64,000 nt of DNA from Microcystis aeruginosa NIES-4325 (GTDB taxonomy: Bacteria > Cyanobacteriota > Cyanobacteriia > Cyanobacteriales > Microcystaceae). The notes beneath the pieces were generated by a model. It was not told where the DNA came from, made no database searches, and saw only the letters and a program-made list of their open reading frames with translations. A program made the translations under genes and the position numbers. The stretch covers positions 62,001 to 126,000 of the forward strand of contig NZ_BJKP01000008.1 in the NCBI RefSeq assembly GCF_008974145.1. The letters are read 5' to 3'. The first letter of the stretch is position 1. The number at the start of each line of letters is the position of its first letter. Of the stretch, positions 1-64,000 are shown one piece after another.

Positions 1-185
1 AGCCCAGAACTTTTCAATTTTGTTGAGAGCTGGAGAATAGGCGGGTAAAAATAGCACTTCACATCCCGCTTTAGCTAACAATTTTTTGATTCTCTCTTTG
101 GGATGAAAACTGGCGTTATCAATGATGATAATTTGACCGGGTAGTAGTTCGGGTAATATAGCAAAGATAGGGGGGGTTAGGACAA
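1..185 (-). mobile_element. IS630-type transposase, C-terminal part, cut by window edge
   Basis: Reading leftward, the minus strand encodes the end of a DDE transposase of the IS630/Tc1 type. A hydrophobic strand ends in IIIDNASFHPK (second catalytic Asp), followed by AGCEVLFLPAYSPALNKIEKFW, where the final Glu is the third catalytic acid. The ORF runs off the left edge, so the C-terminus cannot be judged. Upstream the similarity fades between about 180 and 250, next to an unrelated IS110-type fragment. This looks like a broken element joined to, or inserted into, that fragment. The family is clear; the exact boundary is not. Confidence 0.75.
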
Positions 186-254
186 TCAATCGCTGAAACC
201 CTTGACCGATAAGAGTTTGAAAATTGAAAGCGTCCTAAATAACCCATTTTTTGC

Positions 255-1035
255 TATAGAAGGGGCGAACATTAAACTAGGCTGTGTCGCCAGTGATGTC
301 TTAGGAGTATCGGGACGAGCCATGCTCGAAGCCATTGTAGCTGGTGAGAGCAGCCCAGAAGTGGTAGCCGCCCTAGGCCAAGGAACACTGCGACAAAAAC
401 AGGATTTGCTAGTAGAAGCACTCTCCGGTCGGGTGCGTCCCCATCAGCAATTTATTCTCGCCCAGTTACTAAGTCTTATTGACAGTATTGACGAGACGAT
501 TGCCCAGCTTGACCAAGAAATTGAGGAGTATTGCCGCCCTTTCGCCGAAGCGGTTGAGTTAGTTGATACTATGACCGGTGTGGCCAGAAGGACTGCCGAG
601 ATAATCGTCGCAGAAATTGGTACTGACATGAGCCGTTTTCCCAGTGCCGAACATTTAGCGGCTTGGGCAGGATTAGCTCCGGGTAACTATGAGAGCGGTG
701 GTAAAACCCTTTCTGCCAGCACTCGCAAGGGCAATCGCGTTTTATGGACGATTTTAGTACAGTCAGTCCATGCCCTGGCTCGCACTAAGACTTACTTAGC
801 TGCCCAGTATCGCCGTCTGAGTCTGCGTCGGGGCAAAAAACGTGCTGCCGTTGCTGTCGCTCATTCTATCCTGGTGATTGCTGATCATCTTATCTCTCGT
901 CAACAACCTTACCGGGATTTAGGGGCTGATTATTTTGACCAACAACGACCCGAAAGTGTGAAAAAACTTCTGGTTAAACGTTTAGAGAAGCTTCGTTATC
1001 AAGTTAATCTTGAGCCTGTTGCGTTTTTTTTTTAA
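255..1035 (+). pseudogene. IS110-family transposase remnant lacking its N-terminal catalytic domain
   Basis: The ORF is open from a TTG at 202, but recognisable IS110 sequence starts near 255 (EGANIKLGCVASDVLGVSG). It continues through the Transposase_20 region, including GVARRTAEIIVAEIG, FPSAEHLAAWAGLAPGN and a Ser-rich TRKGNRVL segment, to a basic C-terminus. Full IS110 transposases are about 330-420 residues and carry a DEDD RuvC-like nuclease domain first. That domain is absent, so this copy should be unable to transpose. The missing 5' end abuts the IS630-type fragment, suggesting disruption by insertion or deletion. Confidence 0.8.
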
Positions 1036-1207
1036 ATTGGTCTAAAATACGGGTCAATCTGGCCTTTATCCTTGAAGACAGCGGCCAACTCGTTCATAAC
1101 GCTTTTTAGTTGCGTTATCATTTTCCAGTCAGAGGGGACAAAACTGGTTTATGCTATAAGGGGTTACTCTTAACGTAACTTTACAAAGTCATCGATCGCC
1201 CACATTT

Positions 1208-2074
1208 ATGGATTGCCTTATCAATCGTCGAGCGCGGTTTTCAGCCAGCCATCGCTATTATCTACCAGAATGGAACGAAGCCGAAAATCAAAGACTTTTT
1301 GGTCTTGGTAGCCGTTTTCCCGGTCATGGTCACAATTACGAATTATATGTCTCCCTATACAAAGAACTCAATCTTTATGGCATGGTGGAAAATCTCTCCA
1401 CCGTGAAACAGGTAATTAAACGAGAGGTAACCAGTCAATTAGACTACTCCTATCTCAATCAAGTCTGGCCGGAATTTCAGCAAACCCTACCCACCACGGA
1501 AAATATCGCTAGAGTTATCTGGCAAAGATTAGCACCCTATTTACCATTGGTCAAAATTCAACTATTTGAACACCCCGAATTGTGGGCAGAATATCAAGGA
1601 AAAGATATGGAAGCAACTTTAACTATCAAAACTCACTTTAGCGCTGCCCATCGTTTGGCCTTACCGCAATTAACCCTGGAACAAAACTCGGAAATCTACG
1701 GCAAATGCGCCAGGGTAAATGGTCATGGCCATAATTATCACCTAGAAGTATCCGTGGCGGGAGAAATCGATCCCCGCACCGGTATGATTGTAGATCTAGG
1801 AGATTTACAAAAAGCGATCGATGAATTGGTAGTAGAACCCTTCGATCATGCTTTTTTAAATAAGGATATTCCCCACTTTGCCGAAGTGGTTCCCACTGCC
1901 GAAAATATTGCCCTACATATCGCTCAACTATTAGAGGAACGGATCCGCCAATTAGGAGCCGAATTAGATAAAGTTAAACTGATTGAAAGTCCCAATAATT
2001 CTGCGGAAATCCACTGTCGTGGTTCGGTTCAAACTCCCCGACAACTTCTAGAAAAAACCCTGACAGCCGTTTAA
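1208..2074 (+). CDS. Tandem 6-pyruvoyl-tetrahydropterin synthase/QueD-like protein
   Basis: This 288-residue protein has two PTPS/QueD domains, at about 8-130 and 135-268. PTPS enzymes use 7,8-dihydroneopterin triphosphate in pterin synthesis or, as QueD, in queuosine synthesis. In the second domain the zinc His residues H148, H173 and H175, catalytic C167, the D213-H214 pair and E260 are all visible. In the first domain the zinc His residues (H15, H40, H42) remain, but the Cys position is G34 and the catalytic His after D79 is Tyr80, so it is probably inactive or structural. Single-domain members are about 120-150 residues. The ATG at 1208 lies well after the IS110 remnant. Pterin and queuosine roles cannot be separated from sequence alone. 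Confidence 0.85.
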   Translation: MDCLINRRARFSASHRYYLPEWNEAENQRLFGLGSRFPGHGHNYELYVSLYKELNLYGMVENLSTVKQVIKREVTSQLDYSYLNQVWPEFQQTLPTTENIARVIWQRLAPYLPLVKIQLFEHPELWAEYQGKDMEATLTIKTHFSAAHRLALPQLTLEQNSEIYGKCARVNGHGHNYHLEVSVAGEIDPRTGMIVDLGDLQKAIDELVVEPFDHAFLNKDIPHFAEVVPTAENIALHIAQLLEERIRQLGAELDKVKLIESPNNSAEIHCRGSVQTPRQLLEKTLTAV

Positions 2075-2096
2075 TTGCCTATTAGTTAAGGTGATT

Positions 2097-2117
2097 AGGG
2101 TGAGCATGGCTCACCCT
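2097..2117. terminator. Hairpin between convergent genes
   Basis: A perfect 9-bp inverted repeat (AGGGTGAGC / GCTCACCCT) with a 3-nt loop lies between the ends of the PTPS-like and SDR genes. It could terminate transcription from both sides. There is no long T-run on either strand, so the call rests on the stem and its position. Confidence 0.6.
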
Positions 2118-2135
2118 GATGGATTTAATTAAACC

Positions 2136-2945
2136 CTAGTTAAACACTTCTCGCCATCCTCGCTTTCCTTTGCTTTGGCGTAAGGGAGAGGCTAAATCGA
2201 CAATTTTCTCGAGCAGTTTCGGGGCCAATTTTTGACACCAAAGAGCTAGATGACTTTGCCAACCGACGACAATTTCCGTTTTTTCCCTATTTAACCCGGT
2301 AATTAGGGTTTGGGCGACTTCTTCGGCGCTCATCGGTTTTAACCATCGAAATAACTGCAATTCTCTCACCATATCCGTATCGGTTAAAGAGGGTAAGAGG
2401 GTGACAACTTTGATGTTATGTTCCCTTAATTCCGACCTGAGAGCTTGACTAAAACCCAAAATGGCAAATTTGGTGGCCGAGTAGGTAGCGAAGCTAGGAG
2501 CGGCAATTTTACCCATCATACTGGAAACATTGACAATCGTTCCCTGTCCCCGAATTGCCATCCGGCGGGCAATTAAGCGAGTAACTGTGTACATGGCCAT
2601 CAGATTTAAAGATATTTCTGCTTGCACTTGCGAGAATTGCGATCGCAGAAAGGGGGTTTGATGGGCAATACCGGCACAGTTAACGAGGATATCGATGCCA
2701 AGGCATTCTTGCCAAACGCGGATAATTGAAGGACTAACAAGGTCATTTTCGGTTAAATCTAGGGCTAAAGGTGTGGCAATGACCCCTAGGGACTCAATTT
2801 CTTTCGCTAGTTTTTCTAATCGCTCTTGATCTCTGGCAACAATCACAATTCTGCTTAAACCTTGTCGGGCTAATTCTAAGGCGATCGCTCGTCCAATGCC
2901 CCGGGATGCCCCCGTGACTAGGGCAGTTTTTCCCTGTAATTTCAT
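2136..2945 (-). CDS. Short-chain dehydrogenase/reductase
   Basis: A classical SDR of about 269 residues. It has the Rossmann NAD(P) motif TGASRGIGRA near residue 10, the NAG motif (VNCAGIA), a catalytic Ser in VNVSSMMGK and the YSATK catalytic Tyr/Lys pair. The C-terminal 30 residues are basic. The ATG at 2945 is preferred over an in-frame TTG at 2951 because GGAG sits 7 nt before it. Substrate cannot be assigned; the family includes 3-ketoacyl reductases and many alcohol or sugar dehydrogenases. It stands alone, convergent with the PTPS-like gene. Confidence 0.85.
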   Translation of the reverse strand: MKLQGKTALVTGASRGIGRAIALELARQGLSRIVIVARDQERLEKLAKEIESLGVIATPLALDLTENDLVSPSIIRVWQECLGIDILVNCAGIAHQTPFLRSQFSQVQAEISLNLMAMYTVTRLIARRMAIRGQGTIVNVSSMMGKIAAPSFATYSATKFAILGFSQALRSELREHNIKVVTLLPSLTDTDMVRELQLFRWLKPMSAEEVAQTLITGLNREKTEIVVGWQSHLALWCQKLAPKLLEKIVDLASPLRQSKGKRGWREVFN

Positions 2946-3199
2946 GATCAAACTCCTGTTTTAAGCAACAGTACAGAAATTTATTGGTTTTGCTTCTGAA
3001 ATCTTTCATTTGCGCATCTATACCCTACATAAGTAGCGAAGCAATCGAGGGATAGATGGATAGGTTAGGGTGCATGGGATTTTTCCTCCTTCAAAGCGCA
3101 CTCTTGAACCTACGGTAACAGTTGTCTTTACAAACAGCAATCTTTTTTAACACTTTTCCGCAAAATCACTCGATCGGATGAACGCTCAGAGTGATCCTC
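2946..3199. other. Intergenic region without a recognised gene
   Basis: This 254-bp stretch lies upstream of the SDR gene. It has short reading frames but no convincing coding signal or RNA fold. The SDR promoter should lie here; no clear -35/-10 pair was seen. Confidence 0.5.
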
Positions 3200-3401
3200 A
3201 TACTAAATCCGTTAAGTATAGGTAACATATCAGGATAGGCATTCATGCAAGAGGCAAGAGGCAAAAGGGGGAATAGATAATCAGTTTTTAATATAGCGTT
3301 TCCCATTCACAAAAGGTACATTCTCGACCTTAAACAGCTTAATCAGTAAAGCTTTAAGTGTGCCGCACAGGTACGAGAACCGCTATAACTGGATTTAGTA
3401 T
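3200..3401. repeat. MITE-like element with 11-bp terminal inverted repeats
   Basis: The element starts with ATACTAAATCC and ends with the reverse complement GGATTTAGTAT. Its interior holds an AGAGGCAAAAGGGGG block followed by AATCAGTTTTTAATA. A second, shorter copy with the same ends and the same interior block, in opposite orientation, occupies 13849-13942. Shared ends, shared interior and no coding capacity suggest a non-autonomous mobile repeat. No transposase with matching ends is visible in the window. Confidence 0.65.
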
Positions 3402-3506
3402 CAATCCTATGGAAGGGGAAAAAGGAGAGGTAGGGTTGATTCATGAATCAACCCTAGGGGAGAGGGGCAGCAGAAAAAAAATTGTGGTGCCACCCTATTA
3501 TTCATC

Positions 3507-4682
3507 TCAATTTAGGTGTTCAATGTCGGTAATAATCGGTAAAATCACCGTGATCTTTGTGCCTTTTCCTTCCTCACTTTCCAGATAAATTTGTCCTTTG
3601 TGCGCTTCCACACAGCGTCCGACAATGGCTAATCCTAATCCCGTTCCTTGAATATTATCGACATTGCTACCGCGATAAAAAGGTTTAAATAAATGTTCTT
3701 GATCTTTGCTGGGAATACCAATGCCTCGATCGACAATTTTAAAGACTAGCTGCTCGGATTCGACAATAATCTTAAATTCTATGGGGTTTCCTTCGGGTGA
3801 ATATTTGAGAGCATTTCCCAGTAAATTTGTCAAGATATGTTTAATTAAATTAACATCCCAAAGTCCTCTTTCTAAGCTGCCCTCAACTTGGAAAATAATT
3901 GCTGATTGGTTTTCTGGCTTAACAATAAAAGATTCCACCAATTTTTGACAATAATCAAGCAAATCCACCGGATCAAATTGACAGTATAATCTCCCAGAAT
4001 CAGCCCTACCAATTAATAACACTTCCGTGAGCAATTGATCCATGTCTTTAATGGCTGATCGAATCATGCGAAAATAGCTAACTTGCTGATCTTTTGTCAA
4101 CCGATCACGACTTTCTTCTAATAATCCAGCCGAGAGTAAGATTTTATTTAAAGGATTGCGAAAATCGTGGGATAACATGGAAACAAATTCGGTTTTTAAC
4201 TGATTTAATTCCCGAGCTTTTTCCAGTTGATTAGTGCGTTCAATCACGCTCATTTTTAAAGCTTCGTTGGATTCTCGTAAAGCTTCCTCCATCTGTTTTC
4301 GCTCGATCGCATAACATAGCGATCGAGTTAAAATTTCTAAAGTTACTTCTCTTTTAATTAAATAATCCTGCGCTCCCTGACGTAGTGCTTGCAAAGCTAA
4401 ATTATCATCATTAGTATTAGTTAAAACCACGATCGGTAATTTCGGAGCCGTAATTAAAAGGGGAGCTAAGGATTCCAAACCCTGACTATCTGGTAAAGTT
4501 AGATCTAATAAAATCACATCAAAATTTGTTTGTTGTAACAGAGAAATCGCCTCGGATAATCTTGACACATTAACCAGATGAAATTCTTTGTTTTCATTAC
4601 CCTTAAGAATTTCCTTTAATAATCGAGCTTCGGCTAAATTATCCTCGATTAAAAGAACTTTTATATCCTGCGAGAGTCCCAT
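3507..4682 (-). CDS. Response regulator-histidine kinase hybrid (REC-HisKA-HATPase)
   Basis: A cytosolic 391-residue protein. The N-terminal receiver (about 6-125) has phosphoacceptor D60 in FDVILLDLTLP, then a short coiled linker (130-165). HisKA has H172 in SMLSHDFRNP, and the ATPase domain has N-box NLLGNALKYS, G1 DRGIGIP, F-box FKPFYRG and G2 GTGLGLAI. There is no membrane segment or sensor domain, so input presumably comes from phosphotransfer to the receiver. It lies about 300 bp downstream of the phytochrome-rcp1 pair on the same strand and could act in the same pathway, but this is inferred from position only. Confidence 0.88.
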   Translation of the reverse strand: MGLSQDIKVLLIEDNLAEARLLKEILKGNENKEFHLVNVSRLSEAISLLQQTNFDVILLDLTLPDSQGLESLAPLLITAPKLPIVVLTNTNDDNLALQALRQGAQDYLIKREVTLEILTRSLCYAIERKQMEEALRESNEALKMSVIERTNQLEKARELNQLKTEFVSMLSHDFRNPLNKILLSAGLLEESRDRLTKDQQVSYFRMIRSAIKDMDQLLTEVLLIGRADSGRLYCQFDPVDLLDYCQKLVESFIVKPENQSAIIFQVEGSLERGLWDVNLIKHILTNLLGNALKYSPEGNPIEFKIIVESEQLVFKIVDRGIGIPSKDQEHLFKPFYRGSNVDNIQGTGLGLAIVGRCVEAHKGQIYLESEEGKGTKITVILPIITDIEHLN

Positions 4683-4985
4683 TTTTTAATCAAGAGTTAA
4701 AGAGATTTGGGAGGTTAGGGATTGGGACGATTTTTCAGTGTTGCCAAAGGCACGGCGTAGCCGTCCAGTAAACAGTAATCAGTGAAAAGAAAGCTCCGAA
4801 CTTGCCACTTGATAAGCCATTAAGCATTTAAATTACTTATTGAGATCAGGCAAGAGGCAACAGTAAAGGGATTAGGGGAGATTGAGCTAATCTAAGGATA
4901 GGCTATTAAGATGCGTCTTAGCTTACTATTAACTGAAAACTCAAACCTGATAACTGCTCAGTGCTCACTGATAACCGATAATGAT
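4683..4985. repeat. Intergenic gap with dispersed short repeats
   Basis: This 303-bp gap holds fragments of the CAGTAAACAGTAATCAGTGA / GATAACTG repeat family at about 4764-4794 and 4931-4982. The same family recurs near 21.4, 27.4, 44.1, 49.8 and 60.9 kb. A GGCAAGAGGCAA stretch near 4849 resembles the interior of the MITE-like element. No gene is evident. The repeats separate the hybrid kinase from the upstream rcp1-like gene. Confidence 0.6.
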
Positions 4986-5432
4986 TCACTCCCTGGGTAA
5001 AGTAGCGGTTTCTAACCAAAAAGCCTCGATATTTTTGACAATTTTGAACAAATCGTTGAGATTGCGCGACTTGGTTATATAACAATTAACGTGCAGTTCA
5101 TAGCTATAAAAAATATCCTCCTCGTTGCGAGAAGTGGTTAAAACCACCACAGGAATTCTTTTTAAACTGGGATCGTTTTTTATTTCCGCTAATACCTCCC
5201 GTCCGTCTTTTCTTGGTAAATTCAGATCGAGAAGAATCAGATTAGGACGGGGAGAATCGAGATACTCCCCTTCTCGACGCAGATAATCCATGGCGTTGAC
5301 ACCATCCCTAACGATAACTAATTCATGCGGGACGGTGCTAGTTTTTAATGCCTCTTGGATGAGGCGAATATCAGCTTTGCTGTCCTCCACTAATAAGATA
5401 ATTTTGTGTGGCACGTCCTCGCCAGCGCTCAC
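4986..5432 (-). CDS. rcp1: Phytochrome-partner response regulator, Rcp1-like
   Basis: A single-domain CheY-like receiver of 148 residues. It has acidic pocket residues in LLVEDSKAD, phosphoacceptor D69 in LILLDLNLPRKDGRE, Thr/Ser in VVLTTS and Lys in YITKS. The VNAMDYLRREGEY segment is typical of cyanobacterial Rcp1 proteins that receive phosphate from phytochrome kinases. The GTG start overlaps the end of the phytochrome gene by 62 nt, indicating one transcript and probable translational coupling. No output domain is present. Confidence 0.85.
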   Translation of the reverse strand: MSAGEDVPHKIILLVEDSKADIRLIQEALKTSTVPHELVIVRDGVNAMDYLRREGEYLDSPRPNLILLDLNLPRKDGREVLAEIKNDPSLKRIPVVVLTTSRNEEDIFYSYELHVNCYITKSRNLNDLFKIVKNIEAFWLETATLPRE

Positions 5433-7677
5433 GCTCGTTACCTCCTAGGGGAATTGTAAAATAGAAAACCGCTCCTTTACCTAATTGGGATTCTACCGAA
5501 ATTCGTCCGCGATGACACTCGATAATTTTCTTACAAATCGCCAAACCCATACCTGTGCCGGGGTACTCGTCGCGGGTGTGTAGTCGTTGGAAAATCACGA
5601 AAATACGTTCGGAAAATCGGGGATCGATACCAATTCCATTATCGGTGACAGAGAACAGCCATTCCTCCTCTTGACGTTGAGCAGCAATATGAATAGTGGG
5701 GGTTGCTTTTCCCCGGAATTTAATGGCATTACCGATGAGATTTTGGAACAATTGCATTAACTGGGTTTTATCTGCCATGACAATTGGCAAAGGATCAACG
5801 GTGATTATAGCTTGACTTTCCTGAATTCTCCCTTTCAGGTTAGCGAGAGCTTTTTCCAGTGCCAGATTAGCATCGATGGTATTAAACTCTACCGCCTGCA
5901 TATCCACTTTTGAGTAAGCCAGCACATCATCTATTAATGTTTGCATCAAGCTGACACCTTCGACGGCAAAAGTAATAAATTCTTTAGCATCTTCGTCCAG
6001 TTCTTCGGTGTAGCGCATTTCTAGCAACTGCACATAGTTGGCGACTTGATTGAGGGGTTCCTGTAAATCGTGGGAAGCGACGTAGGCGAATTTTTTTAAT
6101 TCGGCGTTCGATAGTTCCAAATCCCGCGCTAAACGTGCCAATTCATCGGCTTGTTTTAAGATGATATTGACGATCGCTTTTCGTAATTCTAGTGCGGCGT
6201 TAATTTCTACTGCTTTCCATGGTAAAGATTTGAGGCGAACGGTTTCTTTCCACAGGGAGAAAGATTTACGCGGACAGAGACGAATATCACCATCTATGGC
6301 AGTCGTTTCGATCGCTTTACCCGGATCACCACCCCAGTTCACGGTTTGAATTACTTCCGGACGAAACCAGAGGAGATAATTACGTTTAGAAATAGGAATT
6401 GCTAGTAAACCACTGGCAATATCTTTAAACTTACCTGCATCGGTATAAATTCTCGGTAAGGAATTGGTATAGTAAACATCTTCATGGACGTTTTTTTCTA
6501 GCCAAGTAATCAGATAATTTAGTTGTTCTTCGCTCGGTGTTACTCCAATTAAGGTATAATTGCCGCCTAAACAAATAGCGGCTCCTGTGGCTTTAGTTAG
6601 ATCAAGCAGATTCGGTTTATGGGCAATTAATCCATCAATAAAGTTATTAGCCTCAGCCATATAATCGATTAACTGCGATTGCACAAAGTTTAATTTTACT
6701 CGATAGTCATAATCCTCGCTTTCTTCCCGTGCTGATATTTCCGAGAAAATTACTCTTCCTAAGAACTCACAAGCTTTACGGAGTTCGTAGGGTACATATT
6801 TGGGGGTGCGGTGATGACAGGCAATAATGCCCCAGAGACGTTTATTTTCAATCAGAGAAATGGTTAGAGATGCTCCCACTCCCATGTTATGCAGGTATTC
6901 TAAATGACATGGAGAAGCACTTCTAAGACTGGACAGGGTTAAATTTAAGGGTTGTTGGGTTTCGGGATGAAGACTAGGCACTAGCTCGACGGGTTCAGAG
7001 GTAGCATCGGGAATCTGTCGAATCCAATTAGCACTTAATAAATTTCGTGCCGGTAGAGGGATATCGGAAGCGGGATAACGTAACCCGAGATAGGGTTCTA
7101 GTTGCTCTATTTTGTCTTCTGCTATCACATCACCGTTATCTTCTTCGTCGAATTTATATAACATAACTCGATCGAATCCTGTCATTTTTCGCACTTCTTT
7201 AACGATGATATTACAGAAATCTTTCAGGTTACGGGTGGCTTCAAGTTTATCGATCGAAGTTTTGGCTAGGTGATAGAAACTCAGGAAAGGAATGTTTTCA
7301 TAGGAAATAGCTGGTTCTAACTCTAAAATCAGCATTTGTTCGGCGTTGCGGTGAAAAATAGCATCAAAGACGGCAAAATCATCCCCTTTAACCCGCGCCC
7401 AAATTTTGGAGGGATTGATAGCATCAAAATCGTTATTTTCTATGGCTGATTTCAGAGGATCGATCTGAAAGGGATCGAAGATTTCCTCTAGGGTTTTACC
7501 GATCATTTCACCCGGAGAAATACCCAATAAACTGCCGCTATTACTGCTGGTTTGGCTGACTTTTAGCTCCGGTTCGCTGAGAACTAAAAGCACCCCGTGC
7601 GGTTGAATTCGGTTATAGAGATGGATCGGTTCCCGTTCGATCGAAGTTGGGTTAATTGTCTCGGTTAGAACTTCCAT
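5371..7677 (-). CDS. cph1: Cyanobacterial phytochrome histidine kinase (Cph1-like)
   Basis: A red/far-red photoreceptor kinase of 768 residues with PAS (about 15-120), GAF (140-310), PHY (330-510), HisKA (His in VASHDLQEP near 534) and HATPase (NLIGNAIKF, DNGIGI, GTGMGLAI) domains. The N-terminal Cys used by biliverdin-binding bacteriophytochromes is replaced by Ile13. The GAF domain instead has the C257-H258 pair in SPCHLEYLHNMG, as in Cph1 and plant phytochromes that attach phycocyanobilin. The PASDIP motif (D205) is intact. It is followed by its rcp1-like partner. Light-regulated kinase activity is inferred from the family. Confidence 0.9.
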   Translation of the reverse strand: MEVLTETINPTSIEREPIHLYNRIQPHGVLLVLSEPELKVSQTSSNSGSLLGISPGEMIGKTLEEIFDPFQIDPLKSAIENNDFDAINPSKIWARVKGDDFAVFDAIFHRNAEQMLILELEPAISYENIPFLSFYHLAKTSIDKLEATRNLKDFCNIIVKEVRKMTGFDRVMLYKFDEEDNGDVIAEDKIEQLEPYLGLRYPASDIPLPARNLLSANWIRQIPDATSEPVELVPSLHPETQQPLNLTLSSLRSASPCHLEYLHNMGVGASLTISLIENKRLWGIIACHHRTPKYVPYELRKACEFLGRVIFSEISAREESEDYDYRVKLNFVQSQLIDYMAEANNFIDGLIAHKPNLLDLTKATGAAICLGGNYTLIGVTPSEEQLNYLITWLEKNVHEDVYYTNSLPRIYTDAGKFKDIASGLLAIPISKRNYLLWFRPEVIQTVNWGGDPGKAIETTAIDGDIRLCPRKSFSLWKETVRLKSLPWKAVEINAALELRKAIVNIILKQADELARLARDLELSNAELKKFAYVASHDLQEPLNQVANYVQLLEMRYTEELDEDAKEFITFAVEGVSLMQTLIDDVLAYSKVDMQAVEFNTIDANLALEKALANLKGRIQESQAIITVDPLPIVMADKTQLMQLFQNLIGNAIKFRGKATPTIHIAAQRQEEEWLFSVTDNGIGIDPRFSERIFVIFQRLHTRDEYPGTGMGLAICKKIIECHRGRISVESQLGKGAVFYFTIPLGGNERERWRGRATQNYLISGGQQS

Positions 7678-8065
7678 GCGTATTGCCCCCAGAGGATTTT
7701 TGCCAAGTTGAAAACTCTTTGTTTATTAAAACTATTTCTTCTCACTTTCAGGAGGCGATCAAGAATAAATTTACTTATCTTAATACCAGTTCATCAAAAG
7801 TAATAAAACTTTAATTAATCAGTTATCTATCGATCGAGCAGTTCTGTTCAGTTCCCTTTATTATAATCAGTTTTTCTCTGAGAATCTAGGGTAATTTGTT
7901 AAGAATCAAGATTTAATGTTACAAGGGACAGATAATTCTTAATAAAAATATACAGTAGTTAAAGGGTTTCAAAACCAAAAATTTCAGGGAACGCACTCTA
8001 GAAAAGTAGAAGATATCGCACTGTGATTGTACAGTGGATAAGAAAGAACAAATTCAAGAGATAAA
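7678..8065. other. AT-rich intergenic region upstream of the phytochrome gene
   Basis: This 388-bp region separates the phytochrome start from the toxin gene end. It is AT-rich with no plausible ORF or structured RNA. It should contain the promoter of the cph1-rcp1 unit, but no site could be assigned with confidence. Confidence 0.4.
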
Positions 8066-8350
8066 TTAGTAAACTTGATCGTGTTTGCCAATATCAACTA
8101 TAACAATTAAAGTTTCTCCTGAATCAGTATCTTGACGCAATAAAGTAAAAATAATACGACAATCGTAACTAACAGAACATGACCAATAACCTTCTAATCT
8201 ACCTGTCAGCTTATGAGATTTTAAAGAAGGAGTGAACCGGTTATCTGCTAACAAATGTAGAACCTCTGATACCTTGCTTTGTAGTTGAGGATTTTTGCTG
8301 ATTAAGCGTTGAAAAGCTCTTTTAAAGCTTTTGTCAGCAACTAATTTCAT
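8066..8350 (-). CDS. RelE/YafQ-like toxin of a type II toxin-antitoxin pair
   Basis: A 94-residue protein with the RelE/ParE fold pattern: an N-terminal helix pair rich in Lys/Arg (KSFKRAFQRLISKNP), the HKLTGRLEGYWSCSV strand segment, YDCRIIFTLL and a C-terminal IGKHDQVY. The late His (H90) matches the position used by YafQ-type mRNA interferases. It overlaps the upstream antitoxin gene by 4 nt, the usual order for such modules. Ribosome-dependent mRNA cleavage is the expected activity for the family. Confidence 0.8.
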   Translation of the reverse strand: MKLVADKSFKRAFQRLISKNPQLQSKVSEVLHLLADNRFTPSLKSHKLTGRLEGYWSCSVSYDCRIIFTLLRQDTDSGETLIVIVDIGKHDQVY

Positions 8351-8571
8351 TCTTCTTCATCCTCTAACAAATAAGCCATTATCTCTTCAGCGCTGCCTTT
8401 TTTTGCTGTTCCCATTGCTAAAGATTTTAAGGTTTCTTCGCCATTTTTAGCCATCTCCTCCCGGCGTTTCTCAATGCGTCTTTTACAAATTAGCTCAAAC
8501 AAATAATCTTGGTCTTCAATGGATAGACTCTCCACCGATTCGATAATATCTTGAAAAAATGCGATACTCAT
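8347..8571 (-). CDS. Antitoxin partner of the RelE/YafQ-like toxin
   Basis: A 74-residue helical protein with a basic centre (CKRRIEKRREEMAKNGEE) and a very acidic C-terminus (LLEDEEE). The end likely wraps the basic toxin. It precedes and overlaps the toxin gene by 4 nt. No known DNA-binding fold (RHH, AbrB or XRE) is obvious, so whether it autoregulates is unclear. The assignment depends mostly on context. Confidence 0.75.
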   Translation of the reverse strand: MSIAFFQDIIESVESLSIEDQDYLFELICKRRIEKRREEMAKNGEETLKSLAMGTAKKGSAEEIMAYLLEDEEE

Positions 8572-8683
8572 TAAAGTTTACTCCTGTTAGTTAACTTTTT
8601 TTCCTGATATGTCATCACAATAAAGCGATGAGTTAGATGCTGCACTCCCTCCCGACAACAAGCTTGAGCATTGAGGTGGGAAA

Positions 8684-8710
8684 GGTGTGTTACGCTACGC
8701 TAACGCAGCC
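8684..8710. repeat. GGTGTGTTA...TAACGCAGCC palindromic repeat
   Basis: A near-perfect palindrome around ACGCTACGCTAACG, with arms GGTGTGTTA and TAACGCAGCC. A related GGTGCGTTA / TAACGCACC inverted repeat lies at 9424-9488. Such palindromes are widespread in cyanobacterial intergenic DNA. The rest of the 8572-8819 gap shows no gene. Confidence 0.6.
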
Positions 8711-8819
8711 TTGTATGTTGGGAATGGGGGATAGGAGTTATCCCAACCTCAAGAAGAACAAGAAAAAGAGTGACTCTGGACGCACCATAAAGCAAAAAGC
8801 TTGCTGAAATATGTTGCGA

Positions 8820-9371
8820 TTATTTTGCCGGATACCATACTTCTATAGTTCCACGCTTATAGTCTCCTTGTAGCCCTGTATTGTCCTGTAGTTTTGCATT
8901 CTTAATAAGAGGTTGACTTACAACCTTTTGAAGGCATTTTGCTGCCGTAAGATCATCATCATAGAAATATTTAATCCATGCCTGACCTTGTGGTGGAGCG
9001 GCTCTTTCTGGCACTGGTTCTGGGCGATCCCCTGGAACATTAAATCCACGATCGCTTAACTCTTGTCGTAACTTCTGGGCATTTTCTTCTTGTTGGGATC
9101 CCGATGGATATTGTACGGTGACTGTAATCTGCCGATTTTCATTGCAGTCTGGAGGAGGCGCTGGAATTATCGGTATGAAGAATAATAAAAGGAGAATCGG
9201 ACCGATGATTTTTAGCTTTGATTTAGCCTTTTGTGTAAATTCTGGAATTTTAAAAATACCAAAGTCTACGTTGGAAAAATATGGGGAAAGAAATAATATG
9301 AAAATAAAAGTTAGCATGAATACTTGAAATTCTAGTGGGATTCCAAGAATGTCAGAAATACGTTTGTACAT
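8820..9371 (-). CDS. Unknown membrane-anchored protein
   Basis: A 183-residue protein of unrecognised family. Two hydrophobic segments (about 17-34 and 53-72) are followed by Pro-rich IPAPPPD and a soluble domain of about 110 residues. That domain alternates strands and helices (ITVTVQYPSG, AQKLRQELSDRG, QAWIKYFYDDD, KCLQKVV, GTIEVWYPAK). The strand pattern recalls SPOR or LytR-C-like domains that handle paired residue numbering, but no motif is decisive. The C-terminal domain is probably outside the cytoplasm. It is flanked by related repeats on both sides and may be a mobile or recently inserted gene. Confidence 0.6.
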   Translation of the reverse strand: MYKRISDILGIPLEFQVFMLTFIFILFLSPYFSNVDFGIFKIPEFTQKAKSKLKIIGPILLLLFFIPIIPAPPPDCNENRQITVTVQYPSGSQQEENAQKLRQELSDRGFNVPGDRPEPVPERAAPPQGQAWIKYFYDDDLTAAKCLQKVVSQPLIKNAKLQDNTGLQGDYKRGTIEVWYPAK

Positions 9372-9423
9372 AAAATTCTTACCTCAACGAGTATGTTGGA
9401 AATGGAGGATAGTAGTCAAGTAT

Positions 9424-9488
9424 GGTGCGTTAGGCAATCCCTTGTTTTTAAGGAAAAAATCAAGAGCTAAATATTGCCGTAACGCACC
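9424..9488. repeat. Long inverted repeat downstream of the M3 peptidase gene
   Basis: The arms GGTGCGTTAGGCAAT (9424-9438) and ATTGCCGTAACGCACC (9473-9488) pair with one bulged base around a 34-nt spacer. The hairpin lies just after the stop of the minus-strand M3 peptidase gene and could end its transcript or be a small mobile repeat. Its ends match the palindrome family at 8684-8710. Confidence 0.65.
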
Positions 9489-9512
9489 ACAAAGAAAAGT
9501 TTTTGGCTACTT

Positions 9513-11564
9513 TTATAAGCCGCTATGACGGAGGAGAGGCTCGGTACTGGGTTCGCGACCGCGGAAAGCTTTAAAAACATTCATAGGATGAGAACTTCCT
9601 CCCATAGCTAAAACAGTATCGCGAAAACGGCGACCGATCGCTTTCACTGCTTCTTCGTTATCTAATCCCACTTCCTCGAAAGCGGCAAAAGCATCGGCAC
9701 TGAGAACTTCTGCCCATTTATAACTATAGTAACCCGCCGCATAACCGCCAGCGAAAATATGCCCAAAAGAACACAAGAAAGCATCTTCAGGTAGGGGAGG
9801 AATTATCGTCGTCGTCGCCGCTAAACGCTGTCTGACTTGTTTAGGAGTTTCGCCGCCATTGGGTTGATAACGATGGTGTAATTCCAAATCTACTAAAGAC
9901 AAATGTAGCTGACGCAGCATAGCCGAACCACTCATATAATTCTTCGCTAGAAGCAGTTTTTGATAGTAATGTTCGGGGAGAGTTTCACCAGTTTCGTAGT
10001 GTTTGGCCATACTCATTAAAGTAGGGCGATCATAACACCAATTTTCCATAAATTGACTGGGCAATTCCACCGCATCCCACTCAACGTTATTAATACCCGC
10101 CGCGCCGGAATAATCCACAGTGGTTAACATATGCTGTAAACCGTGGCCAAATTCGTGAAATAGGGTAGTTACCTCCTCAAAGGTCATTAAACTGGGGTTT
10201 CCGTCCACTGGAGGCGTTTGATTGCAGATTAAATAAGCCACAGGTAAACGCACCTCGGTGCCGGTTTTGGCCCGACCGATACAGACATCCATCCAAGCGC
10301 CGCCGCGTTTTTCGGCGGGACGACTGTAGGCATCGAGGTAGAAATAGGCGATTTTTTCGCCTATTTCGTCGTTAATCTGGAAATAACGCACATCGGGATG
10401 CCAGATAGGTGCTTTACCGTCGGCAGCGATAATTTCTACCCCAAAAATCCGTTTAGCGAGGCTAAATATGCCTTCTAAAACCCGTGGTAGTGGGAAATAG
10501 GGGCGTAATTCCTCGGCACTAAAGTTAAACTTGGCCTGACGCTGTTTTTCTGACCAATAGGCTATATCCCAATGCTTGAGATCGTCGGTTCCCGCAAAAG
10601 TTTTTAAGGCCTCTAAATCCTGTTTTGCCGCTTCATAGCTTACTTGACGCAAATTGTCAAGCAATTTCTCGATTTCATCCACAGAATTGGCCATTTTCCG
10701 GGCAAGACTGACCTCAGCGTAGGTACTATAACCTAAAAGATGGGACTGTTCCTGACGAAGTTGCAAAATGCGATCGATTAAGGGATTATTATCCAATTCT
10801 CCCAGATCAGCCCGACTAACGTAGGCTTTATAGAGTTTTTCTCGCAATTCCCGATTATCGCTGTACTTCATAAAGGGGAAATAACTGGGAAAATCGAGGG
10901 TAATCACCCAGGGGCCGGTTTCGGTGCTGGCGTTAGTTTCCCGTTGGGCGCGGGCGGTTTGGGCTGCTAAACTGAGGAGACTAGGGGGTAAACCGGCGAT
11001 ATCTTCTGGGGTTGTTAGTTTCAGTTGAAAAGCTTTGGTGGCATCGAGGATGTTATTAGAAAATTTCGTGGTGATTTCGGCTAATTCCAGTTGAATCGCG
11101 TTAAATCTGTCTTTTTTCTCCCCTGCTAATCCCACCCCGGCTAATTGGGCATCCCGCAGGGAAGCTTCGACAATGCGCTGTTGTGCCTCGTCTAATTGCG
11201 TCCAGCTTTTCCCTTGGCGCAGGGACAAAAATGCTTCATAAATGGGTTTACTTTGGCTTAAACGGCTAATAAACTCGACTACCTGCGGTTGTACGGTTTC
11301 GTAAGCTTGACGCAATTCTGGGCTATTTTTTACCCCCATCAGATGACCGATAATCCCCCAACTCCAGCTTAAACGTTCTTCAATCCGGGTGAGGGGTTCG
11401 ACCAATTTTTCCCAGGTGGGGGCAATCTGCGCTTCTAGTTCGGTTAATTCTCGGGCTAGTTCCTGCAAAAGTTGCGTCATGCCAGGGACAATCAGGCCGG
11501 GTTGGATTTGGTCAAAAGCCGGTAATCCTTGACCGGCAAGCAGCGGGTTACTGGTATTCGTCAT
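9513..11564 (-). CDS. M3-family oligopeptidase (oligopeptidase A/PrlC type)
   Basis: A 683-residue cytosolic zinc metallopeptidase that degrades short peptides. The zinc motif HEFGH lies near residue 468 in TTLFHEFGHGLQHM, with the downstream NVEWDAVELPSQFMENW segment supplying the third ligand and the substrate-binding region. Length and layout match bacterial PrlC/OpdA, and no signal peptide is seen. The ATG at 11564 gives the expected start (TNTSNPLL). It is probably a single-gene unit ended by the 9424-9488 hairpin. Confidence 0.92.
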   Translation of the reverse strand: MTNTSNPLLAGQGLPAFDQIQPGLIVPGMTQLLQELARELTELEAQIAPTWEKLVEPLTRIEERLSWSWGIIGHLMGVKNSPELRQAYETVQPQVVEFISRLSQSKPIYEAFLSLRQGKSWTQLDEAQQRIVEASLRDAQLAGVGLAGEKKDRFNAIQLELAEITTKFSNNILDATKAFQLKLTTPEDIAGLPPSLLSLAAQTARAQRETNASTETGPWVITLDFPSYFPFMKYSDNRELREKLYKAYVSRADLGELDNNPLIDRILQLRQEQSHLLGYSTYAEVSLARKMANSVDEIEKLLDNLRQVSYEAAKQDLEALKTFAGTDDLKHWDIAYWSEKQRQAKFNFSAEELRPYFPLPRVLEGIFSLAKRIFGVEIIAADGKAPIWHPDVRYFQINDEIGEKIAYFYLDAYSRPAEKRGGAWMDVCIGRAKTGTEVRLPVAYLICNQTPPVDGNPSLMTFEEVTTLFHEFGHGLQHMLTTVDYSGAAGINNVEWDAVELPSQFMENWCYDRPTLMSMAKHYETGETLPEHYYQKLLLAKNYMSGSAMLRQLHLSLVDLELHHRYQPNGGETPKQVRQRLAATTTIIPPLPEDAFLCSFGHIFAGGYAAGYYSYKWAEVLSADAFAAFEEVGLDNEEAVKAIGRRFRDTVLAMGGSSHPMNVFKAFRGREPSTEPLLRHSGL

Positions 11565-11692
11565 AATTTTTGGTCTGCAAGGGTGAGTAATCTGTATCTT
11601 TTACTACCCTAACCCAAATCCCCGACCATCTATCCGGGCGATCGAGTGCCAGAGCTTTTTCAGTGGGGTGTGGGGTGTGGGGAAATTGAACT

Positions 11693-11740
11693 AAAACCCC
11701 AAAACCCTAAAACCCTAAAACCCTAAAACCCTAAAACCCC
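11693..11740. repeat. Six tandem AAAACCCT/C octamers (telomere-like)
   Basis: Six consecutive 8-bp units of AAAACCC(T/C). The opposite strand reads (A/G)GGGTTTT, so runs of three or four G occur every eight bases, a pattern able to form a G-quadruplex. The array lies upstream of the M3 peptidase gene, with the G-rich strand in the sense of that gene. Confidence 0.85.
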
Positions 11741-12313
11741 AACACCTAAAACCTCTCTCCTATCTCATAAATACTGTCTCCCGACTCGGAGAATACTGAC
11801 TTCTAACCCGATGTTGGCCAAGGATAAGTAAAATTTATTGATTGAGTGCAAAAACTTGAGAATATTAAAATTAACATTCCGCCATATTTACAAATTCTTA
11901 AGAATTAATTGAGAAAGATTTTTATTTAACAACGATGTTATCATGGTTACAGCGATTTTACTGAATTTCATAGTGGGTTATTCTGTGCTTTTTTGGGCAG
12001 CAATAGTTGAAACCCTTGCCACACCTAGAAGGTGATCCTAATTAAGACGGTTAAATCAGTCAATTTCACCCACAACGATGATCTTTTTTTTGTGTAGTTT
12101 TATTGCAAAAAAAAAGTTTTTTTGACAAAAAGCACAAAGTATGATAAGCCCTAACGTATTTCTGGCTACGAGAATTATTGTAGAGGGGGAGAAGGGAGAG
12201 GGGAGAATAAATAGGGTTTGCGGCAAAAAGTTTGTTGGTGGGGTCAGGCAGGGGGCAGGAGGCAGTCCCGATGAAAAAATTTTCACCCCCACAGATGAAA
12301 GAGGTTTCCTTCC

Positions 12314-12359
12314 CTACACCCCACACCCCACACCCTACACCCCACACCCCACACCCTGT
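12314..12359. repeat. ACACCCC heptamer array
   Basis: Tandem CTACACC/CCACACC units form a C-rich tract. The minus strand, the sense strand of the cobW-like gene, reads GGGTGTGGGGTGT and begins within about 15 nt after its stop codon. Related GGGGTGT tracts occur at 11664, 27322 and 32788. Confidence 0.8.
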
Positions 12360-12373
12360 CCCTAGGAAATTCT

Positions 12374-13408
12374 TCAGCAAACCCTAGTTAAGGCCTGCTC
12401 GATTCTCTGACTATCGAGGGAGCGGCCGATAAAGACCAAGCGGGTTTGCCGCATTTCTGTGGATTGCCAGGGTCGGTCGAAGAAAGAATCAAAGCGATCG
12501 CCGACTCCCTGTAACACCATACGCATGGGTTTATTGGCCACGTTAACAAATCCCTTGACCCGATAGATTTCTTCTAAGGCCACCAATTCTTTGATACGTT
12601 GGGTCAAAATTCGAGCATCTACGGGAGAATCGAGGCAAAACTGCACAGAATTGATCTCATCATCGTGATCGTGTTCTTCCTCGTGATCATGATGACTAGG
12701 ACGACTAGCTAAATTATCCTCGACGGCGGCATTAAATCCCAGTAGCACATCGGGGCTAATTTGTCCATCGGCACAAGTAACTATTTTTACCGTTGATCGC
12801 AGTTGTGTTTTCAGCCAATTAATAATTTTTTCTAATTCAATTTCGCTGATGAGATCGGTTTTAGTTAAGAGTACCAGGTCAGCGCAGGCTAACTGATCCT
12901 CAAATAACTCCTCAATGGGCGTTTCGTGTTCTAAATTGGGGTCTGCTTGCCTTTGTGCCGTTAAAGCGTCTAAATCCGCCACCAGACGCCCCCTAGCGAC
13001 GGCAAAACCATCCACCACAGTTATTACTCCGTCCACCGTCGCACCGTTGCGGATTTCTGGCCAGCGAAAAGCTTGAACCAGAGGTTTAGGTAAAGCCAAT
13101 CCCGAAGTTTCGATCAGCATACAATCCAACTGTTGCCGTCGCTCCAGCAATTTCTGCATGGTGGGGAGAAATTCTTCCTGTACTGTGCAGCACAGACAGC
13201 CGTTGGTCAATTCCATAATATTATCGTTGGGGTTGTCGTCGCAGGTCTGACAACTTTTCAACAAATCACCATCAATTCCCACTTCTCCGAATTCATTGAC
13301 CATAACGGCCACCCGTCGGCCTTGATTATTTTGCAGTAGATGACGGATGAGGGTAGTTTTTCCCGCACCCAGAAAACCCGTGATCACAGTAACTGGAATT
13401 TTGTGCAT
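12374..13408 (-). CDS. CobW/COG0523 metal-chaperone GTPase
   Basis: A G3E-family GTPase of 344 residues. Walker A is GFLGAGKTT (11-19), and the metal-binding CLCC motif (71-74) is followed by the second P-loop elements and the guanine-specificity motif LTKTD. A histidine/acid-rich loop (HHDHEEEHDHDDE, near 235-248) precedes the CobW C-terminal domain. Members insert or deliver Zn, Co or other metals. An extra Cys pair (C53, C56) lies before CLCC. The ATG at 13408 gives the conserved MHKIPVTVI start; an in-frame TTG lies 15 nt upstream. The metal cannot be inferred, and no Zur box was recognised. Confidence 0.88.
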   Translation of the reverse strand: MHKIPVTVITGFLGAGKTTLIRHLLQNNQGRRVAVMVNEFGEVGIDGDLLKSCQTCDDNPNDNIMELTNGCLCCTVQEEFLPTMQKLLERRQQLDCMLIETSGLALPKPLVQAFRWPEIRNGATVDGVITVVDGFAVARGRLVADLDALTAQRQADPNLEHETPIEELFEDQLACADLVLLTKTDLISEIELEKIINWLKTQLRSTVKIVTCADGQISPDVLLGFNAAVEDNLASRPSHHDHEEEHDHDDEINSVQFCLDSPVDARILTQRIKELVALEEIYRVKGFVNVANKPMRMVLQGVGDRFDSFFDRPWQSTEMRQTRLVFIGRSLDSQRIEQALTRVC

Positions 13409-13610
13409 AGATAGAGCGATCAATCATGTTCTTAGATCAATGTATCAGACTCTCGGTCTAGGGTTGAGGGTTTCAGCGCTAATTCTTTAGGATTGCTCTA
13501 CCAATTGCCGGACTGTCACAAACTAGCTGAAATTTTCCTAGTTAGTCGTTATTCTGTTAGAAGTTTCAGCCGGCTAAATAATCGCTGAAAAACTTTTGTG
13601 GGAGTGGATC

Positions 13611-13799
13611 ATGTTACAACGTCTTTTTTTAGCCTTTACCCTCGCTTTTCCTCTTTATTTAAGCATTGCTATTCAACAAACTTCTCCTCTAGCTGATAGA
13701 ATAAATCGCCATTCTTCTCCCGGAATCAATAAAATTGAGCGGACGGTAAAAAATATCCAAAAGCAATTAAAACAAGAGCATTCGGTTCAATTAGATTAA
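13611..13799 (+). CDS. Small secreted or membrane-anchored protein, unknown
   Basis: A 62-residue protein starting at the ATG preceded by GGGAG 7 nt upstream. Residues 1-27 form a typical signal peptide or membrane anchor (LQRLFLAFTLAFPLYLSIAI). The rest is polar and helical (INKIERTVKNIQKQLKQE). A strong hairpin terminator follows, so this is likely a real one-gene transcript. No family was recognised. Confidence 0.65.
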   Translation: MLQRLFLAFTLAFPLYLSIAIQQTSPLADRINRHSSPGINKIERTVKNIQKQLKQEHSVQLD

Positions 13800-13810
13800 T
13801 AAATTTTGGC

Positions 13811-13840
13811 AAAAAGAGGAGAGGTAAAACTCCTCTTTTT
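13811..13840 (+). terminator. Rho-independent terminator
   Basis: AAAAAGAGGAG pairs with CTCCTCTTTTT across an 8-nt loop, giving an 11-bp stem and a T-run. It lies 11 nt after the stop of the small secreted-protein gene. It also reads as a stem on the other strand. Confidence 0.85.
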
Positions 13841-13848
13841 TACTTTTT

Positions 13849-13942
13849 ATACTAAATCCAGGTATTAAAAACTGATTATTTATCCCCCCCTTTGCCTTTT
13901 GCCTCTCCTCTATAAGTAGCCTATATTAAACGGATTTAGTAT
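13849..13942. repeat. Short copy of the MITE-like element
   Basis: The ends ATACTAAATCC and GGATTTAGTAT match the 3200-3401 element. In reverse complement the interior GAGGCAAAAGGCAAAGGGGG block and AATCAGTTTTTAATA also match. About 100 bp of the longer copy's distal half is missing. The right end touches the stop codon of the neighbouring minus-strand gene. Confidence 0.7.
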
Positions 13943-15846
13943 TACTTTTTACTTGACAAATTGCTGGCTATTTGCTGCGAGGGACAGTATTCGGGAACTA
14001 AATCTTGTAGGGACTTAACTAAGCCCTGACGGTCATTAACTTGAATATAATTAAGCAGTTGCTCTAATTTGATTTGCAATTTGTCCCAAGCAAGAAAGTG
14101 TTCATTAGCGCAAAAAATCTTTGGATGAGCGGTGGGACGAGCTTTATCGGTATCGATTAATAATTCTTCGTAGAGTTTTTCCCCCGGTCTTAATCCCGTG
14201 ATTTCAATGTCGATATCTTGCCCTAATTCCAAGCCACTTAAACGAATCATCTGTAGGGCCAAATCGTAAATTTTTACCGGTTCACCCATATCTAACAGGA
14301 ATACCTCACCCCCCTCAGCCATGGCTCCTGCTTGCATAACCAAACGCACCGCCTCCGGAATAGACATAAAATAGCGAATAATATCGCGATGGGTGAGGGT
14401 AATATTTTTACGTTGGGCGATTTGTTCGCGGAAACGCGGCACCACGGAACCGCTACTATCGAGAACATTGCCAAAGCGGACGATAGCGCAACAGGTGGAA
14501 CTGTCGGGTAAAGCGGCCAAAGCTTGTATAACTAACTCAGCACAGCGTTTGCTGGCCCCCATAATGTTAGTCGGTCTGACGGCCTTATCAGTGGAAATAA
14601 GAACTAAATTACTAACTGAATTCTCGATCGCAGTCTGAGCGACATTTAAACTACCCCAAACATTAGTGTAAACCCCCTGACTAGCATTGGCTTCCACAAG
14701 GGGAACGTGCTTATAGGCGGCCGTGTGATAAATTGTCTCAATTTGGTGTTGTTGGATGACTCGGGACAGATGATTGCGGTCGAGAACATTGCCTAGATAG
14801 GCATACTTGCGTAAATCGGTATAATTTTCGCTTAAATCGAGATCGATTTTGTAGAGGGAAAACTCGTTTAATTCGTAGATTACCAAGCATTTTGGCTGGA
14901 GGAAGGCGATTTGTCGGCATAATTCCGAACCGATGGAACCGCCACCCCCAGTGACTAAGACCGCTTTACCAGTGACATTTTTTCCCAAAAGTTCAGGATG
15001 GGGTAGAATTTCTTCGCGTCCTAATAATTCCGAGACATCAATACTGCGAATCTGATTGATGGCCGCTGCTCCCGATAAAATTTTTGAGAGGGGAGGGATG
15101 GTTTTAATGACGATGGGTAAAATTTCTAGACTTTCGATGATTTGCCGCTTTCTGACCTTGTCTAGGTTCGGAATAGCGAGAACAACCCAGTCAAAAGCCC
15201 GTTTTTGGTGCAGTAGTGCCAATTGAGAGGAGGGATAAACCCTAATACCTTGGATAACTCGCTGCTGCAAATCGGGATTATCATCAACAAAGGCCAATAA
15301 ACGATAGTGGGGGTCATTTTGTAGGGAACGTGCCAATTGACAACCCACAATCCCCGCACCATAGATAACAATTGTCGGTTCCCTATCGACACTACTGACG
15401 TAAATATTGAGACGGTGAAAGACAGAACGAATCAACAATCTCACCCCGATAACCAATACTAGGGTTAACAATGCGTCGATAATTAGGACTGAACGCGGCA
15501 AAAAGGCATCCCTTTGAAAGTAGGCCAGACTGATTAAAACCCCTGAACTATAGAGAACCGCTTGCAGTACGGAGGAAAGAAACTCTAATCCTGTATAACG
15601 TACTACGGGACTGTAAATACCTTTGAGATAGAAAACTAGAAGTTTAATCGCAATTAAGCTGAGTATTTCCCCGAAAAAAGGTCTAATTTGCTGATATTCG
15701 AGGCTCAGATTAAACCTGAGAGAGAAGGCCAGATAGATGCTTAGACTAAAAATAAGGCAGTCGCTGACCATTAAAAGAGATCGCTTCGATGACCTAGATA
15801 GGGAATTAGCTAATTTAAGGATTTTGTTCGCTAGTTTTCTATACAT
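13942..15846 (-). CDS. Membrane-bound nucleoside-diphosphate-sugar dehydratase/epimerase (CapD/WbpM/FlaA1 type)
   Basis: A 634-residue protein with four or five N-terminal membrane helices (about 20-135). A CoA/NAD-binding region follows (VIYGAGIVGCQLARSL near 165), then an SDR dehydratase domain from about 290 with VLVTGGGGSIGSELCRQI. Polysac_synt_2 motifs follow (AAYKHVPLVE, STDKAVRPTN, GASKR). Such enzymes convert UDP-GlcNAc or related sugars to 4-keto-6-deoxy sugars for capsule, O-antigen or exopolysaccharide. The canonical YxxxK Tyr is replaced by Met in the MGASK motif, as in the WbpM branch. Its stop overlaps a MITE-like end by one base. Confidence 0.9.
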   Translation of the reverse strand: MYRKLANKILKLANSLSRSSKRSLLMVSDCLIFSLSIYLAFSLRFNLSLEYQQIRPFFGEILSLIAIKLLVFYLKGIYSPVVRYTGLEFLSSVLQAVLYSSGVLISLAYFQRDAFLPRSVLIIDALLTLVLVIGVRLLIRSVFHRLNIYVSSVDREPTIVIYGAGIVGCQLARSLQNDPHYRLLAFVDDNPDLQQRVIQGIRVYPSSQLALLHQKRAFDWVVLAIPNLDKVRKRQIIESLEILPIVIKTIPPLSKILSGAAAINQIRSIDVSELLGREEILPHPELLGKNVTGKAVLVTGGGGSIGSELCRQIAFLQPKCLVIYELNEFSLYKIDLDLSENYTDLRKYAYLGNVLDRNHLSRVIQQHQIETIYHTAAYKHVPLVEANASQGVYTNVWGSLNVAQTAIENSVSNLVLISTDKAVRPTNIMGASKRCAELVIQALAALPDSSTCCAIVRFGNVLDSSGSVVPRFREQIAQRKNITLTHRDIIRYFMSIPEAVRLVMQAGAMAEGGEVFLLDMGEPVKIYDLALQMIRLSGLELGQDIDIEITGLRPGEKLYEELLIDTDKARPTAHPKIFCANEHFLAWDKLQIKLEQLLNYIQVNDRQGLVKSLQDLVPEYCPSQQIASNLSSKK

Positions 15847-16253
15847 TGTCCAATTGATTAATTAATTTTAAGTCTATTAGTCTCTCTTGGGTTTGGTGGG
15901 TAAAATGTATTCTAAGATACATTCCTGCTGGCGGTCGCAACGCGCTCGCTACGCGAGACCAAGTGGAACGAACCACAAAAACACAAAGGACACAAACATT
16001 GATCGCTCTTATATAATTTAAACTGATCACACAAACAATAAGAGAGCCTAAATTATTGGATTATAACCTCAAATAGCTTATATTTCAGGGAATGCTCAAA
16101 ATATACCAGTTATTAAGTAATCGGACAAAATGAACCCCTTAATTAGGATAAGCAAGAGGCAGCTTTTTCTGCCCATCTCCCCACCTCCCCAATTCATAAT
16201 TGATAATTTATAATTGATAATTCCCACTCGCTTTTTTTACCTTTTGACTTGTC
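15847..16253. other. Intergenic region upstream of the RubisCO-like gene
   Basis: This 407-bp gap holds a GC-rich repeat (GCAACGCGCTCGCTACGCG, near 15936-15956) and a GCAAGAGGCAG fragment at 16151. It also has tandem AATTGATAATTT-type units at 16192-16222, just before the downstream gene. No ORF is supported. The promoter of the plus-strand RubisCO-like gene is presumably here. Confidence 0.5.
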
Positions 16254-17414
16254 ATGACTATCATTGTCGATTATCGCTTTCCTCCCGCTATTAATGCCGA
16301 AAAACAGGCAAAAACGATCGCTATCGGTCAAACCGCCGGCACTTGGAGCGAGCGCCATAGTCATCGTCAAGAGCAGCTGCAACAACACCTAGCGGAAGTG
16401 GTGGGGATCAGGGAGGAAGCCGACGGTTATAAGGTGGCTAGGGTGCGTTTTCCCCAGATAAACGTTGAAAATGACATCGCCAGTCTTTTAACCATGATTT
16501 TCGGCAAATATTCCATGGCTGGAGCCGGAAAAGTGGTGGGGGTGTATCTCCCCGAAAGCTACGGCACGAAGGCCAAGGTGGGAATCACTGGAATTAGGCA
16601 ACGTTTGGGGGTTTATGATCGACCTCTAGTCATGGCAATTTTTAAACCCGCTTTAGGACTATCGGCCCAAGATCACGCCGATATCCTGCGAGAAGTGGCT
16701 TTTGCTGGCTTAGACGTGATTAAAGATGATGAAATCATGGCGGATCTTCCCGTGGCTCCCACCCACGAGCGCCTAGATTGTTGTCGCCGGGTTTTGGAGG
16801 AAGTGCGGCAGCAAACCGGCAGAAATGTTCTCTATGCGGTCAATGTCACTGGAAAAGCGGACGAATTGCAGAGAAAAGCCCGTTTATTGGTGAAACATGG
16901 GGCTAATGCCCTGTTATTAAACGTTCTTACCTACGGTTTTTCCGTTTTAGAAGCTTTAGCCAGTGATCCGGCGATCGATGTTCCTATTTTCGCCCATCCT
17001 GCCTTTGCTGGAGCGATGTGTGCTGGTAGCGATACGGGATTAGCCTATTCTGTGGTTTTGGGAACGATGATGGCCCACGCGGGAGCCGATGCGGTGCTAT
17101 ATCCCGCCGCCTACGGTAGTTTACCCTTCGATCCGCAGGAGGAGGGCAAAATTCGCGATATTTTGCGCGATAGAAACGTTTTTCCAGTTCCCTCGGCCGG
17201 CATTCGTCCAGGTATTGTTCCCCAGGTCCTTGGGGATTACGGACGTAATGTTATCCTCAATGCGGGAACCGGAATTATGGACCACCCATCGGGGCCTGCC
17301 AGTGGTGTGAGGGCTTTTTTTGAAGCTTTAGCCAGAATAGAAGCGGGTGAGTCTTTTGATCCAGCCAATTTGCCCGAAGGAGCCTTAAAACAGGCAATTG
17401 TAGAGTGGGGTTAA
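16254..17414 (+). CDS. mtnW: RubisCO-like protein, probable DK-MTP-1P enolase
   Basis: A 386-residue form IV RubisCO homologue. The large-subunit fold is recognisable: FKPALGLS (loop with catalytic Lys), GLDVIKDDEIMAD (the KDDE metal site), VNVTGKADELQRKAR and AGTGIMDHPSGP near the end. True RubisCO large subunits are about 470 residues and retain TVVGKLEG and the full catalytic set; this protein does not. Form IV proteins of Bacillus and Microcystis act as 2,3-diketo-5-methylthiopentyl-1-phosphate enolases in methionine salvage. No other salvage gene is adjacent. The ATG follows an AT-rich repeat. Confidence 0.85.
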   Translation: MTIIVDYRFPPAINAEKQAKTIAIGQTAGTWSERHSHRQEQLQQHLAEVVGIREEADGYKVARVRFPQINVENDIASLLTMIFGKYSMAGAGKVVGVYLPESYGTKAKVGITGIRQRLGVYDRPLVMAIFKPALGLSAQDHADILREVAFAGLDVIKDDEIMADLPVAPTHERLDCCRRVLEEVRQQTGRNVLYAVNVTGKADELQRKARLLVKHGANALLLNVLTYGFSVLEALASDPAIDVPIFAHPAFAGAMCAGSDTGLAYSVVLGTMMAHAGADAVLYPAAYGSLPFDPQEEGKIRDILRDRNVFPVPSAGIRPGIVPQVLGDYGRNVILNAGTGIMDHPSGPASGVRAFFEALARIEAGESFDPANLPEGALKQAIVEWG

Positions 17415-17469
17415 GAGCAACTTTTTCAAATTCACTATAGAGACATTTTGTCAAGCATTTTTAGAAAAA

Positions 17470-18753
17470 TTAACAAATAACTTGTCGTTTTAGATAGGGT
17501 TGCAGCACTTCCGGCACTTTTACTGTCCCGTCCGGCTGTTGATAATTTTCTAGAACAGCGGCCATAGTACGACCGATCGCTAATCCCGAACCGTTGAGGG
17601 TGTGGACAAAATTAGTGCCTTTTTGCCCTTTTTCTTTAAAGCGAATATTTGCCCGTCGTGCCTGAAAGTCTCTAAAATTAGAACAACTGGAAATTTCCCG
17701 ATAGGTATTAGCCGAAGGTAGCCACACTTCTAAGTCATAACATTTAGCGGCCGCAAAACCCAAGTCACCGCTACACAATTCAATCACCCGATAGGGCAAC
17801 TGTAAAGCTTGCAGGATTGCCTCTGCATTAGCGACTAAACTTTCATGTTCTTGAGCAGAAGCGTCAGGATGGACGATTTTGACCATTTCCACCTTATTAA
17901 ATTGATGCAAACGGATCAAGCCCCTCGTATCTTTGCCATAGCTGCCCGCTTCTCGACGAAAACAAGGGGTATAGGCACAGTGTTTGATCGGTAATTGCTC
18001 CGATGAGAGGATTTCATCGCGATAAAGGTTAGTTACGGGTACTTCTGCCGTTGGTGCTAACCAAAGCTCATCATCTCGACATTTAAAGCTTTCTTCCGCA
18101 AATTTTGGCAGTTGTCCCGTCCCGCGCAGGGAGTCACTATTAATTAAAATTGGCGGCAAAACTTCTGTATAACCAGCGACAATATGGCGATCAAGCATAA
18201 AATTAATTAAAGCTCTTTCTAGGGCTGCCCCGAGGGCGATAAGATTAACAAAACGACTCTGGGCGATCTTTACTGCCCGTTCAAAGTCTAAAATGCCCAA
18301 TTTTTCCCCAATTTCCCAGTGAGGCAAAATATTCGGGTTGGTGGGTTTATATTCCTCTCCCCAGCGTTTGACTTCCACATTTTCCCGTTCATCCTTACCG
18401 ATGGGAGTGGTTTCACTAGGTAAATTGGGTAAATCTAAGATTTTTTGGTCAATGGCCGCTTTAATCTCTTTTTCCTGCGGTTCTAATTGAGCTAGTTTAC
18501 TTTTAATCTCGTTTCCTTCTGTTTTCAGTGCCAAGATTTCGGGACTGTTAACATCGCTGCCACTTTTCACTTTTTGTCCCACCAGTTTACCGATTTCGTT
18601 CCCCCGGGCCTGTAAACTGCTGCGTTCTAACTCTAAGGCCTTCTGTTGTTGATTTAACTGGAAAATAGGGGCAATATCATAACTACCTCCCCGACTATCT
18701 AAGCGTTTCTGTACTTCCTCTGGATTTTCTCTAATTTGCTTTAGGTCTAACAT
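17470..18753 (-). CDS. serS: Seryl-tRNA synthetase
   Basis: A class II synthetase of 427 residues that charges tRNA-Ser and, in part, tRNA-Sec. The N-terminal coiled-coil arm (about 25-110, rich in Lys/Glu/Gln) is followed by the catalytic core: [15 protein letters not shown], motif 2 [36 protein letters not shown] and motif 3 [18 protein letters not shown]. Length and start ([12 protein letters not shown]) match bacterial SerRS. Confidence 0.97.
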
Positions 18754-18933
18754 GGTACGAGTCAGTAAAAAGTAAAAATTAAGTGGGGGAGTCGGGGAAT
18801 CGGCAGCCTGAGGGGAAATGTTCTCAACCCCTAACCAATGGTCAATAATAACTCAAAACTTAACTAAAATATCGGTTGGAAGCCGCCGGTAAAATTAGCG
18901 GTATATTTAATTGTGGTGTCTGGAGTAAGTCTC

Positions 18934-19536
18934 ATGCTAAAGTATCTGCCAGTTAAATTCCTGCGTTTTTTAGCGATTAGCTGTCTTGTAACGTTAATTT
19001 CTCTAGGATTTGACCGTTTACACCCCGTTAAAGCTAATCCCACCCTCATAGCTCAAAATGCTTGGGCCGGGGCTTCCTTTCCCGTGGAAAACTTTCAAAC
19101 CTACACCTCCGGTTTCGGTTATCGTTTCTCTCCCATGGATGGCAGTCAACAATTTCATGCCGGGTTAGATATAGCTGCACCCTTGGGCAGTTATATCCGC
19201 AATTGGTGGACCGGCAGAATCGTCGAATTATCCGATCATACAGGCTGTGGAACCATGATTAAGATGCAATCTGGTCAATGGACACATATTTATTGTCATC
19301 TCATGGGTTCGGTTCAATCCGATAGCCGCGGTACTTTTTTGATTGATAGGTCAGGGGGAATCGTCCTTACTCTCGGTCAGGATATACCGGCAGGGGCGCG
19401 TATGGCTAGAGTGGGAATGACAGGACGCACCACCGGACCACACCTGCACTGGGGACTGATGTACGGCAATCAATACGTTGACCCCGCTTTGGTTTTAAAT
19501 GCTATGTACGGTTCTAATCCTTCGGGTAATAGTTAA
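18934..19536 (+). CDS. Secreted M23/LytM-family peptidase
   Basis: A 200-residue exported protein. A signal peptide (residues 1-34, ending near VKANPTLIAQ) precedes an M23 domain with zinc ligands in FHAGLD (His and Asp) and in TGPHLHWGLM (HxH), plus catalytic His in HIYCHLM. All ligands are present, so active peptidoglycan endopeptidase function is likely. The ATG at 18934, with GGAG upstream, is chosen over a GTG at 18913. It is divergent from serS. Confidence 0.88.
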   Translation: MLKYLPVKFLRFLAISCLVTLISLGFDRLHPVKANPTLIAQNAWAGASFPVENFQTYTSGFGYRFSPMDGSQQFHAGLDIAAPLGSYIRNWWTGRIVELSDHTGCGTMIKMQSGQWTHIYCHLMGSVQSDSRGTFLIDRSGGIVLTLGQDIPAGARMARVGMTGRTTGPHLHWGLMYGNQYVDPALVLNAMYGSNPSGNS

Positions 19537-19662
19537 GAGGAAGGGGTAATTAGAGAATCTGCGATCGCATTCTGTTGAGAAAAAACATTGCTGCCCAGAT
19601 TTAGTGAATAACGAGGGACACTGCTAGAATTAAGCTGATCGATTCAGGTATATCTAGATAAA

Positions 19663-20625
19663 ATGCGAATATTAACCCTTGTACCGGGAGGAATTAGCAA
19701 TCAACTGCTGTTTTTTCCCACTCTAGAAACCCTCCGGCAAACTTACCCCCAAAGCACAATCGATGTTTTGGTCGAACCTAGGGCAAAGGCTGCCTATCGT
19801 CTCTGTCCCCAGGTTAGGGAAGTGCTTTTATTTGACTATCGAGATCAGTTCGGATTAGCGGATTATTTAAATATTTTGGGAGTAATTCGAGACCGGGAGT
19901 ACGAAATCGCCATTAGTCTCACCAATCGTCCGGCTATCAACCTTTTACTCTGGTTAAATGGTGTTCTTAACCGTATAGGCTATGAAAATAATGGCAGCTG
20001 GTTCTTATCGGAACAAGTACCCCAGCCAACGGAAGGCTATCTAGCGGATCATTATCACGCACTGGTCAAAGGGTTAAAGATTGCCGCACCCTGTCCACCT
20101 TTAAAAATAACATTGAATCGGGATGATATCGATTGGGCCCAAATGGAGCAGCAACGCCTCAAGATCAAGGATAGCGGCTATATTCTCCTCTACGCCGGCG
20201 GTAGCGATCTCAGTATCAGCCAAGGACTGGAAACGGTTTATCCCCTAGAGAGTTGGCTAGAAATTATCCAAGGCATTCGCCATCAACAACCGGATTTGCC
20301 AATTGTCGCGATTCAGGGAGAACTGGATGAAGCTTGGGTTTTAGCCCTCAAAGCTATGGATAATAACTTAAAAGTGTCCAGAACGGCCGATATCGGTAAA
20401 ATGTCCGCCATGATCGCCGGTGCCAATTTATTATTAGCTACCGAAAGTGTCCCTTTACAGTTAGCCGTGGCCGTGGGAACCTATACCCTCTCCCTGCTGG
20501 TTCCTTCGTTGTCTAAGAGAGTTTTACCGAGCGGGGGAGAGCGTCATCGATATATTGAAGCTAATACGGGAAAAGTCGCCGATATTACTCCCGAAACTGT
20601 CCTGAAAAAGATTTGGGGCAGGTAA
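19663..20625 (+). CDS. Glycosyltransferase family 9 (heptosyltransferase-like)
   Basis: A 320-residue GT-B protein starting MRILTLVPGGISNQLLF, the usual GT9 N-terminal signature. A second nucleotide-binding half follows (ILLYAGGSDL near 185, GKMSAMIAGANLLLATES near 245). ADP-heptose is the donor in Gram-negative enteric bacteria; the cyanobacterial substrate is unknown. It likely acts on lipopolysaccharide or other surface glycans at the inner membrane. It is convergent with the YceD-family gene. Confidence 0.82.
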   Translation: MRILTLVPGGISNQLLFFPTLETLRQTYPQSTIDVLVEPRAKAAYRLCPQVREVLLFDYRDQFGLADYLNILGVIRDREYEIAISLTNRPAINLLLWLNGVLNRIGYENNGSWFLSEQVPQPTEGYLADHYHALVKGLKIAAPCPPLKITLNRDDIDWAQMEQQRLKIKDSGYILLYAGGSDLSISQGLETVYPLESWLEIIQGIRHQQPDLPIVAIQGELDEAWVLALKAMDNNLKVSRTADIGKMSAMIAGANLLLATESVPLQLAVAVGTYTLSLLVPSLSKRVLPSGGERHRYIEANTGKVADITPETVLKKIWGR

Positions 20626-20630
20626 AGAAT

Positions 20631-20666
20631 CGGGTTTCGATCGCTTTTCTCGTGGCTCGAAACCCG
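20631..20666. terminator. Inverted repeat between convergent genes
   Basis: CGGGTTTCGA and TCGAAACCCG form a perfect 10-bp stem with a 16-nt loop, 5 nt after the GT9 stop. An A8 run follows on the plus strand, so the minus-strand transcript meets T8 before the stem rather than after it. Terminator function is likely but not canonical. Confidence 0.5.
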
Positions 20667-20687
20667 AAAAAAAATCAGCATCAAGGC

Positions 20688-21197
20688 TCAATTTTGCGAT
20701 TGAGATAACTGACTTTTCAAGGATTCTAGGGAAGCCCAACGACCATCGATAGCAGTATTTTCTGGAAGGAGAAAATCGGGGGGTTGACAATTGGCTCCGC
20801 AGAGTTGACGGGGGGGTAGAGTCAGACATAACTGCTCGTATAACCACATTTGCGGGTCAAAATCCCCGTTAGGATCGAGGGTTTCCGAGAGGTCTTCGTA
20901 GGCTATTTCTCGCTCTAGAGGATAGGAGCTATCGTAGTCTTTATTTTTGTCTAGCCAGATTAATTCGGAAGTGTTTAATTGCAGACGATGATTATATTGT
21001 TGTAAACAGCGATCGCAGGTTAAGGTGACGATGGTTTCTGCTTTCACCGATACTTCCAAAAAATTCCCCCCATGTCTAACCAGCAAGGTCCCCCGCACCG
21101 GTGTCAAGGTTTCTAGACCGGGGATAAAATTATCGATGATGATTACTCTTTGTCGATCAGGAGATTTGAGGAGGTGGGGGATAAAAATAGTTTCCAT
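20688..21197 (-). CDS. yceD: YceD family (DUF177) protein
   Basis: A 169-residue protein. The DUF177 signature is visible: an N-terminal beta region, then VTLTCDRCLQQYNHRLQ with a CxxC pair. Acidic LDPNGDFDPQMWLYEQLCLTLPP follows, then LCGANCQPP with a second Cys pair. YceD/DUF177 proteins are linked to 23S rRNA accumulation or maturation in bacteria and plastids. The start at 21197 (METIFIP) has GGAG 6 nt upstream; a further in-frame ATG at 21215 lies before that site and is less likely. Confidence 0.82.
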   Translation of the reverse strand: METIFIPHLLKSPDRQRVIIIDNFIPGLETLTPVRGTLLVRHGGNFLEVSVKAETIVTLTCDRCLQQYNHRLQLNTSELIWLDKNKDYDSSYPLEREIAYEDLSETLDPNGDFDPQMWLYEQLCLTLPPRQLCGANCQPPDFLLPENTAIDGRWASLESLKSQLSQSQN

Positions 21198-21356
21198 AGA
21201 TAACTCCTGTATCATTTATCGGTTATCGGGTGTCAACTGCGTTAGCGAGTAACGCCACCATAATTGCTCGGTGACAATCTTTCCTTTATTAGCTTATCGC
21301 AGCCCCGACCTCTACAGACATAGACCAGTCCTAGACTGTGGGAAGTGGGGTGTATT

Positions 21357-21437
21357 TTCAGTGAACAGTGAACAGTAAACAGTAATCAGTGAACTGAAAA
21401 CTCACATCTGATAACTGATAACTGATAACTGATAACT
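21357..21437. repeat. CAGTGAACAGTAATCAGT / GATAACTG dispersed repeat
   Basis: CAGTGAACAGTGAACAGTAA followed by AATCAGTGAACTGAAAACTC and then four tandem (CT)GATAACTG units. The same order of blocks recurs at 27379-27460 and as fragments elsewhere. The repeat lies upstream of the TPR protein gene. The rest of the 21198-21494 gap has no gene. Confidence 0.8.
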
Positions 21438-21494
21438 GTATTTGACAGGCTGTCTGTTGATCGATCGAGAAAGTTTCCTCAGAATTGGGAGTAT

Positions 21495-22448
21495 ATGCAC
21501 AAAGATACTCCTATGTCAACGGTTTTGAAAAATTTTCTTCCTCGTCTCGGTGGATTGGTTATGGTTGCACTGCTCTGCTCGCTTGTGCTGGGGGGATTGC
21601 CTCGGCCGGGAAAAGCGGATCAATCAGTACATTTATCCTACTGGTTGCAATCGGGAATTGAACAACTAGAGGCGGGTAATTATCAGCAAGCCTTGCAGGA
21701 TTTCAATCAGTCGCTCGAACAGGAAAATAACTTAACCCTAGCCTACAGTAATCGCTGTTTAACTGAGATTTATTTACAGGATTATCTGCACGCTTGGCAA
21801 GACTGCACCCGCTCTTTACAACAGCAATCCGATAATTATCTAGCCTATTTCCATCGGGGTTTAGCTTTTTATCGTTTGGGAGATTATTCACAGGCACTGA
21901 CCGATTATAACCAGACTATCCGGTTAAAACCCACCTATTATCAAGCCTACTATAATCGGGGTTTAGTTCAGGCGGCCATGAAAAATTATCCCCTTGCCCT
22001 AGCCGATTTTAATCAATCCTTGCGTCAAATTACCAACCAGCAACCCGACACTTTAGCCACTATTTATAATGATCGAGGTTTATCTCATTTAGCCCTCCAC
22101 AATTTTACCTCAGCCAAAGCGGATTTTACTCAAGCTCTGCGGTTAAATAAAAATAACGCCTCAGCCTACTATAATCTAGCTTGTACCGCTCACCAATTAG
22201 GTGAATACGAACGCTCGATCACCCATTTAAATCGAGCGATTGCCATCGATCCTTTTTATGCCGATGCCTATATTAGAAGGGGATTACTGCGGCATCAATT
22301 GGGTTATTATCAATCAGCTTTAGCGGATTTAAATCAAGGAGCAAATCACCTCTATCATCAGGGATTGCACCACAATTATCAGCAAATCCTCGCCCTAATC
22401 GAGCAGATTCACCAACAGTTACTTTCCCTACCATCTCCCATTGTTTAA
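21495..22448 (+). CDS. Exported TPR-repeat protein
   Basis: A 317-residue protein with an N-terminal signal or anchor (hydrophobic VMVALLCSLVLGG). About seven tetratricopeptide repeats run from residue 45 to 290 (e.g. YQQALQDFNQSLEQ, AYFHRGLAFYRLGDYSQAL, YADAYIRRGLLRHQLG). TPR arrays mediate protein-protein contacts, and no enzymatic domain is present. It probably works in the periplasm or at the thylakoid/plasma membrane. The start could be the ATG at 21495 or at 21513; both keep the signal. Confidence 0.8.
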   Translation: MHKDTPMSTVLKNFLPRLGGLVMVALLCSLVLGGLPRPGKADQSVHLSYWLQSGIEQLEAGNYQQALQDFNQSLEQENNLTLAYSNRCLTEIYLQDYLHAWQDCTRSLQQQSDNYLAYFHRGLAFYRLGDYSQALTDYNQTIRLKPTYYQAYYNRGLVQAAMKNYPLALADFNQSLRQITNQQPDTLATIYNDRGLSHLALHNFTSAKADFTQALRLNKNNASAYYNLACTAHQLGEYERSITHLNRAIAIDPFYADAYIRRGLLRHQLGYYQSALADLNQGANHLYHQGLHHNYQQILALIEQIHQQLLSLPSPIV

Positions 22449-22462
22449 AATAGTGATCAATA

Positions 22463-25390
22463 TTACAAAGGAAAGCGCTTCATGGCGGTGACGGCGAGAC
22501 GGGCATTATCTTTAAGGACTGGGGAAACCTGGGGAATTTGGGGAATTTGCCAGAGAACATCGACGGTGCGCCGTAATAATCGCACTATATCTCCCTCATC
22601 AAGGCTAGTATTTTCGCACAATTCCGGCCAGGATGTCCCCTGGGCCCAACGGGAGGCAATCCCCATCAGTTGGGTTTCTAACCAGACGGGAATAGTGATA
22701 TCGTAGCGAGATTGAGCTTGATAGAGTAAACGGCGAACTTCTCGCAGACCGGGGGAATTTCCCTCTCCTTGCCGCAAAATATCGATAACTTCTGGCACAG
22801 GCGGGTAATTGCACCAAGTATCGGGGCGAGGGGGTTCCGTAATCATGGCGCTGATGGCGGCGGCTAGTTGGCTAGGATTCAATCTGTCCAAATCTCCGGA
22901 CATCATCGCTAATCCTAACCAGAGTTCATTTTCCCCGCGAATAGTGGCCGCCGCTTCTCCGAGGGGAGTGGGCAAATAACCCTCTAATGCTTGGAATTCC
23001 CGCAAAATCTCGATTAGATTCAGAAATTCTTCCCAGTAGTAGGATTTACGCGATTGTTGTTTTTGGTATTTAATCTGGGTTTTGTGTAACTTATCGCGAG
23101 CAATCTCTCGATCGTAGTATAATTTCATCAATCGCCCCGGATTTTTGCGTTTTTGCAGGGGATGAGCGGCAATTTGACTATTGACAATTTCAATTTTTTG
23201 TGATTGTGTTGCCAGTTCCGCCACTGGTGGGATGCCCTGCACTTGTTGGGGGATTAAATCAGCGATCGCCTGAGTATTTTCCTCACCCTTGCGCCAACCC
23301 CCTAGGGAAATTGCTTCTAGGGAAGGGGGTATCAGTTCGCCTAATTCCGCAGGAGTGAGAAAACCTCGATCTATCTCGCTAATATCGGCATAGGCGGCTA
23401 AATACCAGCGATTATCACTACCTAAACAAACAAGGGTTCGCACTTGACCGGCTCCGTGCAGGGTATTGACGAAGATGGCGGGGACGGGGACGGGAACCTT
23501 AATATGTTTGCCCTTGAGATGGAGGATAGTTCCGACGGGAATATTCGGCAATTTTAGATGTATTTCTTGTCTTTTATGGGCCTCTGACTGACTAGCGAGG
23601 ATTTTATACAGTCTTTCTTCTTCCCGCAGTCTTTCCCGTAGCTTTTCGTAACTGAAGACCTGCTCTCGTTCGATACCGGCTAATTCCATATCCAACTTAG
23701 CTAATTCGGTGGTTAGGTCGGTAATCTGTTGTCGTTCGGGGCTTAACTTCAAACGAGCGAGATATTCGGCGAAACTGCGCTCTAAGAGGTCTTTGGCCTC
23801 CTCTAGACTGTGTTTTTGCAGGAGATTTAAGACCATGCCGTAACTGGGCGCAAAACAGCTTTGCAGGGGTTCCGGTTGGGCGGTGGCCAGGAAAGCCGCT
23901 TCTTTTGCCCCTTCAAAGGGCGTTTGTACTGTCACCACATGGCCGACCGCGTCCATTCCCCGGCGACCAGCCCGGCCAGCAATCTGGACAAATTCCGAGG
24001 GAGTCAGCATACTATGGCCATCATCGGTGCGTTTGGAGAGGGCCGAGATGACAGTGGTGCGGGCGGGCATATTAATCCCGGCCGAGAGGGTAGCGGTGGC
24101 AAAAACCACCTTAATTAAACCGGCTTCAAAGAGTTGTTCGACTAATTCTTTCCAGAGGGGTAAAATCCCGGCATGGTGAACACCACAGCCCCGGGTGAGG
24201 GGTTCCACTTGGTCGGCGCGCACCAATTGGGAAGCACTGGCCAGGAATTCAAATAGTTGGTTTTTCGTCTCGGAATCGGCGGTTAAGAGGCTGAGAAGTT
24301 GATCGTCGGACTGGGGGTTATTAGCGAAAAAAGCCAGTAATTTTTGGTGTAAAGGCGGATTTTCGACGGCAAAGAAGGAAAGGGTCAGTTCTTGCAGATT
24401 GGGATTATCTTCCAGGAAGAAAATGAGTAAACGGTAGTAAATGGCTCTAGATTCTTCTGGATTAACGAGATTGAGGTTTTTTAGCTCTCTAATCGCCTGA
24501 TCGCAACCTTTACGGCTGAAAATGACGTAAATGGCTGGGAGCATATCCTTGTCCCGCAGCGTGGTGACAATCGAGGCGATGGTGGGACAATCTTCTCGTT
24601 TTAAGCGTCGGGGTTTGCCGTGGCCGACTTTTGAGCGTAGTTTCGGGTTAACTTTGCTCTGTTTTGGGTCGAGCAGCGGGAATAATCCCTCTTTATTGGC
24701 GAAATAAAAGCGCAGGGGGACGGGGCGAAAATCGGAGTTAATTAGCTCGCAGCTGGAGGTCTGTTTATTGTCGCTGGGTTGGGGCTGTTGCCGCACCCAG
24801 TTAATCCAGTCGGTGAGTTCTCCCGGGTTGCCGATGGTGGCGGAGAGGGCAACTAATTGGATACTAGGGGGACAGTAGATAATTGATTCTTCCCAAACGG
24901 TGCCGCGACCTCGATCGCTGATATAGTGACATTCATCGAGAACCAGGGTTTCCACGTTTTCTAGGGAAGTGCCTACCTGACCGATCGGGGTTTGGTACAG
25001 CATATTGCGGAAAATTTCTGTAGTCATGACTACAATTAACGCTGAAGGATTGATCACCACATCGCCGGTAATCAATCCCACTTCCGCAAACAGCAGCGGG
25101 GAATCCTCATCACCATCGGTGGGGGTGCGACCGAATTTTTCTTGAAAATCCCGGAATTTTTGGTTAGAAAGAGCTTTCAGGGGAGTGGTGTAGAAAACCC
25201 GTTTGCCCCTTTCTAGGGCGCGATAGATGGCGTATTCTCCGATTAAGGTTTTGCCGGAACCCGTGGGGGCGCAGACTACCACTGATTTACCGGCTGCGAG
25301 AGCGGCGATCGCCGAGTGCTGGAAGTCGTCGAGTTTAAAGGGAAAAATGGTTTTGAGATCCGAAGAAGTAGGGTTGAGGGACTCTTTCAC
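22463..25390 (-). CDS. Ski2/Mtr4-like DExH RNA helicase
   Basis: A 975-residue superfamily 2 helicase. Visible motifs are APTGSGKT (I), LKALSNQKF (Ia), LDECHYISD (II, DECH), LSATIGNP (III), GVHHAGILP (IV-V region), FATATLSAGINMPART and QIAGRAGRRG (VI). An extra low-complexity segment of about 90 residues sits between motifs III and V. The C-terminal part matches the DSHCT region of Ski2/Mtr4 proteins. Cyanobacterial and plastid members (ISE2-like) act in RNA processing. No exosome-like partner is adjacent. Confidence 0.9.
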   Translation of the reverse strand: MKESLNPTSSDLKTIFPFKLDDFQHSAIAALAAGKSVVVCAPTGSGKTLIGEYAIYRALERGKRVFYTTPLKALSNQKFRDFQEKFGRTPTDGDEDSPLLFAEVGLITGDVVINPSALIVVMTTEIFRNMLYQTPIGQVGTSLENVETLVLDECHYISDRGRGTVWEESIIYCPPSIQLVALSATIGNPGELTDWINWVRQQPQPSDNKQTSSCELINSDFRPVPLRFYFANKEGLFPLLDPKQSKVNPKLRSKVGHGKPRRLKREDCPTIASIVTTLRDKDMLPAIYVIFSRKGCDQAIRELKNLNLVNPEESRAIYYRLLIFFLEDNPNLQELTLSFFAVENPPLHQKLLAFFANNPQSDDQLLSLLTADSETKNQLFEFLASASQLVRADQVEPLTRGCGVHHAGILPLWKELVEQLFEAGLIKVVFATATLSAGINMPARTTVISALSKRTDDGHSMLTPSEFVQIAGRAGRRGMDAVGHVVTVQTPFEGAKEAAFLATAQPEPLQSCFAPSYGMVLNLLQKHSLEEAKDLLERSFAEYLARLKLSPERQQITDLTTELAKLDMELAGIEREQVFSYEKLRERLREEERLYKILASQSEAHKRQEIHLKLPNIPVGTILHLKGKHIKVPVPVPAIFVNTLHGAGQVRTLVCLGSDNRWYLAAYADISEIDRGFLTPAELGELIPPSLEAISLGGWRKGEENTQAIADLIPQQVQGIPPVAELATQSQKIEIVNSQIAAHPLQKRKNPGRLMKLYYDREIARDKLHKTQIKYQKQQSRKSYYWEEFLNLIEILREFQALEGYLPTPLGEAAATIRGENELWLGLAMMSGDLDRLNPSQLAAAISAMITEPPRPDTWCNYPPVPEVIDILRQGEGNSPGLREVRRLLYQAQSRYDITIPVWLETQLMGIASRWAQGTSWPELCENTSLDEGDIVRLLRRTVDVLWQIPQIPQVSPVLKDNARLAVTAMKRFPL

Positions 25391-25605
25391 GTCAAGTCTA
25401 AGAGGAGAAATTTTTTTAATTGTGGCTATTCTGACTGGCTTTTTTTATTCTAGTCGAAAAAAGCAGACTTCTAGAAACTAGGGATAAGCTTAACCTTTAG
25501 GGGTGATGCCCAATCCCATCATACTTCACCTGTATAAGAAATGCTGTATCACTAATAATTGTATCTCTATTTTGTCCTTAGCTTGATTAATTATACCTAC
25601 TGATC

Positions 25606-26538
25606 ATGATTAAATTTCGTCCTCAAGACTGTCTGGTTTTAGTGGTTGATGATGTCAGTAAAAATCTAGAATTGGCTATGAAGATTCTTGATTCTGCTGG
25701 TTATGAAACTGCTTGCGCTAGTAGTTTTCAACAGGCAATAGAACGAGTAAAAACTGCTAATCCTGACCTAATTATTCTGGACTTAATCATGCCAAAAAAG
25801 CGGGGGCTAGAACTTTGCCGAAGACTAAAAAGCGATAATTTATACACTCATATACCGATTATTTTTGTAACAGATAGTAAAGAAAAAGAAGATATTATCA
25901 ATGCTTTTAATTCTGGGGCTGTGGACTATGTAAATAAACCTTTTCATGGTTCAGAACTGTTAGCCAGAGTTAAAATTCATTTAGAACTAAAAAAGACTCA
26001 AGAAGAACTTAAAAAGATCAATTCTCAACTAGAAAAGCTAGTCAGAACTGATAGCCTAACTGGGGTAAATAATCGTCGAGAGATTCTCTACTTAGGTGAG
26101 AAAGAATTTCAACGATGTCGTCGTTATCATCGTTATTTTTCGGTTTTAGTCATCGATATAGACCATTTTAAACATATTAACGATACCTTTGGGCATATCC
26201 TAGGAGATAAAACTTTAATTACCGTCGCTGGGGCAATTAAAAACTGTCTGCGTCAAGTGGATAGTTTTGGGCGCTTTGGGGGCGAGGAATTTGTCGCTAT
26301 TCTCCCAGAAACTAATCTTGAGGATGCTGAAACCTTAGCCTGGCGCATTTGTCAAGTAATTAATCAGCTAAATATTGAAATTGATCGACAAAAAGTGCGA
26401 GTTACTGCTAGTATTGGTGTGGCAACATTTAGCCCTCAAGATAATAATCTAGAAGCGGTTATCGAGCGGGCAGATCGTGCCATGTTCGCCGCTAAAAATC
26501 AAGGTAGGAATCGAGTTAGTTTAGGTAAAACAGTATGA
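25606..26538 (+). CDS. Response regulator with GGDEF diguanylate cyclase domain
   Basis: A 310-residue PleD-like protein. The receiver (5-125) has D14/D15, phosphoacceptor D59 (LIILDLIMP) and Lys in YVNKPF. The GGDEF domain (about 145-305) has the active-site GGEEF in RFGGEEFVAILPE near 224 and an RxxD inhibitory site (RQVD) five residues before that motif. It should make cyclic di-GMP under receiver control and be product-inhibited. It overlaps the following periplasmic-binding-protein gene by 4 nt (ATGA). Confidence 0.92.
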   Translation: MIKFRPQDCLVLVVDDVSKNLELAMKILDSAGYETACASSFQQAIERVKTANPDLIILDLIMPKKRGLELCRRLKSDNLYTHIPIIFVTDSKEKEDIINAFNSGAVDYVNKPFHGSELLARVKIHLELKKTQEELKKINSQLEKLVRTDSLTGVNNRREILYLGEKEFQRCRRYHRYFSVLVIDIDHFKHINDTFGHILGDKTLITVAGAIKNCLRQVDSFGRFGGEEFVAILPETNLEDAETLAWRICQVINQLNIEIDRQKVRVTASIGVATFSPQDNNLEAVIERADRAMFAAKNQGRNRVSLGKTV

Positions 26539-27317
26539 AAAATTTATTATTGATTCTTGGTTTTTTGCTCTTAGGTGTAGCCCCAAGTTTGAGTGCCGAT
26601 CTCGATACGATTATACGCCGGGGAAAATTAATTGTCGCTGTCAAAAATAATCTCCCTCCCCTCGCTTTCCTTGATTCTCAGGGTAATCTGCAAGGATTGG
26701 AAATCGACATCGCTAAACGTCTAGCGGCAGAAATTCTCGGTTCTGACAGTGCTATTATTCTTAAACCCGTTAGTAATCAAGAACGTTTACAGGTGGTGAT
26801 TGATGATCGGGTGGATTTGGCGATCGCTCGTGTGGCGATTACTCCTGCACGTCAGCGCTTAGTGGATTTTAGCCCCTTTTATTACCTCGATAGCAGCGGT
26901 TTTGTGACGAAAAACCCGCAATTGCAGCGTTTAGAAGACTTAGCTAACTCTAGAATCGCCGTACTCAACGGCTCGACGACAATCGCCTTTGTGCGTTCCA
27001 ATTTGCCTAACGCTATCCTGCGCGGGGTTGCTTCCTATCAAGAAGCTTTAAATTTACTGGAAACGGGGGAAATAGACGCTTTTGCGGCTGATAATAGCCT
27101 TTTAACTGGTTGGGTGCAGCAATTCCCCAATTATCGTCAATTACCGATCGAGTTAGGGGCGAGTGCTCTAGGAGTCGTTCTCCCTAAAGGTTTACAGTAC
27201 CAAAGTCTCCGAGAACGCGTCAATCAAGCGATCGAGCGGCTAGAATCCACCGGCTGGTTAGCAGAACGGGTGAACTATTGGGGTTTACCCCTGAGAATTC
27301 GGGAAATGGGAAGATAG
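26535..27317 (+). CDS. Periplasmic amino-acid-type solute-binding protein (SBP_bac_3)
   Basis: A 260-residue exported protein. It has a cleavable signal (1-21) and a family-3 binding fold: LIVAVKNNLPPLAFLD, GLEIDIAKRLAAEILG, VDLAIARVAITPARQ and VDFSPFYYLDSSG. No permease or ATPase genes follow. Translation is coupled to the diguanylate cyclase gene by a 4-nt overlap. It may be an orphan transporter component or a ligand sensor feeding the c-di-GMP pathway; the latter is inference from the gene pair. A G-rich repeat starts 5 nt after the stop. Confidence 0.85.
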   Translation: MKNLLLILGFLLLGVAPSLSADLDTIIRRGKLIVAVKNNLPPLAFLDSQGNLQGLEIDIAKRLAAEILGSDSAIILKPVSNQERLQVVIDDRVDLAIARVAITPARQRLVDFSPFYYLDSSGFVTKNPQLQRLEDLANSRIAVLNGSTTIAFVRSNLPNAILRGVASYQEALNLLETGEIDAFAADNSLLTGWVQQFPNYRQLPIELGASALGVVLPKGLQYQSLRERVNQAIERLESTGWLAERVNYWGLPLRIREMGR

Positions 27318-27321
27318 GGTG

Positions 27322-27357
27322 ATGGGGTGTGGGGTGTGGGGTGTGGGGTGTGGGGAG
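27322..27357 (+). repeat. GGGGTGT heptamer array
   Basis: Four to five GGGGTGT units start directly after the solute-binding-protein stop, on the coding strand. The transcript end would carry runs of four G with 3-nt spacers, a strong G-quadruplex pattern. It is related to the arrays at 12314 and 32788. Confidence 0.85.
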
Positions 27358-27378
27358 GGGGGAGAAGGGAGTTTTTTG

Positions 27379-27460
27379 CTGTGAACAGTGAACAGTGAAC
27401 GGAAAACTCACATCTGATAACTGATAACTGATAACTGATCACTGATCACTGATAACTGAC
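27379..27460. repeat. CAGTGAAC / GATAACTG dispersed repeat
   Basis: Tandem GTGAACA units, then AAAACTCACATCTGATAACT, then repeated GATAACT and GATCACT units. The blocks and their order match 21357-21437. Confidence 0.8.
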
Positions 27461-27467
27461 TAAATCC

Positions 27468-27476
27468 TGTTATAAT
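27468..27476 (+). promoter_or_regulatory. Extended -10 promoter candidate
   Basis: TGTTATAAT is a perfect extended -10 element (TGnTATAAT), 45 nt before the Ycf37-like start codon. There is no good -35 at 17 bp, which extended -10 promoters tolerate. Confidence 0.45.
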
Positions 27477-27520
27477 CTGATTGAATAAGTATAAAAATAT
27501 TGATTGCTTGATCGCTAATT

Positions 27521-28057
27521 ATGGAAGACACCCTGCCGCTTATTTACGTTTCTGGATTGCTAATTTTCGTGATTGGTTTAGGAATTTTTGTCATCGTGCA
27601 AATCGTTAAAACCCGTCGAGTGGAAGGAACCTTTAACAAGCTACAAAAGAAATTGCAAAAAGAGAAAGGTACAGCTAAAGAATACTATGAATTAGGGAGC
27701 CTTTATCTGGATAAAAAACTCTATGTTCAAGCCTTGAGTTTACTGCAAAAGGCTTTAAAAATGTCTGAAGAAGAAAGCATCGAACCAGAAAATCAAGCCC
27801 TAATCTACAATGCGATCGGTTTTTCCTATTTTGCCCAAGAACAATTAGAATTAGCGATTCGTAACTACAAAGAGGCAATTAAACTTTATCCTCAATACTC
27901 GATCGCTCTTAATAATCTTGGCAATGTTTACGAAAAGAAACAAATGGCAAAAAAAGCTCTCGAAACCTACGAAGAAACTCTCAAATTTGATCCTAATAAT
28001 ACCGTAGCGAAAAAGCGCACCGAATCCCTGCGTAAACGCTTTGCTGAATCGAAATAG
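27521..28057 (+). CDS. ycf37: Probable Ycf37-type photosystem I assembly TPR protein
   Basis: A 178-residue protein. One N-terminal membrane helix (residues 5-28) is followed by a basic linker (KTRRVEGTFNKLQKKLQKEKG) and three TPR units (AKEYYELGSLYLDKK, NAIGFSYFAQEQLELAI, NNLGNVYEKKQMAKKAL). Size, single anchor and TPR count match cyanobacterial Ycf37, which helps assemble or stabilise photosystem I. The family name is from pattern recognition without alignment. The gene stands alone and is convergent with the SLC13-type transporter. Confidence 0.75.
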   Translation: MEDTLPLIYVSGLLIFVIGLGIFVIVQIVKTRRVEGTFNKLQKKLQKEKGTAKEYYELGSLYLDKKLYVQALSLLQKALKMSEEESIEPENQALIYNAIGFSYFAQEQLELAIRNYKEAIKLYPQYSIALNNLGNVYEKKQMAKKALETYEETLKFDPNNTVAKKRTESLRKRFAESK

Positions 28058-28083
28058 TTTTGACTAATGATCAAATTCTTTTT

Positions 28084-28108
28084 AGAGATCGAAGAATCTT
28101 CGATCTCT
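28084..28108. terminator. Shared hairpin terminator
   Basis: AGAGATCGAAGA and TCTTCGATCTCT are perfect 12-bp arms separated by one base, with CTTTATTT following on the plus strand and AAAAAG before. The position between the convergent ycf37-like and transporter genes fits a bidirectional terminator. Confidence 0.7.
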
Positions 28109-28112
28109 TCCT

Positions 28113-29912
28113 TTATTTCAAGCCATAAAACAAGACAATTAAACTAGGGGTTAAAATCGTCAAAATTAAATTTAGGGGCGCACCCAAACGGGTAAAATCG
28201 AGGAATTTATAGCCGCCGGGGGCATAAACCATAGTGTTAGTTTGATAGCCAATTGGTGTTAGATAACTATTAGAAGCAGCAAAGGTGACAGCATACATAA
28301 AAGCCAAAGGATTTAAACCCAAAGTTTTTGCCACTTCCACGGCGACGGGAATCATTAACACCACGGCGGCGTTATTAGAAAGAATTTCGGTTAAAACTGA
28401 AGTAATTAGATAGAAGAAAACCAATATCCAAAACCCCGAAAGATTGCCGCCGATAGCCACTAAATTATCTGCTAACCATTTAGTCGTTCCTGAGTTATCC
28501 ATGGCAGTACCCAGGGGAATTAAACCCGCTAATAAAAAGATAATATCCCAACGAATGGAACCATAGACTTCCCCCGGTTTTAGACAGCCAGTAATTACCA
28601 TTAAAACCACTCCGACTAAACTGGTGACGAGAATCGGTTGAATATCAAAAGCGGCAATAATAATCACCGACAAAGTAATCATTAAAGCAATAATGCCTTT
28701 ATCCTGTCGCAATGATTCGATCTCTTTCTCTTCTAAAACTAATAATTCTCGCGTGGTTTGTAAACCAATAAAACTCTGTTTTGGTCCCTGAACTAAGAGC
28801 AAATCACCAAATTTTAAAGGAATTTTGCCTAATCTTCCTTGCAGTAATTCCGAACCACGTCTAATCGCTAGAACCGTTGCATTATAACGCTGGCGGAATT
28901 TCAAATCTTTTAAAGTTGTCCCAATTAAACGGGAATTAGAGAGAATCAAAACCTCGGCTAATTTTTCCTCACCTGTAGTAATTGCCGATTCAATATCTCC
29001 TTTCTGAAATTTGAGATCGGCAAAAATTTCTAATCCCCGTTCATCTTTAATCTTTAATAGTTCTTCCCGACTACTGTGAACGATTAAAATATCGCCAGCA
29101 TTGAGAACTTTATCGGCTAAAGGTTGCGGTAAATGTACCTTATTTCTGATTAATTCCAACACATCAAAATCAAACTTTCTTTGTAGTCCACTTTCCGATA
29201 AAGTTTGACCGATAAGATTAGAACGAGGGCTAATAATTACCTCACTCAGATATACTTTAGAACCATAATCATCGTCTAAAAATTCCCCCGTGGAAGATTT
29301 GCGATCGGGTAGTAATTTTGGGGCAAAAATTGTTAAATAAATCAAACCTGCTAAAAAAGTTACTACTCCTAAAGCAGTGAACTGAAATAAGCTAAATTGC
29401 CCATAACCCAGCTTGGCAGAAATACCACTAGCGAGAATGTTAGTAGAAGTTCCCACCACTGTAATCATCCCCGCTAAAACCGTGGCGTAGGAAAGGGGAA
29501 TTAATAACTTAGAAGGAGAAATTTTTTGTTTTTTACACCAATCTTCAACGATGGGTAAAAAGATCGCCACCACTGCCGTGTTATTAATAAAAGCACTAAT
29601 TGGCCCCACTAATGCTCCTAGTACAAACACCTGTTGGTGGGGACTTTTGCCCCCCCAAACCAGCAAGCGATCTCGAACTACTTGAATCACTCCCGTGCGG
29701 GTAATTCCGGCACTAAGCACAAACATCGCCATCACCGTCACCGTGGCAGAATTACTAAATCCGGCGATACCTTCTTCGGGAGTCACTAAACCCAAAAGAA
29801 TCAGGACAATCGCCACGGATAAAGCGGTTAAATCTACCGGTAGCCATTCCGCCACGAAAGCGACTAAAGCCACGACTAAAACCGTTAAAGTCAGAATAAT
29901 TGGTGTTGGCAT
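28113..29912 (-). CDS. SLC13/DASS-family anion transporter with RCK_C domains
   Basis: A 599-residue inner-membrane transporter. Membrane helices occupy about 5-190 and 400-599, and two TrkA_C/RCK_C regulatory domains sit between them (EVIISPRSNLIGQTLSES, EVLILSNSRLIGTTLKDL). DASS motifs such as AFINNTAVVAIFLPIV and EILSNNAAVVLMIPVA are the paired substrate-site loops. Homologues carry sulfate or other divalent anions with sodium. It follows the Ca-ATPase-like gene after only 4 nt on the same strand and is probably cotranscribed with it. Confidence 0.85.
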   Translation of the reverse strand: MPTPIILTLTVLVVALVAFVAEWLPVDLTALSVAIVLILLGLVTPEEGIAGFSNSATVTVMAMFVLSAGITRTGVIQVVRDRLLVWGGKSPHQQVFVLGALVGPISAFINNTAVVAIFLPIVEDWCKKQKISPSKLLIPLSYATVLAGMITVVGTSTNILASGISAKLGYGQFSLFQFTALGVVTFLAGLIYLTIFAPKLLPDRKSSTGEFLDDDYGSKVYLSEVIISPRSNLIGQTLSESGLQRKFDFDVLELIRNKVHLPQPLADKVLNAGDILIVHSSREELLKIKDERGLEIFADLKFQKGDIESAITTGEEKLAEVLILSNSRLIGTTLKDLKFRQRYNATVLAIRRGSELLQGRLGKIPLKFGDLLLVQGPKQSFIGLQTTRELLVLEEKEIESLRQDKGIIALMITLSVIIIAAFDIQPILVTSLVGVVLMVITGCLKPGEVYGSIRWDIIFLLAGLIPLGTAMDNSGTTKWLADNLVAIGGNLSGFWILVFFYLITSVLTEILSNNAAVVLMIPVAVEVAKTLGLNPLAFMYAVTFAASNSYLTPIGYQTNTMVYAPGGYKFLDFTRLGAPLNLILTILTPSLIVLFYGLK

Positions 29913-29916
29913 TGAT

Positions 29917-32697
29917 TTATTTTTTCGTCATGAACCAGCGAATAAATAACTTCTCCAACTCGATCCAAACAAACATTAAGGTACTAAATCCAAAACAGAT
30001 TAATAATTCCGTGCCACTAATCCATTGAGTACCGAAGAAGTTTTGTAGAGGAGGAGCATAAATTAACAACAATTGTAGGATCGTTGTCAAGCCCACGGCG
30101 GCAATAATGTAAGGATTAGAGAAGGGATTCATTTGCACAGCTAACTGGGTATGGGAACGTACCGCTAAAGCATGACCCATTTGTGCTAAACAGAGGGTAG
30201 TAAATACCATGGTTTTCCAACGTCCGGGATCTCCGATTTCGGGGGTTGCCTGAGTATATTGGTAAGCCCAGTACATCATAACAATGGTGAGAATGGCAAA
30301 GACGATGCCGATGCGAATCATATACCAACCCAACCCGCGAGCAAAAATGCTTTCCCGGGGGCTAAAAGGTGGACGTTTCATCACATTAGGTTCGGCGGGT
30401 TCCATTGCCAGAGCAAGAGCCGGTAAACCGTCGGTGACAAGGTTCATCCAGAGGATTTGCAAGGGAGAAAGGGGTACACCGCCTAAACCTAGCAGCGGAG
30501 CCGCTGCAATGGTTAAAACCTCGCCAATATTACTGCCGAGAATGTATTTAATAAAGCGCCGAATGTTACTGTAAACCACGCGCCCCTCTTCGGTGGCAGC
30601 GACGATGGTGGCAAAATTATCATCCAGCAAAATCATATCACTGGCTTCTTTGCTGACATCGGTTCCCGTAATCCCCATGGCGATACCGATATCCGCTTGT
30701 TTTAGTGCCGGAGCATCATTGACTCCATCCCCTGTCATGGCAACAAATTTGCCCCGTTTTTGCAAAGCTTGGACGATTCTAAGCTTGTGTTCGGGAGAAA
30801 CACGAGCATAGACGCTCACACCATCTACCTCTCCCTCTAGGTCATTCTGAGACATTTTTTCTAATTCTTTTCCCGTGATTACCCGATCCCCGGCAGCAGC
30901 AATGCCTAATTCAATGGCAATCGCCTTGGCGGTTAGTTGGTGATCTCCGGTAATCATAATCGGACGAATTCCCGCTTGACGACAGAGGGCAACCGCTTCT
31001 TTAACTTCTTTTCGGGGCGCATCGAGCATTCCCACCAATCCCAACCAAACCAGGGATTGTTCCTCACTATCTTCGCTTTCCGCTTCTGGCACTTCTGTCA
31101 TCGGTTTATAGGAAAAACCTAAGACTCGTAGGCCATTACCCGCCATTTCGTCATTTTGTGCCAAAATACGGCTTCTTTGTTCATCTGTTAGGGGTTGACT
31201 TTCTGCGCCAACTTGGATCAGAGAACAGCGTTCGAGAATTAATTCCGGTGAGCCTTTGGTAAACATTAAATAGGCAGAATCCCCCAAACCTAACTGGGCA
31301 TTCTCACAGATTACTGACATTCTCTTTCTTTCGGAAGAAAAGGGAAATTCCCCTAAACGAGGGCTTTTTGGTTCCAATGCTTCCCGATATAGTCCTCCTT
31401 TACCCGCTAAAGTCAGTAAAGCTCCCTCGGTGGGATCGCCTAAAATTAACCATTCTTGAGCTTGATTCTGCAAAAGTGCATCATTACACAGCACACAAGC
31501 TGTTAAAATTGCCTGTAGTTCGGGATCACTTTCACTAGCACCACTAAACTCACCGATGGGTGCGTAACCTTCCCCCGTGACGGTAATGACATGGTGGGAA
31601 GTATTGACTTTCTGCACCACCATTTTATTTTGAGTTAAAGTTCCGGTTTTATCGGAGCAAATCGTCGTTACCGAGCCTAAGGTTTCCACTGCCGGCAATT
31701 TACGGATTAAAGCTTGTCTTCTCACCATTCTTTGGGTTCCAATTGCCAAAGTCACCGTTACCACTGCCGGTAAACCTTCGGGAACAACGGCCACAGCCAT
31801 ACTGAGGGAAGTTTCGAGGAATGATTCAAAAAACTGCCAACCAAAGCGAATTACGCCCCCAAGCACGACTAGAGCCACCAAAGCTAGGGAACTACTCACT
31901 AAAACGTTACCTAACTGCGACATTCGCTGCTGTAGGGGTGTGGGTTCACTTTCTACTCCTTGCAACATGGCGGCGATTTTACCGATTTCTGTATCCATTC
32001 CCGTCTTGGTAATCGCCACTTTCCCCCGTCCTTGTACTACTTCCGTACCCTGATAGACGAGGTTAATGCGATCGCCTAAAGAGGCATCTTCCGGTAAAAC
32101 CTTCTGTGCTTGTTTATTCACCGATTCCGCTTCACCCGTGAGGGCAGCCTCCCGGATTTGCAGGTTTTGTGCTTCTAATAATCTGCCATCGGCGGCAATT
32201 TGTACCCCCGCTTCCAGTAACATGATATCCCCGGGTACAAGTTCCTTGGCTGCCACTTCAAAGGTGCTACCATTGCGAATAACCCGGACTTTGGGCGAGG
32301 ATAACTGTTTAAGGGCGGCTAAAGCCTTTTCTGCCCGACTTTCCTGTAAATATCCTAAAATACCGTTTAAAATAACAATCGTAAAAATAGCGATTGCGTC
32401 TTTGGGAAATTCCGCTTTTTTCAAGTCTAAAACCGCCGAAACCACCGCCACGGCAATCAGCATCACTAACATAATGTTAGTAAACTGTTCCCAGAGAATC
32501 ATTAACGGGCTACGTCCCCCCGTTTCCTTTAGTTCATTTAAACCGAAAATATCTTTTCTTTTAACAATTTCGGCCTCGTTTAAGCCAGTTTCCCCATTGG
32601 TTCTCAGGATTTCTAGGGTTTGTTCGCCAGTTAAATTATGCCAAGCACGATTATTCTCTATCTCCGAGACTTGGGGGGACGTAGTGGGAAAAGTCAT
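29917..32697 (-). CDS. pacL: P-type Ca2+-ATPase (PacL/SERCA-like)
   Basis: A 926-residue P2-type cation pump. The actuator TGEAESV, phosphorylation motif [12 protein letters not shown], nucleotide-binding FTKGSPE, hinge [18 protein letters not shown] and about ten membrane segments are all present. PEGLPA in helix 4 and the [16 protein letters not shown] helix 6 region fit calcium-type pumps (PacL in Synechococcus). An N-terminal cation-ATPase domain precedes helix 1. The gene leads a likely two-gene operon with the SLC13-type transporter. Confidence 0.88.
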
Positions 32698-34511
<1,814 letters not shown>

Positions 34512-34616
34512 TTCTCTGGCTAGGGACTAATGACGAAAATGGCCTTGAGTGAGACAATGCTATATCATTAGCCACAGTTCGCCGTTAATCTAAGTCAATC
34601 ATTCCGCCCCAGCAGA

Positions 34617-35549
34617 ATGCTCCAATTGCCAAAACCGACCCACCCCACCAAACCCCTCGTCTCCCTTGCGGAGTCCTACGAACTCTGTCGCCGGATTACA
34701 GAGAAGTATTCCAAAACGTTTTATCTCGGTACTCTCCTGATGCCGAAAGCAAAACGTCAAGCGATCTGGGCAATTTATGTCTGGTGTCGTCGTACCGATG
34801 AACTGGTCGATGGACCCCAAGCCCGGTTAACTACCTCTGAAACCCTAGATTTATGGGAAAAACAGCTAGAAACCGTCTTTTCTGGCGTTGCCCTTGAGGA
34901 TGCCGATGTCGCTCTCGTGGATACTCTAGAAAAGTTCCCCATGGATATCCAACCCTTTCGGGATATGATCGCTGGGCAACAGATGGATCTCTATCGCAGT
35001 CGTTATCAAACCTTTGATGAACTAAAACTGTACTGCTATCGGGTGGCGGGAACGGTGGGGTTAATGTCCAGCGCGGTCTTAGGATTGGAAGATGGCGATC
35101 GCTCAGCCCCTTGGCGACGCAATCAGAGCGTCTATATTCCCCAAGAAGAGGCGATCGATCTCGGTATTGCCAATCAATTAACCAATATTTTGCGGGATGT
35201 GGGGGAAGATGTCCATCGTGGGCGGATTTATCTACCTTTAGAGGATTTAGAGCGTTTTAACTACAGCGAAGACGATTTACTCAAAGGGGTTAATGATGAC
35301 CGTTGGAAGGCGTTAATGCGCTTCCAAATTGAGCGGGCCCGTTATTACTACGATTCCGCCGAAAGGGGGATTCGCGCCCTTAATCCCGATTCCCGTTGGC
35401 CGGTTTGGGCGGCTTTACTGCTTTATCAAGGCATTTTAGACGTAATTGAAGCAAATAACTACGAGGTCTTCGCCCGTCGTGCCTTCGTGCCTTTACCCAA
35501 GAAAATGCTCTACTTACCTGTGGCTTGGCTGCGATCGCAAGCGTTATAA
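34617..35549 (+). CDS. crtB: Phytoene synthase
   Basis: A 310-residue squalene/phytoene synthase that condenses two GGPP molecules to phytoene. The two Asp-rich motifs are present (RRTDELVDG and NILRDVGEDVHRGR), plus YCYRVAGTVGLM and the C-terminal LLLYQGILDVIEANNY. It likely shares a transcript with crtP, feeding its product to that enzyme. The Shine-Dalgarno sequence is weak. Confidence 0.96.
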   Translation: MLQLPKPTHPTKPLVSLAESYELCRRITEKYSKTFYLGTLLMPKAKRQAIWAIYVWCRRTDELVDGPQARLTTSETLDLWEKQLETVFSGVALEDADVALVDTLEKFPMDIQPFRDMIAGQQMDLYRSRYQTFDELKLYCYRVAGTVGLMSSAVLGLEDGDRSAPWRRNQSVYIPQEEAIDLGIANQLTNILRDVGEDVHRGRIYLPLEDLERFNYSEDDLLKGVNDDRWKALMRFQIERARYYYDSAERGIRALNPDSRWPVWAALLLYQGILDVIEANNYEVFARRAFVPLPKKMLYLPVAWLRSQAL

Positions 35550-35555
35550 AAATGC

Positions 35556-35588
35556 GACGGGTTTTGTCGTTTACCGACTCCACCCGTC
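35556..35588. terminator. Weak inverted repeat after crtB
   Basis: GACGGGT and ACCCGTC form a 7-bp stem with a 19-nt loop between the convergent ends of crtB and the following unknown gene. A T6 run occurs about 25 nt later. Confidence 0.35.
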
Positions 35589-35612
35589 AAATCTTACCCA
35601 GGTTTGGCTTTT

Positions 35613-35951
35613 TTAGCGCGATTTAGGAGTCACCCACCAGAAAGGTCCAGTTTCCGTGCAGGGAACATCTTGATCGGTTTCGTAAACCACAAGACCATCT
35701 TGCCGATCCAAAACCAAGGCCTCCCCTAGACGGACGTAGGAGATAAACGGGCCGAGATAGCGGACAACAGGCTCATCGCTACAGCCCGGCAACACCTGAT
35801 CGTTAAAATACTCCCACCCCACATCCTCGACGCTTTCATAGTAGCGGATGCTGAGATCATCGATCGCTTTACCCGGAAAACGTTCTCGGATAGCTGACCG
35901 GAGAAATTCTGGCAGCGGTCGATCGGGCGATAATAATGTGGCAGATTTCAT
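35613..35951 (-). CDS. Conserved-looking unknown protein
   Basis: A 112-residue acidic protein starting MKSATLLSPDRPLPEF. An open reading frame continues 90 nt upstream but without a good start. Features are an N-terminal helix with FLRSAIRERFPGKAIDD, then a beta-rich stretch (VVRYLGPFISYVRLGEALVLD, GLVVYETDQDVP) ending PFWWVTPKSR. No signal or membrane segment is present and the family was not recognised. It is convergent with crtB. Confidence 0.65.
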   Translation of the reverse strand: MKSATLLSPDRPLPEFLRSAIRERFPGKAIDDLSIRYYESVEDVGWEYFNDQVLPGCSDEPVVRYLGPFISYVRLGEALVLDRQDGLVVYETDQDVPCTETGPFWWVTPKSR

Positions 35952-36346
35952 GGCTTTTCCCCCTAAAACTAAAGGAAGCGGGAAACTCTGACAAATGCCG
36001 TCCCGATCGGGACTATTGGCTTCCGCTCCCCACCCCGCCAATTTTTTACTAGGGATGGGATCTGGCGCAGGGAATCCCCTTGTCTTTATTGTAACAAATT
36101 TCTCCGCAAAGGTTCAGGGCGATACCGTGAGAACAGTTTTTCTTGATTTTTCGTTACAAAGATTGACAAATTTATCCTTTTATTTTAGTGATAATAATAA
36201 GTACCCGGCGACAAGCCAGAACAAATAGTGGCAATAGGGAAAGACGGACGAGGCCCGGACCAACTAACTGGCAATAATGATAGCGAGAAAAGAAGTGGTT
36301 TAGTAGTGCCGAATTCTCGTTCCCCATCATTTAGGAGGTAGGAAAG
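35952..36346. other. Divergent intergenic region
   Basis: This 395-bp gap lies between two divergent small genes. A reading frame of 77 codons (35995-36228) is open but low in coding character and is rejected. A promoter candidate for the right-hand gene is listed separately. No repeat or RNA fold was recognised. Confidence 0.5.
36163..36191 (+). promoter_or_regulatory. Promoter candidate for the small gene at 36347
   Basis: TTGACA at 36163-36168 is followed after 17 bp by TAGTGA (36186-36191). The -35 is perfect; the -10 is moderate. It would give a leader of about 150 nt. Confidence 0.45.
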
Positions 36347-36589
36347 ATGACAATTTATGTCACCCGCGAGGGAGATAAACTGGTGGCCGATTCCCCAATG
36401 GAATTGGTAGAAAAATTACAACAATGTCAGGGTAGAATGACGGAAACAAGACAGGAATTCATGACTCGGATGGCTGCACAGATGGTAGCCAGCCAAGGCG
36501 TTACTGTTCCTATAACCGATCCGGAGAATTTTATCGCCGAGTTAATCCACAACGATTTTCTGTGTGTGGTGGACAGTATTGATGGCTAA
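36347..36589 (+). CDS. Small unknown soluble protein
   Basis: An 80-residue protein with a strong Shine-Dalgarno (GGAGG, 8 nt before the ATG). The start MTIYVTREGDKLVADSPMELVEKLQ suggests a beta hairpin then helix, and the centre is Met/Gln-rich (MTETRQEFMTRMAAQMV). No membrane segment. The good ribosome site and codon use support a real gene of unknown function. Confidence 0.65.
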   Translation: MTIYVTREGDKLVADSPMELVEKLQQCQGRMTETRQEFMTRMAAQMVASQGVTVPITDPENFIAELIHNDFLCVVDSIDG

Positions 36590-36649
36590 AAGTCGGCCGG
36601 GGAATTGGCGGCAAAACTTCGCCCCCAGGGTTCCTAATACTCAACCCCG

Positions 36650-37342
36650 CTACCCTAGGTCAAAAAGCAAAATTTCCGAGTCTTCTAGGGATTGAATAGC
36701 TAAAGAAGTTTCCTCGCTAATTGCCGCTCCATCCCCCGCTCGTAAATGCACGCCATTTAGGGTTATTTGCCCTCTAGCCACCTGTAACCAGCCATAACGA
36801 CCAGGTACTAAGGAATGGGTGAGGGACTGGCCTAGTGGCAAGATTCCTGCGTAGAGATTAACATCTTGATGGACTTTAACCGCATTACCGGCACCGGTGG
36901 GAGAGGCGATTAATTGTAAGGTATGGGGAGAAAATGCGATCGCTTTTTGTTCATAACTGGGTTCTAGATTTTTTTGGTCGGGAATAATCCAAATTTGCAG
37001 AAGATGGAGTGGATTAGTGGCAGAATGATTAAATTCACTGTGTTTTATCCCCGTTCCCGCGCTCATCCGTTGAATTTCACCGTGTCGAATCACGGAACCC
37101 GTGCCGAGACTGTCTTGGTGTTCTAGTTCTCCCTGCAAAACATAGGTTAAAATCTCCATATCGTGGTGTCCGTGGGTGTGAAATCCTTTTCCCCCAATCA
37201 CTTTATCCTCGTTAATAACTCTGAGACTCCTAAAATTAATCTGTTGGGGATCATAATATTGGGCAAAAGAAAAAGTATGATAGGTATCTAACCAACCATA
37301 GTTAGCGTGGCCTCTTTCCTCAGCTTTGCGTATATTAATCAT
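36650..37342 (-). CDS. Pirin-family bicupin (quercetinase-like)
   Basis: A 230-residue protein with the pirin N-terminal cupin. Metal ligands are visible in GFHTHGHHDMEILTYVLQGE (HxH and Glu) and in GTGIKHSEFN. The second cupin is shorter, as in YhhW-type proteins that show quercetin 2,3-dioxygenase activity in vitro. The physiological role is unknown. It begins MINIRKAEERGHANYGW, the usual family start. Confidence 0.9.
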   Translation of the reverse strand: MINIRKAEERGHANYGWLDTYHTFSFAQYYDPQQINFRSLRVINEDKVIGGKGFHTHGHHDMEILTYVLQGELEHQDSLGTGSVIRHGEIQRMSAGTGIKHSEFNHSATNPLHLLQIWIIPDQKNLEPSYEQKAIAFSPHTLQLIASPTGAGNAVKVHQDVNLYAGILPLGQSLTHSLVPGRYGWLQVARGQITLNGVHLRAGDGAAISEETSLAIQSLEDSEILLFDLG

Positions 37343-37508
37343 CAGTTTTCCTCTTTTTTATCTCTATATTCCTAGTCTATCTAATAAGTGTTCGTTGTCG
37401 ATACGATGCACAATTACTATTCATATCTTGATTCAGCAAAGCCGAAAAACTTTCAGTCTTGAGATAATATAAGGTCGATGTGTGATAACTGATAATTGCT
37501 CGCTGAAT

Positions 37509-39944
37509 TTAACTTCTTAAAGAAACTTGGAACTGTTTAACTAAAGCTTCTCGCACTTTTGTCATTAAGGGTTCCACATCTTCATCGGTTAAAGTTCGAT
37601 CGCTGGCACGATAGACTAAACTAAAGGCCAAACTACAATGATTTTCTGGCACATTCTGCCCCTGATAGCGATCGAATAATTCGACTTTTTCTAAGAGATT
37701 GCCCCCTGCATTTTTGATAGTTTTTGTCAATCTATCTACGGGTATATCTGTGGAAACAAAGAAAGCTATATCTCGCGCTGCCCCCGGATAGGTAGAATAG
37801 ACCTGTAAACGTGGGGTAATTTTGGCACTATCCCTAAGAGTTGCTAACAGGATCGGGAACTGGATTTCAAAGGCATAAACTGCCTCAATTAATCCCTTTT
37901 GCTGACGCAATTGCGGGTGTAGTTGACCGAATATACCTAGGCGTTGTTTACCAATCCATAAAGATGCTGTTCGTCCGGGATGAAAACGCGCATCTTCGGC
38001 ATATTTTTCGTAGTTTACCGTCAGCGAAAGGCGATCAAATACTGCTTCTAAAATCCCTTTTGCTTCATACCAAGTCATGGCTACCTCTTTACCCGATCGC
38101 AGCCAACGTCCAGTAGGGAAGAAATCACCGCCGAAAATACCAGCAATTGCATCGTATTCGTTGATATTATCCGATTCTAAGCGGAAAACTCGCCCGATCT
38201 CGAAGCCATTTAAGGAACCGTTACCCTGAGACTGATTATACTCAAACGCTTCGATTAAACCGTCTAGGAGATTAGTCCGCAAAGCAGAATACTCGACAAA
38301 AAGGGGATTAGCGAGGACAACTTCCGCTAATTCCGGTTTAACTAGGGAATACTGGACTAATTCCGTCAAACCGACTGCTCGAAAAGCTTCCCGTACCCGA
38401 CGCTGTATAGTTTCCTCAAAGGATAATCCTCCGGCTGCGGTTTTTGCCGGCAAAGTATCGACAAAGCGATCATATCCGTACAGTCGCGCTACTTCTTCAA
38501 TTAAGTCAATTTCTCGTTCTAAATCCCGATAACGGTAGTCTGGCACTGTCACAGTCCACAGAACAGGATTTTGCGAGGTTAACTGTAATTCACAGCCTAA
38601 ATTGCCTAAAATCCGTTCCACATCTTCGGCGAGAATTTCACCGATCGCATCATTATCTAGGGTAACTTGACCCAGTAGCTGCTGCAAACGTTCTAAACGC
38701 AATTCGATCGAACGACTGGACTGATCGGCACGATAATCAGCTTTAACCTGACTGCTGACAGTTCCCCCAGCTAACTCTAGAATCAAATCGATCGCCCTTT
38801 GACAAGCATATTCCAAAGCGGCGGGATTAACACCGCGTTCATAGCGTCCGGAAGATTCGCTGCGTAAACCCTGCGCTTTTGAGGAACGACGGATGGCGAT
38901 CGGATCGAATAAAGCCGACTCTAGCACAAGATTAACGGTTTCCTCGTTAACTTCTGTATCTTGACCTCCCATCACCCCCGCTAAAGCTACCGGCTTATTA
39001 TTGGCAGTAATTAATAAATTAAGCTCTTTTAAGCTTCTTTCCTGACCATCAAGGCTAATAATTTTTTCCCCTTCCTCGGCAAAACGGACTCCAATAGTAA
39101 CGGATTTACCTCCGGCAAAACTTTGTAAACGATCGCAATCGAAAGCGTGTAAAGGTTGTCCCCACTCCAAAAGTACATAATTAGTAATATCGACCACATT
39201 ATTGATTGATCGCAATCCAGCAGCCTGTAAACGCTGTTGCAACCATAGCGGAGATGGGCCAATTTTTACCCCCTCGATCACCGTACCAATATAAGCAGGA
39301 CAGGCTGTATTTTCTGATATTTCTAGCGTTAAATCTTTTTTAGGGGAAAATTCCCCTAATTTCACTTTTGGTAGGCTTAATTCTCCTCCTGTCAAAGCCG
39401 CCACTTCTCGCGCAACTCCGATCATACTCAAAGCATCGGCACGGTTAGCGGTGGGAGAAATATCTAAAATCACCTCATCGAGTCCTAAAAGGGGACGAAC
39501 ATCCGTACCTAAAGGGAGATTTTCCTGACTAAAAATGTGGATTCCTTCAGAATCTTTAGTTAATCCTAATTCTGCGAGGGAACAGATCATCCCTTCCGAT
39601 TTTACCCCGCGCAATTTAGCCGGTTTAATCGTTAAATTGATTTTGGCTAAATAAGTTCCCAAAGTAGCCACGGGAACTAGAATATCAGCCCTAGCATTGG
39701 GCGCACCACAGACAATTGTACTAGGATTTTCCTGACCGATATCCACCTGACAGACACTTAATTTATCTGCATTGGGATGGGGTTGGCGATCGATAATTTT
39801 ACCAATAACCACACCCTTTGCCCATTCTCGGCGATCCTCGATCTCTTCCACTTCTATTCCCGCAATTGTCAATAATTCGGCTAATTCTTGGGGAGATTGG
39901 GCTATTTTGACTAATTCTCGTAACCATTTGATCGAAATCCGCAT
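37509..39944 (-). CDS. pheT: Phenylalanyl-tRNA synthetase beta subunit
   Basis: An 811-residue subunit of the alpha2-beta2 enzyme. It has an N-terminal EMAP-like tRNA-binding domain (40-155, with VCQVDIG and IVCGAPNAR), a B3/B4 editing domain ([16 protein letters not shown]) and a B5 domain. A catalytic-like core follows ([22 protein letters not shown]), ending in a ferredoxin-fold anticodon-binding domain ([12 protein letters not shown]). pheS is not adjacent, which is common in cyanobacteria. Confidence 0.96.
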
Positions 39945-40084
39945 CGTTAATTCTTGCTTGCCGTTGGTTCTTAACTATTGTAAACGGGGGGTAGTCACCA
40001 CGACCAGGTTGGCCGGAAAGATCGCTTTCAGGTTTGCTGGGGATACTCATTTTTAAAAGTTGCCTTCAGCCAATTATTATTATA

Positions 40085-40095
40085 GACTATAAGTT
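40085..40095 (+). promoter_or_regulatory. Single C-box operator at the methyltransferase promoter
   Basis: GACTATAAGTT matches the controller-protein half-operator GACT-N3-AGTC at 10 of 11 positions shared with the perfect box at 42516-42526. It overlaps a -10-like TATTATTATAGAC and ends 19 nt before the methyltransferase ATG. That position suits repression of the methyltransferase gene by the controller protein encoded at 42198-42443. Confidence 0.7.
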
Positions 40096-40114
40096 ACATG
40101 GAGTCAGAAAATCG

Positions 40115-41455
40115 ATGAGGAAAGCAATCAGTCTATTTGCCTGTGGTGGAATTGGAGATATGGCTCTTCGCTCTGGGGGATTTGAAGTTGTAGTGGCGAA
40201 TGAATTATTGAAAGATCGTGCAGAAGTATTTAAATTTAACCACCCAGAATCATTAATGATTATTGGGGATATATGGGATACAAAAAATGAGATAGTCGCA
40301 GAAACAAAGCAGCGACTCTCTGGACAAAATTTAGACATTGTTTTTGCGACTCCTCCCTGCCAAGGTATGTCTAGAAATGGCAGGGGTAAGCTGCTTAATT
40401 CTATTCGTAAAGGCTCAAAAAATGAAATCGACCAGAGAAATTTATTAATCATTCCCACCCTAGAAGTTTTTCTGGCTAGTGGAGCAGAAACACTGGTCAT
40501 GGAAAATGTGCCAGAAATGCAAAATACTTATATACCCTTTCCCGAGAAAGATGATTATTTGGTAAATATTTTATGTTATATAAAACAGCGTATTGGTGAT
40601 AAGTTTTTAAGTTCGATTAGCATTATAGATTTTGCCGATTATGGAGTCCCGCAGAATCGTCAACGACTTATTTCAATATTTACTAAAAACGAGAAACTGA
40701 AGAATTATTTAAAAAAGAACAATTCTCTTTTTCCTAAACCAACTCATAGTAAAGAAGGATTAGAACTTCCCAGATGGAAAACTGTTCGAGACGCAATATA
40801 TCATTTACCACCACTTGACTCTCAACGAACAGAAACTGCTAAATCAGATGATATACCATATCACTATGTACCCCTATTAGATGAAGAAAAATATTTTTGG
40901 ATCAGTAATACACCAGAAGAAAAAAGTTCATTTGATAATCAATGTATTAACCCTGTTTGTAGATATAATGGTAATCCAACACACAGCGCACGCAAAAATA
41001 ATGAAGGAATTAATCGAGCTAGTACAGAAACCCCCCTTTACTGCCTTAAATGTGGACACATTCTTCCTCGTCCATGGGTTAAAGAAGATGGAAAATACAG
41101 GTTGATGAAAGGTTATACCAGTGCCTATAAAAGAATGAGTTGGGACGCACCAGCCAGTACAATTACACGAAATCTCTCCTATGCTTGTAGTGACAATAAA
41201 CTACATCCTATTCAAAATAGAGTATTATCTCTGTATGAAGCAATGATTCTTCATACAATTACCGAATACCCATTTTCATGGAAACGGGCAGATGGCAAAA
41301 GAGTTAGTGATAAACTAATTAGAGAGTTAATTGGCGAAAGTATCCCACCTGCTGGATTACAAAAAATATTTGATCATTTAGTATCCATCCTCAATGATGA
41401 TTGTTCTCTTGAGGAGCAAATCAAGGAAAAATATGAGCAGCTCTGTCTATTTTGA
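40115..41455 (+). CDS. DNA (cytosine-5) methyltransferase of a type II R-M system
   Basis: A 446-residue m5C methyltransferase. Motif I is LFACGGIGD (7-15), motif IV PPCQGMS with catalytic Cys82, motif VI MENVPE, motif VIII QNRQR (180-184), and late motifs lie near 370-385 (NRVLSLYEAMILH). The variable target-recognition region (190-345) contains two Cys pairs, C277/C282 and C310/C313, likely a zinc ribbon. The ATG at 40115 begins directly at motif I spacing; an open frame extends 27 codons upstream without support. Its 3' end overlaps the convergent endonuclease gene by 9 bp. The gene is visibly AT-richer than its neighbours, consistent with transfer. Confidence 0.9.
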   Translation: MRKAISLFACGGIGDMALRSGGFEVVVANELLKDRAEVFKFNHPESLMIIGDIWDTKNEIVAETKQRLSGQNLDIVFATPPCQGMSRNGRGKLLNSIRKGSKNEIDQRNLLIIPTLEVFLASGAETLVMENVPEMQNTYIPFPEKDDYLVNILCYIKQRIGDKFLSSISIIDFADYGVPQNRQRLISIFTKNEKLKNYLKKNNSLFPKPTHSKEGLELPRWKTVRDAIYHLPPLDSQRTETAKSDDIPYHYVPLLDEEKYFWISNTPEEKSSFDNQCINPVCRYNGNPTHSARKNNEGINRASTETPLYCLKCGHILPRPWVKEDGKYRLMKGYTSAYKRMSWDAPASTITRNLSYACSDNKLHPIQNRVLSLYEAMILHTITEYPFSWKRADGKRVSDKLIRELIGESIPPAGLQKIFDHLVSILNDDCSLEEQIKEKYEQLCLF

Positions 41456-42217
41456 AATTAAATTGTCTTTGTTATATTTGTTGACAAAATTAATATATCT
41501 ATCGTCATTCTTGATCATAATCCAGTTTTTATACATTTTCTTAACGCCTTGTCGTGACATAATTGAGACGCTAGTTGTTCTTCCACCGCCTTCTTTTGGC
41601 TGAACAATTTTACCCCAATCATTGTCAGTTAAGTTGTTGCAAAAAAAGACAGCAACTATTTGAGGTATAGTATTCTCAAAATCCCAGAGAATGCCAATAA
41701 GATTGTTAGTTTCTCTATGGTGAGCCTTCCAATCATAGCTTTTCATTACCTCGATTCTTGTGTCTCCCATATCAGGTTTTTCTTTTCCAGTCTTCTTTAA
41801 TTCTCTTGGTGTAGGAACACTGCCACAAGTGGCTTTAACCTCTACTCCCCCATTAGCAAATGGACTAGATGGAGACTTATCTCGCATTCGTCTTTCTTGG
41901 GAAAGTTGTTCAAAAAAAACTTTGCCATTTTTATCCATTAACAGCAAATCTGGATAGCCGTCTTGATGCGGATTGTTGATAAATAATCCCTGGGATTTAT
42001 TGGCAAATTCTATGGCAAATAGCTCACCAATAAATGCAGAAAGATTTCTCATACCTAGAATTCCAAATATATCTACTGGTATATCTTGGACTATTTTTTT
42101 AACAACAGAATCACATTCAACTAATGAATGCTCAAATATGACTTTATCGATAGTTATTTTCTGACCCTGTTTTGAGAAAAAGCTGGTATCAGAATGTTTA
42201 TTTATGATATAACTCAT
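41447..42217 (-). CDS. Probable type II restriction endonuclease
   Basis: A 256-residue protein with a PD-(D/E)XK pattern: E65 in FIGELFAIEF, D90 in GYPDLLLMDKNG, E126 and K128 in GGVEVKATCG. It follows and overlaps the controller-protein gene by 20 nt and is convergent with the methyltransferase. Cleavage specificity should match that enzyme. The family was not firmly recognised; similarity to ApaLI-type enzymes is possible but unverified. The ATG at 42217 is chosen because the longer frame would sit deeper inside the controller gene. The gene is AT-rich like the rest of the island. Confidence 0.75.
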   Translation of the reverse strand: MSYIINKHSDTSFFSKQGQKITIDKVIFEHSLVECDSVVKKIVQDIPVDIFGILGMRNLSAFIGELFAIEFANKSQGLFINNPHQDGYPDLLLMDKNGKVFFEQLSQERRMRDKSPSSPFANGGVEVKATCGSVPTPRELKKTGKEKPDMGDTRIEVMKSYDWKAHHRETNNLIGILWDFENTIPQIVAVFFCNNLTDNDWGKIVQPKEGGGRTTSVSIMSRQGVKKMYKNWIMIKNDDRYINFVNKYNKDNLISK

Positions 42218-42443
42218 TAATTTCTTCCGCAACACTATTGACAAAAGTAACAATATCCATGTCCAGAGCTGAAATAATTTGTTCTAAGGAGTCCAAAGTA
42301 ATGTTTCTTACTCCCCTTTCAACTCCAGATATGTAGGTTCTGTCAAGATTAGCCCTATACCCTAAAGCTTCTTGACTCAGATTACGTTTCTTCCGCAATT
42401 TTCTTACAGTCACAGCAACAGCAGTGACTAGCTTTCCTGCCAT
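42198..42443 (-). CDS. Restriction-modification controller (C) protein, XRE/HTH type
   Basis: An 81-residue protein that is almost entirely a helix-turn-helix domain. Residues 10-70 read VTVRKLRKKRNLSQEALGY, then RTYISGVERGVRNITLDSLEQI, the signature of C proteins of the PvuII/Esp1396I kind. These dimers bind C-boxes, first activating and later repressing the C-R operon, and repress the methyltransferase gene. Upstream on its own strand are two matching C-boxes. It overlaps the endonuclease gene by 20 nt. Confidence 0.88.
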   Translation of the reverse strand: MAGKLVTAVAVTVRKLRKKRNLSQEALGYRANLDRTYISGVERGVRNITLDSLEQIISALDMDIVTFVNSVAEEINELYHK

Positions 42444-42500
42444 ATATAAACTACCAAAGAAGATATTGAAATTCTTTACAGTCCATTTTCCTTCTATGAT

Positions 42501-42526
42501 GACTATTAATCTACGGACTATAAGTC
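42501..42526 (-). promoter_or_regulatory. Tandem C-box operator of the C-R operon
   Basis: Two 11-bp boxes have centres 15 bp apart. The distal one (42516-42526) is a perfect GACT-N3-AGTC palindrome, GACTATAAGTC. The proximal one (42501-42511), GACTATTAATC, is imperfect. A strong distal and weaker proximal site is the layout that gives activation then repression in known C-protein circuits. The controller ATG lies 58 nt downstream on the minus strand. Confidence 0.8.
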
Positions 42527-42634
42527 ACAAAAGCTGATTCTCAATAAACCTGTATTCGGGAGCGGCAAAAACTCTGATTTTGTGTTTGACTAAAAATATA
42601 TCCTAAAGATTGCCATACCGTTGCGATTCTATCC

Positions 42635-43267
42635 GTGCCTTACTATTCCCAATATCCCGACGCTTTCACTCCCAGTTATCTGAGCGAACTACAAGGACAG
42701 ATTCTCGCTTGTCCCCACTTCACAGTTAACAATTTAAATCGAGATTTCGTTAAAACCAAAGGCTTTTCCATCGCTTTTCGACGCACACAAATCAGCGAAG
42801 TTGCACGAATGTTTCCCTATTTTAAACCCTATCTTGATCGCAGTTTACAAGCTGACTGCAACGCTTTTTATCTTAACCCCTTACTCCTACAAACTGGTTC
42901 ACGCGTCGATCCCCATATCGATCGCTCCCTGCGATCCTATTGTAAAACAATCGATCCCCCGCTCCTAGTTAGCGTCCTTTATGTGCAGGTTCCTAAAGAT
43001 ATTCAAGGGGGGGAATTGGTACTAGCAACAGGCAATCGTTCCGTGGCCCAGATTCGTCCTTGTGCTAACACCCTGATCCTCTTTCAAGGAGATCTCACCC
43101 ATTCAGTTAATCCCGTTAGCTGTTCCGGTATTCGTCTCAGTCTTGTCTGCGAACAATATCGTTTAGATGCCGAAGAATTGCGAGAGATTCCCGAAATGCA
43201 GATAGAATCGCGAACCATAAAACCAGAAAAGAAAAAAAAGAAAGATCGGGTCATTGCCCTACAATAA
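42635..43267 (+). CDS. 2-oxoglutarate/Fe(II)-dependent oxygenase (prolyl-hydroxylase-like)
   Basis: A 210-residue 2OG-Fe(II) oxygenase. The iron triad HxD is in VDPHIDRSLR, with distal His in LTHSVNPV and the 2OG-binding Arg shortly after (GIRLSLVC). The double-stranded beta-helix core covers about 80-180. The last 25 residues are very basic (PEKKKKKDRV). The start is GTG. Substrate is unknown; relatives hydroxylate protein Pro or free metabolites. It is divergent from the R-M controller gene. Confidence 0.8.
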   Translation: MPYYSQYPDAFTPSYLSELQGQILACPHFTVNNLNRDFVKTKGFSIAFRRTQISEVARMFPYFKPYLDRSLQADCNAFYLNPLLLQTGSRVDPHIDRSLRSYCKTIDPPLLVSVLYVQVPKDIQGGELVLATGNRSVAQIRPCANTLILFQGDLTHSVNPVSCSGIRLSLVCEQYRLDAEELREIPEMQIESRTIKPEKKKKKDRVIALQ

Positions 43268-43294
43268 AAGGGGATTTTTGTAAAGATATTCTAG

Positions 43295-44074
43295 ATGGTG
43301 ATGCGCGAACCGATCGTCGAATTAAGGGGAGTGACTAAAGCTTTCGGCAAGAAAGTAATCTTAAATAACGTCGATCTGAAAGTGTACGAAGGGGAAGCGA
43401 TCGGCGTGATCGGTCCATCCGGGACGGGAAAATCGACCATTTTACGCCTAGTCGCTGGATTACTGGCCCCCGATCGGGGAGAAGTGTATATCTACGGCAC
43501 AAAACGCCAGAGAACCGTAGAACAGGGGGAAGATCCCCTCGGTGTTGGTCTAGTTTTCCAACAATCGGCCCTTTTTGACTCCCTCACTGTTGGGGAAAAT
43601 GTCGGTTTTGCTCTCTATCGCCACTCAAAGCTAAAACGAGCCGAAATCCGCGATTTAGTGGAAGAAAAACTGGATTTAGTGGGTATGGCTGGTTCCTACG
43701 ACCTCTATCCCTCTGAAATATCCGGAGGGATGCGAAAACGCGTCAGTTTAGCCAGAGCAATTATCAGCGATCCCTCGATCGCCGCCGATCGAGCGAACAT
43801 TCTCCTTTACGATGAACCCACTGCAGGACTCGATCCCGTCGCTTCTACCCGCATTCAGACGGTAATTATGGAACTTCTCAAGCTAAAAAAAGCTTGTGGG
43901 GCCCATCTCATTGTTACCCACGTCCACAGCACCATCAAAAATACCACCGATCGCATCGTTTTTCTCTATAAAGGTCAATTTCAATGGGTTGGACCGACTC
44001 AAGAGGCTTATCACTCCGAAATCCCCGTACTCAAGCAATTTTTTACCGGCAGTATCCACGGACCAATTCAGTGA
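43295..44074 (+). CDS. ABC transporter ATPase, MlaF/TGD3-like
   Basis: A 259-residue ABC ATPase with Walker A GPSGTGKST, Q-loop FQQSALFDSLTV, signature ISGGMRKRVSLARA and Walker B ILLYDEPTAGLDP, then a switch His (IVTHVH). The ISGGMRKR signature and VGFALY segment are typical of the MlaF/TGD3 lipid-transport ATPases. Permease and MCE-domain partners are not adjacent. The product works at the inner face of the envelope membrane. Confidence 0.88.
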   Translation: MVMREPIVELRGVTKAFGKKVILNNVDLKVYEGEAIGVIGPSGTGKSTILRLVAGLLAPDRGEVYIYGTKRQRTVEQGEDPLGVGLVFQQSALFDSLTVGENVGFALYRHSKLKRAEIRDLVEEKLDLVGMAGSYDLYPSEISGGMRKRVSLARAIISDPSIAADRANILLYDEPTAGLDPVASTRIQTVIMELLKLKKACGAHLIVTHVHSTIKNTTDRIVFLYKGQFQWVGPTQEAYHSEIPVLKQFFTGSIHGPIQ

Positions 44075-44329
44075 TCAGTAAAGAGTAATTAGTGAACTGA
44101 AAACTCGCATCTAGATTACCGAAATCCCCCGATTTCTCCTGTAAGATTCTTCTGGGAAAGAATGAAGCTAATGCTATGGTCTGGTATGTCGCTTAAGTAC
44201 AAGATAAAACGAGAAAATTCGTACAATATCGGGGTAAGAGCCTCTAAAATCTGGCAAATTATCGCAGTTATCAGTTTTTTAGCCGTCAGCCATCGGCTTT
44301 TTTTGATCACTCCCACCTTCTCCTGCAAA

Positions 44330-45235
44330 CTAACGCCGTCTCAACAAATTTTTCATCTCTCCCCAGATAGAAAGTTGACCACCTAGACTAGAGGGATGAG
44401 TCAAAATTCCTTGACGGGGACTGAATAAAAAGGCCAACATAAATAGGGTAAAAGCGACAAGCACGATCGCAGGTCCAGAGGGTAAATTCCAGTAATAACT
44501 TAAATACATCCCACTGATACTAGAAATAATACCCACACCCACACCCACACCCATGACTTGATGGAGACGGGTAACTAAAAGATAGGCAGTGGCCGCGGGG
44601 GTAATCAAAAGGGACAAAACGAGGATTACTCCCACCGCTTGGAGACTAGCAACGATTGTCAAACCTATCAGGAGCATTAAGCCTAAATCTAATAAATTTA
44701 CTGGTAAACCCGCCGCTTGCGCCCCGATTTTGTCGAAAGTGTAGAATAATAGTTCTTTATATAGGAGCAAAACGGTTAATAAAACGATAAAGGCAATAAT
44801 TAGGGTATCGCGGATGTCGGCAGCAGTAACACCGAGAATATTACCGAAGAGAAAGTGATTAAGGTCGATTTTGTTGTTTTTTTGGATGAGAGTGATCAGG
44901 GTGATACCAAGGGCAAAAAAAGCCGAGAAAACAATACCCATGGCCGCATCTTCTTTGATTGGGGAACGATTACGGATTAAGTTAATCAGTAGGGTACTGA
45001 CCATTGAGGCTAGTAAAGCACCCAGGAGAAGATTAAAATTACCAATAAAAGCGATCGCTAGTCCAGGTAGGACCGAGTGACTGATGGCATCGCCCAAGAG
45101 GGCCAAACGTTGTACCATCAGGTAGGTTCCCACCACCGCACAAATGATCCCGACGATGATAGCTTCAATTAGGGATCTCTGCATGAAACTATACTGTAAG
45201 GGTTCGATTAATCCTGTTAATAGATTGTTGCCCAT
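44330..45235 (-). CDS. Metal ABC transporter permease (ZnuB/MntB family)
   Basis: A 301-residue permease with eight or nine membrane helices. ABC-3 features include the helix after QRLALLGDAISHSVLPGLAIAF and the ENPATAYLL-like LLITPAATAYLLVTRLHQVMG loop. It belongs to the Zn/Mn/Fe uptake class. ATPase and binding-protein genes are not next to it, so the metal is not known. The start at 45235 is provisional. A CACACC-type simple repeat inside the gene (44532-44554) encodes GVGVGVG. Confidence 0.85.
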   Translation of the reverse strand: MGNNLLTGLIEPLQYSFMQRSLIEAIIVGIICAVVGTYLMVQRLALLGDAISHSVLPGLAIAFIGNFNLLLGALLASMVSTLLINLIRNRSPIKEDAAMGIVFSAFFALGITLITLIQKNNKIDLNHFLFGNILGVTAADIRDTLIIAFIVLLTVLLLYKELLFYTFDKIGAQAAGLPVNLLDLGLMLLIGLTIVASLQAVGVILVLSLLITPAATAYLLVTRLHQVMGVGVGVGIISSISGMYLSYYWNLPSGPAIVLVAFTLFMLAFLFSPRQGILTHPSSLGGQLSIWGEMKNLLRRR

Positions 45236-45370
45236 GAATCTGCCTTGAGGTTAAATTTTTCTGATTCTCGATCGAGGTTTTGCTCCTAGGGTCTATCTTC
45301 TGAATCGGGGGAGAAGATAGGTTAGGATAATTAGGATTAATTGTAAGTTTTTTCGCTCCTAACTGCCGCC

Positions 45371-45889
45371 ATGGATACCCCCGTTCTTTCCTCAACTTTT
45401 TTTCTGACTCTCCTGCTCATGGTGGGATTATTCTTTTTTATTCGCGGTTCCGTCAAGGAGCGTATCGAACAGCGTGTCTATCTTACGAGTACCAGTGACG
45501 ACCAACTATTGGAACAACTACGAGATTATTTTGACCGACGTTCCTATCAAGTCAAGGCGATAGAACCCGCACAGAATATTGTCAGATTACAGGGTTTTGT
45601 GCCACCTAGCCCTTTTCTAGCGATATTTTTGACAATTTTGGCGGCCTTGGGTTTATTTTGCTTCTCACTGGTGTTATCGGTGTTATTTCCCGATACTAAT
45701 CCCTATATTTTCGCTCTTGTGGGTTTATCTCCCCTTGCGGGTGTTTTCTATTGGCAAAAAGTCGGCCGGTTAGAAGAAGTGGCTTTTAAAGTAGAAAGCA
45801 AATCTCAGCAAACGGAATTAACTGTCAAAGCCCATCGGGACGAGTTAAGACAACTACAAGATAGTTTAACCTTTCTAGAAAGACAATAA
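45371..45889 (+). CDS. Probable cofactor assembly of complex C subunit B (CCB-type)
   Basis: A 172-residue membrane protein. An N-terminal helix (8-27, ending FFFIRGSVKERIEQ) leads to a soluble part, then two helices (80-125) around VLFPDTNPYIF. The RGSVKERIEQRV segment and layout resemble cyanobacterial CCB-family proteins that help attach haem ci to cytochrome b6. The assignment is from memory of that pattern and is moderate. It is followed after 7 nt by the DHNA-CoA thioesterase gene. Confidence 0.55.
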   Translation: MDTPVLSSTFFLTLLLMVGLFFFIRGSVKERIEQRVYLTSTSDDQLLEQLRDYFDRRSYQVKAIEPAQNIVRLQGFVPPSPFLAIFLTILAALGLFCFSLVLSVLFPDTNPYIFALVGLSPLAGVFYWQKVGRLEEVAFKVESKSQQTELTVKAHRDELRQLQDSLTFLERQ

Positions 45890-45896
45890 GCTTTTT

Positions 45897-46313
45897 ATGT
45901 CCTATGAACGCCTAATTTATCTGGCCGATACCGATGCGGCCGGTGTGGTTTACTTTGCCCATCTTCTCTCGATCTGTCATGAAGCCTACGAGTTTTCTTT
46001 AGCACAATTTGGCATCAATATCAAGGATTTTTTGAAAGATTCTCAGGTTGCCCTACCGATTACTCAAGCGGAAATCCAGTTTTTTCGTCCCCTTTTTTGT
46101 GGCGATCGCATACAGATTAATTTCACTGTCCGATCCCTAAGCGAAAACGAGTTTGAATTGCAGTATAAAATTTATTTGGCTGAAATCATGGTCGGAAAAG
46201 CAAAAACCCACCATGTCTGCATCGATCCCACCGCTAGACAAAGAATCCCTTTCCCGGAATCTTTAAAAAATTGGTTAGGATATTTATCAACCCCAGAGGA
46301 TACTGGTATTTAA
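45897..46313 (+). CDS. 1,4-dihydroxy-2-naphthoyl-CoA thioesterase
   Basis: A 138-residue hotdog-fold 4HBT thioesterase. The catalytic region DTDAAGVVYFAHLL (Asp in the DxxGxxY motif) and HEAYEF are clear. Cyanobacterial members release DHNA from its CoA ester in phylloquinone synthesis, needed for photosystem I. It is closely packed with the CCB-type and DUF1361 genes (7 and 3 nt gaps). Confidence 0.85.
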   Translation: MSYERLIYLADTDAAGVVYFAHLLSICHEAYEFSLAQFGINIKDFLKDSQVALPITQAEIQFFRPLFCGDRIQINFTVRSLSENEFELQYKIYLAEIMVGKAKTHHVCIDPTARQRIPFPESLKNWLGYLSTPEDTGI

Positions 46314-46316
46314 GGA

Positions 46317-46955
46317 ATGATTTGGGCAGATTTAATGATGATTTTAACTGGGGATTGGTGGCACAATGCTTGGCAATTATTTAACCTCAGTACCAGAAGA
46401 ATTATCTGGAATTCTTTTCTGGCTTTTATACCCTTTATCCTTAGCTTTTGGCTATTTAGGCTCGCTTTTTCTCGTTCCCTACTCTGGTGGTTAATTCTCT
46501 TAGTTTTCCTGCTTTTTTTACCCAATGCCCCCTATATTCTCACCGATAGCATTCATTTAATCTCTTATGTTCAGCAGGATTACGCCAAAAGTTTAATTTT
46601 TTTAGTTCTAATACCCCAGTATAGTATCTTTATTTTTATTGGCTTTCAGCTATACGTTCTCTCCTTACTTAATTTAAAAAGTTATTGTCAGCAAAGTCAG
46701 CTAAATTCAGCAGTTTTACCCCTAGAAATAACTCTCCATTTTTTAAGTGCGATCGGTATCTATTTAGGAAGGTTTCTCCGACTGAATAGTTGGCACCTAA
46801 TCACTCAACCGCAGCAAGTCTTCTGGAGTTTGCAGAATTTACTGACTAAAAAACCTTTGCTATTCATCTCTGTCTGTTTTTTAATTATTTGGCTACTATA
46901 CGAGATCAATAAAAAACTTTACAAGCAATTGTTTCCCTCCTACAGGAATAACTAA
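46317..46955 (+). CDS. DUF1361 membrane protein
   Basis: A 212-residue protein with six to seven hydrophobic helices. The family signature is LLFLPNAPYILTDSIHL, about residues 65-81. Function is unknown. It begins 3 nt after the thioesterase stop, in the same operon, and its 3' end is 8 nt from the convergent dnd-associated gene. Confidence 0.82.
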   Translation: MIWADLMMILTGDWWHNAWQLFNLSTRRIIWNSFLAFIPFILSFWLFRLAFSRSLLWWLILLVFLLFLPNAPYILTDSIHLISYVQQDYAKSLIFLVLIPQYSIFIFIGFQLYVLSLLNLKSYCQQSQLNSAVLPLEITLHFLSAIGIYLGRFLRLNSWHLITQPQQVFWSLQNLLTKKPLLFISVCFLIIWLLYEINKKLYKQLFPSYRNN

Positions 46956-46963
46956 GATTTCTA

Positions 46964-47428
46964 CTACAAAAATCTACCTAAATCGAATTCGGTTGTGGCA
47001 GTAATTTCTCGAAAACGTTCTTGACTGATAATTAACAATAATCTTTCGGTATAATCCACCGCACCGCGCAATTCTCGTTCTAATCTTGCTAAACCGGCGT
47101 TGGCATATTCCTCGAAAATTGTTACTCGCAAAGCTTCCGAATCTACTCCGTGAGGAGAAAGAATTTTCGTGTCTTGCAATTCATTAACTGCCAATAATTT
47201 GATTAGGGTATCGTAGCCACGAGAAATAAAAATTTCTAGGTTAATAGGTGAGGGTTCCTTAGCCACATTTTCTATCGCCACCCTCTCTTGATATCTTACC
47301 CCTAAAGCCGCCGCAAAAGCGATGACATCAGCATAGGTTGGAAAGGGACCAATTCCCTGATTAAAATTAACTAAGGACTGGACAAATTCCCCTTTATCTC
47401 TAGCAATACGCACTCGATGAATGGACAT
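46964..47428 (-). CDS. Orphan dnd system-associated protein 4
   Basis: A 154-residue protein strongly resembling the dnd_assoc_4 family: RVRIARDKGEFVQSL, IGPFPTYADVIAFAAALG, VFISRGYDTLIKLLAV-like text, FEEYANAGLARLERELRG and a final FDLGRFL. In other genomes this family is tied to DNA phosphorothioation (dnd) loci, where its role is unclear. Here no dndBCDE or dndFGH gene is nearby. ATG at 47428 gives MSIHRVRIA; the longer frame adds three residues. It may be a relic or serve another system. Confidence 0.75.
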   Translation of the reverse strand: MSIHRVRIARDKGEFVQSLVNFNQGIGPFPTYADVIAFAAALGVRYQERVAIENVAKEPSPINLEIFISRGYDTLIKLLAVNELQDTKILSPHGVDSEALRVTIFEEYANAGLARLERELRGAVDYTERLLLIISQERFREITATTEFDLGRFL

Positions 47429-47499
47429 ATTTATCAAGTAAAAAGTAAAAAAGGTTACAAAATTCAGTAGGTAGAACTCTCCTACCCGCTATAACTGCT

Positions 47500-49092
47500 T
47501 TAAGGATAAGTTTTAATTAGTCCTTTAGCTTGGTAAACATGAAATTGTTCGATGGCGACACCACCGCGCTTGATGGGAATGACAGCTACTTTAGTTATAT
47601 CTTGGAAATAGGGACGGTAGCGATCGATTATTTCCGGTCTTTCTAGAGAACTATTGGTAGTAATTAATAAACCATTTTTACCGATCCATTCTTGATGATT
47701 AAACCAAATTTGATAACCTCTTTGATCGTTGTTAAAACAGGTGACGGGGATAGGAACTAGGGGATAAAGGGCCATATCTAGCCATGCTGTCACATAAAAA
47801 CTATGGGTAAAAACGAAGCTAGAATTTTTTAAGAGCGCTAATAATTCGGGCGAATTAGCAAAGCCTTGGCGCAGTTGATCGATATCGACAATTTCCCGAG
47901 AAGGATCCTGTTCTGGGGCAATAATTCCCCCAAAAATTGCGTATTGACTAGGTTTTTGGAAAGTGCCAAGGGTAACGTGAAGCATTGCTATCGATAAAAC
48001 AGTAACTATAAAAATTCCCGATCCCCATAACCATCTTTTTACCCAAATTCGAGAAGATTGCTGCCAAGTATTGGACTTTTCTCCTAATAAAATCGTGCAG
48101 GACCAGAACCCTGGTAAAATCCAACTAGGAGCGAGATAATGGGAAGCTCCCACATAAAGCATTCCCAGTATTAAAGGCAGAGAAACCGAGAGAATTAACC
48201 ATTTTTTTAGGGATTCTTCTTCTCGATTAAAAAATCTTTTTTTCGAGATAAAGTTGGGGATTTGTTCGCCAAAGCTTTTAAATGTCACCCACCACATTGG
48301 CAGACCAAAAGGAGGAAACATCGTGGCGATACTAATACCAATAACCGAGAGAATACGGAGAATATTAAAGGTTTTGGGTTCTCCAGAAAAACGTTCTTCT
48401 AAATGAAAGCGAAAGGAAATCCAGTCATGGTTAATATTCCAGTAGATAATTGGCAATAAAGTTATCAAAAAGAGAATAAATCCTAATCCCAACCAGGAAG
48501 ACCTAAATACAGGCCAATAGCGGGGAGTGGTCAGACAAAATAAAACTAAACCAAAGCCCAAAATAAAGCCGTGATATTTACTTAAAACCGCCAATCCTAC
48601 GGCAAGTCCAATATAAGCGAGACGATAGCTAGGATGATAGTTTTTTTCCCGAATTGGCCAGAATTCCTGGGCAGCTAAATAGACTGTTAATGACCAAAAA
48701 AAGATTAAAGGACTATCTGGCTGCGAGAGAATCCCGAAGACAATCCCATAGATGGGGATGAGAGTGGCGATCGCTAAAGTCATTCTGGCGACCGGCAGAC
48801 TGAACAATTTTAAAGCCGTCAGATATAGCAAGCAGAGGCTGCCGGTATAGAGGAGGAGAGTACCGATGCGAATGGTAAATTGATTGACTAATCCCGTGAT
48901 CCAAGTCCCAAAACCCGTGGAAATCGCTACTATTGGTGGATGATCGAAATAACTCCAATCCAGATTATGGCTGTAAACGTAATAATAGGCCTCATCGTAC
49001 CCAGGATAAAGCCCCAGGGCGATGATTATTCTAAACAGGAGTCCACCGATGAGCAGATAAACGGCAATGCGATCGCTAAGTATTTTGGTCAA
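47500..49092 (-). CDS. GT39/ArnT-like membrane glycosyltransferase
   Basis: A 530-residue integral membrane protein with 11-12 helices. Early acidic DEAYYYVYSHNLDWSYFDHPP contains the PMT_2 catalytic region (DE and DHPP). Such proteins transfer sugars from lipid-phosphate donors to lipids or proteins on the periplasmic side. The C-terminal 130 residues are soluble. Acceptor and sugar are unknown. Confidence 0.85.
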   Translation of the reverse strand: MTKILSDRIAVYLLIGGLLFRIIIALGLYPGYDEAYYYVYSHNLDWSYFDHPPIVAISTGFGTWITGLVNQFTIRIGTLLLYTGSLCLLYLTALKLFSLPVARMTLAIATLIPIYGIVFGILSQPDSPLIFFWSLTVYLAAQEFWPIREKNYHPSYRLAYIGLAVGLAVLSKYHGFILGFGLVLFCLTTPRYWPVFRSSWLGLGFILFLITLLPIIYWNINHDWISFRFHLEERFSGEPKTFNILRILSVIGISIATMFPPFGLPMWWVTFKSFGEQIPNFISKKRFFNREEESLKKWLILSVSLPLILGMLYVGASHYLAPSWILPGFWSCTILLGEKSNTWQQSSRIWVKRWLWGSGIFIVTVLSIAMLHVTLGTFQKPSQYAIFGGIIAPEQDPSREIVDIDQLRQGFANSPELLALLKNSSFVFTHSFYVTAWLDMALYPLVPIPVTCFNNDQRGYQIWFNHQEWIGKNGLLITTNSSLERPEIIDRYRPYFQDITKVAVIPIKRGGVAIEQFHVYQAKGLIKTYP

Positions 49093-49379
49093 AATTCTTA
49101 CCTCATTTCATCGCTAAAACTGATGTTAGAGACGGGAGATTTTTGGGGTTGCCAGATTCGAGATTTGTACATCTATGGCAAGGTTAGATTTAAGTGTGAT
49201 CTTTAGTTACTATATCACCAACTCTGTCATCTCTTAGCCCTTGGCTATCAGTAAACTCTCCCTAGGCGTTGCTAATTTGAGATATGAAAGAGGATTAAGG
49301 GAACGGGGAACTTAAATAAAACTGATGTTAATTAAATAACTTTTGCCACCATCAAATCAATAATAATCAGGGCGATAGC

Positions 49380-49556
49380 TTATAACGGTAAATCACGACG
49401 CTGACTTTCTTGCTCAAGAGCCTCTACCATCCATGAGGGAAACTTAAAGGTAATTGTTTGTTCCTCGCAATTATAACGTTTAATTTTAGTTAAATCCAAG
49501 TATTCGATGATATTTTCTCCATCATCAAATTTGCGGTCAAAATCTTCAGTTTTCAT
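49380..49556 (-). CDS. Short CopG/BrnA-type antitoxin, apparently truncated
   Basis: A 58-codon frame starting MKTEDFDRKFDDGENIIEYL, with YNCEEQTITFKFPSWMVEAL and a final SQRRDLPL. The order (acidic start, beta strand, then WMVEAL helix) matches CopG-like ribbon-helix-helix antitoxins. In those, the last helix normally continues about 15 residues further. The stop codon comes just before that helix, and no toxin gene adjoins it. It is either a decayed antitoxin or a short variant. The rest of the 49093-49904 gap holds only repeats. Confidence 0.55.
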   Translation of the reverse strand: MKTEDFDRKFDDGENIIEYLDLTKIKRYNCEEQTITFKFPSWMVEALEQESQRRDLPL

Positions 49557-49762
49557 AAATTTCTACCTCTTCATGTCTAGTTCGTTTCCGTGGCTGCATC
49601 TCAATTTGGTCGAAATATCTATAGGACATTTTGGTCGCACGCAGTTCGGTAAACTCACTGACTACTAGGCTCCCCTACCATAGTATTATGGTAGTGACTG
49701 TATCGGCAAGAGTCATAGTATAATTAAACCAAGAAATTTTGGGCTTCCCTTGCTGCTGTTAT

Positions 49763-49833
49763 CAGTGAACAGTAATCAGTAGTTTTCACCTCACACTGTC
49801 CACTTAAAACTGCAATCTGATTACTGTTCACTG
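49763..49833. repeat. 17-bp perfect inverted repeat of the CAGTGAAC family
   Basis: CAGTGAACAGTAATCAG (49763-49779) pairs exactly with CTGATTACTGTTCACTG (49817-49833) over a 37-nt spacer. This is the dispersed CAGTGAAC repeat arranged head-to-head, able to form a long hairpin. It lies upstream of the RuvX-like gene. Confidence 0.85.
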
Positions 49834-49904
49834 AAGTCCCCAACACCCGAACCCCTAATTTAATGATTTAATAAAACCGACCACTGCTGCAGGAGATAAA
49901 AACT

Positions 49905-50297
49905 ATGTGTATTCTCGGTTTTGATCCGGGTAAGGATAAATGTGGGATCGCAGTCAGGTCATCGACGGGGAAAATTTATACCCATGAGGTGATAGCATCT
50001 TCACAAGCGATCGAGCGTTTAGCTAGTCTCTGTCAACAGTATCCGATCGAATTATTGGTGATGGGGAATCAAACCACTTCAAAAAGTTGGCGCCAAAAAA
50101 TTGCCGCTTGTATCTCCATCCCGATTACTCTAGTGGATGAACGCAATAGTACCCTAGAAGCGCGCGATCGCTATTGGCAAATGTTTCCCCCCAAAGGACT
50201 ACAGAAACTCATCCCCCAGGGGATGCGTCTTCCTGATCGCCCCATTGATGATATAGTAGCGATTCTACTGATCGAACGTCATTTACAGTCCAAATAA
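49905..50297 (+). CDS. YqgF/RuvX-like RNase H-fold protein
   Basis: A 130-residue protein with a YqgF-type RNase H-like fold. The first catalytic Asp is in ILGFDPGKDKCGIAV, a Glu is in LVDERNSTLEARDRYW, and late Asps are in RPIDDIVAILLIE. Members process pre-16S rRNA or act as resolvase-like nucleases. This is a short cyanobacterial variant that may not be the main RuvX. It lies 40 nt before gshA on the same strand. Confidence 0.75.
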   Translation: MCILGFDPGKDKCGIAVRSSTGKIYTHEVIASSQAIERLASLCQQYPIELLVMGNQTTSKSWRQKIAACISIPITLVDERNSTLEARDRYWQMFPPKGLQKLIPQGMRLPDRPIDDIVAILLIERHLQSK

Positions 50298-50336
50298 TGT
50301 CACACTACAAAATAGACACAGCAGGGTGAATTGACG

Positions 50337-51491
50337 ATGCTTCTAAGTAAAGGTTTTGAAGTGGAAATGTACACCGGAACGGCAGCCGGAGAAATTATCG
50401 GTTTATCCGATCGCATTGTCAAGGATTTAGATGGTTTTGTCCGGGAACCGGATACTCGTAACGTAGAATATACTACGGCTCCCATGACTAACTATGACCG
50501 TCTTTTATGCGCTACTTTAAAACCTCGTCTAGCTCTACGGCAATATTTGCGTCGTTTAGGCGATTATACCCTAATCCCTGGCAGTACCCTCTCCTTGGGC
50601 GATAGTCAATATTTTTATCGCAGTGACCCCCACAATCCCTATCATGACTATATCGAACAGACCTACGGCACTAATGTAGTCACGGCCAGTATTCATATTA
50701 ACGTCGGTATTAGCGATTATGAGGATTTAATGCGTGCCTGTCGCTTAATTCGCCTAGAAGCTCCTTTATACTTGGCTTTAAGCGCTTCCTCTCCTTTTCT
50801 CGATGGTAAAATCACCGGTTCCCATTCCCGTCGTTGGCAAGTTTTCCCCCAAACTCCCGCTTCTGTTCCCCTCTTTGAAAGTCATAAACATTTTGTCACT
50901 TGGACCGAGGAACAATTAAAACTCGGTACGATGCAGAATGTTCGTCATCTCTGGGTGTCGGTACGTCCTAACGGTAGCAATCGTCCCTATAATCTCAATC
51001 GTCTAGAATTGCGAATTTGTGACCTGATTGCTGATCCTATTAGTTTATTAGCAGTCATGGCTTTTTTAGAAGCCCGTTTAACTCAACTTCTGCACGATCC
51101 CCAATTAGACCCTTTAATTTTAAGTCAATTACCCAGCAGCAATCGCAGCGAGGATTTATTAACTTTAACCCAAGAAAACGAACAGGCCGCCGCACGTTTT
51201 AGTCTTGATGCCACCCTGAGACATTGGTACGATGGCCGAGAAATCTTGGCTAGGGATTGGATTAAAGACCTCTATGTTCAAGTTTATCCGATCGCTAAAG
51301 CAAGGGGTTTTAGTTGTTTCCTCTCTCCCCTACAAAAAATCCTCCGTGAGGGTAACACGGCACAACAATGGTTAAAACAATACGACCAGGGTATGGATGT
51401 TAAAAGTATTATCAAACAGGCGATTATTACCCTAGAAAAACAGGAACGAGAGTTAGAACATAAATTATGTCAGCATATTCTAGTCGCTTAA
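50337..51491 (+). CDS. gshA: Glutamate-cysteine ligase, cyanobacterial type
   Basis: A 384-residue enzyme that makes gamma-glutamylcysteine, the first step to glutathione. It begins MLLSKGFEVEMYTGT and includes YTTAPMTNYDRLLCATLKPR, PGSTLSLGDS, TASIHINVGI and HLWVSVRPNGSNRPYNLNRLE, typical of the cyanobacterial GshA group rather than the E. coli type. The ATG at 50337 is preferred to a TTG six bases upstream. It sits just downstream of the YqgF-like gene. Confidence 0.92.
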   Translation: MLLSKGFEVEMYTGTAAGEIIGLSDRIVKDLDGFVREPDTRNVEYTTAPMTNYDRLLCATLKPRLALRQYLRRLGDYTLIPGSTLSLGDSQYFYRSDPHNPYHDYIEQTYGTNVVTASIHINVGISDYEDLMRACRLIRLEAPLYLALSASSPFLDGKITGSHSRRWQVFPQTPASVPLFESHKHFVTWTEEQLKLGTMQNVRHLWVSVRPNGSNRPYNLNRLELRICDLIADPISLLAVMAFLEARLTQLLHDPQLDPLILSQLPSSNRSEDLLTLTQENEQAAARFSLDATLRHWYDGREILARDWIKDLYVQVYPIAKARGFSCFLSPLQKILREGNTAQQWLKQYDQGMDVKSIIKQAIITLEKQERELEHKLCQHILVA

Positions 51492-51495
51492 ATAA

Positions 51496-51783
51496 TTATT
51501 TGAGGGTCATGGTAATTAAACCCTGTTGACCGAGAAGAATTTCCCGCAGCAGCGTACAAATTCCCACCCAAATAATCGGAGAAATGTCAACTCCTCCCAA
51601 GGGTGGTATCAGTTTACGCACGGGGATTAAAAAAGGTTCCGTGGGCCAGGCAATAATATTAAAGGGGAAGCTATTTAAATCTGCCTGTGGATTCCAAGTC
51701 AGCACGATCCTTAAGATAAATAAAAGGGTCATCAACCCTAAAATAATTCCCAATGTCCAACTTAATGCGATCGCTGTGTCCAT
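51496..51783 (-). CDS. ycf19: YggT/Ycf19 family membrane protein
   Basis: A 95-residue protein with two membrane helices (5-28 and 60-85) and the family loop SFPFNIIAWPTEPFLIPVRKLIPPLGGVD. YggT/Ycf19 proteins affect chloroplast or cell division and osmotic response; the mechanism is unclear. ATG at 51783 or a TTG 9 nt upstream could be the start. It is convergent with gshA, 4 nt apart. Confidence 0.88.
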   Translation of the reverse strand: MDTAIALSWTLGIILGLMTLLFILRIVLTWNPQADLNSFPFNIIAWPTEPFLIPVRKLIPPLGGVDISPIIWVGICTLLREILLGQQGLITMTLK

Positions 51784-52052
51784 AGTCTCCAATCCCGTCT
51801 TTTTTACCGATTATTTTCCCTACAATATAACAGTTTTTGTCCCATTTAATCATCCTCATCGCCCCAGCACCCTGCCAGTTATTCTTGTCAACCTCCTGGG
51901 TAAAAATGCCGCCAGAAAAAGTTCCAATAGGGCTTGACAAATCAGCCAGACTTGACTTATACTCTTATAATGGGAATCAGTGTCGCCCTGTACCACCCTC
52001 TTTTCAGGCCAGATAACGACCATCTTTTCCTGACCGCAAAAGTAACTTAAAG

Positions 52053-53456
52053 ATGACAGAATTTCGCATCGAGAAAGACAGCATGGGAGAAATTCCCGTG
52101 CCTGCCGATAAACTTTGGGGAGCGCAGACCCAAAGATCCCTACAATACTTTAGTATCGGTGATAATCTCATGCCCCGGGAGATGATCCGATCCTATGCCA
52201 TTCTCAAGAAAGCCTGTGCAATTGTCAATCAGCAAAAAAATCGTCTCAGTCAGGAGAGAAAAAACCTCATCTGTCAAGTCTGCGATGAAATTTTAGCCGG
52301 ACAACACGCAGATAACTTTCCCCTCTACGTTTGGATGACGGGAAGTGGCACCCAGTTTAACATGAACATCAACGAAGTCATCTCCAATCGTTGCAGTCAA
52401 CTAACGGGGAATCCTCTGGGTAGCAAAACTCCCGTGGATCCTAACGATCATGTTAATATGTCCCAATCGACTAATGATTCCTTTCCCTCGGCCATGTATA
52501 TTGCCGTTGCCTTGGCAGTCAAGGAAAAATTAATTCCCAGTCTGCAACTATTACGGAATAGTCTCGATGAAAAGGCGCAATTATGGGCAAATATAGTTAA
52601 AATCGGTCGCACTCACCTACAGGATGCCACACCTTTAACCCTCGGACAAGAATTCTCTGGTTATGTGGGTTTATTAGATGACGGCAGCGATTGGCTAGAA
52701 AAATGTCTAGAAAAAGTCTATCGTTTATCCTTGGGAGGAACAGCAGTGGGTACAGGAATTAATGCTCCCCTGGATTTTGATCGAGATGTGGCTGCCGAAA
52801 TCGCTAATCTGACCAAATTACCCTTTATTACCGCTCCTAATAAGTTTACCGTGCAAGGTTCCCACGATGCTCTCGTTTTCTTGAGCGGGGGACTGAAAAC
52901 TATCGCTAGTTCTCTCTATAAAATTGCTAATGATATCCGTTTACTTAGCTGTGGTCCCCGTTGTGGATTAGGAGAATTACAGCTGCCGGAAAATGAGCCA
53001 GGTTCTTCAATTATGCCAGGGAAAGTTAATCCCACCCAATGCGAAGCTTTATCGATGATAGCAGTGCAGGTGGTGGCTAATGATTTAGCGGTGACGATGG
53101 GAGGCGCCGGGGGACATCTGGAAATGAATGTCTATAAACCTCTGTTGATTCATAATCTGATGCAGTCTATCCGGCTGCTCACTGATGGTTGCGCTAATTT
53201 CTGTCAGTTTTTGGTTAAGGGGATGACTGCTAATCAAAAACAAATTGAGACTTTTTTAAATCAGTCCTTGATGCTGGTGACTGCTCTAAGTCCCGTGATT
53301 GGCTACCAAAAGGCTGCCTACGTCGCTCATTATGCCCTAGAAAAGGATTTAACCCTGAAAGTGGCAGCCTTGCAACTGGGATACATCAACGAGGCAGATT
53401 TTGATCGCATTGTTGACCCCGCTAAGATGGTCAATCCCTATGTTGCTGATGGTTAA
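52053..53456 (+). CDS. fumC: Fumarate hydratase, class II
   Basis: A 467-residue FumC homologue that converts fumarate to malate. Motifs are [46 protein letters not shown] and the signature [13 protein letters not shown], with the flexible catalytic Ser loop. Length is typical and the iron-sulfur class I features are absent. It starts after an apparent leader of about 110 nt. Confidence 0.96.
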
Positions 53457-53539
53457 TTGTCTGAGGGGATAACTGCCGCAGAAATCAGAGGTCGCAGGCA
53501 GGCACGGATTTCCATTATACATATAAATATATGGCAAGC

Positions 53540-53562
53540 GGCGGGATTTGTCAAGCCCCGCC
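53540..53562. terminator. Hairpin between fumC and the BNR-protein gene
   Basis: GGCGGG and CCCGCC flank an 11-nt loop in the 120-bp gap between convergent genes. An A5-T3 stretch follows. A modest, possibly bidirectional terminator. Confidence 0.45.
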
Positions 53563-53576
53563 AGCAAAAATTTCTA

Positions 53577-55904
53577 CTAAACTTGGCTAATGATAACGAA
53601 GAAAACAAAGAGAAAAATCATAAATGCTGCTGCCATGCGGAAGAAGGATTTAGGAAGATTAATAATTTTCTCCAGTTTCAAGAAACCCACCAGAAAATAA
53701 GCGACGATTGCTAGGAGAATCGGGATAACTAAGCGCAAGATTGTGCCAACGCGACCAGAGAAAAACTCACCGATTTTATAGCGGGGTGTATCTTCTTCTG
53801 CGTGAGGAGGAATAGTTACACTTGTCCAAGTTTCTCCCCCATCGGTGGAACGAAAAACTGTAGTTTTAGCGCCACCAAAACCGAATAAAGTTTTATCTTG
53901 AGCGTAATTAGGAGAAAACTGGACGGAGATACCAGAGGAAGGGATACTATGAATTTTCACTAGGGGTATTTTAGGATCACCAATTGATTGAAAAGTTGCC
54001 CCGCCATCGGTAGATTTAAACAATCCATCTCCCTGTAAACTAACCATTACCGTGCGATCATTAGCGTAATCAGGAGAGATAGCAATAGTTTCTACTGATG
54101 CTTGCGGATTAAACCCTGGTTTCTCTAATTTTGTCCAACTTTTAGCCCCATCTTTGCTGACAAACAACCCAGAAATTGTCCCAGCAAAAATAGTCCCATC
54201 CTTGGGATAATTGGGAGACATTGCCAACTGCACATTAGGGGTTTTTGATAGGGGGTTTCCTTGAGTGACATTTTTCCAAGTTAGTCCACCATCAACACTT
54301 TGATAAATCCCCTCTGTTCCCGTGACAAACAAAGTTTTATCCTTAGCAAAATCGGGGGAAGCTACCATAGCAGGGGCATAATTACCAAAAATTCTGCCCA
54401 CTTCACTGATATTTTTAACCGTATTTCCTCCATCGGTAGAACGAAATATTCTGCCCTGCTGATTGGTAAGAAAAAGAGTTTTATCCTTGGCAAAATCTGG
54501 AGAAGTAACTATTCTCGGACCGCGGACTCCTTCATCGATTTCGATAATTTTCCATAAATCACCCCCGTTATCGGATTTGGCAAATCTATTGCGTAAAAAC
54601 CCAGCAAAAATAGTTCTATCTTCTCCATAATTAGGAGAAAAGGCAATGTCAAAGAAACGCCGGGGATCTTGTCCTGATTCTTCCGGATCCTTGCCAAGTC
54701 GATAAACCTCTAAACCGCGATTAATTGGTGTCCAAGTTTCCCCTTTATCCCGACTGATGAAGATATTGCCTATATAATTAGCAATGACGACAGTACCATC
54801 CTGGGCATAATTAGGAGAAACCGCCATAGCGATAACTGTTGCCTGGGCTAAAGTTTCTATTTCCTGCCATTGTTTGCCGCTATCCGTGGTTTTAAATAAG
54901 CCATTAAATCCCCCCAAAAACATCGTATCTTCAACGACTTTTAAATCCATAAAATGGGGAACTTTATAATCATCAGCTTGTTTGTCTTTGGTTAAACCCT
55001 CGCTCATTTTTGTCCAACTTTTGCCCCCATCTTGGGAAACATACATCCCGTCATACCAAGTGATGGCATAAAGGGTGGAGTTTTGGGCATATTCGGGAGA
55101 AATAACAATGTCTTCGATGATTTTATCTTTAATTCCTTCGTTGACGGCTTGGAATGTTTTACCATCATCAACGGTTTTAAAAATACCTGATTCTTTTGTA
55201 CCGACAAAAAAGGTTTTATCCCTGTCTAGATTAGGAGAAAAAGCAATTGTATCCACTGCCCCCACATTAGCAGGCAAGGGGAGATTCTGCCAAGTTTTCC
55301 CCCCATCGGAGGAAGTGTATAATTTACCCTGTTCATCCCCGAAAAAAATTCGACCTGGATTGCTGGGAGTAATAGCGAGAAAGGTTATCAGTGCCGTGGT
55401 GGGGAAAATATTTGACCAATTTTTACCGCCATCTTCGGTTAAATAAACCCCTTTTTCTAATCCCACTGCCGCTGCTACATTGGGATCGGAAGGAGCAATT
55501 TCTACGAAGTTAATAAAGTTAGTTGCTAAACCCTGATTAACTTTCTGCCAAGATTCCCCCGCATCTTTACTTTTATAAATACCATTGGATCTTGAAGCTA
55601 GATAGAGAATATTTTTATTGAGGGGAGATAGGGATAGAGAACTTAATTCCCCCGTATAATCTAAACCTTGAATTAATCTTGTCCAGTTGCTACCTCCATC
55701 GCTGGATTTATAAAGGTTATTTCTTGCTAAGATATATACTGTATTATCTGTCTGGAAATCGGGAGAAACTTCCACTTGACTAATCACATCATGGGGACGA
55801 TGGGCAAAAGCGGGATTACCCCAAAGACAAAAAACTGTAGCGATTATCAATAAAATGAGATTAAACTTGTGGGCGAATCTCAGCAAACTTTGGCGATTAA
55901 TCAT
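53577..55904 (-). CDS. Exported, membrane-anchored BNR/Asp-box repeat protein
   Basis: A 775-residue protein with an N-terminal signal (about 1-34) and at least 14 Asp-box motifs of the S-x-D-x-G-x-x-W kind (for example SSDGGSNW, SKDAGESW, SSDGGKTW, STDGGETW) forming beta-propeller blades. One C-terminal membrane helix (near 725-745) precedes a second hydrophobic end. Related repeats occur in Ycf48/HCF136 photosystem II assembly factors, but this protein is over twice that size. Extracytoplasmic binding is the likely role. No enzymatic residues of sialidases were identified. Confidence 0.8.
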   Translation of the reverse strand: MINRQSLLRFAHKFNLILLIIATVFCLWGNPAFAHRPHDVISQVEVSPDFQTDNTVYILARNNLYKSSDGGSNWTRLIQGLDYTGELSSLSLSPLNKNILYLASRSNGIYKSKDAGESWQKVNQGLATNFINFVEIAPSDPNVAAAVGLEKGVYLTEDGGKNWSNIFPTTALITFLAITPSNPGRIFFGDEQGKLYTSSDGGKTWQNLPLPANVGAVDTIAFSPNLDRDKTFFVGTKESGIFKTVDDGKTFQAVNEGIKDKIIEDIVISPEYAQNSTLYAITWYDGMYVSQDGGKSWTKMSEGLTKDKQADDYKVPHFMDLKVVEDTMFLGGFNGLFKTTDSGKQWQEIETLAQATVIAMAVSPNYAQDGTVVIANYIGNIFISRDKGETWTPINRGLEVYRLGKDPEESGQDPRRFFDIAFSPNYGEDRTIFAGFLRNRFAKSDNGGDLWKIIEIDEGVRGPRIVTSPDFAKDKTLFLTNQQGRIFRSTDGGNTVKNISEVGRIFGNYAPAMVASPDFAKDKTLFVTGTEGIYQSVDGGLTWKNVTQGNPLSKTPNVQLAMSPNYPKDGTIFAGTISGLFVSKDGAKSWTKLEKPGFNPQASVETIAISPDYANDRTVMVSLQGDGLFKSTDGGATFQSIGDPKIPLVKIHSIPSSGISVQFSPNYAQDKTLFGFGGAKTTVFRSTDGGETWTSVTIPPHAEEDTPRYKIGEFFSGRVGTILRLVIPILLAIVAYFLVGFLKLEKIINLPKSFFRMAAAFMIFLFVFFVIISQV

Positions 55905-56038
55905 ACTTAAACTGCTAATATCGAGGATAAAAATTGACCTAATCTAGCAAAGGGCGATCAAAATTGAAGCAAGGGTTCTGTAATAGTATAGACGAAAATG
56001 GCGATTATAACCATTACTAAAATCGGGCTTATTTGCTA

Positions 56039-56665
56039 TCAGCATAGATTAGAACCAATCTCTACACTTTGATTATTGTAGAGACTCATTGCCTTTTGTA
56101 ACCCTTGTTTGAGACCAAGTTCGATCGCTTTTCTGGACAAGTCTAACACTTTCAAGATCACTTCGTTTTCTTGCGGGGTGAATCGGCCTAAAACGTGGGA
56201 AATAGTCGCTTTTTCGGTTGATTTACCGATTCCTATGCGTAAACGAGCGAAGTTTTCCGTGCCAACGTGGGCAATCATCGATTTAATACCGTTGTGTCCG
56301 CCCGCCGATCCCGATAGACGGATTCTCAACCGGCCTAGGGGCAGATCCATATCATCGTAAATGACTAAAATCGACTCTGGCTCTAGTTTATACCAGTCCA
56401 GCACTGATCGCACCGATTGCCCGGATCGATTCATATAGGTTTGGGGTTTTAAAAGACGAATTTTGCCCGGGAGAGGACCGTCACCCTCGGCGATAAAACC
56501 TTGAAATCGCTTGTTTTCCTGCCAAGATAACCCCCAATCCCGCGCTAATGAGTCCACAGCTTCAAAACCGATATTATGACGGGTGCGATCATATTTGGGT
56601 TCGGGATTGCCCAAACCGATAATTAGCCGAGGAATAATTAAATTAGGGGTTTTATCGGAATTCAT
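56039..56665 (-). CDS. pth: Peptidyl-tRNA hydrolase
   Basis: A 208-residue enzyme that recycles stalled peptidyl-tRNA. The family pattern LIIGLGNPEPKYDRTRHNIGFEAVD holds catalytic His. YMNRSGQSV, YDDMDLPLGRLRIRLSGSAGGHNGIKS and RLRIGIGKS follow. The ATG at 56665 is chosen over a TTG 24 nt upstream; neither has a strong ribosome site. It is downstream of the DUF2811 gene on the same strand (49-nt gap). Confidence 0.95.
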   Translation of the reverse strand: MNSDKTPNLIIPRLIIGLGNPEPKYDRTRHNIGFEAVDSLARDWGLSWQENKRFQGFIAEGDGPLPGKIRLLKPQTYMNRSGQSVRSVLDWYKLEPESILVIYDDMDLPLGRLRIRLSGSAGGHNGIKSMIAHVGTENFARLRIGIGKSTEKATISHVLGRFTPQENEVILKVLDLSRKAIELGLKQGLQKAMSLYNNQSVEIGSNLC

Positions 56666-56714
56666 AGGGGAAAATCGGGCTTCTAACAATCACCCGACTC
56701 TCATTATCACCGAA

Positions 56715-56939
56715 TTAGCACTCCGAGCGCTGGAACAAAGTTTCTAGATAAACCTTGGCACAGCTATTTTGCTCCTCAAAATTCATCCTTTCGGAGGATT
56801 GACAATTAAGTAGAAAAAATGATAGTGCCGCCGTAAACACACCATCTTGATCCCAACCAGGGTGAGTTTCTAGGTATTGTTGTAGGGATTGGTGGAGGAT
56901 TTCGGGGATTTCTGCCAAGATACTGACTGATGTATTCAT
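56715..56939 (-). CDS. DUF2811 small protein
   Basis: A 74-residue protein. The frame is open 90 nt further upstream, but the family start is MNTSVSILAEIPEILHQSLQ, then YLETHPGWDQDGVFTAALSFFLL. DUF2811 proteins are short, cyanobacterial and of unknown function. The C-terminal part carries three Cys. It may share a transcript with pth. Confidence 0.8.
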   Translation of the reverse strand: MNTSVSILAEIPEILHQSLQQYLETHPGWDQDGVFTAALSFFLLNCQSSERMNFEEQNSCAKVYLETLFQRSEC

Positions 56940-57202
56940 ATCGTTTACCTCTGATCGGAAGTGGGGAAATCCCTGACTCGTGTAGTGGACAGTAAGGACT
57001 ATTGTGAGCCAAGTTGGAGGGAGTTGCAATATTACCAGATGTAAAGGAATGCTTTAGAAAAACTTAATATTTACGAAGGAATAAGGCTTAGAGCTAGATT
57101 TTATTTACTTAACTTAACAGTAACTCAGTATCTATCGATGGGGATTTTGACGATCAAGATTAATTTTTTCTGGAAGCAAGTGCCGATTATATCGCTGTTG
57201 CC

Positions 57203-57284
57203 TGTGGAAAAGTCTGGGTAAACTGTGGAAAACTTGAGAGTGAGTGGGGAAATACTGGGGAATGTATGGGGGAAAACATCGGGG
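57203..57284 (+). other. DnaA-box-like pair followed by four phased G-tracts
   Basis: TGTGGAAAA occurs at 57203-57211 and 57224-57232, 21 bp apart. It is the complement of TTTTCCACA, the DnaA-box consensus reported for Synechococcus. Four G-tracts follow (57246-57249, 57257-57260, 57268-57272, 57281-57284), with loops of 7, 7 and 8 nt, each continuing as GGGGAA. The block lies in a 437-bp gap (56940-57376) between the DUF2811 and usp genes. Origin, DnaA-titration and G-quadruplex roles are all possible; none is shown. The remaining gap has no gene. Confidence 0.5.
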
Positions 57285-57376
57285 AAAAATAAGATTTGCA
57301 AATTTTAATCCGTAGTGATGCTCAAGACTACTTAGGCACTCTTGTCAGAGCACCTTTTCTAGCTGAATGCTGGCTG

Positions 57377-57778
57377 CTATGCTTTTACCACTAATACGGA
57401 ACAGGTAGCTTCTGCCACCACGAGACTACTAACAGAATCTTCGATCACCCGTTGAACTCCCGTTAATCCCCGGCTACCGATCGCGATCAGATCAGCTTGA
57501 TAGATATTAGCTAAACGAATAATTTCCTCCGCTGGATCGCCAAAAATGACTTCGATTTCACTAGGAGCAGTAATCTGGGATTGATAGCAGCGCAATTGAT
57601 CTTCAATGATCTCAAGGGAGGGGTGAGGGCGATCCACTGCCGATTCATCTCCCTCCTTGCTGAGAATATGGGTGATGATGATGCGAGAATTTGCCGCTAG
57701 AGAGAGGGAATTCAAAGCATGGAGGACTCGATCCGATGATTCCCCACAATCTAAGGCAACAACGATATTTTTAAACAT
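57377..57778 (-). CDS. Universal stress protein (UspA family)
   Basis: A 133-residue single Usp domain: MFKNIVVALDCGESSDRVL, then IIITHIL, DLIAIGSRGLTGVQRVIED and SVLVVKA. The ATP-binding pattern G-x2-G-x9-G-(S/T) is altered because the last Gly is Asp (in IEDSVSS), so nucleotide binding may be lost or weak. Usp proteins help survive starvation and oxidative stress. Confidence 0.88.
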   Translation of the reverse strand: MFKNIVVALDCGESSDRVLHALNSLSLAANSRIIITHILSKEGDESAVDRPHPSLEIIEDQLRCYQSQITAPSEIEVIFGDPAEEIIRLANIYQADLIAIGSRGLTGVQRVIEDSVSSLVVAEATCSVLVVKA

Positions 57779-57868
57779 TTTGACTAAATCCTACCGCTAA
57801 ATAAATTTCCAATTAAGATTCCAGAGCAAAAAATCTTTGATTTTGCCATTATGCCTAGATAGACAATT

Positions 57869-58714
57869 TTATAGGTTATCGCGATCGGTTAGGATTTCAT
57901 AACCTGTGGCGGTTACTAAGACAGTATGCTCAAACTGAGCAGAGAGAGCATTATCCATCGTCACCACCGTCCAACGATCGCGTAAAGTTCTGGTATGTTT
58001 AGATCCCCCATTGACAATTGGTTCAATTGCCAGAGTCATCCCAGCGCGGAGTTTGACATTGGGTAACTGATTAGTGCGAAAATTAAATACCGAGGGTTCT
58101 TCGTGGAGATTTCTGCCCACTCCATGACCTGTAAAATCTTCTACCACTTGGAAACCGTTAGCTTGAACGTGATCTTCGATCGCTCCTGCAATATCTAGCA
58201 GATAATTGCCAGCTTTTACCTGATTTATGCCTTTATATAAAGCTTCTTCCGCCACGCGGATTAATTTTTCAGTTTTTGGAGAGACGGAACCGATAGCGAT
58301 CGTGATACAGGAATCCCCATGATAACCTTGGTAGTAGGCCCCCGTATCTACCTTTAAGACAGAACCAGCTTTGAGGCGTTTTTTCGGGCTAGGGATACCG
58401 TGAACGACTTCGTTATCGACGGAGGCACAAATCGAGGCAGGAAAGCCATAATAACCTTTAAAACTGGGAGTAGCACCCATTGCGCGGATACGTTTTTCTG
58501 CATAGACATCCAGATCCGCCGTCGTCATCCCGGGTTGAGCGATCTCGGCAATTTCCTTGAGGACTGTGGCGGCAATTTTACCCGCTTGTCGCATAATAAC
58601 GATTTCTGCGGCGGATTTGGTCTCGATTCCCCGGCGGCTTTTCTGTACTCGCGGGGAACCTACTTGCTCTGGAGTTTTAGTTTCGGGAAAAAGCAGCTTG
58701 GTTAGGATGTTCAT
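57869..58714 (-). CDS. map: Methionine aminopeptidase, type I
   Basis: A 281-residue enzyme that removes initiator Met. Metal ligands are visible in [15 protein letters not shown] (two Asp), [15 protein letters not shown] (His), LAIEPIV (Glu) and FEHTVLV (Glu). An N-terminal extension of about 30 basic residues precedes the [12 protein letters not shown] core start. Cyanobacteria often hold several map copies; this may be one of them. It is a probable single gene. Confidence 0.93.
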
Positions 58715-59037
58715 GGAAAGTTGGCTGTCGAGTCTTTACTTAACTTAGCATTTTCCCTGCGATCGATGACTGCTCTGGAGAAATCAAAAATCTTCCGTTA
58801 GGTGAGGAGATAGGAGAGGGGAGAAGGGAGCAGGGAGAAGGGAGCAGGGAGATGAGGATCAAAAAGACAAGAGACAACTTTACTAGCCATAAAACCGAAA
58901 ATTATCGCAAATTTATCTGAGTTTTAAGATATTTTGAGCCGATAGCGGCTCGATAAATTACTTTTACACGAGGTCTAGGGAACATCTAGAAAAGCTATAG
59001 TAGGAAAAAGGCTATTTTTCTGGCGAGGTGACAATTT
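58715..59037. repeat. Divergent gap with G-rich GGGAGAAGGGAGCA repeat
   Basis: This 323-bp gap holds a purine-rich tract at 58803-58853 (GGAGAGGGGAGAAGGGAGCA repeated). The rest is AT-rich and should contain the trxA and map promoters. No ORF or RNA gene is supported. Confidence 0.6.
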
Positions 59038-59355
59038 ATGGCAGTCAAAAAAGAGTTTTCCAGTTTTCAGGAACTGTTGCAAACCACTAATCTTCCCGTG
59101 TTAGTGGATTTCTATGCCACTTGGTGCGGTCCTTGTCAAATGATGGCTCCGATTCTAGAACAAACGGGAATGTATTTCAAAAATCGCCTACAGATTGTCA
59201 AAATTGATACAGACAAATATCCTAATTTAGCCACTAAGTACGGTATTCAAGCTTTACCGACTTTAGTAGTCTTTAAAAATGGTCAACCGATCGATCGAAT
59301 CGAGGGAGTGGTGCAGGTTAACCAACTGGTTCAACATTTACAAACTCTGTTGTAA
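59038..59355 (+). CDS. trxA: Thioredoxin
   Basis: A 105-residue thioredoxin with the active site WCGPC (residues 31-35, in DFYATWCGPCQMMAP) and the cis-Pro loop (ALPTLVVFKNG). It reduces disulfides in target proteins. A GAGG ribosome site lies 10 nt before the ATG. It begins a plus-strand run of four genes (DUF427, coaD, coiled-coil). Confidence 0.95.
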   Translation: MAVKKEFSSFQELLQTTNLPVLVDFYATWCGPCQMMAPILEQTGMYFKNRLQIVKIDTDKYPNLATKYGIQALPTLVVFKNGQPIDRIEGVVQVNQLVQHLQTLL

Positions 59356-59388
59356 GATAATTTTGAACCAGAACTAGGAGTTAGTGAC

Positions 59389-59673
59389 ATGGCAAAGGCG
59401 ATTTGGAATGGTGCAGTGGTAGCGGAAAGCGATAACTGCGAAATTGTCGAGGGAAACTACTATTTTCCCCCCGATACCATCAAAGCTGAATATTTCCAAC
59501 CCAGTAACACCCATACCATTTGTTCTTGGAAAGGAGAGGCTAGTTATTATACTCTCAGGGTAGATGGACAGGACAATAAAGATGCCGCTTGGTATTATCC
59601 CGATCCTAAGCCAAAAGCCCAAAATATCAAAGGATATATCGCCTTTTGGCGAGGTGTGCAGGTTGAGAAATGA
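59389..59673 (+). CDS. DUF427 domain protein
   Basis: A 94-residue protein of the DUF427 family, shown by [31 protein letters not shown] and [11 protein letters not shown]. Function is unknown. An AGGAG site precedes the ATG by 9 nt, and its stop overlaps the coaD start by 4 nt. Confidence 0.88.
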
Positions 59674-60143
59674 TCGCCATCTACCCCGGCAGCTTCGATC
59701 CAGTTACACTCGGTCATTTAGATATTATCGAACGTAGTGTGCCACTATTCGAGCGAGTAATCGTGGCAGTTCTCTGCAATCCCCATAAAAACCCCTTATT
59801 TAGCGTCGAACAACGCATAGAACAGATCAGCTACTGCACAAAACACCTTAAAAACGTTGAAATAGACAGTTTTTCAGGATTAACGGTTGAATATGCCAGA
59901 TTGAAAGGCGCTAAGGTACTTTTGCGGGGGTTGCGGGTCCTCTCGGACTTTGAAAAAGAACTGCAAATGGCCCATACCAATAAAACTCTCTGGGAAGGGA
60001 TCGAAACGGTTTTTTTGGCCACCACTAAAGAATATAGTTTTTTAAGCAGTAGCGTGGTTAAAGAAATCGCTCAATTCGGTGGATCCGTCACCCATCTAGT
60101 CCCGGAAAACGTTTCTAGAGATATTTACTCATACTACAGTTAA
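59670..60143 (+). CDS. coaD: Phosphopantetheine adenylyltransferase
   Basis: A 157-residue enzyme for the fourth step of coenzyme A synthesis. The nucleotidyltransferase motif [16 protein letters not shown] (GHxD form) begins the protein; [20 protein letters not shown] and [17 protein letters not shown] follow. Translation is coupled to DUF427 by ATGA. Its length and ends are typical. Confidence 0.96.
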
Positions 60144-60179
60144 CATACTAGAATACAGTAATGAGGACGATCTGAACCT

Positions 60180-60839
60180 ATGGCGCGCCGAGAACCTAAT
60201 GATCGCAGAAAAGCAGTACCTAACACTTCTAATAGTGGGGTTCCCAGTCCACCCGTCGATTTCGATATCTATCAGGATTTGGCGCGTCTGCAAGAGATGA
60301 TTTTTGATAGTTTCCATATCCCCCTCACCCGTTGGACAATGATCGATGAGGGACAGATCTCCGAACAGATCGATCTCATCTATGAAACCGTGCCACCAGC
60401 AGTACAGAAAGCTTTAGCAATTTTGCAGGAAGAAGAGGAAATTATCGCTAAAGCGGAAGAATACGCTCAACAAGTCCTTCGTTCCGCTCAACAAAGGGCC
60501 GCCCAAATTCTCGATCAGTCCGGTATTATTCAACAAGCAGAACGGCAAGCAGCCCAAATTCGTCAACAGGTTCAGCAGGAGTGCGAATCCTTGCAACAAC
60601 AAACCCTCGATGAAATCGAACAGATGCGTCACAGCACCCTGCAGGAAGTGCAACAGTTACGACAAAAAACCCAAGCTGAATGTCATGAAATTCAAAAAGA
60701 TGCTGACGACTATGCCGAAGCAGTTTTAGAACATCTCGATCAACAATTAGGGCAAATGTTACAGGTTATCCGCAACGGTCGTCAACAGGTAAGATCGAAA
60801 CCAACATCGTTAAAAAATCTACCCGGAGAACGTCTTTAA
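60180..60839 (+). CDS. DivIVA-like coiled-coil protein
   Basis: A 219-residue protein. A polar, Pro-containing start leads to a short globular part (about 28-75, IYQDLARLQEMIFDSFHIPL). A long Gln/Glu/Ala-rich coiled coil (80-195) follows, with little Trp. Such layouts occur in DivIVA-like and ATP-synthase b-like scaffolds. Function is not known; cell division or polarity is a guess. It follows coaD by 36 nt. Confidence 0.65.
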   Translation: MARREPNDRRKAVPNTSNSGVPSPPVDFDIYQDLARLQEMIFDSFHIPLTRWTMIDEGQISEQIDLIYETVPPAVQKALAILQEEEEIIAKAEEYAQQVLRSAQQRAAQILDQSGIIQQAERQAAQIRQQVQQECESLQQQTLDEIEQMRHSTLQEVQQLRQKTQAECHEIQKDADDYAEAVLEHLDQQLGQMLQVIRNGRQQVRSKPTSLKNLPGERL

Positions 60840-60975
60840 TCAGTTATCAGTTATCAGATGTAAGTTTTAAGTTAATTAGTTAGTTAGTTATCTTCATCTT
60901 TATCCCTGATTACTGTTTACTGATTACTATTTACCGCTTACTGAAAAGCCAGCAACCTCCAATTCCTCACTGATG
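60840..60975. repeat. TCAGTTATCAG dispersed repeat region
   Basis: AATCAGTTATCAGTTATCAG starts at the stop of the preceding gene. TTAGTTAGTTAG and CTGATTACTGTTTACTGATT follow. These are the reverse-orientation blocks of the CAGTGAAC/GATAACTG family. Confidence 0.75.
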
Positions 60976-60992
60976 ACTGTTAACGGGATTTC

Positions 60993-61790
60993 ATGAATAA
61001 CCCCTCCTCGAATTACCATCTATTCGGACGCTTTCTTAGCGGGTTATTCAGCTGGAAAATTTGGTTATTTGTCCAAATCTTTCAAGGCAGTAAAAGCTTT
61101 TATCGATTCCTGTACCATTATTTATATCGTCGTCCTAAAATCGATCGCATTCTCGGTAGCGATGTCATCTATATTCCTGAGAAAAAACTTTATAGCATTC
61201 CCCTCGATGTTCTGAAAATGGAGCAGCCAATGGTTAATAGTGATCGCCAGCAGTTGACTTCTATTACTACTTGGCAAGTTAAAACGATTCATCCCACTAT
61301 TACCGAAACCAATATCCAATTCCACGATATTACCGTCGATTTACAACAGGTACACCTGATTAAATCAGACCTTGATAACTACGATTATACTAATACTCGC
61401 CGCTTGGCTCCTCTGGTGAAAACCTTACTTTTTGAAATTAACCCCAAAATTGCTGGTTTAGTAGAAAAGAGAAATCAATTACATAGACTGCGAAATCTGG
61501 CCGCATCTTCGGAAATTTTTCATTCACAAACCCCATTGTACGATCGAGCAATTAATCAAGTCCAGCTAATTATCGATCAAGCGGAAGCTTTGGGACAAGA
61601 ATGTTTAAAATTTATCCGAGAAACCCTAATCGAACGGGAATTATTGCAATCCGATATCGATAGCAATCTCGTTGATTGTAACCTCGATTTTGCCAGTCAA
61701 TATCAACTAATTCAAGAAAAATATCAACTCTGGAAAGAAGAGGTACAAGCTTATTTTGAATTAAAAGATTCTTCCCTACCTAAAAATTAA
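60993..61790 (+). CDS. Unknown cyanobacterial protein
   Basis: A 265-residue protein not matched to a family. The first 45 residues are hydrophobic and aromatic (GLFSWKIWLFVQIFQG, YRFLYHYLYRRP), perhaps a membrane-attached helix. A beta region (ITETNIQFHDITVDLQQV) and a long helical part (AGLVEKRNQLHRLRNLAAS onward) follow. No catalytic motif is evident. It lies 213 bp before folP. Confidence 0.6.
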   Translation: MNNPSSNYHLFGRFLSGLFSWKIWLFVQIFQGSKSFYRFLYHYLYRRPKIDRILGSDVIYIPEKKLYSIPLDVLKMEQPMVNSDRQQLTSITTWQVKTIHPTITETNIQFHDITVDLQQVHLIKSDLDNYDYTNTRRLAPLVKTLLFEINPKIAGLVEKRNQLHRLRNLAASSEIFHSQTPLYDRAINQVQLIIDQAEALGQECLKFIRETLIERELLQSDIDSNLVDCNLDFASQYQLIQEKYQLWKEEVQAYFELKDSSLPKN

Positions 61791-62003
61791 CTATGGTCAT
61801 CAGTGATCAGTCTTCAGTTACAGGATTTATTAAACCTCTTGCATAATTAATTTGTGAAGGTTCAAAAACGGCAAAAGTAAGGATTAAATTGCATAAAATA
61901 TGTAAATAGACCATTTAATTGATTATTATTCATTCTTAATTCTCCTGACTACTGACTACTGACCCTAACAACAATTTTTGATCTTTACAATAGGTCTATT
62001 ATT

Positions 62004-62846
62004 ATGTCCAATTTAACGGCAATTCGTGAACATATTTTTACTTGGGGAAAACGCACCTATATCATGGGTGTTTTAAACGTTACTCCCGATAGTTTTAGTG
62101 ATGGGGGAGAATTTGACACCGTTGAAAATGCCCTACTACAGGCGATGAAAATGATCGAGGCCGGGGCTGATATAATCGATGTCGGTGGTCAATCCAGCCG
62201 TCCGGGAGCGCAAGAAATTAGCCTAGAAGCAGAATTATCGCGAGTTATCCCCGTAATCACCGCTATTCGACAACAAAGTTCTATTCCTATCTCTCTCGAT
62301 ACCACTAGGGCGATCGTGGCGGCCGAAGGTATCGCCGCTGGGGCCGATTTGATCAATGATATTTCTGGGGGAACCTTCGATCGCCTATTATTGCCCACGG
62401 TGGCTAAATTAGCTGTTCCCATCATCCTCATGCACCTGCGGGGCAATCCGCAAACGATGCAATCCCTAACACATTATGATGATTTAGTCAAGGAAATTAA
62501 AGAATTTTTACAGAATCGCGTTAAGGAAGCTTTACAGTGGGGTATTGCTAGGGAAAATATTATCATCGATCCGGGGATTGGTTTTGCCAAAACTGGGACA
62601 CAAAATCTTGAGTTATTGCGAGAATTAGGGCAATTTCGGGATTTAGATTTACCTATTTTGATTGGGTTGTCGAGAAAACGCTTTATCGGCGAGATTACAG
62701 GTAAAGATGACCCAAAAGAACGAGTTTTCGGAACGGCGGCGGCCTGTGCTATAGCGATCGCTAAAGGGGCCGATATCCTGCGCGTTCATGATGTGGCCGC
62801 AATCGTAGATGTGAGTAAAGTGGTGGACGCAATCGAGCGAAGTTGA
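62004..62846 (+). CDS. folP: Dihydropteroate synthase
   Basis: A 280-residue TIM-barrel enzyme that joins pterin pyrophosphate and p-aminobenzoate for folate. The signatures IMGVLNVTPDSFSDGG, GADIIDVGGQSSRPG and NDISGGTFD are present, with IIDPGIGFAKT and GLSRKRFIG near the end. It is a standalone gene. Confidence 0.96.
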   Translation: MSNLTAIREHIFTWGKRTYIMGVLNVTPDSFSDGGEFDTVENALLQAMKMIEAGADIIDVGGQSSRPGAQEISLEAELSRVIPVITAIRQQSSIPISLDTTRAIVAAEGIAAGADLINDISGGTFDRLLLPTVAKLAVPIILMHLRGNPQTMQSLTHYDDLVKEIKEFLQNRVKEALQWGIARENIIIDPGIGFAKTGTQNLELLRELGQFRDLDLPILIGLSRKRFIGEITGKDDPKERVFGTAAACAIAIAKGADILRVHDVAAIVDVSKVVDAIERS

Positions 62847-62894
62847 AAATTTTTGCTAGTCTTAGAATCATCCACAGTTCGATCGAAATTAGCG

Positions 62895-63353
62895 ATGAAT
62901 AGCCAACTAACCAGCGATCATTGTATGTTACCCGTGATTCGATCTCCCCAGGATTATCAAGTTTTTCGCATTAGCGCTGGGGATACGAATCGTTTAGCGA
63001 TCGTCTTTGATTCTACCGTAGCGGGGGATTCCTTGACCGTCTGTGTGGAAATTTTCGATCCCCACGGTCGCACCCCTACCCATCGTCATCATTTTGCCGT
63101 AGAAATGTTTTTTATCCTCAAAGGGGAGGGAATGGCTATCTGTGATGGTAAACCGATTCCCCTGGGGCCGGGGGATAGTTTATTAGTCCGTCCCACGGGT
63201 ATTCACGAGATTAGAAATGTGGGGGACGGAAGACTTTATGCACTATGTTTTATGGTTCCCAATGAGGATTTTTCGGAATTAATTCGTAATGGTATCCCAG
63301 AGGAGTTAGACGCAGAAGATTTAGATGTATTGATAGGAACTATTAAAGGATAA
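62895..63353 (+). CDS. Single-domain cupin protein
   Basis: A 152-residue cupin. The two motifs are present: GRTPTHRHHFAVEMFFILKGEG (HxH...E) and a second around LVRPTGIHEIRN (His). All four metal ligands seem to be kept. Substrate is unknown. The ATG at 62895 is better than an in-frame TTG at 62853. Confidence 0.82.
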   Translation: MNSQLTSDHCMLPVIRSPQDYQVFRISAGDTNRLAIVFDSTVAGDSLTVCVEIFDPHGRTPTHRHHFAVEMFFILKGEGMAICDGKPIPLGPGDSLLVRPTGIHEIRNVGDGRLYALCFMVPNEDFSELIRNGIPEELDAEDLDVLIGTIKG

Positions 63354-63370
63354 TCAAGCCATATTATCCC

Positions 63371-63571
63371 TTAAATTTCGGGCTTTTTTTTCAGAAAAAG
63401 AGCGATAAAAAAGGTAAAGGTTCCTCCCAGAAGTCCGAAGATTAGCCAATTTAATCTGGGATAGCCTTTATTGATAGCGATGACTGTAGCAATGCCACCG
63501 ATGAGACAATGCCAGAAAAAAAGCAACAAGAATAAATCTAAGCTCGGAGAAATATTAGCAATTAGTTTCAT
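63371..63571 (-). CDS. Small two-helix membrane protein
   Basis: A 66-residue protein with two hydrophobic helices (about 12-33 and 42-60) around a short loop (NKGYPRLNW) and a KKKPEI tail. No family was recognised, but composition and topology support a real small membrane protein. Convergent with the cupin gene. Confidence 0.55.
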   Translation of the reverse strand: MKLIANISPSLDLFLLLFFWHCLIGGIATVIAINKGYPRLNWLIFGLLGGTFTFFIALFLKKKPEI

Positions 63572-63654
63572 ATTTTATCAGTAGAGCGAATAGAATCTTT
63601 CCAATGACCGAATCCCTTGGCCGTTGTTATGTTTATTAACCTCTATAAGTATTT

Positions 63655-63765
63655 CTATTTTTTTGTCCAAGGCCATTTTGTTCCCATTTCGGTTAAAGCT
63701 GAAAAAACTAGATAGAGAATAAGAAGGGCAACACAAAAGAAGAAAGTCAATAAGTCGTTATTCAT
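63655..63765 (-). CDS. Very small single-helix membrane protein candidate
   Basis: A 36-codon frame, MNNDLLTFFFCVALLILYLV followed by a short polar tail (TEMGTKWPWTKK). The topology (one helix, polar ends) is like many small thylakoid proteins, but no named family was matched. No clear Shine-Dalgarno is seen. It could be chance. Confidence 0.35.
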   Translation of the reverse strand: MNNDLLTFFFCVALLILYLVFSALTEMGTKWPWTKK

Positions 63766-63858
63766 CGAGTTATCGCTGATAGGTTAAAGGTCACTAATTC
63801 GCTACTATCCATTCTACTTAGCAATTGCTGCTTTTCTGGACTGTTGAAACAGGATTGA

Positions 63859-64000
63859 TTATTGTTGCTGTTGTGCCAAATAGTTAAGCACTGTTTCCAG
63901 AGTTAAGTCTAATCGTTCCGAGATTTGTTGCTGGGTTAAACCGAGGTCTTGCAGTAGCGGAATTGTTTTCAATTTTTGCAGGTTTATTCCCTGTTCAATT
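63859..64000 (-). CDS. C-terminal end of an Rpn-like nuclease, cut by window edge
   Basis: The last 46 codons read GINLQKLKTIPLLQDLGLTQ, then QQISERLDLTLETVLNYLAQ and a Gln-rich end. This short helical tail is common in cyanobacterial Rpn/PD-(D/E)XK transposase-like proteins. The catalytic part lies outside the window. Confidence 0.55.
   Translation of the reverse strand, partial: IEQGINLQKLKTIPLLQDLGLTQQQISERLDLTLETVLNYLAQQQQ

Follow-up and report, generated by a model that had tools for sequence, protein, structure and literature searches.

The closest described counterpart of the locus analysed here is Esp1396I, a controller-regulated type II restriction-modification (R-M) system that cuts CCANNNNNTGG. 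Its controller protein, C.Esp1396I, contacts bases through R35, T36 and R46 and the DNA backbone through Y37 and S52 (PMC4041747), and an outer TG has been described beside its operator (PMC3758141). The literature on cyanobacterial controllers and C-boxes includes PMC3850674, which treats PvuII-type fusions, and in Limnospira a “type II restriction enzyme SnaBI” in two parts has been reported together with an “R-M system control protein (prototype C.SnaBI)” (PMC8400943). The open literature that we searched yielded no account of SnaBI with a controller protein, nor of a Microcystis R-M system with both a methyltransferase and a controller. Microcystis, a bloom-forming cyanobacterium, is very rich in R-M systems, none of whose endonucleases had been verified in 2021 to the knowledge of the authors of PMC8262939. 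We consider it highly probable (about 0.9) that the island described below is a complete type II R-M system under controller timing, wired like Esp1396I, and that it spreads among Microcystis at a site flanked by pheT and an oxygenase gene, where it is one of several cassettes.

Genes and predicted operators of the island

The window, i.e. the whole 64-kb stretch of DNA that was analysed, carries an island in which M and R are separate genes and C is co-oriented with R and lies just upstream of it (Table 1). M, on the plus strand, ends at 41455 and is convergent to the C-R unit, in which R, on the minus strand, ends at 41447. A sequence-only reading of this DNA had proposed a cytosine-5 methyltransferase, a candidate PD-(D/E)XK endonuclease at 41447-42217, a short HTH controller overlapping it by 20 nt, and C-boxes before both units, the distal box before C being perfect and the proximal one imperfect. 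Every one of its coordinates for genes and boxes is correct when checked against the sequence, the overlap of C and R spans 42198-42217, the boxes read as it described them, and homology searches place all three proteins in R-M families.

Table 1. Coordinates of the island and its features in the window.
Feature	Position	Strand	Basis
Whole island	40020..42598	.	Alignment breakpoints versus sister loci with other cassettes, where the island with these junctions is absent
OM, single predicted C-box, starts 30 nt 5' of M start codon, GACTATAAGTT	40085..40095	.	Sequence; count of sites with at most one mismatch
M, m5C DNA methyltransferase, 446 aa, with a 4-Cys insertion	40115..41455	+	PF00145, PADLOC MTase_II, motifs
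R, candidate type II restriction endonuclease, SnaBI-annotated family, 256 aa	41447..42217	-	PADLOC REase_II, alignment
C, controller protein, 81 aa, HTH, first gene of C-R unit	42198..42443	-	PADLOC Control_protein, C.Esp1396I match
OR, proximal predicted box, GATTAATAGTC	42501..42511 (read 42511-42501)	-	Sequence; part of scored 26-nt operator
OL, distal predicted box, GACTTATAGTC, preceded by outer TG as in Esp1396I	42516..42526 (read 42526-42516)	-	Sequence; operator scoring

M matches the DNA_methylase family of Pfam (PF00145, 100.6 bits, E = 1.5e-28, cut-off 22) and the PADLOC MTase_II model (E = 9.1e-55), and the motifs PPCQG, ENV and QNRQR can be recognised by eye. C matches PADLOC Control_protein (E = 6.3e-19), and its best match in the PDB, i.e. 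its nearest solved relative, is C.Esp1396I (3clc, 8.2e-16), whose DNA-contacting residues R35, T36, Y37, R46 and S52 are all kept in C with the same numbering.

R is recognised by the PADLOC REase_II model PDLC03564 (E = 5e-65), and no family of Pfam or NCBIfam scores above cut-off. An alignment of seven R sequences has P89, D90, E126 and K128 invariant, which is the PD...ExK pattern; when the alignment is extended to 15 sequences, all of which match PDLC03564, the P, D and K remain invariant and D replaces E in three distant members. Relatives of R are found in the record of a Streptococcus suis phage and on two plasmids, one from Peribacillus and one from E. coli, in each case adjoining an m5C methyltransferase related to M. 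The homologue in the S. suis phage phi-SsuHCJ31 is 51% identical to R over 200 aa and is annotated as “R.SnaBI endonuclease”, the SnaBI label of the family coming from this one annotator's note in a phage record; the phage methyltransferase is 48% identical to M. The AlphaFold2 model of R (pLDDT 87.1, pTM 0.87) gives no Foldseek match with E <= 0.001 in the PDB or the viral library, the restriction enzymes among its best PDB rows being SfiI and HincII (E = 0.3-0.4, low TM-score), and searches of the sequences of solved structures, with R singly and as a profile, returned nothing relevant. A scan of viral contigs with the single R sequence gave no match, and an alignment-based scan gave 22 relatives. 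At none of these 22 loci is there a match to C, and the controller is therefore no fixed partner of the R family.

The candidate tandem operator before C-R reads GACTTATAGTC-CGTA-GATTAATAGTC (minus strand, 42526-42501), its boxes starting 83 and 68 nt 5' of the C start codon. At 21 of its 26 positions it is identical to the OL+OR reference of Esp1396I, in which one spacer base is presumed. Of the 926,950 positions scored in the 64-kb window and 400 kb of a sister genome, no other resembles the Esp1396I operator as closely (the runner-up reaches 17/26), and the skeleton GACTN3AGTC-N4-GAYTN3AGTC occurs once in these 464 kb. OM, GACTATAAGTT, reads AACTTATAGTC on the other strand, with one mismatch to GACTTATAGTC. 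If no more than one mismatch to GACTTATAGTC is allowed, the window has three sites, of which two are those at the M and C-R promoters, and the 400-kb sister sample has one. A single box carries little weight by itself: for GACTN3AGTC the window contains one occurrence where 0.5 would be expected, and the exact 11-mer GACTTATAGTC has three occurrences in the genome as against five for its reversed control. As a genome-wide marker of C control this 11-mer was rejected, the two other loci among its three matches having no C match. A scan of the DNA for sigma-70 promoters gave no signal (8 matches, with 9.4 expected from shuffles).

Genomic site and probable spread among Microcystis

On one side of the island lies pheT (five Pfam domains), on the other a 2OG-Fe(II) oxygenase gene (PF13640). 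At least one flank could be matched in all 12 genomes of the genus, with the right flank alone in G006. At this site the island is intact in five genomes (G000, G001, G002, G005 and G011) and fragmented in G010; it was not found in the remaining six, which carry different cassettes. Alignments with the sister loci break at 39997 or 40019 next to pheT and at 42599 at the opposite end. One alternative or adjacent cassette consists of a 189-aa gene without known family and an N6_N4 methyltransferase (G004, G005, G007, G009 and G011; its first gene is shortened in G001 and the cassette is broken off in G010). Another consists of an AAA ATPase and a DUF3226 protein, which match the PADLOC candidate PDC-M38 (G003, G004 and G008, with an end piece in G006). 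None of the 12 genomes shows an empty site.

Over the five intact copies, dS ranges from 0.007 to 0.052 in M, from 0.020 to 0.076 in R and from 0 to 0.075 in C, compared with 0.076-0.129 in pheT, the difference from pheT being clear for M and weaker for R and C. The island genes, M above all, are thus less divergent than their neighbour, which suggests recent spread and is in keeping with exchange inside the genus and retention of the proteins. The five complete copies are free of internal stops, and of the 20 M and R pairs 19 have a dN/dS of 0.05-0.45 (0.05-0.37 for R) and one, an M pair, has 0.69, all on few changes. A working system receives indirect support, and only that, from the intact reading frames and the mostly low dN/dS.

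The proposal that the island is recently acquired therefore holds as far as recent spread inside the genus at one site is concerned. The island had also been described as AT-richer than its neighbours, and at 35.4% GC, as against 43.0% for the window, it is: no other non-overlapping stretch of equal length in the window has GC as low. But 1.7% of equal-length stretches in the sister-genome sample are as AT-rich, so that AT-richness was rejected as proof of foreign origin and stays as weak support for it.

Partner methyltransferases and operator types of the relatives

Profile matches were obtained in 36 of the 291 genomes searched within the order, many of the weak matches covering less than half of the profile. 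The readable neighbours show two partner types, an m5C methyltransferase (L158, L160, L165 and L166) or an adenine methyltransferase of class D12 (L013; L157; L159; L161-L164; L167; and the single locus listed as both L014 and L156). Two loci of the latter group, L013 and L164, were tested for the D12 label directly (PF02086, 25.7 and 24.2 bits, cut-off 22), and the rest received it because they resemble L013. Among the readable relatives only L164 has a methyltransferase that is not convergent to R; it lies there downstream on the same strand. C-R fusions are found in L164 and L165, and none in the window.

Boxes similar to those of the island are retained in two cyanobacterial relatives with an identity of about 70% and in another whose endonuclease gene is damaged. 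In L158, L160 and L166 the tandem boxes start 79, 73 and 73 nt 5' of the start of C, as compared with 83 nt in the window. Both OL and OR are exact in L158, L160 has an exact OL and two mismatches in OR, and L166 has one mismatch in each box. Before M, an exact box GACTATAAGTC starts 33 nt 5' of the ATG in L158, and TGTAGATTATAGTCAACA, which resembles the OR oligonucleotide of Esp1396I (PMC3758141), lies close 5' of M in L160 and L166. A second operator type, GAATACTATWGTCTGTAGACT, is found in seven of the eight D12 loci with a readable controller, and AATACTATAGTATTCA or a near copy lies 5' of the methyltransferase in six of the eight, the exceptions being L161 and L164.

The controllers fall into corresponding types: those of the window type carry LDRTYIS..ERG.RN, with R at position 46, and those of the other type carry IHRTYVSQIERGLKS, with K at 46. 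Operator type matches controller recognition residues in all of the 12 further controllers aligned, which include the second one of this genome and do not include L165. Two loci separate controller from methyltransferase, and in both the operator goes with the controller: L164 combines a D12 partner with an R46 controller and a GACTTATAGTC box, and L165 has an m5C partner, a controller with the motif ERGLKS and a box resembling the second type. At the sequence level, then, operator type follows the recognition residues of the controller and not the methyltransferase, as expected if the controller binds the operator.

A tree of 26 R proteins places its seven D12-paired members on one side of a branch (support 98/95; 200 of 200 bootstrap trees). 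Under midpoint rooting, the true root not being established, D12-paired R proteins are nested among m5C-paired ones, and L165 is long-branched and unsure in its placement. This nesting suggests that R has exchanged its methyltransferase partner within the family.

The second controller of this genome is encoded on contig C15 and is 39% identical to C. Its gene lies upstream of a 241-aa gene that matches PADLOC REase_II PDLC03537 (3.5e-115) and has no Pfam family, and is convergent to an m5C methyltransferase gene that runs off the end of the locus. The candidate operator, GACATATAGTC-CGTA-GACTTATCGTC, is similar to the island boxes, and the recognition residues of the controller read LDRTYIS..ERGVRN. 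Cross-talk between the two controllers is possible. More speculatively, and in our view rather doubtfully, the C-R pair may be a portable timing module whose box-controlled design was kept through a swap between m5C and adenine-N6 partners, with operators and recognition residues changing together. Two co-resident modules might then cross-regulate, and the compatibility of controllers would decide which R-M systems can live together in one genome.

Proposed circuit, target and comparison with known systems

By analogy with Esp1396I, the island would work as follows. On entry, M would be made at once from its own promoter, protecting the chromosome, and C and R would begin from a weak promoter. 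Dimers of C would occupy OL first and recruit polymerase, so that C and R rise after a delay. At higher levels of C, OR would presumably also be occupied, shutting down C-R, and OM would be bound, damping M. R, as a PD-(D/E)XK enzyme, probably cuts an unmethylated palindrome containing C.

Genes and boxes could be intact in a system that nevertheless is silent in this strain or has partly decayed, for instance with R inactive and M retained as a modification enzyme. The fragmented copy in G010 is in keeping with this, as is the statement in PMC8262939 that no endonuclease component of Microcystis had been verified to the knowledge of its authors, but the presence of the catalytic residues, the five complete copies uninterrupted by stops and the dN/dS of R (0.05-0.37) make it improbable. 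Slightly less probable still is that C activates C-R and the box before M is non-functional, leaving simple timing of the kind found where M lacks a controller site. OM does have one mismatch, and the consensus does not pick out the M promoter above chance; against this, L158 has GACTATAAGTC 33 nt before the ATG of M, L160 and L166 have TGTAGATTATAGTCAACA before M, and six of the eight D12 systems examined have their own box type in front of the methyltransferase. The Esp1396I-like circuit with a functional OM is the reading that we prefer.

For the target, SnaBI cuts TACGTA, and this sequence is our leading guess. That the target is some other palindrome is a serious contender, to which we give somewhat less than even odds. 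The phage homologue annotated as SnaBI is 51% identical to R over 200 aa, which speaks for TACGTA, but that annotation is one annotator's note in a phage record. Relatives of R are paired with m5C or D12 adenine enzymes, and a site containing both C and A would therefore fit. This 3.88-Mb genome contains eight copies of TACGTA and the 11 other genomes of the genus contain 9-29 each, with no clear difference between carriers and non-carriers among the 12. In 400 kb of G002 it is absent, with 122 expected from composition and 11 from a fourth-order model, but 16 other palindromic hexamers in that sample are also below a tenth of their composition expectation; in the 400-kb sample of G009, of which 60,000 bases were unreadable, none was observed. 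Palindromes have been reported as over-represented among the rarest 6-mers of Microcystis PCC 7806 (PMC2442094). Avoidance of TACGTA was therefore rejected as proof of the target, the hexamer being rare in all 12 genomes, with and without the system, and 16 others in G002 also falling below a tenth of expectation; its rarity permits TACGTA as the target without pointing to it.

With a candidate target, a full predicted circuit, and sister strains with and without the island, activity and timing are directly testable. One R family with m5C or adenine partners, and two co-resident C systems, also provide material on the entry and coexistence of R-M systems.

Among described systems, the SnaBI-annotated copy in phi-SsuHCJ31 shares R and M with the island at the identities given above and differs in having no C match at its locus, where one was looked for. 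The Limnospira snaX/snaRa/snaRb genes carry the SnaBI name as well. PvuII-like C-regulated systems and C-REase fusions share with it the general type of C-box and a C gene upstream of R and often overlapping it (PMC3850674), but M is mostly divergent there (PMC3850674) and convergent here. Esp1396I has the same arrangement, with M convergent to C-R, OL and OR before C-R and one OM before M; the distal box, the strong one in that layout, is perfect in the sequence of the island, and the proximal box, the weak one, is imperfect. It also supplies the nearest solved controller, the same DNA-contact residues and an operator identical at 21 of 26 positions; it differs in its endonuclease, R here belonging to the SnaBI-annotated family. 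Protein families, catalytic residues, controller kinship, operator sequence and spacing, and boxes in relatives all agree with the Esp1396I-type layout that the sequence-only reading had proposed, and together they support the prediction of a complete C-regulated type II R-M system of that type, a new example of a known design with nothing new in principle. What goes beyond that design is the apparent partner exchange, the tight link between controller and operator, and the two co-resident controllers, which raise its interest a little.

The pheT/oxygenase site

Between pheT and the 2OG-Fe(II) oxygenase gene lies a defence-cassette hotspot of the genus: across the window and the sister loci L055-L066, this gap is occupied by three unrelated cassettes, alternating or stacked. 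The cassette of this site that pairs a 189-aa gene of no known family with an N6_N4 methyltransferase ends in 215 bp copied from the pheT interior, fused to 74 bp from upstream of pheT. It is thus flanked by direct repeats, which could have a role in its loss or exchange via recombination.

Controller and endonuclease relatives

In the genus genome G010 (L066/L074), the controller-endonuclease copy lies at a contig end and looks rearranged: only residues 34-81 of the controller match (73%), along with residues 1-191 of the endonuclease (96%). Controller and endonuclease are fused as a single open frame in two cyanobacterial relatives of the window's endonuclease family. Two further loci, L051 and L138, each carry two tandem endonuclease paralogues adjoining two m5C methyltransferases. 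These paralogues fall into two well-supported pairs in the endonuclease protein tree, and both retain the PD...ExK catalytic pattern; they might form a two-subunit enzyme that acts on an asymmetric site.

Coordinates of the features discussed
Feature	Locus	Position
pheT/oxygenase gap	window	39997-42599
pheT-derived terminal copy (likewise L056, L057, L062)	L055	4234-4524
Tandem endonucleases, two m5C methyltransferases	L051	2289-6351
Tandem endonucleases, two m5C methyltransferases	L138	2490-6673
Controller-endonuclease fusion, 313 aa	L164	1495-2436
Controller-endonuclease fusion, 321 aa	L165	1189-2154
Second controller gene	C15 (L080)	54930-55142

Rare hexamers and a second controller system

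Palindromic hexamers occurring at less than one tenth of the composition expectation number 17 of 64 in the sister-genome sample (G002, L089-L108); the window has 19 of 64. These rare words include ACTAGT, CACGTG, GCTAGC and TACGTA, the last being the leading guess for the endonuclease target. Elsewhere in the same genome as the window, a second controller gene with tandem boxes is accompanied by an m5C methyltransferase in convergent orientation and by a gene for a 241-aa protein that matches PADLOC REase_II.
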